Shown: positions 1 to 22,739 of the stretch, in pieces
How the letters are laid out: the number at the start of each line of letters is the position of its first letter
Numbering within the stretch: position 1 is the first letter of the stretch
IMG/VR virus record: IMGVR_UViG_3300046449_000435
Span: 1-22,739 of that record
Strand: one strand, 5' to 3'
DNA: 22,739 nucleotides
DNA from: a virus
The notes under the pieces: generated by a model
Told to the model about the DNA's origin: nothing
Databases searched by the model: none
The model's input: the letters and a program-made list of their open reading frames with translations, nothing else
Translations under genes and position numbers: made by a program

Positions 1-1677
1 ACCCAAAAGAACGCCCTAGACCTCGCCGACGCCACCAACTACCTAAGCAACAACATGAACGCCAAGGCAAAGGACATTGCCGCCGTCATGGTGCGCCAAG
101 GCTCCACCGCCATGGGCGCAGGCCTTAACTACAACCAAACCGCCGCCTTATCCGCCAGCCTCATTGCCGGTGGCGCCACCCAAGAAGTCGCCGCCACCGC
201 GCTGAAAAACATCACCGGACGACTCACATCAGGCTACGCCGCCACCGCCACCCAGCAAGACGCCATGGGGCGCATCGGCTTCAACGCCGAAGAACTGGCC
301 GACATGATGCAACAAGACGCCCAAGGCACCCTTGTAGAAGTCATGCGCGGCCTAAAAGACGTCAACGCCACAGACCGAGGCGCAGTCATCTCGCAGCTCT
401 TTGGGGAAGAAGTCAAAGGCGCCGTCGCCAAACTCGTCACCACACTGGACGACGATAAAAACGGCCTCGTCGCCGCCTTTGCCAAAGTCGCCAACCAAGC
501 CGATCGCACCAACAGCGTCAACGACGAATACGCCAACCGAGCCGCCACCCGTGGCCACAAACTCGCCATGCTCGGCGCCAAATTCGACCGCATGACCATC
601 GCACTGGGCGACAGACTTTTGCCCGTGCTCGATGCCGTGTTACCGCCGCTCATGTCCGTGGTGGACAGCGTCGCCAACTTTGCCGAAGCCAACCCACAGC
701 TAGCCTCAGGTTTACTTGGCGTGGCTGCCGCCATCGCCGTAGTCAAAGCCGGAGCCATCGCCTTCAAACTTGCCAAACTCACCCTGGGCAACGGGCGCGA
801 TCGCTTCAACCTTGGCAAAACCAAACTCACCAGCACCACCGACCAAACCACCCAAAGCGCCAACCGAGCATCACGCTCCCTAGACCGACTCAACCGCAAA
901 CTAAACGGACTCGGCGCAGGCGCAGGTTATGGAGTAAGAGGCGGACGAGCAGGAACAAGAGGAAGTGCAGGAAGAGTTGGAACAAGGGGAAAGACCCAAG
1001 GAAACAGAGAGCGAAACAGTCGAATTGGCAACCGACTCGCAGGTCTAAGAGGTTATGAAGACCAAATTTCAGACCGCAACAACCCAACCAAACGCGCCAG
1101 CGCAGGTGGCCGCTTTGGCAAGTTAGGGAAACTGGGTGCCTTAAAAGGCGCAGGGCGATTCTTTCGGCCACTGGACATGGCCATGCAAGGTGTAAGCCTT
1201 GCTTCTGCCATGTCAGGCGGCAGCGGCACCGAGATAGGCGCAACCGCAGGCGACATGGTAGGGGGAATGGGTGGCGCGGCCGCGGGCGGCTTAGCCGGAG
1301 CCGCCATAGGTTCCGTCGTGCCCATTATTGGCACCGCCATTGGGGGAATCGTCGGCTCCATCGCAGGCGGCATGGGCGGTGGCGCACTAGGGGAATGGAT
1401 CGGTAGCAACATAGGCGGCTGGTTTGAAGACGACAAAACCGACCAACCCGCACCAGAAGCCATAGCCCAACAAACCAAACAACTGCAAAGCAACAACAAA
1501 AGCATCACCTTCGCGCCAACCATCCACCTAACACCAACAGGCAACCCAGCCTACGACCAACAAGTCAGCGACCAAGTGATAGAACGACTCAAAGCCGAAT
1601 TTACACAGGGCATGATGGGCAACATGGACGTGGCGACAAGGGCGGATGGGAGTTTGACTGACAAACGAACGAGTTAA
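1..1677 (+). CDS. T: Phage tail tape measure protein (P2 T-like), 3' part
   Basis: The frame is open from the first base, so the gene starts upstream of the window and 558 codons are visible. The product sets tail length in contractile-tailed phages and runs inside the tail tube. The N-terminal visible part has the TP901-type tape-measure core, recognisable by the stretch MVRQGSTAMGAGLNYN. It is followed by a hydrophobic segment around ASGLLGVAAAIAVVKAG, an Arg/Gly-rich linker, and a Gly/Ala-rich hydrophobic region near the C-terminus (GTAIGGIVGSIAGGMGGG), all usual for tape measures. It is nearly identical to the second copy at 18229-20061 but keeps a 19-residue segment that copy lacks. Codon use is GC-rich, unlike the cargo that follows. 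A tandem hairpin array starts four bases after the stop codon. Confidence 0.9.
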   Translation, partial: TQKNALDLADATNYLSNNMNAKAKDIAAVMVRQGSTAMGAGLNYNQTAALSASLIAGGATQEVAATALKNITGRLTSGYAATATQQDAMGRIGFNAEELADMMQQDAQGTLVEVMRGLKDVNATDRGAVISQLFGEEVKGAVAKLVTTLDDDKNGLVAAFAKVANQADRTNSVNDEYANRAATRGHKLAMLGAKFDRMTIALGDRLLPVLDAVLPPLMSVVDSVANFAEANPQLASGLLGVAAAIAVVKAGAIAFKLAKLTLGNGRDRFNLGKTKLTSTTDQTTQSANRASRSLDRLNRKLNGLGAGAGYGVRGGRAGTRGSAGRVGTRGKTQGNRERNSRIGNRLAGLRGYEDQISDRNNPTKRASAGGRFGKLGKLGALKGAGRFFRPLDMAMQGVSLASAMSGGSGTEIGATAGDMVGGMGGAAAGGLAGAAIGSVVPIIGTAIGGIVGSIAGGMGGGALGEWIGSNIGGWFEDDKTDQPAPEAIAQQTKQLQSNNKSITFAPTIHLTPTGNPAYDQQVSDQVIERLKAEFTQGMMGNMDVATRADGSLTDKRTS

Positions 1678-1680
1678 TGT

Positions 1681-1917
1681 CTAAGCTGCTTTTACAAAGG
1701 TAAAGGGAGCGATAAGCTGACCTACCGTTTTGGTAGGTCAGGTCGGCACTTTCTAAGTTGTATGTACAGTGGTAAGGGGGCCCTGAAACAGGGCGCCCCT
1801 AAGTCTCTTGTACCACGGTAAATGGGGGGTCGGTGAAATGCAGACCCCTATAGATACTATTAAGCCGTGTATGCAGCCGTAAGGTATCAAGGGGGGGGAA
1901 CGAATCGTTCCTCCTTG
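1681..1917. repeat. Tandem array of four hairpin units
   Basis: Four degenerate units begin with TAAG at 1682, 1754, 1800 and 1861. Each reads TAAG, seven variable bases, TACA-like, two bases, GGTAA-like, then a G-rich start and a unit-specific hairpin. The hairpin stems are TGACCTACC/GGTAGGTCA (unit 1), GCCCT/AGGGC inside GGG/CCC (unit 2), GGGGTC/GACCCC (unit 3) and GGAACGA/TCGTTCC (unit 4). Stem sequences differ completely while the leading module is kept. The array lies between an intact tape-measure stop codon and a second tape-measure tail remnant. No reading frame crosses it convincingly. Function unknown. Confidence 0.6.
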
Positions 1918-2001
1918 AAAGCATATGCACAGGGAATGATGGGCAACATGGACTTCGCCACAAGAGCCAATGGGAGCTTGACGGATAAGATGAGTTCATA
2001 G
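1918..2001 (+). pseudogene. Tape measure gene 3' remnant
   Basis: The last 27 codons plus stop of a tape measure gene are repeated here in frame: Lys-Ala-x-Ala-Gln-Gly-Met-Met-Gly-Asn-Met-Asp and so on to a TAG at 1999-2001. They match the ends of the genes at 1-1677 and 18229-20061 but carry substitutions. It is closer to the 18229 copy in its final bases (gggagcttgacggataag). It marks a former junction where cargo was placed directly behind a tape-measure stop codon. Confidence 0.75.
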
Positions 2002-2100
2002 TTGTGAGACTTTTTAGGCGTTTATGATGCTGATGAAGTAAAATATTTAGGAGTGGAGTTTGAAAAGAAAAGTCATTTAAAAACTGGGTATAGGGATAGT

Positions 2101-3288
2101 ATGAGTAAAGCAAGCAAATTAAAAAGAGATGTAAAAAAAACAGTTAAAAAGAGAGTTAATAATCAGAAGAAAGCAGAAGTGGCTCAAGAAAAACAAAAGG
2201 TTCCAATAATATATTTTGACGAATCGGGAAATACGGGTTCGAATCTCCTTGATAAAGATCAACCTGTGTTTACTTTGGCAAGTTGCAAGTTTTCCGATGA
2301 AGAAGCGCAAAGCCTTATTGATCTCTTAGATTCTAAATCCTCTCATGAAGCTCATTTTAAAAGGTTGAGAAAAAGAAAATCTGGACAAGATGGTATTGTT
2401 AGACTGATGAGTAGTAGTCTGATAAATAAAAATAATATAGTGGTTAATATTATGCTTAAGGATTTTATGGTAGTCTCAAAAATAGTCGATATTCTCATAG
2501 AGCATATGATGTTTTTAGAAGGTGAAGATCTTTATGTTAATGGAAAAAATATAGCACTTTCAAATGTGTTATATTATTGCTTACCACTACATCACGACAA
2601 AAATTTAGTTCAGTTAATGTATAATTCTTTTGTCATAATGATACGTGATCAGACAGAAGAAAATATTAGTGCATTTTACTCGAGTGCTGAAGAAGTTAAA
2701 AATTCCTCAATAGATGAAAAATATAATAAAAATATTGAGCTTATTTTAAATACTAAGAACTGTATTCACGATGCTCTTAGCGGTATAGATAAACATGCTC
2801 TAGATCCTTCAATACCAGCATTGTTCTTACATTGTATTAAGTGGGGTGAAATATATTCTAAAGGTTTCCACATAATTCATGATGACTCTCATAGTATTAA
2901 TAAACAAAAGGTATTGTTTTCACAGTTTATGGACTTGACACAATCAGAAGTTGAGGTTGGTTATGATCGACGGAAATTTAAACTTCCATTGAAAGGAAGA
3001 AGTCTAAAATTTGTGAATTCAGAGTTGAAAGTGCAATTACAAGTCGCCGATATTATTGCAAGTTCTTTTGCGTACTGGGCTGCAGGTGTGGGGGAGGGCG
3101 AAAAAGAGGATTATTTGTTTTTAAAGTTAGATGAAATTGGATTGGATAAATTTATCGGAAATAATAAAATCTGGCCAACGATGGATATAACACCTAGTGA
3201 TCTAGGCACCGTTCATGATGGTGGTTTAAGTCCTGCAAATCATTCAGCACAATTTTTAAATAATGCGATACCTAACCCCAATTTTTAA
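2101..3288 (+). CDS. DUF3800 domain protein
   Basis: A 395-residue protein. After a Lys-rich N-terminus it has the DUF3800 signature YFDESGNTG (residues 38-46), an acidic HDDS motif (260-263) and a C-terminal QVADII motif (314-319) in a helical stretch. DUF3800 proteins are predicted to have an RNase H-like fold and are frequent in phages and defence-type islands; no activity is proven for this one. I chose ATG 2101. An in-frame GTG at 2053 would add 16 residues but has no properly spaced ribosome binding site. The gene is AT-rich, unlike the tape measure gene before it, so probably acquired. It converges with another DUF3800-like gene across a shared terminator. Confidence 0.8.
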   Translation: MSKASKLKRDVKKTVKKRVNNQKKAEVAQEKQKVPIIYFDESGNTGSNLLDKDQPVFTLASCKFSDEEAQSLIDLLDSKSSHEAHFKRLRKRKSGQDGIVRLMSSSLINKNNIVVNIMLKDFMVVSKIVDILIEHMMFLEGEDLYVNGKNIALSNVLYYCLPLHHDKNLVQLMYNSFVIMIRDQTEENISAFYSSAEEVKNSSIDEKYNKNIELILNTKNCIHDALSGIDKHALDPSIPALFLHCIKWGEIYSKGFHIIHDDSHSINKQKVLFSQFMDLTQSEVEVGYDRRKFKLPLKGRSLKFVNSELKVQLQVADIIASSFAYWAAGVGEGEKEDYLFLKLDEIGLDKFIGNNKIWPTMDITPSDLGTVHDGGLSPANHSAQFLNNAIPNPNF

Positions 3289-3294
3289 AAAAAT

Positions 3295-3334
3295 AACTCT
3301 TCACTTTTTTTGAGATAAAGTGAAGAGTTTTTAT
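3295..3334. terminator. Bidirectional intrinsic terminator
   Basis: A 13-bp stem AACTCTTCACTTT (3295-3307) / AAAGTGAAGAGTT (3317-3329) is followed by a T-run, and an A-rich stretch precedes it on the other side. It lies between two convergent genes and can serve both. Confidence 0.85.
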
Positions 3335-3357
3335 GTTGACATACAAAAAAATGTATT

Positions 3358-4518
3358 TTATCTGTATTTCAAATAATTTTCGGCCAATTCAAGTCTTCCA
3401 TACATGAAGTAGTCATGCTTAACCTGCTCCCCATAACTTGTTATTCTGTATATAAAGCCTTTACTTTCTTGATCCGCTTCATCTATAAGTGATTTGATTA
3501 AATCTAATGTTTTAGTTTGATCTCTTGAAAGGGAGTTTCTTATAGTTATTAATTCATCTAGGCTTTTATCATGGATGAAAGTGAAATATTTTCCAAATAG
3601 ATTTGATAGTATGTCGGATATTTGAATTTCAACCACCTCATTTGATTTTACAAAATTATAGTTTTTAACTTGATGATTTTCTCCATGATTTGAAAAATAA
3701 TCAAATTGAGGTGATATTACACTTTCTTCATCGAATATATGTTTTGAAACTTTATATAAATTACTTTTTTGCGAATAAATGTGATATAGATTTTCAATTA
3801 AAATATTATCAGTTTCATCTTGTATAAAGGTTAATTTTTTTGTTTTTTCAAATGCATTTATAAAATCTTCATATATGTAATTTACATGCGAATATGTTTT
3901 TTCAGCAAGCCATTCTCTCATTATGCTTATGACTTCAATTTTAAAATCTTCTAGTTTTTCATTTTTGATGTTTGGGTATTGGAAGTTGTGAAGAGTTTTT
4001 AATGTTTTATCGATGTTTTTAATAAAAGAGGTATAAACAAAATCTTTTAATAAACCATGATGTTGATACAATGTGCTTGAATCATTTAACAACTCCGGAT
4101 CTATTGAGTCAACAATGTCTACTATTGAGTAATACAAAGCATTTAATGAGGTTATATGTATTAAATAATTACTTTCCAATATGTTATCTAAAAATAACTT
4201 TAAGTTTTTTGATTTTAAAGTGCTGATGAAATCATTTTTAAATATATGTTTTGCTTTGATTTCAATTACATTTTTAGGAATTGTTAAGTTTTTAAATATT
4301 TTTGATGAAGTTATATCGTCAGTGGTGAATTTCACTATTCCGCATAAAGAAAAGTGCTTTGTCGAATCCTCATTTAGTCTTCCTTCCTTTAATAAAAGTT
4401 TTCTAAAATTGTTAGATTCATCATAATAGAATGTATATTCTTTATCGATGTTTATGACACCATCTGCTTTTGCTTGTTCACGAATGATGTCATATACATT
4501 CTCATCATCTTTAGTCAT
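3358..4518 (-). CDS. DUF3800-like protein, divergent
   Basis: A 386-residue protein. Near the N-terminus it has YYDESNN (31-37), matching the DES motif of DUF3800. It has a central acidic IQDETDN and a C-terminal EIQISDILSNLFGKYF segment like the family's Q-x-x-D-ϕ-ϕ motif. The three motifs occur in the same order as in the convergent neighbour at 2101-3288, but overall similarity looks low, so it is not a recent duplicate. The gene is very AT-rich. Start ATG at 4518 is preceded by AAGGACG-like bases on the minus strand. Function unknown; an RNase H-fold nuclease role is only inferred from the family. Confidence 0.65.
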   Translation of the reverse strand: MTKDDENVYDIIREQAKADGVINIDKEYTFYYDESNNFRKLLLKEGRLNEDSTKHFSLCGIVKFTTDDITSSKIFKNLTIPKNVIEIKAKHIFKNDFISTLKSKNLKLFLDNILESNYLIHITSLNALYYSIVDIVDSIDPELLNDSSTLYQHHGLLKDFVYTSFIKNIDKTLKTLHNFQYPNIKNEKLEDFKIEVISIMREWLAEKTYSHVNYIYEDFINAFEKTKKLTFIQDETDNILIENLYHIYSQKSNLYKVSKHIFDEESVISPQFDYFSNHGENHQVKNYNFVKSNEVVEIQISDILSNLFGKYFTFIHDKSLDELITIRNSLSRDQTKTLDLIKSLIDEADQESKGFIYRITSYGEQVKHDYFMYGRLELAENYLKYR

Positions 4519-4623
4519 TATATCGTCCTTAATTGTATTATGTATTATGTATTTTGTATTATAACTGATTATTTGTTTTTTGATGTTTTTTTACTTCATA
4601 TTTAGCAACATGTAGCTAATCAG

Positions 4624-4652
4624 TTGAAAAGTAATTTTTCTTGGTCTAACAT
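4624..4652 (+). promoter_or_regulatory. Promoter of leader RNA A
   Basis: The -35 TTGAAA (4624-4629), 17-nt spacer and -10 TAACAT (4647-4652) predict a start near 4659, at the first leader hairpin. Copies B and C have the same arrangement with a 17-nt spacer. A dyad TTAGC/GCTAA (4602-4619) abuts the -35 box and could be an operator; it is absent from B and C. Confidence 0.7.
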
Positions 4653-4658
4653 TGCTCT

Positions 4659-4888
4659 TGAGGCGTCGAAACCTCTTTGCACAAGTCGGAAAGCCCCAAC
4701 CCCGTAAGCGTTGGTTTTTTTGTGTCTGCAATTTACGCAGTTACAAAGGCGCATTATTGCGTCGGGAGGGCGAGGAATAAAATACCCGCAAGGGAAATAA
4801 CTCCGCCTGGACTTGTGCAGGTTTCGAACCTCCCGACACCCTTCTTCGAAAAAGGGTGAAATTCGAAATAAACACAAGGAGGCCAGAC
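4659..4888 (+). ncRNA. Structured leader RNA, copy A
   Basis: A leader of about 230 nt before the Rha-type gene. Hairpin 1 is GAGG/CCTC (4660-4663/4672-4675) with the 8-nt loop CGTCGAAA. Next come a T-run hairpin, and a 9-bp long-range stem GCACAAGTC (4679-4687) / GACTTGTGC (4810-4818). The closing stem is GTCGGGAGG (4761-4769) / CCTCCCGAC (4829-4837). The last two interleave and so form a pseudoknot. Site TTTCGAA (4822-4828) lies between them and is complementary to the loop of hairpin 1 and to the loop CTTCGAAA of hairpin 3 (stem CACCCTT/AAGGGTG, 4837-4858). AGGAGG (4877-4882) ends the leader. Primary sequence differs from B and C almost everywhere, yet the order of elements is the same, except that A lacks the 5'-most hairpin of B and C. 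Confidence 0.8.
4696..4721 (+). terminator. Terminator-like hairpin inside leader A
   Basis: CCAAC (4696-4700) and GTTGG (4710-4714) form a 5-bp stem followed by seven T's, about 60 nt after the predicted start. The stem is weaker than in B and C, but the position and T-run are the same. It could attenuate transcription and release a short RNA carrying hairpin 1. Confidence 0.55.
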
Positions 4889-5491
4889 ATGGCTACGGAC
4901 ATTATCTCAACTAATGAAGCACCCGTTGTACAAATCATCAACAACCAAATCAGCACCACCTCAACCGATATTGCCAAGCATTTTGGTAAGCATCATAGAA
5001 ACGTATTACGCAAGATAGAAAGCCTTGAATGCAGTGCTGATTTTCATGCGCTCAATTTTGAGCCGATGATAATTGATGTGGAAGTAGGCAAGGGCGCAAC
5101 TCGCCAAGATCGAGCGTATCGCATCACCCGCGACGGTTTCGTCTTCTTGGCCATGGGCTTCACCGGCAGCAAAGCCGCCCAATTCAAAGAAGCCTACATC
5201 AACGCCTTCAACCAAATGGAAAAACAGCTCAACGAGCAGAAGCAACTCCCCGCCACCACAGACAACCTAGCACTAGCGGAAAAGGATAAGTACCAACTGC
5301 TCAACAACATCGTCAAATCCATGCAGATACAAAGCGACCCCGTCGTCGTTCCATCAAAAGAACTCATCGACCTAATCCAAGCCGTCCGCATGTACCAACA
5401 ACAAATAGCACGGCTGCAAACACCCGACTGGGTAAACGACAACATCACCCGCGTCAAAGACTACGCCCAACGCAACTTTGTAGACTTCTAA
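4889..5491 (+). CDS. rha: Rha-family phage regulator, chimeric
   Basis: A 200-residue protein. Residues about 15-110 resemble the phage Rha (pRha) domain, with the GKHHRNVLRKIE helix and the YRITRDGFVFLAMGFTG core. Rha proteins are phage regulators often grouped with antirepressors. Residues about 111-200 (from EKQL to QRNFVDF) are nearly identical to the C-terminal half of the AntA-type protein at 13799-14383, though the N-terminal halves are unrelated, so the N-terminal domain has been exchanged. I chose ATG 4889 because AGGAGG ends six bases upstream, exactly as in copy B; an in-frame GTG at 4856 would lie inside the leader RNA's third hairpin. Its expression is probably set by that leader. 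Confidence 0.85.
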   Translation: MATDIISTNEAPVVQIINNQISTTSTDIAKHFGKHHRNVLRKIESLECSADFHALNFEPMIIDVEVGKGATRQDRAYRITRDGFVFLAMGFTGSKAAQFKEAYINAFNQMEKQLNEQKQLPATTDNLALAEKDKYQLLNNIVKSMQIQSDPVVVPSKELIDLIQAVRMYQQQIARLQTPDWVNDNITRVKDYAQRNFVDF

Positions 5492-5502
5492 GCGATAGAC
5501 AA

Positions 5503-5528
5503 CTAAAGCCTACTTAAGTGGGCTTTAG
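5503..5528 (+). terminator. Hairpin after the Rha gene
   Basis: CTAAAGCC (5503-5510) / GGCTTTAG (5521-5528) extends inward through ACTTAAGT. No T-run follows, so it may be a weak terminator or a 3'-end stabiliser. Its position matches the stronger terminator after the copy B regulator. Confidence 0.55.
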
Positions 5529-5542
5529 GTGTTGTTTGGGCT

Positions 5543-5609
5543 GGTAGGAAACGAGAAAGTCTTTTAGTATCAGTTAATAGAAATTTTCAGCGCAGAAATA
5601 ACAGGCTGT
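5543..5609 (+). repeat. Platform block upstream of cassettes, copy 1
   Basis: These 67 bases align with 10176-10241: a GG-AG-GAAA start, a shared TTAGTATCA, and an identical end AGAAATAACAGGCTGT. Both copies lie between a phage or regulator gene and the first integron-like cassette. Between this block and the GCATGC motif at 5734 there are 124 bases with no recognisable gene, including a partial GCGCATGC motif near 5637; in copy 2 that gap is 8 bases. Confidence 0.6.
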
Positions 5610-5733
5610 GCTTTCCTAAAAGAAAGATGAAATAACGCGCATGCTCGTTTTTCCAGTTTTACGATTTGTTAGTAATTTCATAAAGCTATTTAAAATCAAA
5701 TCGTTACGATAATTTTTAGAGCTTTTGAAAACT

Positions 5734-5769
5734 GCCTAAACACGCATGCGTACTATTTAAATGTTATAT
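5734..5769 (+). other. attI-like core motif 1
   Basis: CCTAAAC, the palindrome ACGCATGCGT, then ACTATTTAAAT and the core GTTATAT. The same 36-nt pattern occurs at 6825 and 10250, each time directly before a cassette gene. The core GTTATAT is exactly complementary to ATATAAC, which opens the attC site at 5995, as expected for the two ends of one cassette. Confidence 0.5.
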
Positions 5770-5798
5770 GCCTTTCGAATATTGGAGTTTAATCGTAA

Positions 5799-5972
5799 AT
5801 GGAAGTTGATCTAGATAGTGAAGCGCAGCAAATAGAATCATTACTAAGCGGAAAGTCGATTGCAAAAATACATCGACCCAGCGCAGATGAAATTTGTATT
5901 CAATGTACAGACAAAACTCGATTATTTATTGAAGTAAACCAAAGTGGTAAGTTAGAGTTTTCAGTAACCTAA
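5799..5972 (+). CDS. Small cassette protein, 57 aa
   Basis: A short reading frame starting MEVDLDSEAQQIESLLSG and ending GKLEFSVT. It has no signal peptide or membrane segment; it is acidic with a likely beta-rich second half (EICIQCTDKTRLFIEV). ATG 5799 follows a ggag at 5784-5787. It is the sole gene of a cassette bounded by the core at 5763-5769 and the attC site at 5995-6090, which is the main reason to accept such a short frame. I do not recognise the family. Confidence 0.6.
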   Translation: MEVDLDSEAQQIESLLSGKSIAKIHRPSADEICIQCTDKTRLFIEVNQSGKLEFSVT

Positions 5973-5994
5973 TTTTAGCTTTGTAGTAGTTGGC

Positions 5995-6090
5995 ATATAA
6001 CAAGCCAATTAAGCAGGACTAAATACAGCGGGCTGTTCGCTCATCTCCATTTTAGCCCACTATATTTAGCCCCTTATTGGGGCGTTAGGC
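5995..6090 (+). other. Integron attC site 1
   Basis: Opens with ATATAAC (5995-6001) followed by AAGCCAATTAAG, and closes with CCCCTTATTGGGGC and the core GTTAGGC (6084-6090). Inner arms ACTAAATA and TATTTAG pair imperfectly (6018-6025 with 6062-6068), with AGCGGGCT/AGCCCA further inside. Length (96 nt) and layout fit the imperfect-hairpin attC sites of Vibrio-type cassettes. Confidence 0.8.
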
Positions 6091-6103
6091 GATAGGAGTT
6101 ATA

Positions 6104-6727
6104 ATGGATTCAGTATCTTTTAAAGATGCTTCAACAGTTTTTCAACTCGCATTTGGATTAAATCTGGTTGCAGGGTTGTGGATTAATAATTTTTCGTCTG
6201 CAAGAGAACAATTCTGGAAAAAATTTGAAAGTATTATATTAGATCAAGTTGATAATAATGACTTAAAAAGCTCTAATTTATTTAAGGCGATTGAAACCTT
6301 ATTCCCTGATTTTAAAATGATGACAACCTACTGTTTAGTTATGGTTGCATACTCAGGATTTACAGTGCTTCTTTGTTTTATTGCTCTTATTAATCCAGTT
6401 ATTGCTCCATTGGAGTCAATGAACCCTTATATGTATGTTTTTATTTCCACGCTGTTCGTAATTGTGAACCCTATTTTGTACTATTTATTCAATAACTATT
6501 ATAAAAGTCGACTCACGATTTATATTGAGGTTTTAGAAATAGTTATAAAAGATGACCCCAAGATTATCCTCCTTATTGCTGAAGGGCATGATTCAATACA
6601 AGAAGTTAAAAATATCACTGCAGAAGCACAATCTGCGCAGTGGTGGTTTAAATTTATTGAGTTAAAAATCTCAGTAAGCGAAATTTACTTAAAAGCAAAA
6701 GCTTGGTTTAAAAAAAAGCTTGGTTAA
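6104..6727 (+). CDS. Cassette-borne membrane protein
   Basis: A 207-residue protein with two clear transmembrane segments (about residues 72-97 and 107-130) and a weaker hydrophobic stretch near 11-29. A charged, helical C-terminal tail of about 75 residues ends in KAWFKKKLG. ATG 6104 follows ATAGGAG by six bases. It lies between the attC cores at 6084 and 6730, so it is a cassette gene. The low GC content contrasts with the phage genes. Family unknown; integron cassettes often carry such small membrane proteins. Confidence 0.75.
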   Translation: MDSVSFKDASTVFQLAFGLNLVAGLWINNFSSAREQFWKKFESIILDQVDNNDLKSSNLFKAIETLFPDFKMMTTYCLVMVAYSGFTVLLCFIALINPVIAPLESMNPYMYVFISTLFVIVNPILYYLFNNYYKSRLTIYIEVLEIVIKDDPKIILLIAEGHDSIQEVKNITAEAQSAQWWFKFIELKISVSEIYLKAKAWFKKKLG

Positions 6728-6729
6728 TC

Positions 6730-6860
6730 ACCTAACAAGAACGAGTTTGGGGTCAGATGAAAAATAGATTGGTTTTTCATCTGACCCCAATTGTCTATGG
6801 TGTTCATCAGAACTTTTTGAAATTGTCTAAACGCGCATGCGCACTATTAAAATGTTATGC
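6730..6860 (+). other. Hybrid attC / attI-like junction 2
   Basis: Left end ACCTAAC (6730-6736) followed by AAGAACGAG matches an attC start and nearly complements the cassette's first core GTTAGGC. The middle is an 18-bp inverted repeat (6747-6790). The right end is not the matching attC arm but the 36-nt GCGCATGCGC motif (6825-6860) ending GTTATGC, also found at 5734 and 10250. It looks like an attC left half joined to a foreign right half. Confidence 0.5.
6747..6790. repeat. 18-bp inverted repeat, copy 1
   Basis: TTGGGGTCAGATGAAAAA (6747-6764) pairs perfectly with TTTTTCATCTGACCCCAA (6773-6790) across an 8-nt loop. A variant with a compensatory change is at 10789-10832, and a truncated left arm is at 7360-7380. 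It resembles REP-type palindromes and could also stop transcription. Confidence 0.8.
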
Positions 6861-6887
6861 GCCAGTGTTACCTCAAAGGAGTTGAAC

Positions 6888-7277
6888 TTGAAAATAGATT
6901 ATGAGTATGTAGGAAAGATTCTTGAAACATTCCTTGAGAATGAATTACCAACTTTAGATTGGAAATCTTTTGATGGATTACGAGGAGCAGATGATCATAA
7001 ATTTGTATTCCACATTGAAATAATGGTTGATAAAGGTTTAATTATCGGGGCGTTAAAAAATAAGAGTATTGGAATAAGCCGAACTTATAATGATTATATT
7101 ATATCGGTGGTTCCTTGGCGTTTAACGTCAGACGGACATGATTTTGCAAATGCACTTACGAAGCCTAGTATTCTTTCAACTATCCAAAAGAAGTTCAAAG
7201 ATGAGGGACTATCTGCTGTAATAAGCATATCTAAAAAAATAGCAGAAAAACAAGCTCTTAAATTACTGGAAGAATAA
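6888..7277 (+). CDS. Cassette-borne hypothetical protein
   Basis: A protein of about 129 residues without membrane segments or a known motif. The frame is open from an ATG at 6837, but that ATG lies inside the recombination-site motif. I prefer TTG 6888, six bases after AAAGGAG (6875-6881); TTG 6882 is too close. It contains a GxxGADDHKFVFHIEIMVDKG segment and a basic helical C-terminus ending in ALKLLEE. The gene follows a core GTTATGC (6854-6860), and a degenerate attC start comes right after its stop, so it is a cassette gene. Function unknown. Confidence 0.65.
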   Translation: MKIDYEYVGKILETFLENELPTLDWKSFDGLRGADDHKFVFHIEIMVDKGLIIGALKNKSIGISRTYNDYIISVVPWRLTSDGHDFANALTKPSILSTIQKKFKDEGLSAVISISKKIAEKQALKLLEE

Positions 7278-7380
7278 GCACTAACAAGCGTATTAAATCT
7301 GACGTCACACATTTTCCGATTTTTTGCTTAAAGTAAAAGGGCGCAAAAAAGTAAATGAGTTTGGGCTCAGATAAAAAATA
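7278..7380 (+). other. Truncated attC and repeat debris
   Basis: GCACTAACAAGCGTATTAA directly after the stop codon looks like the left half of an attC site. No right half follows. Instead a left arm of the 18-bp inverted repeat (7360-7380) is followed near 7390 by phage DNA homologous to the region before gpU. This places a recombination junction between cassette DNA and phage DNA near 7381-7395. Confidence 0.5.
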
Positions 7381-7411
7381 ACCCTTTAACCACTTCAAAA
7401 CCAAACACCCC

Positions 7412-7436
7412 AAGCCCATCCCCCGATGGGCTTTTT
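7412..7436 (+). terminator. Phage terminator, duplicated copy
   Basis: AAGCCCATC (7412-7420) / GATGGGCTT (7425-7433) followed by T's. The same terminator stands before the complete gpU gene at 8511-8534. Confidence 0.85.
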
Positions 7437-7472
7437 CGTTTCTGTCCTTCCATTTTTATCTAAGGAGTAATC

Positions 7473-7548
7473 ATGCGTCAGATGATGTCGCTCGGTGGTT
7501 TTGTTTTTTCGCTGAGCGAAGGCACGCCATTCAAGGGTTTGATATGCA
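7473..7548 (+). pseudogene. gpU 5' fragment
   Basis: The ribosome binding site and first 22 or so codons of gpU (MRQMMSLGGFVFSLSEGTP) are duplicated from 8571, together with about 80 bases upstream including the terminator. Homology stops at about 7545, where unrelated AT-rich DNA leading to the outer-membrane protein gene begins. It marks an insertion or recombination boundary at the head of gpU. Confidence 0.85.
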
Positions 7549-7641
7549 TCAAGAAAGTTGATTTAAAATGCGGTTCCAATGATGGAATTCTCAGTGTTCT
7601 GATCTTATAATATTATTACTATTAAAGGAGTAAGTAGCAGT

Positions 7642-8427
7642 ATGAATGATATTTTAAAGCGTTCTATCGTTAGTATGGTTGTCGTTGGATGTGGTAATAC
7701 AATAGCTTTCGCGGAATCCAATAACAGCTCTGAATCAAACTGGGAAGGTTTCTATGCCGGTTTGTCTTTAGGCATCTTGTCTGGTTCAGCTAGCCCTGAT
7801 ACAGCAATTGAACATGCCGGGTATTTTACATCGAATTCATCTGGTTCAGATAAAGAACAGATTAACCCTATTTTGCAGCGTAAAGTGGAAGACAGCAGTG
7901 TGGCGGGTTCATTACTACTGGGATATAACATTCGATCAGGTCATCTTGTTTATGGTGTTGAGGCGGATCTTACTGGCCCAACGTCTGCAATGTCAGAAAC
8001 AGCTTCTAATGTAGCCTACGATACTGCGCCAAGCTCGACGTTCACAACGAAAACAACGGTCGAAACAGATTTTTCTTTTAGTATTCGTCCTAAAATAGGT
8101 TACATAAATGGTGATTTCTTACTTTATGTTTCTGCAGGACCAACAGTAGGTCGCTTCAAGACAACGCATCGTTATACTGACACCTTCTCATCTGGCGCAG
8201 ATCATGAATTTACAGATGAACAAACTTCACTAGGGCTTTCCGTAAGTCTTGGTGCTGACTACGCAATTTCCGATAGCTGGATGGTTCGTGGTGATTATGT
8301 CTACAGTAATTACTCAGATATTCTCGACGGAGAAGGAGATATTAATAAAGACGGAACTAACGATATTAATTATGACTCAAGTTTTGTTTCGCAAAATGTT
8401 CGCTTCTCAGTAATTAAACAGTTTTAA
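7642..8427 (+). CDS. Outer-membrane beta-barrel protein
   Basis: A 261-residue protein with a signal peptide (residues 1-24, probable cleavage after AFA). After that come alternating beta-strands typical of OmpA/opacity-type 8-stranded barrels: WEGFYAGLSLGIL at the start, LLGYNIRSGHLVYGVEADL, FSIRPKIGYINGDFLLYVSAG, LGADYAISDSWMVRGDYVYS, and a C-terminal strand ending in Phe (VRFSVIKQF), the usual outer-membrane insertion signal. ATG 7642 follows AAAGGAG at 7624-7630. It sits between a duplicated gpU head and intact gpU, separate from tail functions. This suggests a 'moron' that alters the lysogen surface, for example against superinfection; that role is inference. Confidence 0.85.
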   Translation: MNDILKRSIVSMVVVGCGNTIAFAESNNSSESNWEGFYAGLSLGILSGSASPDTAIEHAGYFTSNSSGSDKEQINPILQRKVEDSSVAGSLLLGYNIRSGHLVYGVEADLTGPTSAMSETASNVAYDTAPSSTFTTKTTVETDFSFSIRPKIGYINGDFLLYVSAGPTVGRFKTTHRYTDTFSSGADHEFTDEQTSLGLSVSLGADYAISDSWMVRGDYVYSNYSDILDGEGDINKDGTNDINYDSSFVSQNVRFSVIKQF

Positions 8428-8510
8428 CAGCTTCTAAAAGCGTAAAAGTGGTTCAAAGCGTCAGATACAAGAACACCTCTTAACCTCTCAAACCCAAACC
8501 AAACACCCCC

Positions 8511-8534
8511 AAGCCCATCCCTGATGGGCTTTTT
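8511..8534 (+). terminator. Terminator before gpU
   Basis: AAGCCCATC (8511-8519) / GATGGGCTT (8523-8531) followed by a T-run. It ends upstream transcription before the tail genes U-X-D. Confidence 0.85.
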
Positions 8535-8570
8535 CGTTTCTGTCCTTCCATTTTTATCTAAGGAGTAATC

Positions 8571-8963
8571 ATGCGTCAGATGATGTCGCTCGGTGGTTTT
8601 GTGTTTTCGCTCAGCGAAGGCACGCCATACGAGGGTTTGCAGCGCACTAGCGACGGCGGTTGGGTCGCGGTGGCGCGATACGGTCAAAAGCCCATGAGCC
8701 AAAACACCGGCCAACAGTTGGAAAACATCACCGTCACAGGCACGTGGTTTCAAGGCGATGGCATGGCGAATCTCAACGCCTTACGCGCCTTACAAAACCA
8801 GCGAGCGCCCTTGGTGCTGGCCGATGGCTACGGCAATAACTTAGGCCAATGGACGATCAAACGCTTGCAAGAGAAGCAAGACAAGATCATCGACGACGGC
8901 ACCGCCTTTGTCCTCGGATTCACCCTAGAGCTAGAAGAGTACGCCAATGACAACCATCCGTAG
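8571..8963 (+). CDS. U: Phage tail protein gpU (P2 U-like)
   Basis: A 130-residue protein matching the P2 gpU family: N-terminal MMSLGGFVFSLSEG, GWVAVARYGQKPMSQ, and C-terminal FTLELEEYANDN. gpU acts at the tail tip or terminator stage of contractile-tail assembly. AAGGAGTAATC precedes the ATG. It overlaps the next gene by 17 bases, showing translational coupling in a U-X-D operon. In P2, U follows the tape measure gene T; here no T lies directly upstream, and an outer-membrane gene and a duplicated gpU head intervene. Confidence 0.92.
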   Translation: MRQMMSLGGFVFSLSEGTPYEGLQRTSDGGWVAVARYGQKPMSQNTGQQLENITVTGTWFQGDGMANLNALRALQNQRAPLVLADGYGNNLGQWTIKRLQEKQDKIIDDGTAFVLGFTLELEEYANDNHP

Positions 8964-9156
8964 CCGCGACGGCGACACCATTTCCAACATTCTGTGGATC
9001 GCCCTAAAGCGCAACGACGACCAAGCGGAAGAAGCCTTGTTCGAACAAAACCCCGGTTTAGAAACCTACGGGCCAGTGCTTCCCGCTGGCGTTATGATCG
9101 AGATCCCCACCATGCCAGACAAAGCAGCAGAGACGGTAACCAATACATGGGACTAA
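8947..9156 (+). CDS. X: Phage tail protein gpX
   Basis: A 69-residue protein of the P2 tail X family, a small LysM-like fold: RDGDTISNILWIALKR near the start and PVLPAGVMIEIP near the end. It is part of the tail assembly and baseplate region. It begins inside the end of gpU and overlaps gpD by ten bases, so the three genes are co-translated. Confidence 0.9.
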   Translation: MTTIRSRDGDTISNILWIALKRNDDQAEEALFEQNPGLETYGPVLPAGVMIEIPTMPDKAAETVTNTWD

Positions 9157-10163
9157 ACAATCCATCCAACTATTTACCAAGCGTTCGCGTGAGCGGAGCT
9201 GGCGAACGCATCATTAATAGCCGCCTGACCTCGTGGGAGCGCATCGACGCCGCTGGCACGCAAAGCGACCAACTCACCTTGCACATCGACACCACAGGGC
9301 AAACCGGCTTGCCGAAAGAGGGCGCAGTGCTCACGTGGCAAGAAGGCTACGGCGATAACTTGATCGACAAAGGCCAGTTCAAAATCACCCGCATCGTGCC
9401 GACACTGTTTCCGCCCAGCGTCACCATCGTCGCCACCGCCGCGCCGTTTCAGGTAGACGACAAGACCGGCTTTAAAGAGCGCCGCACACGCACCTTCGAA
9501 AACGTCAGCCTTGCCGATCTGTTCCGCCAAGTCGTCACGCCCCATGGATTCAGCCCACGGGTGGCCAAAGAGTTTGAAAGCGTCGTCCTCGAGCACATGG
9601 ACCAAACCGACGAAACCGACAGCGCCTTCTTAACCCGCATCGCACGGGAACGGGACGCCATCGCCAAACCCGTCAACGACCTGTACGTGCTCGCCAAACG
9701 GGGCCAAGTAAACACCATCACAGGGCAAGCCATCCCGCCCGTCGTCGTTGGCGTACCGAACCAGAACACACCGAGTGAAGGCCAATTCATCAACTGCCAA
9801 CTCGACCGACCCAGCCGAAGCGCCATCACCGGCGTCAAAGCCAACTGGACAAACAACAACACAGGGGAAGAACACACCGTACAAGTCGGCACCGCACCGT
9901 ATAAAAAACTACGCCAAAGCTACGACAACCCAACCACAGCACAACAAGCCTGCCAAGACGACCTCATCAAAAGCCAACGCCAAGGCACCAGCGTCACACT
10001 CGACTTACCAGGCAACCCCAAACTCGTCGCAGAAGGCATCCTCACCCTCAACGACACCTTCCCACCGGAAATGAAAGGCAACTGGAGCATAGACAAAGTC
10101 ACCGCAAGAGGCGACAGCAAAGCAGGGTATCGGTGTTCCGTTGTTGCAAGTGAAGTGGTTTGA
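9147..10163 (+). CDS. D: Phage late control / tail hub protein gpD
   Basis: A 338-residue protein matching the P2 gpD (late control D) family, the tail hub related to T4 gp27/VgrG. Features are an N-terminal strand-rich part (SWERIDAAGTQSDQLTLHID), the TFENVSLADLFRQVV motif, LEHMDQTDETDSAFLTRIARERDA (the typical YxQxxEsDxxFLxRla-like hub motif), and a C-terminal part ending in CSVVASEVV. The frame is open from 8994, but ATG 9147, overlapping the end of gpX, gives the family's usual N-terminus. No phage gene follows directly; an attI-like platform starts 12 bases after the stop. Confidence 0.92.
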   Translation: MGLNNPSNYLPSVRVSGAGERIINSRLTSWERIDAAGTQSDQLTLHIDTTGQTGLPKEGAVLTWQEGYGDNLIDKGQFKITRIVPTLFPPSVTIVATAAPFQVDDKTGFKERRTRTFENVSLADLFRQVVTPHGFSPRVAKEFESVVLEHMDQTDETDSAFLTRIARERDAIAKPVNDLYVLAKRGQVNTITGQAIPPVVVGVPNQNTPSEGQFINCQLDRPSRSAITGVKANWTNNNTGEEHTVQVGTAPYKKLRQSYDNPTTAQQACQDDLIKSQRQGTSVTLDLPGNPKLVAEGILTLNDTFPPEMKGNWSIDKVTARGDSKAGYRCSVVASEVV

Positions 10164-10175
10164 GGGATTTTAATT

Positions 10176-10241
10176 GGCAGAAGGGGTGAAAGTGCTTAGT
10201 ATCAAGGAGTAAGGATTTATAGCCTAGAAATAACAGGCTGT
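10176..10241 (+). repeat. Platform block upstream of cassettes, copy 2
   Basis: Homologous to 5543-5609 and ending with the identical AGAAATAACAGGCTGT (10226-10241), whose flanks form AGCCT/AGGCT. It lies between gpD and the GCGCATGCGC motif at 10250, separated from it by eight bases. Confidence 0.6.
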
Positions 10242-10249
10242 AGATAAGA

Positions 10250-10286
10250 GTCTAAACGCGCATGCGCACTATTAAACAGTTATGAC
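10250..10286 (+). other. attI-like core motif 3
   Basis: GTCTAAAC, then GCGCATGCGC, then ACTATTAAACAGTTATGAC. It is nearly identical to the motif at 6825 and similar to 5734. The TTAAACAGTTATG end resembles the AAACA-AGTTAG core layout of known attI sites. The first base of the next cassette would be the T at 10279. Confidence 0.5.
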
Positions 10287-10301
10287 TAAATAAGGATATA
10301 T

Positions 10302-10778
10302 ATGCATTCGAAGCAAGTAGTACAAAATATTTTAGAGAAACATGGCTTTCATTTAGATAATGAGAGCAATGTTGGCGATAGCTATAAAATGGATCTTGAT
10401 AACGAATGGAACATATCTGCTTTTTGTTCATTTGTCGGTAATGTTTTTAAGAATAATATTGATAAACAATCTTATGAATATATTTGCGTTAGTTTATTTG
10501 ATTGTATTGGTACAGAGTACAATTTTAAAAATTCAGTATCTTTAGATAAAAATATTGATCAAGTTGTAGCAACTCTTGAAAGTCATTCAAATAATGACGA
10601 CATACTAAAATGTGAAAAATGTAAATCTCGGTATGTTCAACCTAAAAAACCTCACTCAGGTAAAAAATGGAAACCATTTTTATCTTGTAGTGGCATGATG
10701 ATTGTTGGGCGTGGGCAAAGTAAAGGAGTGATATGTGATGGAACTTCCAAAAAGCTTCCAGCTGTGGTTGTAGTTTAG
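10302..10778 (+). CDS. Cassette protein with C4 zinc-ribbon-like tail
   Basis: A 158-residue protein. The C-terminal third has four cysteines, CEKC (104 and 107), SCSG (129) and ICDG (145), arranged like the zinc ribbons of topoisomerase I-type C4 domains with basic residues between. The N-terminal part (1-100) is unrecognised. ATG 10302 follows TAAGGATATAT. It directly follows the attI-like motif at 10250, suggesting it is the first gene of a cassette row; no clean attC of its own is visible, since the inverted repeat at 10789 takes that place. A nucleic-acid-binding role is inferred from the ribbon only. Confidence 0.6.
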   Translation: MHSKQVVQNILEKHGFHLDNESNVGDSYKMDLDNEWNISAFCSFVGNVFKNNIDKQSYEYICVSLFDCIGTEYNFKNSVSLDKNIDQVVATLESHSNNDDILKCEKCKSRYVQPKKPHSGKKWKPFLSCSGMMIVGRGQSKGVICDGTSKKLPAVVVV

Positions 10779-10788
10779 TCATTGGAAT

Positions 10789-10832
10789 TTGGGATCAGAT
10801 GAAAAATAGATTAGTTTTTCATCTGATCCCAA
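10789..10832. repeat. 18-bp inverted repeat, copy 2
   Basis: TTGGGATCAGATGAAAAA (10789-10806) pairs with TTTTTCATCTGATCCCAA (10815-10832). Relative to copy 1 at 6747, one G-C pair is replaced by A-T on both arms. 10833-11045 holds nothing else I recognise. Confidence 0.8.
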
Positions 10833-11045
10833 TGACCTAAATACATTGCCTTGAAAGCGGATCGGGTCATGGAGCTTGAAGGGCGAGTATTGCCTAATAC
10901 TCAGGATTCGAGTAGAAAGAGTCATACTGTCATAAAAAATAAACGTAAATCCCGCCTGAAATTTGGGAATCTCCCTTAGCAAGGGAGAAAGAATACTGCG
11001 ATATTAACAGGGACGTCGCCAATCTTTAAAAAGCAAATCCCCTAT

Positions 11046-11116
11046 AGATAACGCGGCCGTTCAACAGACGGTTATAACCATGGCTTCGCCACCGTATAAC
11101 CGCTTAGTAGTTATAC
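11046..11116 (+). other. attC-like site
   Basis: AGATAAC at the left and GTTATAC (11110-11116) at the right, with inner arms CGGTTATA (11069-11076) and TATAACCG (11095-11102) around a GC-rich loop. The core GTTATAC is exactly complementary to GTATAAC, which opens the attC at 11576, as expected for the two ends of one cassette. Confidence 0.6.
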
Positions 11117-11137
11117 CTCATGGAGAAAGATTAGCAA

Positions 11138-11575
11138 ATGAAAGCAACTAACACCGTCGCAACTAGACTCCCTGTTTGGGCGTTAACCCTTATCGCATTA
11201 ATTATTGTCGTCTATATTGGTGTACTGGGTGGGGTAGCCATTTGGAGTGAGCGGGATGTAAAGTTCTGGCCACCGGAAATTGGCAAGGGGCCTAAATCAA
11301 TGCTTATTTCAGAACTAAAAGAAGCTAGGTCAGATCTTCAGCGAATCAAGTTAGGAGCAGAGTCGGAGATTAGTGTCCTTAATACTCGCTTAAATGATGC
11401 TAGAACAAATCAATCGAAAACCCGTGATGGCAAAATATTCGAATCGATGGAGTGGGAAGATCAAGCCAAAGCTATTGAAAAAGATATTCTCCGATATGAA
11501 GAGAAAATCATCAAAAAAATAGATATTTTCAATAGCTATATAAGAGATCTAGAGGGCGAACTTAAGGGACTTTAG
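11138..11575 (+). CDS. Cassette protein: membrane anchor plus coiled coil
   Basis: A 145-residue protein with one transmembrane segment (about residues 14-36) and then a long heptad-like helical region (about 56-145, with LISELKEARSDLQRIK and AIEKDILRYEEKIIKK). ATG 11138 follows a ggag at 11121-11124, a somewhat long gap. It is the only gene of the cassette between the core at 11110 and the attC at 11576; its stop codon lies immediately before that site. No family recognised. Confidence 0.7.
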   Translation: MKATNTVATRLPVWALTLIALIIVVYIGVLGGVAIWSERDVKFWPPEIGKGPKSMLISELKEARSDLQRIKLGAESEISVLNTRLNDARTNQSKTRDGKIFESMEWEDQAKAIEKDILRYEEKIIKKIDIFNSYIRDLEGELKGL

Positions 11576-11674
11576 GTATAACAAGGCCATTAAAAGGACG
11601 CAAAACACTTGGCTTGCGCTCCTTCGTCGCAAAGTTTAGCCAAGTATTTCCCGCCTCTTATGGCGGCGTTATAT
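11576..11674 (+). other. Integron attC site 3
   Basis: GTATAAC (11576-11582), AAGGCCATTAAAAGGACGC, inner arms ACTTGGCT and AGCCAAGT with a GC-rich tip, then CCCGCCTCTTATGGCGGC and the core GTTATAT (11668-11674). The outer ends match the preceding cassette's core, and the layout is the typical imperfect attC hairpin. It is the clearest attC in the window. Confidence 0.88.
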
Positions 11675-11689
11675 TTTTAAGGAAGAAAT

Positions 11690-12148
11690 GTGAATACTTT
11701 GGGCATTAGAGTAAAACCTTGTTCGGTTATTATTGCAGTTTACGATTTCGACAATAGCCTAATTATTAATGTTGAAGATATTAAAATCCCTAAAGCGCTA
11801 CCAACTCCGGAAGCCTTGAAGTATGTAAGAAATTCAGTTTTGGATATTCTTAGAGAGTTTAATATCGAAAAGGCAGCCTTGAGGATTGTAGAAAGTAACT
11901 CTCAAACATTAAACATACGGCGAATTGAAATTGAAGGGGTGATTCAAGAAGCTTTTGCAAGCAGTCGTTTGTCTGCATATTTCTGTGGCCAAATATCTAC
12001 AATAGCGGCGAAGCTTAATATGAAAAGGGCAGATTTTAAATTGTTCGTCGAAGGCGAAAAAAATTTCGAACCCATAGAAAACTGGAGTGATCACAACAAA
12101 GAGGAGAAGGAAGCTATTCTTTCCGCTTTAGGAGCTGTCCATGCTTAA
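11690..12148 (+). CDS. RNase H-fold-like cassette protein
   Basis: A 152-residue protein starting at GTG 11690, preceded by AAGGAAG. The opening strand pattern (LGIRVKPCSVIIAVYDF) followed by a helix-strand pattern (AALRIVESNS, IEIEGVIQEAF, SAYFCG) resembles the RuvC/YqgF-like RNase H fold, notably the DUF3010 type. The usual first catalytic Asp is not visible, so it may be inactive or a binding protein. It overlaps the kinase gene by eight bases, which implies coupled translation. The fold call is inference from pattern. Confidence 0.5.
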   Translation: MNTLGIRVKPCSVIIAVYDFDNSLIINVEDIKIPKALPTPEALKYVRNSVLDILREFNIEKAALRIVESNSQTLNIRRIEIEGVIQEAFASSRLSAYFCGQISTIAAKLNMKRADFKLFVEGEKNFEPIENWSDHNKEEKEAILSALGAVHA

Positions 12149-13187
12149 TACTACAAGAACAGCAGAGTTAAGTTTTCATATCGAGAAAGAAATTGGCCAC
12201 GAAGGAAAGAATTCAACCGTGTTTACGGCTACAGATCTACAGTTGGGCGCCGAAATTGTAGTTAAAAAGATGCTTAAATCAGATTTTTCCAATATCGATG
12301 AATATTTTACAGAATCTAGTTTGTTGCATCTAAGCAGTCATCCAAATGTCGTTCCGATTTATTACGCTTGCCAAGACGAAGATCATATTTTTCTTGCCAT
12401 GCCGCACTTTAAACATGGATCTCTTAAGAAGAAAATGAGAGAGTCTTCCCCTAGCGTCAGAGATGTTGTCATCTGGTCTACTCAAGTACTTAGTGGTTTG
12501 CATAATATACATTCTAAAAGGCTAATTCACTTTGATGTGAAGCCAGATAATATATTATTTTCAGATAGAGGCGAGGCGCTTTTGTCTGACTTTGGGCTAA
12601 CTAAGCAAACCTCGTACAGCGGTATTGCTGGGCAAGATAGAATATATGGCAACATGGTTCCTCCCGAGGCTTTTAGTACATCGGACTTTAATAATCAATT
12701 CGACATATATCAATTTGGGCTTACTCTTCATAGAATGTGCGCAGGAGACGCTACTTTTTATGCTGAGTATGCTACTTTTATAGAGGGTGGGGTATTAAAC
12801 CGCTTAAATTTTAGACATGCCGTGGTAAATGGGCAGTTTCCAAATCAAAGCAGCTATCCAGAGCATATACCTCAAGCATTAATAAATACTATCAAAAAGT
12901 GCCTAGCTATAGATTTAGGCTGTAGATATTCTTCTGCAATAGACGTAGTAAATGACTTGGCCAGCATAGATGGTGAACTCCTTGATTGGAGGTTATCTAA
13001 TGAGGGTGGGAATAGGACGTGGATCAAGCAAGCCACAGATGGACGACAATTTGAGCTAACTGTTGACTCAAATGGAGCCTCTCAGGCGAGAAAAACATCG
13101 GTGGCGGGAAACACTCAAAGAGTGACTGATTATTGTAAGCCCCAGTTAAATAGATCGGAAATAAAGCGCTTCCTTAGGAGGTACTAG
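12141..13187 (+). CDS. Hanks-type Ser/Thr protein kinase
   Basis: A 348-residue protein with an intact kinase domain. It has a glycine-loop equivalent IGHEGKNSTV (18-27), a candidate ATP-binding Lys (VVKK, 41-43), HFDVKPDN (130-137, replacing HRD with HFD; catalytic Asp132 and Asn137), DFG (150-152), a PPE motif near 174-176, and the DIYQFG helix (188-193). About 80 residues follow the kinase fold, with an RTWIKQATDGRQFELTVD segment. No transmembrane segment is visible, so it is cytosolic. It is the middle gene of a three-gene cassette. Eukaryote-like kinases of this type occur in anti-phage systems; a defence or toxin role here is inferred from context. Confidence 0.9.
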   Translation: MLNTTRTAELSFHIEKEIGHEGKNSTVFTATDLQLGAEIVVKKMLKSDFSNIDEYFTESSLLHLSSHPNVVPIYYACQDEDHIFLAMPHFKHGSLKKKMRESSPSVRDVVIWSTQVLSGLHNIHSKRLIHFDVKPDNILFSDRGEALLSDFGLTKQTSYSGIAGQDRIYGNMVPPEAFSTSDFNNQFDIYQFGLTLHRMCAGDATFYAEYATFIEGGVLNRLNFRHAVVNGQFPNQSSYPEHIPQALINTIKKCLAIDLGCRYSSAIDVVNDLASIDGELLDWRLSNEGGNRTWIKQATDGRQFELTVDSNGASQARKTSVAGNTQRVTDYCKPQLNRSEIKRFLRRY

Positions 13188-13189
13188 CT

Positions 13190-13363
13190 ATGTTGAAAAT
13201 TACAAATAAAAGAGAGAGTTATCAGAGTCGCGCTAAAAATGCGACCAGTGTTAAACACTCTCACAAGAAAAGTGAAGATATCCGAAAATCTCGTGAAGAC
13301 TACAAAGTTGATTGCAATGGTTACTTTGTTTGGAATTCCGGAGACAAGTTAAAAAAAATATAA
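13190..13363 (+). CDS. Small third protein of the kinase cassette
   Basis: A 57-residue basic protein (MLKITNKRESYQSRAKNA to YFVWNSGDKLKKI). ATG 13190 lies two bases after the kinase stop, with AGGAGG at 13176-13181 inside the kinase end. Its stop codon is embedded in the attC core ATATAAC, as is common for cassette genes. Tight spacing indicates that it belongs with the kinase and the RNase H-fold protein. It is rich in Ser, Thr, Tyr and Lys, so it could be a kinase substrate or partner; that is inference. Confidence 0.65.
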   Translation: MLKITNKRESYQSRAKNATSVKHSHKKSEDIRKSREDYKVDCNGYFVWNSGDKLKKI

Positions 13364-13489
13364 CAAAGCAAACCAGCATCAGTCGCTGCGCTCCTTGGAC
13401 AGCCTTGCCGTCGCTTTTTTTATGCATGGCTTCGCCATTTTCGCACAAAAAAATCAACAACAAGTCTGCCGCTGTTTGCGGCGTTAACT
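13358..13489 (+). other. Integron attC site 4
   Basis: ATATAAC (13358-13364) is exactly complementary to GTTATAT, the core that opens this cassette at 11668. The right end is GCCGCTGTTTGCGGC and the core GTTAACT (13483-13489). The site is long (132 nt), with GC-rich inner segments such as GCGACGG-like arms. It closes the three-gene kinase cassette of about 1.8 kb. 40 bases later the leader B promoter begins. Confidence 0.75.
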
Positions 13490-13529
13490 CTTCCCACCCC
13501 CTCGAACCAGCCAAGGTTTGTTTTCTTCA

Positions 13530-13558
13530 TTGACCCCTGCCCAATCTTGATCTAGTAT
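13530..13558 (+). promoter_or_regulatory. Promoter of leader RNA B
   Basis: -35 TTGACC (13530-13535), 17-nt spacer, -10 TAGTAT (13553-13558). The predicted start, near 13565, coincides with the first leader hairpin. CAATCTTGATC in the spacer is nearly the same in copy C. Confidence 0.75.
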
Positions 13559-13564
13559 TTCTCT

Positions 13565-13798
13565 TGCACTGGCAAAATCCAGTGCCGGGATTCGAACCCC
13601 GTTTATACCGTAGCGGCCTAAAACACGCACCGCGTGTTTTTTTGTGGCCGGAGTCCGCCTGTTATGGTGGGTCTTTGTTGGGCAACCTTCGGGTTGGCCG
13701 TTCCTACGGGCGGTAGTTCGAACCTGATTTAGACCCACCACCTTATTGAGTTTCGAACCTCACGAGGTGGTCAAAACATTGACCGTAGGAGGCCAAGT
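13565..13798 (+). ncRNA. Structured leader RNA, copy B
   Basis: A leader of about 234 nt. In order: hairpin GCACTGG/CCAGTGC (13566-13585); hairpin 1 CGGG/CCCG with loop ATTCGAAC (13586-13601); pseudoknot strand CCGTAG (13608-13613); T-run hairpin; closing stem TGGTGGGTCT (13665-13674) / AGACCCACCA (13731-13740); UUCG hairpin CAACC/GGTTG (13683-13696); pseudoknot partner CTACGG (13704-13709); site GTTCGAA (13716-13722); hairpin 3 GAG/CTC with loop TTTCGAAC (13748-13761). Outer arms of hairpin 3, ACCACCTT (13737-13744) / GAGGTGGT (13764-13771), overlap the closing stem's 3' strand, so the two compete. AGGAGG is at 13787-13792. Most stems show compensatory changes against copy C. Confidence 0.85.
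13621..13643 (+). terminator. Intrinsic terminator inside leader B
   Basis: AAACACGC (13621-13628) / GCGTGTTT (13632-13639) with a 3-nt loop, followed by T's. It lies about 60-75 nt after the predicted start. Flanking CGGCC/GGCCG (13614-13618/13646-13650) can enclose it. Confidence 0.75.
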
Positions 13799-14383
13799 AT
13801 GGCTATGCAACTGATTCCGCTTCACACTCGCTCTATCAACGAGCAAACCCTCGATACTGTAAACGCCCGTGAACTTCACACCTTTCTTGAACTAGGCCGC
13901 GATTTCTCCAATTGGATAAAAGCTCGCATTGCTCAATATGGCTTTGAAGAGGGCGAAGATTTCATGATTATTTCCCGCTCGCCAAAATTGGCGAGCGGGA
14001 ATCGTGGCGCAACAAAAGAGTATTTCATCACCCTAGACATGGCAAAAGAACTGGCCATGGTCGAACGCAACGAGAAGGGCAAACAAGCCCGCCGCTACTT
14101 CATCGACTGCGAAAAACAACTCACCGAGCAGAAACAACTTCCCGTCACCACGCCCAACACGGCAATCCTCGAAACCGACAAATACCAACTCCTCAACAAC
14201 ATCGTCAAATCCATGCAACTCGACAGCGACCCCGTCGTCGTTCCATCAAAAGAGCTCATCGACCTAATCCAAGCCGTCCGCATGTACCAAACCCAAATAG
14301 CCCAGCTACGCACACCAGACTGGGTAAACGACAACATCACCCGAGTCAAAGACTACGCACAACGTAACTTTGTAGACTTCTAA
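13799..14383 (+). CDS. AntA-type antirepressor, chimeric
   Basis: A 194-residue protein. Residues about 10-105 match the AntA/AntB antirepressor domain: VNARELHTFLELGRDFSNWIK, GFEEGEDF, then EYFITLDMAKELAMVERNEKGKQARRYFI. Such proteins relieve phage repressor control. Residues about 105-194 are almost identical to the last 90 residues of the Rha-type protein at 4889-5491 (LLNNIVKSMQ, VVVPSKELIDLIQAVRMYQ, DWVNDNITRVKDYAQRNFVDF in pieces), while the N-terminal domain is unrelated. ATG 13799 lies six bases after AGGAGG. It is preceded by leader RNA B, which likely controls it. Confidence 0.88.
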   Translation: MAMQLIPLHTRSINEQTLDTVNARELHTFLELGRDFSNWIKARIAQYGFEEGEDFMIISRSPKLASGNRGATKEYFITLDMAKELAMVERNEKGKQARRYFIDCEKQLTEQKQLPVTTPNTAILETDKYQLLNNIVKSMQLDSDPVVVPSKELIDLIQAVRMYQTQIAQLRTPDWVNDNITRVKDYAQRNFVDF

Positions 14384-14407
14384 ACGATACTTTCAAATAG
14401 GAATGAA

Positions 14408-14436
14408 AAAGCCCACAAAAGTGGGCTTTAGTTTTA
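14408..14436. terminator. Bidirectional terminator
   Basis: AAAGCCCAC (14408-14416) / GTGGGCTTT (14421-14429), loop AAAA, with T-rich sequence after it on the plus strand and a T-run on the minus strand. It separates the antirepressor from the convergent gene at 14434. Confidence 0.85.
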
Positions 14437-15513
14437 CTTAAAATACGTAATTAAATCACCTATTTGCGCTTCAATTATTTTTAAATCATCACTAGCTCGT
14501 CTTCTATCGTGAATTTGATCGTTATTTCTCCATGCTATAGCTAGCAAGATGACATTGTAATCATCAAATATTGGCAGGGATGGCTTTATCAGCTTATCGA
14601 AAAAATCATCGGCATAGTCATAGCTTGTTGAGTTATAGAATTTTTTGATGAATAAGGGATGTAAAAAATCAGATTTTAAAGAGTCAACTTCTTCAGCACT
14701 GTCAAACCAGCCTATGATTTTTGAAGTTAAGCTCTCAAGAGAGCTGATATCATTAGCTGAAAGTAAAAGAAATAAGGTTTGAGTTACTTGATCAGAGGTT
14801 TTAATACCTCTTTCAAATGCACTTAAGATTTCTTTAGTATGAAGCAATTCATTGCTAATTTTATGCTTTTCATCCACTAATAGTGCAATTGAGTTGCCAC
14901 TTTCCGCTAGCTCCTTATGAAGTTCTCGATTGCTATCATGGACTTCATTGAAGTTTTTCTGGTGACTAGATAAAGTTTTTTCAATTTCGTCTTTTTCTTT
15001 TGATATGTCATCTAATCGTTTTTGGTAAGAATTAATTTCATTTGTATGTATAACCCTTTCTTGAGCGCTGTCTTGTTCATAAATTTCATGCCGTACTTTA
15101 AGCATTTTTTTAAGTTCGATACTTTGTTCTAATGTAAGCCTTAGGCTTGAGTCCAATTCCTCTTTCTTTTTGAGACTGTCTGCTTTGATTTCTTCTTTCC
15201 AATTGAAAACAATTGATTGTACATAGGGCGATATAAAAGCTAATAGCATAGCTATAAAAAGTGGTATTAGAAAAAAATCTAAGCGTAGCCATCCATCAAA
15301 ATAAATTTTATCTGTTGAAGCCTGCCAACCACCAGAGTAAAGATAGCCCTCAAAGATTTGGACTCTTAGATCTATGTCTTGCTCGCCGAAAAAAAGAGGT
15401 AGAAGGCCTTTCCAGTTATAAAGGAGCCATGTGATTGTGTAAGCCCCCAAAATAGGTGCTGAAACTCTTTCATATAGCGAAGCTTTAAGCGAATTGGTGA
15501 TCTCCTTTATCAA
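14434..15513 (-). CDS. Membrane protein with long coiled coil
   Basis: A 359-residue protein. Two hydrophobic segments (about residues 18-42 and 77-103) flank a 35-residue loop, followed by a Lys/Glu-rich coiled coil (about 105-235) and a C-terminal helical domain. The N-terminal pattern SLKASLYERVSAPILGAYTITWLLYNW is shared by a recurrent family of uncharacterised membrane proteins in mobile elements. The start ATG 15513 is preceded by AAGGAATTAAG on the minus strand. AT-rich. Function unknown; an anti-phage membrane effector is possible but unsupported. Confidence 0.7.
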   Translation of the reverse strand: MIKEITNSLKASLYERVSAPILGAYTITWLLYNWKGLLPLFFGEQDIDLRVQIFEGYLYSGGWQASTDKIYFDGWLRLDFFLIPLFIAMLLAFISPYVQSIVFNWKEEIKADSLKKKEELDSSLRLTLEQSIELKKMLKVRHEIYEQDSAQERVIHTNEINSYQKRLDDISKEKDEIEKTLSSHQKNFNEVHDSNRELHKELAESGNSIALLVDEKHKISNELLHTKEILSAFERGIKTSDQVTQTLFLLLSANDISSLESLTSKIIGWFDSAEEVDSLKSDFLHPLFIKKFYNSTSYDYADDFFDKLIKPSLPIFDDYNVILLAIAWRNNDQIHDRRRASDDLKIIEAQIGDLITYFK

Positions 15514-15579
15514 AACTTAATTCCTTATAATTTAAATGCAAAATGGAATAATATGAAAACATCAATTTAATAGCCACAA

Positions 15580-16461
15580 TTACCTATAATCGACCTCAAC
15601 AGTACACTTATTTCCCCATATCGCTTTCACGAATTCAGGATGATCGATAAACGGATTACGGTTTCCCTGTAATTCTTCCACACGTTCGTTACGACGTTTT
15701 TCAAAGTCGGTGACGATGAATTCGTCATTCCACGCAACCAGTGTACAAAGGTCGCCGATACTGGGTTGGCCGCTTTGCTTTTCGTTCCTGTCCACTATGA
15801 TTAGATCTGGCATGTTTTCGGGTGAGGCGTTGTCGCCCGCTTCGTAACGGGTGGCCATGTAAAAAACCATGCGGGCGATTTGGCCTTTGGCTCGGTCGGT
15901 CGGTTCAAACGATTCATTGGCTTTGTCTACATAGGTGCCACTGAAGACTTTGCTGCCATCGCCTAAGGTGTCGTAGAAAGGTTTGCCGCCCATGTCGTAA
16001 CCATAGTTGCTGTGCGCACCGTTTATATTTCGGTCAGCAGGGCGCAAGTGGTGCAGATCGGTGTAGCCGTCTTGGCTTTGTTTTTTGAATCCTCGTGATT
16101 TTGGCCATACGTGTTCTCGGTCCCAAGAGTCGTGATTGGATTTACCACGGTTTGCCTGGCCAATGCTTCTGGCTTCGTCGAGATAGAGCAATTGAATAAG
16201 ACCGCAGGTCGGCTTTTCGTCAGGGCAAGCGGAATCGGTATAAACCAAGGCTTCCCACACGTCTATCTTCTTGCCGTCGTACCAATCTGTGTTTCCACTT
16301 TGTGTGTACTTAAGCGGCTTCTGCCCGTCGATAATACTGTGAAGCTTTGTCTTTAACGCTTCGCCCGTTAACCCTTCCGTTCCATCGTAATAGCCTGCCG
16401 ACACACAAGCCGAAAAAAACATAAGCAATAAAAAAACACCGCGATACATACCCAACCCCAA
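15580..16461 (-). CDS. endA: Secreted endonuclease I (EndA/Vvn family)
   Basis: A 293-residue protein with an N-terminal signal peptide (about residues 1-22, cleavage near VSA-GYY). The endonuclease I family signature is clear: DREHVWPKSRGF (114-125) with catalytic Glu-His, DLHHLRPADRNINGAHSNY (135-153), and paired cysteines at 79/86. These enzymes are periplasmic or secreted non-specific nucleases with a beta-beta-alpha-metal site, degrading DNA and RNA. A second ATG at 16449 would give a cleaner signal peptide. GC content is higher than in neighbouring genes, so its origin may differ. It sits in an accessory block, so it may be cargo. Confidence 0.9.
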   Translation of the reverse strand: MGLGMYRGVFLLLMFFSACVSAGYYDGTEGLTGEALKTKLHSIIDGQKPLKYTQSGNTDWYDGKKIDVWEALVYTDSACPDEKPTCGLIQLLYLDEARSIGQANRGKSNHDSWDREHVWPKSRGFKKQSQDGYTDLHHLRPADRNINGAHSNYGYDMGGKPFYDTLGDGSKVFSGTYVDKANESFEPTDRAKGQIARMVFYMATRYEAGDNASPENMPDLIIVDRNEKQSGQPSIGDLCTLVAWNDEFIVTDFEKRRNERVEELQGNRNPFIDHPEFVKAIWGNKCTVEVDYR

Positions 16462-16529
16462 AATTGATCATTTGGTCAGAGTGTAAAGCAGTGTTGGATT
16501 TTTTTTGCTTAGAAAATTGAAAGGATTTG

Positions 16530-16685
16530 TTAGTGAGCGTTTGAGTTGTCGAATGCGGCTTTCAAGGCTTCCTCGAGTTGCTCTAATCGTTCTGCAACGA
16601 TGTGCTGGTGTTCTTGTGAAAGTGCTGAAATATCAGCAAGAGAAATGCATTCTAGATCGGTGAGAAGTTGCTGTAAGTGTTCCAT
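16530..16685 (-). CDS. Small helical protein, 51 aa
   Basis: Starts MEHLQQLLTDLECISLADI and ends in a helical EQLEEALKAAF segment. I chose ATG 16685, which has AAGGAT eight bases upstream on the minus strand, over the upstream ATG at 16715. Its first 21 residues are identical, but for one position, to those of the frameshifted paralogue at 17547-17696. The two small genes flank a lipoprotein gene. Function unknown. Confidence 0.6.
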   Translation of the reverse strand: MEHLQQLLTDLECISLADISALSQEHQHIVAERLEQLEEALKAAFDNSNAH

Positions 16686-16754
16686 ATTAATATCCTTAAT
16701 AATATTTATAGCCAATCCTTTGGCTATTCATTTATAGACAATAGCAAATCATAA

Positions 16755-17459
16755 CTATTTCTCAATACCTCTTATTTCGAGAACGTTCTTGTCACTCTCT
16801 GAAAGAGAAACTTCGATTTTTCTACCTGTATTTGTTCCTATATAAGGCATTGCCGCAGCAACTAGAACAGGAAAAATAAAACGTAAGTCATTACTGCTTC
16901 CACTGGAAATAACAGACGTTTTCCAGAGGTTGGTCATATCTTTATCTTCAGAGTAATTGGATACATCAAATGCTGTTAACTGCATAGTACGTGTATAGGT
17001 AGTTGAAGTCCCAATATGAGATGTACTGCCTGTGATGCCGTATGTGGGGGTATATGTAGTTGTGCTTGCATAGTTAGCATTGTTGCCATAGGTGTTTACT
17101 GTGCCGTAGGTGTTAGAAGAAGAAACACCTGTTTGTCCATAAGTGGGTATTGAATAGCTGTATTGATGTTGCTTCGGTTCACTTATGCTATAACCCAAAA
17201 AAATAGCAACATCAGCATCAGTAGGCATTGTGGCTTTTTCATAACCTAATAATTTTAGCGCTTTATCAATGTAACTTGCATACTCTTTAAACTGAAGGTC
17301 ATTAATATTGATTTTTTCATTATCTGATAGAAGTATATATTCCGTTTTTTCTTGGACTTCAGTTGTACTGATGGAGTCAACATTAACGTAATATTTACTG
17401 GTAGCGCAGCCCTGCAAGAGGACTAGAAAAAACGACAGTATTATTAGTTTTTTTTTCAT
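16755..17459 (-). CDS. Lipoprotein, DUF4136-like
   Basis: A 234-residue protein with a type II signal peptide and lipobox LLQGC (Cys18). It has an N-terminal half of strand-helix pattern (YIDKALKLLGYEKAT, DADVAIFLGYSI), a low-complexity Tyr/Thr/Ser/Gly segment (about 95-150), and a C-terminal part with YTRTMQLTAFDVSNY and FIFPVLVAAAMPYIG. This layout is close to the DUF4136-type lipoproteins of Gram-negative outer membranes. The ATG 17459 is preceded by GGAAGACCC on the minus strand. A role on the cell envelope is inferred. Confidence 0.75.
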   Translation of the reverse strand: MKKKLIILSFFLVLLQGCATSKYYVNVDSISTTEVQEKTEYILLSDNEKININDLQFKEYASYIDKALKLLGYEKATMPTDADVAIFLGYSISEPKQHQYSYSIPTYGQTGVSSSNTYGTVNTYGNNANYASTTTYTPTYGITGSTSHIGTSTTYTRTMQLTAFDVSNYSEDKDMTNLWKTSVISSGSSNDLRFIFPVLVAAAMPYIGTNTGRKIEVSLSESDKNVLEIRGIEK

Positions 17460-17546
17460 TTTTTTGGGTCTTCCTTAGTCGTTCTTATTAACATAATTCA
17501 ATACAGTTAGTATAAGGCACATTACAGGTTATGACTGTTAATTGAT

Positions 17547-17696
17547 CTATCTTTTATTGCTAAAGCCACTTTTAGTGCATCTTGCAGCTTGCTCAAAACG
17601 CACTGTAATAAGGTCTTGGTTGGCTTCTGGTATCGCTGAAATATCAGCAAGAGAAATGCATTCTAGATCGGTGAGAAGTTGCTTTAAGTGTTCCAT
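17547..17696 (-). pseudogene. Frameshifted paralogue of the 51-aa protein
   Basis: Starts MEHLKQLLTDLECISLADIS after a good AAGGAG, like the gene at 16685, and stays alignable to ...RFEQ. It then reads AARCTKSGFSNKR to a stop. Dropping one base after the codons for Glu-Gln gives LQDALKVALAIKDR, which matches LEEALKAAFDN of the paralogue. A single-base insertion therefore most likely broke the C-terminus. It could still make a 49-residue product. Confidence 0.6.
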
Positions 17697-17774
17697 ATTG
17701 TCTCCTTGACGTTGGATTAGTCCATTCCTTGAACGTGAATAATCATTGCACACCAGAAAGATGTTTTGTATCAA

Positions 17775-18059
17775 AATGCTACAAAAAGAGAGAGAAATTT
17801 TTTAGGAATGCTAAAAAAATGCTAAAGCGTTGAAGTGGTGTATGTATATTATTGAAAATTAGGGAGTTTTTTTAGAGTTTGTCCAATCCATCATGGGTGC
17901 AATGCTAAAGCGCCTATCTACTGTATCCCTTGAATTTAAAGGCTTTGGCTCTGTTTTTGATGTTTTTTCTATTAGCATTTAATCGTCTTTTAGGGGTCGT
18001 TTTAGGGGTGTTTTGGTATTACAGTGCTAAAGAAATGCTAAAATTAGTTTTGTAGCATT
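17775..18059. repeat. Cluster of AATGCTAAA sites
   Basis: Eight copies of AATGCTAAA or one-base-plus variants: forward at 17775, 17807, 17818, 17901, 18023 and 18034; reverse at 17971 and 18051. The pairs 17807/17818 and 18023/18034 are both spaced 11 bp, about one helical turn. The region has no gene (17697-18228). Such a layout fits iterons or an operator cluster for a phage or plasmid DNA-binding protein. Confidence 0.6.
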
Positions 18060-18228
18060 TTTTATAACACCCTCTAAACAAGGCATTTTCATGCGTTCTC
18101 GGTTGTTACGTTTGATTATGTCATAAAATTACAAGATTTCTAAGGGACAAGTGAGTCTAGTTTCAGATTAACGGGAAAAACAACCTTAAAGTGTACTGAT
18201 AAGAGTAAATAGGGCGTCATCAGTTTGT

Positions 18229-20061
18229 TTGATTGAAACAATGTGTTGTCTTATTAGGAGTGCCATAGCTAAGAAGCAAGAAGGCATTGCCGACATCGTC
18301 ACCGCCGCAGGGCAATCCGGCATCGAAAAAAGCCAACTGCTCCAGTTTGCTGAATCCGCCACCAAAATGAGCGTCGCATGGGACGTATCCGCAGAAGAGG
18401 CCGGTTCCACCCTCGCCACATGGCGCGCGGCCATGGGACTCACCCAAAAGAACGCTCTAGACCTCGCCGACGCCACCAACTACCTAAGCAACAACATGAA
18501 CGCTAAGGCAAAGGACATTGCCGCCGTCATGGTGCGCCAAGGCTCCACCGCCATGGGCGCAGGCTTAAACTACAACCAAACCGCCGCCTTATCCGCCAGT
18601 CTCATTGCCGGTGGCGCCACCCAAGAAGTCGCCGCCACCGCGCTAAAAAACATCACCGGACGACTCACATCAGGCTACGCCGCCACCGCCGCCCAACAAG
18701 ACGCCCAAGGCACCCTTGTAGAAGTCATGCGCGGGCTAAAAGACGTCAACGCCACAGACCGAGGCGCAGTAATCTCGCAACTCTTCGGTGAAGAAGTAAA
18801 AGGCGCCGTCGCCAAACTCGTCACCACACTGGACGACGACAAAAACGGCCTCGTCGCCGCCTTTGCCAAAGTCGCCAACCAAGCCGATCGCACCAACAGC
18901 GTCAACGACGAATACGCCAACCGCGCCGCCACCCGTGGCCACAAACTAGCCATGCTCGGCGCCAAATTCGACCGCATGACCATCGTACTGGGCGACCGAC
19001 TCTTGCCCGTGCTCGACGCCGTGTTACCGCCGCTCATGTCCGTAGTGGACAGCGTGGCCAACTTTGCCGAAGCCAACCCACAGCTTGCCAGCGGTTTACT
19101 TGGCGTGGCCGCCGCCATCGCCGTGGTCAAAGCCGGTGCCATCGCCTTCAAACTCGCCAAACTCACCCTGGGCAACGGGCGGGATCGCTTCAACCTTGGC
19201 AAAACCAAACTCACCAGCACCACCGATCAAACCACCCAAAGCGCCAACCGAGCATCCCGATCCCTCGATCGACTCAACCGAAAACTAAACGGACTCGGCG
19301 CAGGCGCCGGTTATGGAGGAAGAGGAGGACGAGCAGGAATAAGAGGAAGTGCAGGAAGAGTTGGAACAAGGGGAAAGACACTAGGAAACAGTGAGCCACA
19401 CAGTCGAATTGGTAACCGACTCGCAGGTCTAAGAAGTTATGAAGATCAAATTTCAGACCGTAACAACCCAACCAAACGCGCCAGCGCAGGCGGCCGCTTT
19501 GGTAAGTTTGGCAAACTCGGTGCCTTAAAAGGCGCAGGGCGATTCTTTCGGCCACTGGACATGGCCATGCAAGGTGTCAGCCTCGCTTCTGCCATGTCAG
19601 GCGGCAGCGGCACCGAAATAGGCGCGACCGCAGGCGACATGGTAGGGGGAATGGGTGGCGCCGCCGCGGGCGGCTTAGCCGGAGCCGCCATAGGTTCCGT
19701 CGTGCCCATTATTGGCACCGCCATTGGTGGAATCGTTGGCTCCATCGCAGGCGGCATGGGCGGAGGCGCGCTAGGGGAATGGATCGGCAGCAACATAGGC
19801 GGCTGGTTTGAAGACGACAAAACCGACCAACCCGCACCAGAAGCAATAGCCCAACAAACCAAACAACTGCAAAGCAACAACAAAAGCATGACCTTCGCGC
19901 CAACCATCCACCTAGCACCAACAGGCAACCCAGCCTACGACCAACAAGTCAGCGACCAAGTGATAGAACGCCTAAAAGCTGAATTTACACAGGGCATGAT
20001 GGGCAACATGGACGTGGCGACAAGAGCCGATGGGAGCTTGACGGATAAGAGGGGGAGTTAG
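18229..20061 (+). CDS. T: Second tape measure gene, 5'-truncated
   Basis: A 610-codon open frame nearly identical to the gene at 1-1677 where they overlap. Homology to phage tape measures starts only around codon 15 (after 18270); upstream DNA is AT-rich and unrelated. The first usable starts (TTG 18229, ATG 18241) therefore lie in foreign sequence, and the gene has lost its 5' part. Compared with the first copy it lacks 19 residues between two QQDA repeats, from a 57-bp deletion. It is probably not functional as a tape measure and serves as a sequence scaffold. Cargo follows its stop codon directly; 20062-20251 holds nothing I recognise. Confidence 0.85.
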   Translation: MIETMCCLIRSAIAKKQEGIADIVTAAGQSGIEKSQLLQFAESATKMSVAWDVSAEEAGSTLATWRAAMGLTQKNALDLADATNYLSNNMNAKAKDIAAVMVRQGSTAMGAGLNYNQTAALSASLIAGGATQEVAATALKNITGRLTSGYAATAAQQDAQGTLVEVMRGLKDVNATDRGAVISQLFGEEVKGAVAKLVTTLDDDKNGLVAAFAKVANQADRTNSVNDEYANRAATRGHKLAMLGAKFDRMTIVLGDRLLPVLDAVLPPLMSVVDSVANFAEANPQLASGLLGVAAAIAVVKAGAIAFKLAKLTLGNGRDRFNLGKTKLTSTTDQTTQSANRASRSLDRLNRKLNGLGAGAGYGGRGGRAGIRGSAGRVGTRGKTLGNSEPHSRIGNRLAGLRSYEDQISDRNNPTKRASAGGRFGKFGKLGALKGAGRFFRPLDMAMQGVSLASAMSGGSGTEIGATAGDMVGGMGGAAAGGLAGAAIGSVVPIIGTAIGGIVGSIAGGMGGGALGEWIGSNIGGWFEDDKTDQPAPEAIAQQTKQLQSNNKSMTFAPTIHLAPTGNPAYDQQVSDQVIERLKAEFTQGMMGNMDVATRADGSLTDKRGS

Positions 20062-20251
20062 ACTTGAGAATTGTCATTGGATTGTAAGGTTTTTTTCTGG
20101 TGTTGGAGCTAGAAGGCTACTAAGATCAATAGGTAAGAATTCATGATGTTTATAATAATGACTTTAGTGTTTGTATGTTATAGCCAGTTACACAAAATTT
20201 TGAACATATGTAAAAATACATTCTTAAAATAATATTTAAGGAAAAATTATC

Positions 20252-20566
20252 GTGGATATAAAAGAATTTATATCAGAAACACTTAGTCAAATTACAGAGT
20301 CTATAGAGGGTAATTCATCAAGCTTAAACCCAGATGATTTAGAGGCTCATGAATTGTCTAAGGTTAGAAGCGTAAGCACCATCGTAAAAGGAGGATTCAT
20401 TACTTCTGTAGAATTCGATGTTGCTGTAACTGAGTCTAGCTCGAAAGATGGAGGCGCTAAATTATCAATTGCTGGTTTTGGATCTCTTGGCGGTGATTTA
20501 ACAACAGGCTCTCAAACAGTGAGTAGAATAAAATTTACTGTACCACTGCATATTAAGAAAAAATAA
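20252..20566 (+). CDS. Trypco2-like small protein
   Basis: A 104-residue protein starting at GTG 20252 after AAGGAAAAA. A helical start (DIKEFISETLSQITESIEG) is followed by beta-rich sequence with FDVAVTESSSKDGGAKLSIAGFG and SRIKFTVPLHI. This matches the layout of the trypsin-co-occurring domain (Trypco2), a small domain reported in conflict and signalling systems with diverse effectors. The call is from pattern only. It is 45 bases before the HEPN-like gene and on the same strand, so it may be its regulator or adaptor. Confidence 0.55.
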   Translation: MDIKEFISETLSQITESIEGNSSSLNPDDLEAHELSKVRSVSTIVKGGFITSVEFDVAVTESSSKDGGAKLSIAGFGSLGGDLTTGSQTVSRIKFTVPLHIKKK

Positions 20567-20610
20567 TATCAGTATGAATGGTTTTTTATTAGTGCTATGG
20601 ACAGAGCCGC

Positions 20611-21441
20611 ATGATTAAAAGTTTTGAACTTAGTGTATTGGAATCATTAGCCAAGGTGTTAGGTGCTACTAACGGTGGTTTTTCGGGAACCCAAATTGGG
20701 GGGCTACTGTCTGAAACAGGTTTCCCTGACCCTTCACCAGGTGACACAAAATGGAAAAGGTTATATCAAGCATTTGTTGAAAAGCAGTCAATAGATCGAT
20801 GTGCAAATAATATTGGATTATTTATAGAACACTCAATGAGTCCAGTAAGACATTATGATCGACAAGAATGGTACTCTGATACGAAATATAAACTGAATCA
20901 AATATTAGGGTTCTCTGGTATAGAGCTTGAAGATAATGGAAAACTTAAAGCTGTCAATCGTGTTCAAACAATATCTGAGTCAAAAGCTAGAGCAAGTAAA
21001 CTTAAAGAGGCTTTGTTATCACGCAACGTTCATCCTGATGTATTGCTGTTCTGTAGAGAAGAGCTTCTTGTAGATAATTATTTTCATTCCGTATTCGAAG
21101 CTACAAAAAGTGTAGCAGAAAAAATTAGAAGGAAAACTGGATTAACTTCAGATGGTGCAGTTTTAATTGATGAAGCTTTTTCTTTCAATAATAAAATACC
21201 TCATCTTGCACTAAGCACATTACAAACAGATAGTGAGCAAAGTGAGCAAAAGGGTTTTTCAAACTTGCTAAAAGGATTATTCGGAACATTTAGAAATACG
21301 ACAGCTCACGCTCCTAAAATTACTTGGTCAATTCAAGAACAAGATGCACTAGACATTTTGTCAATGGTCTCCTTAGTTCATCGTCGATTGGATGGTGCTA
21401 CGGAGGCTCAAAAAATGTACCTAGGAAAACAAGGAATATGA
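20611..21441 (+). CDS. TIGR02391/Ymh-family HEPN-like protein
   Basis: A 276-residue protein. The C-terminal half matches the Ymh family: DNYFHSVFEATKSVAEKIRRK (155-175), then GFSNLLKGLFGTFRNTTAH (215-233), where RNTTAH is the R-x4-H type motif of HEPN ribonucleases. The N-terminal part (1-110) has LESLAKVLGATNGGFSGTQIGGLL, usual for longer family members. HEPN proteins often cleave RNA upon phage attack. Its stop codon overlaps the next start (ATGA), so translation is coupled to the DUF4365 gene. Confidence 0.85.
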   Translation: MIKSFELSVLESLAKVLGATNGGFSGTQIGGLLSETGFPDPSPGDTKWKRLYQAFVEKQSIDRCANNIGLFIEHSMSPVRHYDRQEWYSDTKYKLNQILGFSGIELEDNGKLKAVNRVQTISESKARASKLKEALLSRNVHPDVLLFCREELLVDNYFHSVFEATKSVAEKIRRKTGLTSDGAVLIDEAFSFNNKIPHLALSTLQTDSEQSEQKGFSNLLKGLFGTFRNTTAHAPKITWSIQEQDALDILSMVSLVHRRLDGATEAQKMYLGKQGI

Positions 21442-22427
21442 GCTTCCCTAAATACAATCAGACTAACTCCCAAGAGAGAATAGGAGTAAATGCTGTAGCT
21501 GAAGCTGTAGCGAAAATTGGCCAGATTTGGCGTGAAACGCCAATGGCGGATGTTGGGATTGATGGCCAGATTGAATATGTCAGTGCTGAAGGATTCGCTA
21601 CAGGTCGGATGATTGCAGTTCAAATAAAATCAGGACCATCATTTTTTAAAGAGCGCAAAGGTGATTGGGTTTTCTATCCAGAGGAAAAACACCAATTTTA
21701 CTGGGAAAGGTTTCCCTTGCCTGTACTTATAATTATTCATAATCCAGATAACAATTTAAGTTACTGGCAAGATGCACGTCAGGCTTTAAGGCTTGCTAAG
21801 CCATCAGATTTAAAGGGTATTAGTATACCCAAGTCAAATGTCCTGCAAGCTACCAGTGCTCAAACTCTCTTCGAAGGGTTCGCGGTCCTAGATCAAGAAT
21901 TCATGTCAGTTGAAGATGTTCTGGACTATTTGATTAAAACTAAAAGTGATAATGCATCATTCCCTGTCTCGTATTTAAATCTTTTTTGCTCCGGCCTCAC
22001 TAATATCTGTCGTTCTTTATATTTTGGTATGGATGTAGCTGTGACCGTGGCAGACGTGGAATTGCATAATCAAAGTTCACCGTTTGGTGTTGGGGTGGGC
22101 GACTCAGAGCACAACTTTCTATTTGATTATATAAAGTTCATTGTTCACCAGCGTATAGCTGATGTTGATTTCTCGGACTGCATGATTGATTGGTATGACC
22201 GTGAAATGACGCCATCATTTATGTCGCCGTTGACCTCTAGAGGCAAGGAATTAGTTCGGCTTATCCATGAATTAGAAAACAGGTTGAAATCGGAAGGGAA
22301 AATAGAGGACACCGGAAATTTACATGCCGCACAAGAGGGGTTTGTACAACTCCTATTTACACAAAGTGAGATACAGAGAATTGAGCTTACAAACATAGTT
22401 CAGAGCGAGTATTTAAAAAATGTTTAA
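21438..22427 (+). CDS. DUF4365 nuclease-like protein
   Basis: A 329-residue protein beginning at ATG 21438, overlapping the preceding stop codon by four bases. The DUF4365 signature is present: RIGVNAVAEAV (14-24), the ADVGIDGQIEY segment (38-48, Asp42, Glu46), MIAVQIKSGPSFF (58-70, Gln62 and Lys64), and HQFYWERFPLPVLIIIHN (85-102). The D...E-Q-K arrangement is that of PD-(D/E)XK nuclease folds. About 200 further residues have no recognised domain. Paired with the HEPN-like protein it suggests a two-effector or effector-regulator defence unit. The stop is followed by TAACAAGCTC, which resembles an attC start. Confidence 0.85.
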   Translation: MSFPKYNQTNSQERIGVNAVAEAVAKIGQIWRETPMADVGIDGQIEYVSAEGFATGRMIAVQIKSGPSFFKERKGDWVFYPEEKHQFYWERFPLPVLIIIHNPDNNLSYWQDARQALRLAKPSDLKGISIPKSNVLQATSAQTLFEGFAVLDQEFMSVEDVLDYLIKTKSDNASFPVSYLNLFCSGLTNICRSLYFGMDVAVTVADVELHNQSSPFGVGVGDSEHNFLFDYIKFIVHQRIADVDFSDCMIDWYDREMTPSFMSPLTSRGKELVRLIHELENRLKSEGKIEDTGNLHAAQEGFVQLLFTQSEIQRIELTNIVQSEYLKNV

Positions 22428-22450
22428 CAAGCTCATGTTGCCGGACTAGT
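22424..22450 (+). other. Possible attC left end
   Basis: TTTAACAAGCTCATGTTGCC at the end of the DUF4365 gene resembles the TAACAAG left end of the attC sites above, with the stop codon inside it as in the kinase cassette. No right half is visible before the leader C promoter. Confidence 0.35.
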
Positions 22451-22476
22451 TTTAATCGTCTGAGTTGTTTTGAACA

Positions 22477-22505
22477 TTGACCCCACTCAAATCTTGATCT
22501 AACAT
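22477..22505 (+). promoter_or_regulatory. Promoter of leader RNA C
   Basis: -35 TTGACC (22477-22482), 17-nt spacer, -10 TAACAT (22500-22505); predicted start near 22512. Confidence 0.75.
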
Positions 22506-22511
22506 TCTTAT

Positions 22512-22739
22512 TGCATTGGCAAAATCCAGTGCCGGAATTAGAACTCCGTTTTACACAGTGGCCTAAGACACGCAGCGCGTGTTTTTTTGTGGCCAAGATT
22601 TGCCTGTTATGGTGGGTCTTTGTTGGGCCAGCTTCGGCTGGGCCGTTCCTGTGGCGGTAGTTCTAACCTGATTCAGACCCACCACCTTATTGAAATTAGA
22701 ACTTCATTTGGTGGTCAAAATCATACACAGGAGGCCAAA
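22512..22739 (+). ncRNA. Structured leader RNA, copy C (to window end)
   Basis: Same order as copy B. Hairpin GCATTGG/CCAGTGC (22513-22532, one G-U pair); hairpin 1 CGGA/TCCG with loop ATTAGAAC (22533-22548); pseudoknot strand CACAG (22554-22558); T-run hairpin; closing stem TGGTGGGTCT (22610-22619) / AGACCCACCA (22675-22684); UUCG hairpin CCAGC/GCTGG (22628-22641); pseudoknot partner CTGTG (22649-22653); site GTTCTAA (22660-22666); hairpin 3 GAA/TTC with loop ATTAGAAC (22692-22705) inside ACCACC/GGTGGT. AGGAGG is at 22729-22734, so a start codon is expected at 22741, just beyond the window. Confidence 0.85.
22568..22588 (+). terminator. Intrinsic terminator inside leader C
   Basis: ACACGC (22568-22573) / GCGTGT (22577-22582) with a 3-nt loop and a seven-T run. 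It is enclosed by TGGCC/GGCCA, where copy B has CGGCC/GGCCG, a compensatory change. Confidence 0.75.

Follow-up and report, generated by a model that had tools for sequence, protein, structure and literature searches.

Leaders and neighboring genes in the virus record

The virus record analyzed here, the whole of which (22,739 bases) is referred to as the window, holds phage tail genes among its content, as identified by PF and PHROG profile matches, together with three structured leaders (A, B, and C) whose positions were confirmed by inspection of the sequence (Table 1). Leader A precedes a Rha-type gene for which the PHROG call was transcriptional regulator/anti-repressor, and leader B precedes an AntA/AntB antirepressor gene; the contig ends just ahead of the start codon of the gene behind leader C, leaving that gene outside the window. 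A promoter scan returned one sigma-70-like match per leader, each at the expected distance. Each leader runs from the promoter through the a1 hairpin, the b1 site (in B and C weak or missing), a hairpin resembling a terminator, the C4-like RNA, and a2 to b2 over the Shine-Dalgarno (SD) sequence and then the gene.

Several other features of the window were recorded. The tape-measure gene is present in two copies (1-1664 and 18442-20048) that are 92% identical and 18 kb apart, with accessory genes filling the interval between them, which points to either a duplicated tail module or two tail clusters in tandem; the repeat may also be an assembly joint. Two DUF3800 genes (2053-3288 on the plus strand and 3358-4518 on the minus strand) are convergent neighbors upstream of leader A, and a serine/threonine protein kinase gene (12141-13187) lies amid phage accessory genes. 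Plasmid sequences searched with another part of the window gave no match.

Table 1. Positions of the leaders, their elements, and the associated genes in the window
Feature	Position	Strand	Basis or remark
Leader A	4659-4888
Leader A sigma-70-like promoter, TTGAAA-17-TAACAT	4624..4652	+	consensus match only; 0.5 such matches per region expected by chance
Leader A hairpin GAGG-CGUCGAAA-CCUC presenting a1 (4666-4674)	4660..4675	+	sequence; a1 complementary to a' 4819-4827 by 9 nt, P = 0.0035 (dinucleotide shuffles)
Leader A b1	4678..4687	+	perfect 10-nt complement of loop b'; P = 0.001 (dinucleotide shuffles)
Leader A intrinsic-terminator-like hairpin CCAAC..GUUGG + T7	4696..4721	+	by eye; isrK-terminator position
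Leader A C4-like antisense RNA, sRNA-Xcc1	4761..4837	+	Rfam match 4761-4845
Parts of leader A sRNA-Xcc1	P1 4761-4769/4829-4837; b' 4810-4819; a' 4819-4828
Leader A a2 site UUCGAAA	4845..4851, second copy 4862-4868	+	complement of a'
Leader A b2 CACAAG (4873-4878) overlapping SD AAGGAGG (4876-4882)	4873..4882	+
Rha-type regulator/antirepressor-like gene	4889..5491	+	behind leader A; PF09669, 5.4e-28
Leader B	13565-13798
Leader B sigma-70-like promoter	13530..13558	+	consensus match only
Leader B isrK module	13566..13642	+	a1 13591-13597; b1 13608-13613; terminator hairpin at about 13623-13643
Leader B C4 antisense RNA	13660..13745	+	b' 13702-13709; a' 13716-13722
Leader B a2	13752..13758	+	7 nt; P = 0.047 (dinucleotide shuffles)
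Leader B b2/SD CCGUAGGA	13783..13790	+	8-nt complement of b'; P = 0.0095
AntA/AntB antirepressor gene	13799..14383	+	behind leader B; PF08346, 2.7e-27
Leader C	22512-22739
Leader C sigma-70-like promoter	22477..22505	+	consensus match only
Leader C isrK module	22513..22587	+	a1 22538-22545
Leader C C4 antisense RNA	22605..22689	+	b' 22647-22653; a' 22659-22666
Leader C a2 (22696-22703) and b2/SD CACAGGA (22726-22732)	22696..22732	+

RNA family assignment of the leaders

The three leaders were scored with Rfam covariance models. The isrK model (RF01394; gathering score 50) reached 66.6 bits in leader B and 63.7 bits in leader C, and the C4 antisense RNA model (RF01695; gathering score 45) reached 58.2 and 56.4 bits, respectively, all above threshold, while c4-a1b1 (RF03163) scored below its gathering score in both. 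Leader A had a full-length match to sRNA-Xcc1 (RF02221; gathering score 53) with 74.4 bits (E 3.8e-12), also above threshold, and gave no match to RF01695 at E <= 1 and none to RF01394. Leader A nonetheless has the isrK order of a1 hairpin, b1, and terminator-like hairpin, and with no C4 match over it, it appears C4-like in its working yet stands outside the C4 family by model. The sequence-only reading had presented the leaders as a new RNA class of no known family and had named Rfam as the place where a match would speak against this; such matches were found in all three leaders above gathering score, and B and C are, by these models, of already known kinds (isrK/C4 type). Its description of structured, conserved leaders with covarying long-range pairs was borne out, and the covariation holds in the larger set of loci examined below.

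The leaders have architecture and logic in common with the C4 RNA of phages P1 and P7 (immI; RF01695, with c4-a1b1 RF03163), in which a P1-P2-P3 fold carries the loops a' and b', the sites a1 and b1 lie upstream, and a2 and b2 lie over the ribosome-binding site of the antirepressor operon; this C4 is a processed RNA acting in trans (PMC5320573; PMC8546580). Leaders B and C are members of the C4 family, so that a processed RNA of about 77 nt repressing in trans would be expected from them; leader A differs in that its RNA is sRNA-Xcc1. The isrK-C4-antirepressor order of B and C is also found in the Salmonella prophage Gifsy-1, the source of IsrK (RF01394), where (locus L453) isrK (34240-34316) and C4 (34131-34214) are followed, directly adjoining, by the antirepressor-like gene STM2616 (anrP), the SD region of which has AUCACCG, complementary to the Gifsy-1 C4 P3 loop. 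Compensatory mutations in Gifsy-1 support the pairing of IsrK with the downstream region, anrP is activated by IsrK in trans, and STnc1160 is a stable processed RNA downstream of isrK (PMC4825925). In the published model, in which the term "C4 antisense" is absent, IsrK activates the uORF "orf45" (PMC4825925); our own reading differs from this uORF model and suggests that the orf45/STnc1160 region is a C4 RNA and that IsrK is its sponge.

Alternative pairings and compensatory changes

In leaders B and C, a' is complementary to both a1 and a2 by 7-8 nt. The pairings of leader C with its downstream sites exceeded those of dinucleotide shuffles (a2, 8 nt, P = 0.0025; b2, 7 nt, P = 0.03), as did those of leader B (Table 1). 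The upstream b1 site of leader B (6 nt, P = 0.49 in dinucleotide shuffles) was not beyond chance, and leader C had no b1 match of 6 nt to b'. Most of the compensatory changes claimed between B and C could be located by script: a G-C to A-T change in the a1 hairpin, C-G to T-A in the outer stem around the T-run hairpin, and both A-T to C-G and C-G to G-C in the UUCG hairpin. Two separate G-C to A-T hairpin changes (hairpins 1 and 3) had been counted, of which one could be placed and the other could not. The changes attributed to a pseudoknot (A-T to G-C and C-G to T-A) lie in the pairing between the b' loop and the SD, and a further compensatory change, G-C to T-A, was found in the a'/a2 pairing. 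The first isrK hairpin changed on one side (C-G to U-G), and the P1 and terminator stems did not vary between B and C.

Leader A has the same architecture in a different sequence, as the sequence-only reading had proposed. The stem GTCGGGAGG/CCTCCCGAC that it had picked out is P1, which closes the sRNA-Xcc1 element, and the stem GCACAAGTC/GACTTGTGC is the 10-nt pairing of b1 with b', which crosses P1. The long-range stems of the proposed single pseudoknotted fold are best understood as pairings of an antisense RNA with its targets, possible in cis as well as in trans, and not as one static fold. The terminator-like hairpin of leader A was not reported by an automatic terminator scan of the leader, and the same element recurs in other loci (L206, L207, and others). 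The downstream matches of leader A taken alone were within chance of dinucleotide shuffles (b2, 6 nt, P = 0.16; a2, 7 nt, P = 0.08), and for this reason sRNA-Xcc1 loci were gathered for a test across the family.

Loop and target matches across the sRNA-Xcc1 family

sRNA-Xcc1 occurs widely in bacteria; since 2010, work on it has dealt with links to virulence or with its presence in vesicles, and many targets have been predicted for it. We searched virus contigs and genomes (mostly proteobacteria, with few other phyla by record title) with a pattern that fixed the P2 core alone and left a', b', and the targets free; a first, stricter pattern had given 2 loci and was relaxed for the family set. 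The loci with a usable start codon were grouped by leader similarity into 111 clusters. In 74 of the 111 clusters, the b' loop matched the SD region of the gene behind it by at least 6 nt; 5000 random re-pairings of b' and SD partners averaged 8.9 such clusters and never exceeded 22. These figures are effect sizes and not exact probabilities because the clusters share descent. The other pairings followed the same trend in a second analysis: among the 71 b2-matched clusters, a'/a2 was matched in 59 (9.4 expected), a'/a1 in 50 (8.6 expected), and b'/b1 in 53 (7.5 expected). The identical approach applied to C4 gave a b'/SD match in 15/15 loci (3.3 expected) and so recovers the known C4 mechanism. 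Examples of the pairing are UUUUCCUUGU with ACAAGGAAAA in Vibrio phage VPBES and CCUCUGGA with UCCAGAGG in Azospirillum.

A consensus fold of 108 sRNA-Xcc1 elements (MAFFT and RNAalifold) did not recover P1, and the element ends were ragged. Alignment on P1 instead yielded 46 distinct P1 stems, the shuffled partners of which pair at 63%, and as these stems had been preselected as paired, they are weak evidence.

Overall, these matches indicate that the sRNA-Xcc1 of leader A would act as a C4-like anti-SD antisense RNA and that the sRNA-Xcc1 family probably shares this role; the predicted a2 and b2 sites of leader A are established by the wider family and not by A alone. sRNA-Xcc1 would thereby gain a specific target in the ribosome-binding site of the gene that follows it, in most cases one for a phage antirepressor. 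Among the openly readable papers searched, none that names sRNA-Xcc1 also contains "C4 RNA" or "antirepressor", and one lists both RNA families as annotations only. The reading proposed here, of an RNA that works like C4 against the SD, occurs in none of them and may be new.

Published observations of sRNA-Xcc1 come from several settings. In Xanthomonas it is an 88-nt RNA identified by cloning, Northern blot, and RACE (PMC2996969), and descriptions from Xanthomonas and Xylella make it a trans-acting sRNA encoded in an integron and controlled by HrpG/HrpX, place it beside symE, or report it from vesicles (PMC12444791, PMC12189769). Leader A holds sRNA-Xcc1 but sits in a virus record, and the integron and HrpG/HrpX traits are not structural features of the family. 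The sRNA-Xcc1 of EHEC EDL933 is listed as abundant and untranslated, with 40,293 RNA reads and a ribosome coverage value of 0.02 (PMC5331693). An EDL933 copy before an ant gene has an 8-nt match of b' (CUUAUUUG) to the SD (CAAAUAAG), and we assume, across assemblies that differ in coordinates, that this is the copy with the 40,293 reads.

Genes behind the RNAs and exchange of cassettes

The genes following matched sRNA-Xcc1 copies are, judging from profile matches, mostly of antirepressor type: the 68 genes included Rha (15), Bro-N (10), AntA (6), KilA-N (6), P22_AR (5), ORF6N (4), and SymE (1), and PHROG labels many of them as anti-repressors. Annotated genes in this position include ant in phage Rac-SA53, Rha in Pantoea, and Bro-N in Pasteurella, and in E. 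coli chromosomes the regions matching the Rac-SA53 query hold genes annotated as AntA/AntB or Ant. Among 50 virus records, mostly chosen via Rha or Ant, C4 was present in 32 and sRNA-Xcc1 in 7. An isrK or c4-a1b1 lay just upstream of C4 in 15 of 20 C4-type sources, some of which overlap.

The two RNAs also replace each other before closely related genes. The rha gene behind leader A shares 82-88% identity with genes in four other loci (L008-L011), with homology starting near window position 4872, i.e., at b2/SD; upstream of rha, these relatives have isrK-C4, not sRNA-Xcc1. The position ahead of this gene is thus taken by either RNA, and closely related rha genes under either RNA amount to a natural exchange experiment. 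We infer that Rha serves as an antirepressor.

Two further settings were observed. An Enterobacter OXA-48 plasmid (L210, 3001-3981) carries a unit of sRNA-Xcc1 and a KilA-N gene near an insertion-sequence cluster, and SymE-type toxin genes, not antirepressors, stand behind some target-matched sRNA-Xcc1 copies (L362, 651-863; L420, 411-608).

Proposed antisense switch and alternative explanations

We consider it very likely that every leader works on its own as an antisense switch like C4 (immI) of phages P1 and P7. The analogy is to published work on P1/P7 C4 and Gifsy-1 IsrK, on which we base the proposed RNA processing, the block of translation, the role as a sponge, and the influence on lysogeny. 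Transcription from the promoter would either stop at the intrinsic terminator, leaving a short, isrK-like transcript with a1/b1, or continue through the C4-like RNA and on into the antirepressor gene. In B and C this C4-like RNA is C4, and in A it is sRNA-Xcc1. It is predicted to fold into a P1 closing stem, a P2 hairpin, and a P3 hairpin with loop b', together with strand a'; freed from the read-through transcript, it would bind a2 and b2 in trans. As b2 overlaps the SD, translation of the antirepressor would be blocked, and lysogeny and immunity would be favored. The a1/b1 sites may compete for the a'/b' loops in cis, which would be the observed pseudoknot, and when carried on the short RNA they may compete in trans as a sponge, relieving the block. 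One scheme would unite sRNA-Xcc1, C4, and isrK, with IsrK readable as a C4 sponge.

The compact fold, crossing stems, and compensatory changes might also be expected of a novel leader folded as a pseudoknot within one chain, with ligand sensing or self-cleavage in the manner of a riboswitch or ribozyme. We regard this as highly improbable, given the Rfam matches to C4, isrK, and sRNA-Xcc1, and given that the strands of the crossing helices can pair either upstream (a1/b1) or downstream (a2/b2), as antisense-target pairs should; moreover, the loops vary freely while complementarity is kept, and a conserved ligand core would differ in this respect. Another alternative is a leader acting mainly in cis as an intramolecular attenuator, in which b' would pair with its own SD and a1/b1 pairing would free the SD. 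One transcript carries all the elements that this needs, and the published Gifsy-1 model is alike in its alternative structures A and B (PMC4825925). Against it, the P1/P7 C4 is a processed trans-acting RNA (PMC5320573, PMC8546580), the stable processed STnc1160 lies downstream of isrK in Gifsy-1 (PMC4825925), and sRNA-Xcc1 was isolated as an 88-nt RNA (PMC2996969) and is abundant in EHEC (PMC5331693). We think a mainly cis-acting device unlikely.

Transcriptional control like that of P4 CI, with pairing at the upstream site driving termination in the leader instead of an SD block, would also explain why an intrinsic terminator in each leader lies between upstream and downstream target sites, as in seqA/CI/seqC. 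The P4 CI RNA, too, is antisense and processed, is flanked by complementary sites (seqA and seqC), and controls phage immunity, and the authors of the Gifsy-1 study themselves drew the parallel between IsrK and P4 CI/seqA/seqC (PMC4825925). P4 CI, likened here by description, differs from the leaders in acting by transcription termination, and the placement of b2 at the SD in 74/111 sRNA-Xcc1 clusters and 15/15 C4 loci would be needless for pure transcriptional control, which makes this explanation rather improbable on its own; transcriptional and SD-blocking mechanisms could act together. A similar role is known for the P22 sar RNA, also likened by description, a small RNA that blocks antirepressor translation (PMC12197685).

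sRNA-Xcc1 copies lacking an SD match

In the second analysis, 35 of 106 sRNA-Xcc1 clusters had no SD match, and the family is therefore not uniformly autoregulatory. These 35 clusters were matched at b1 in 30, at a1 in 30, and at a2 in only 9. Twenty of them were of Xanthomonadaceae type, 18 lying before XAC0095-family genes and one before SymE.

One broader reading treats sRNA-Xcc1 and C4 as swappable cassettes of one addressable antisense system and the Xanthomonadaceae copies as free trans-acting RNAs whose addresses are diverse, for example anti-phage. As a whole we find this doubtful, and its parts fare differently: the interchangeability of cassettes is well supported, loops being rewritten freely so long as the paired sites follow, and the anti-phage part is not supported. 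The 4-nt b' addresses of solitary Xanthomonadaceae copies overlapped phage sites in 8 of 19 cases (27% when column-shuffled, P about 0.02). Joint a2 and b2 phage-site matches for these copies numbered 1 against 2.96 expected, and two direct pattern scans of virus contigs gave many matches, as chance predicts for short gapped patterns. Immunity against phage antirepressors through solitary Xanthomonadaceae sRNA-Xcc1 was set aside as unsupported, the joint matches being no commoner than in the controls.

The Xanthomonadaceae copies before XAC0095-family genes (L403, L409, L410, L413, L416, L425, L439, L447, L356, L359, L363, L385, and L387) have matched a1/b1 sites and lack a2/b2, and such copies are diverse in their loops, with 36 distinct loop combinations among 40 copies.
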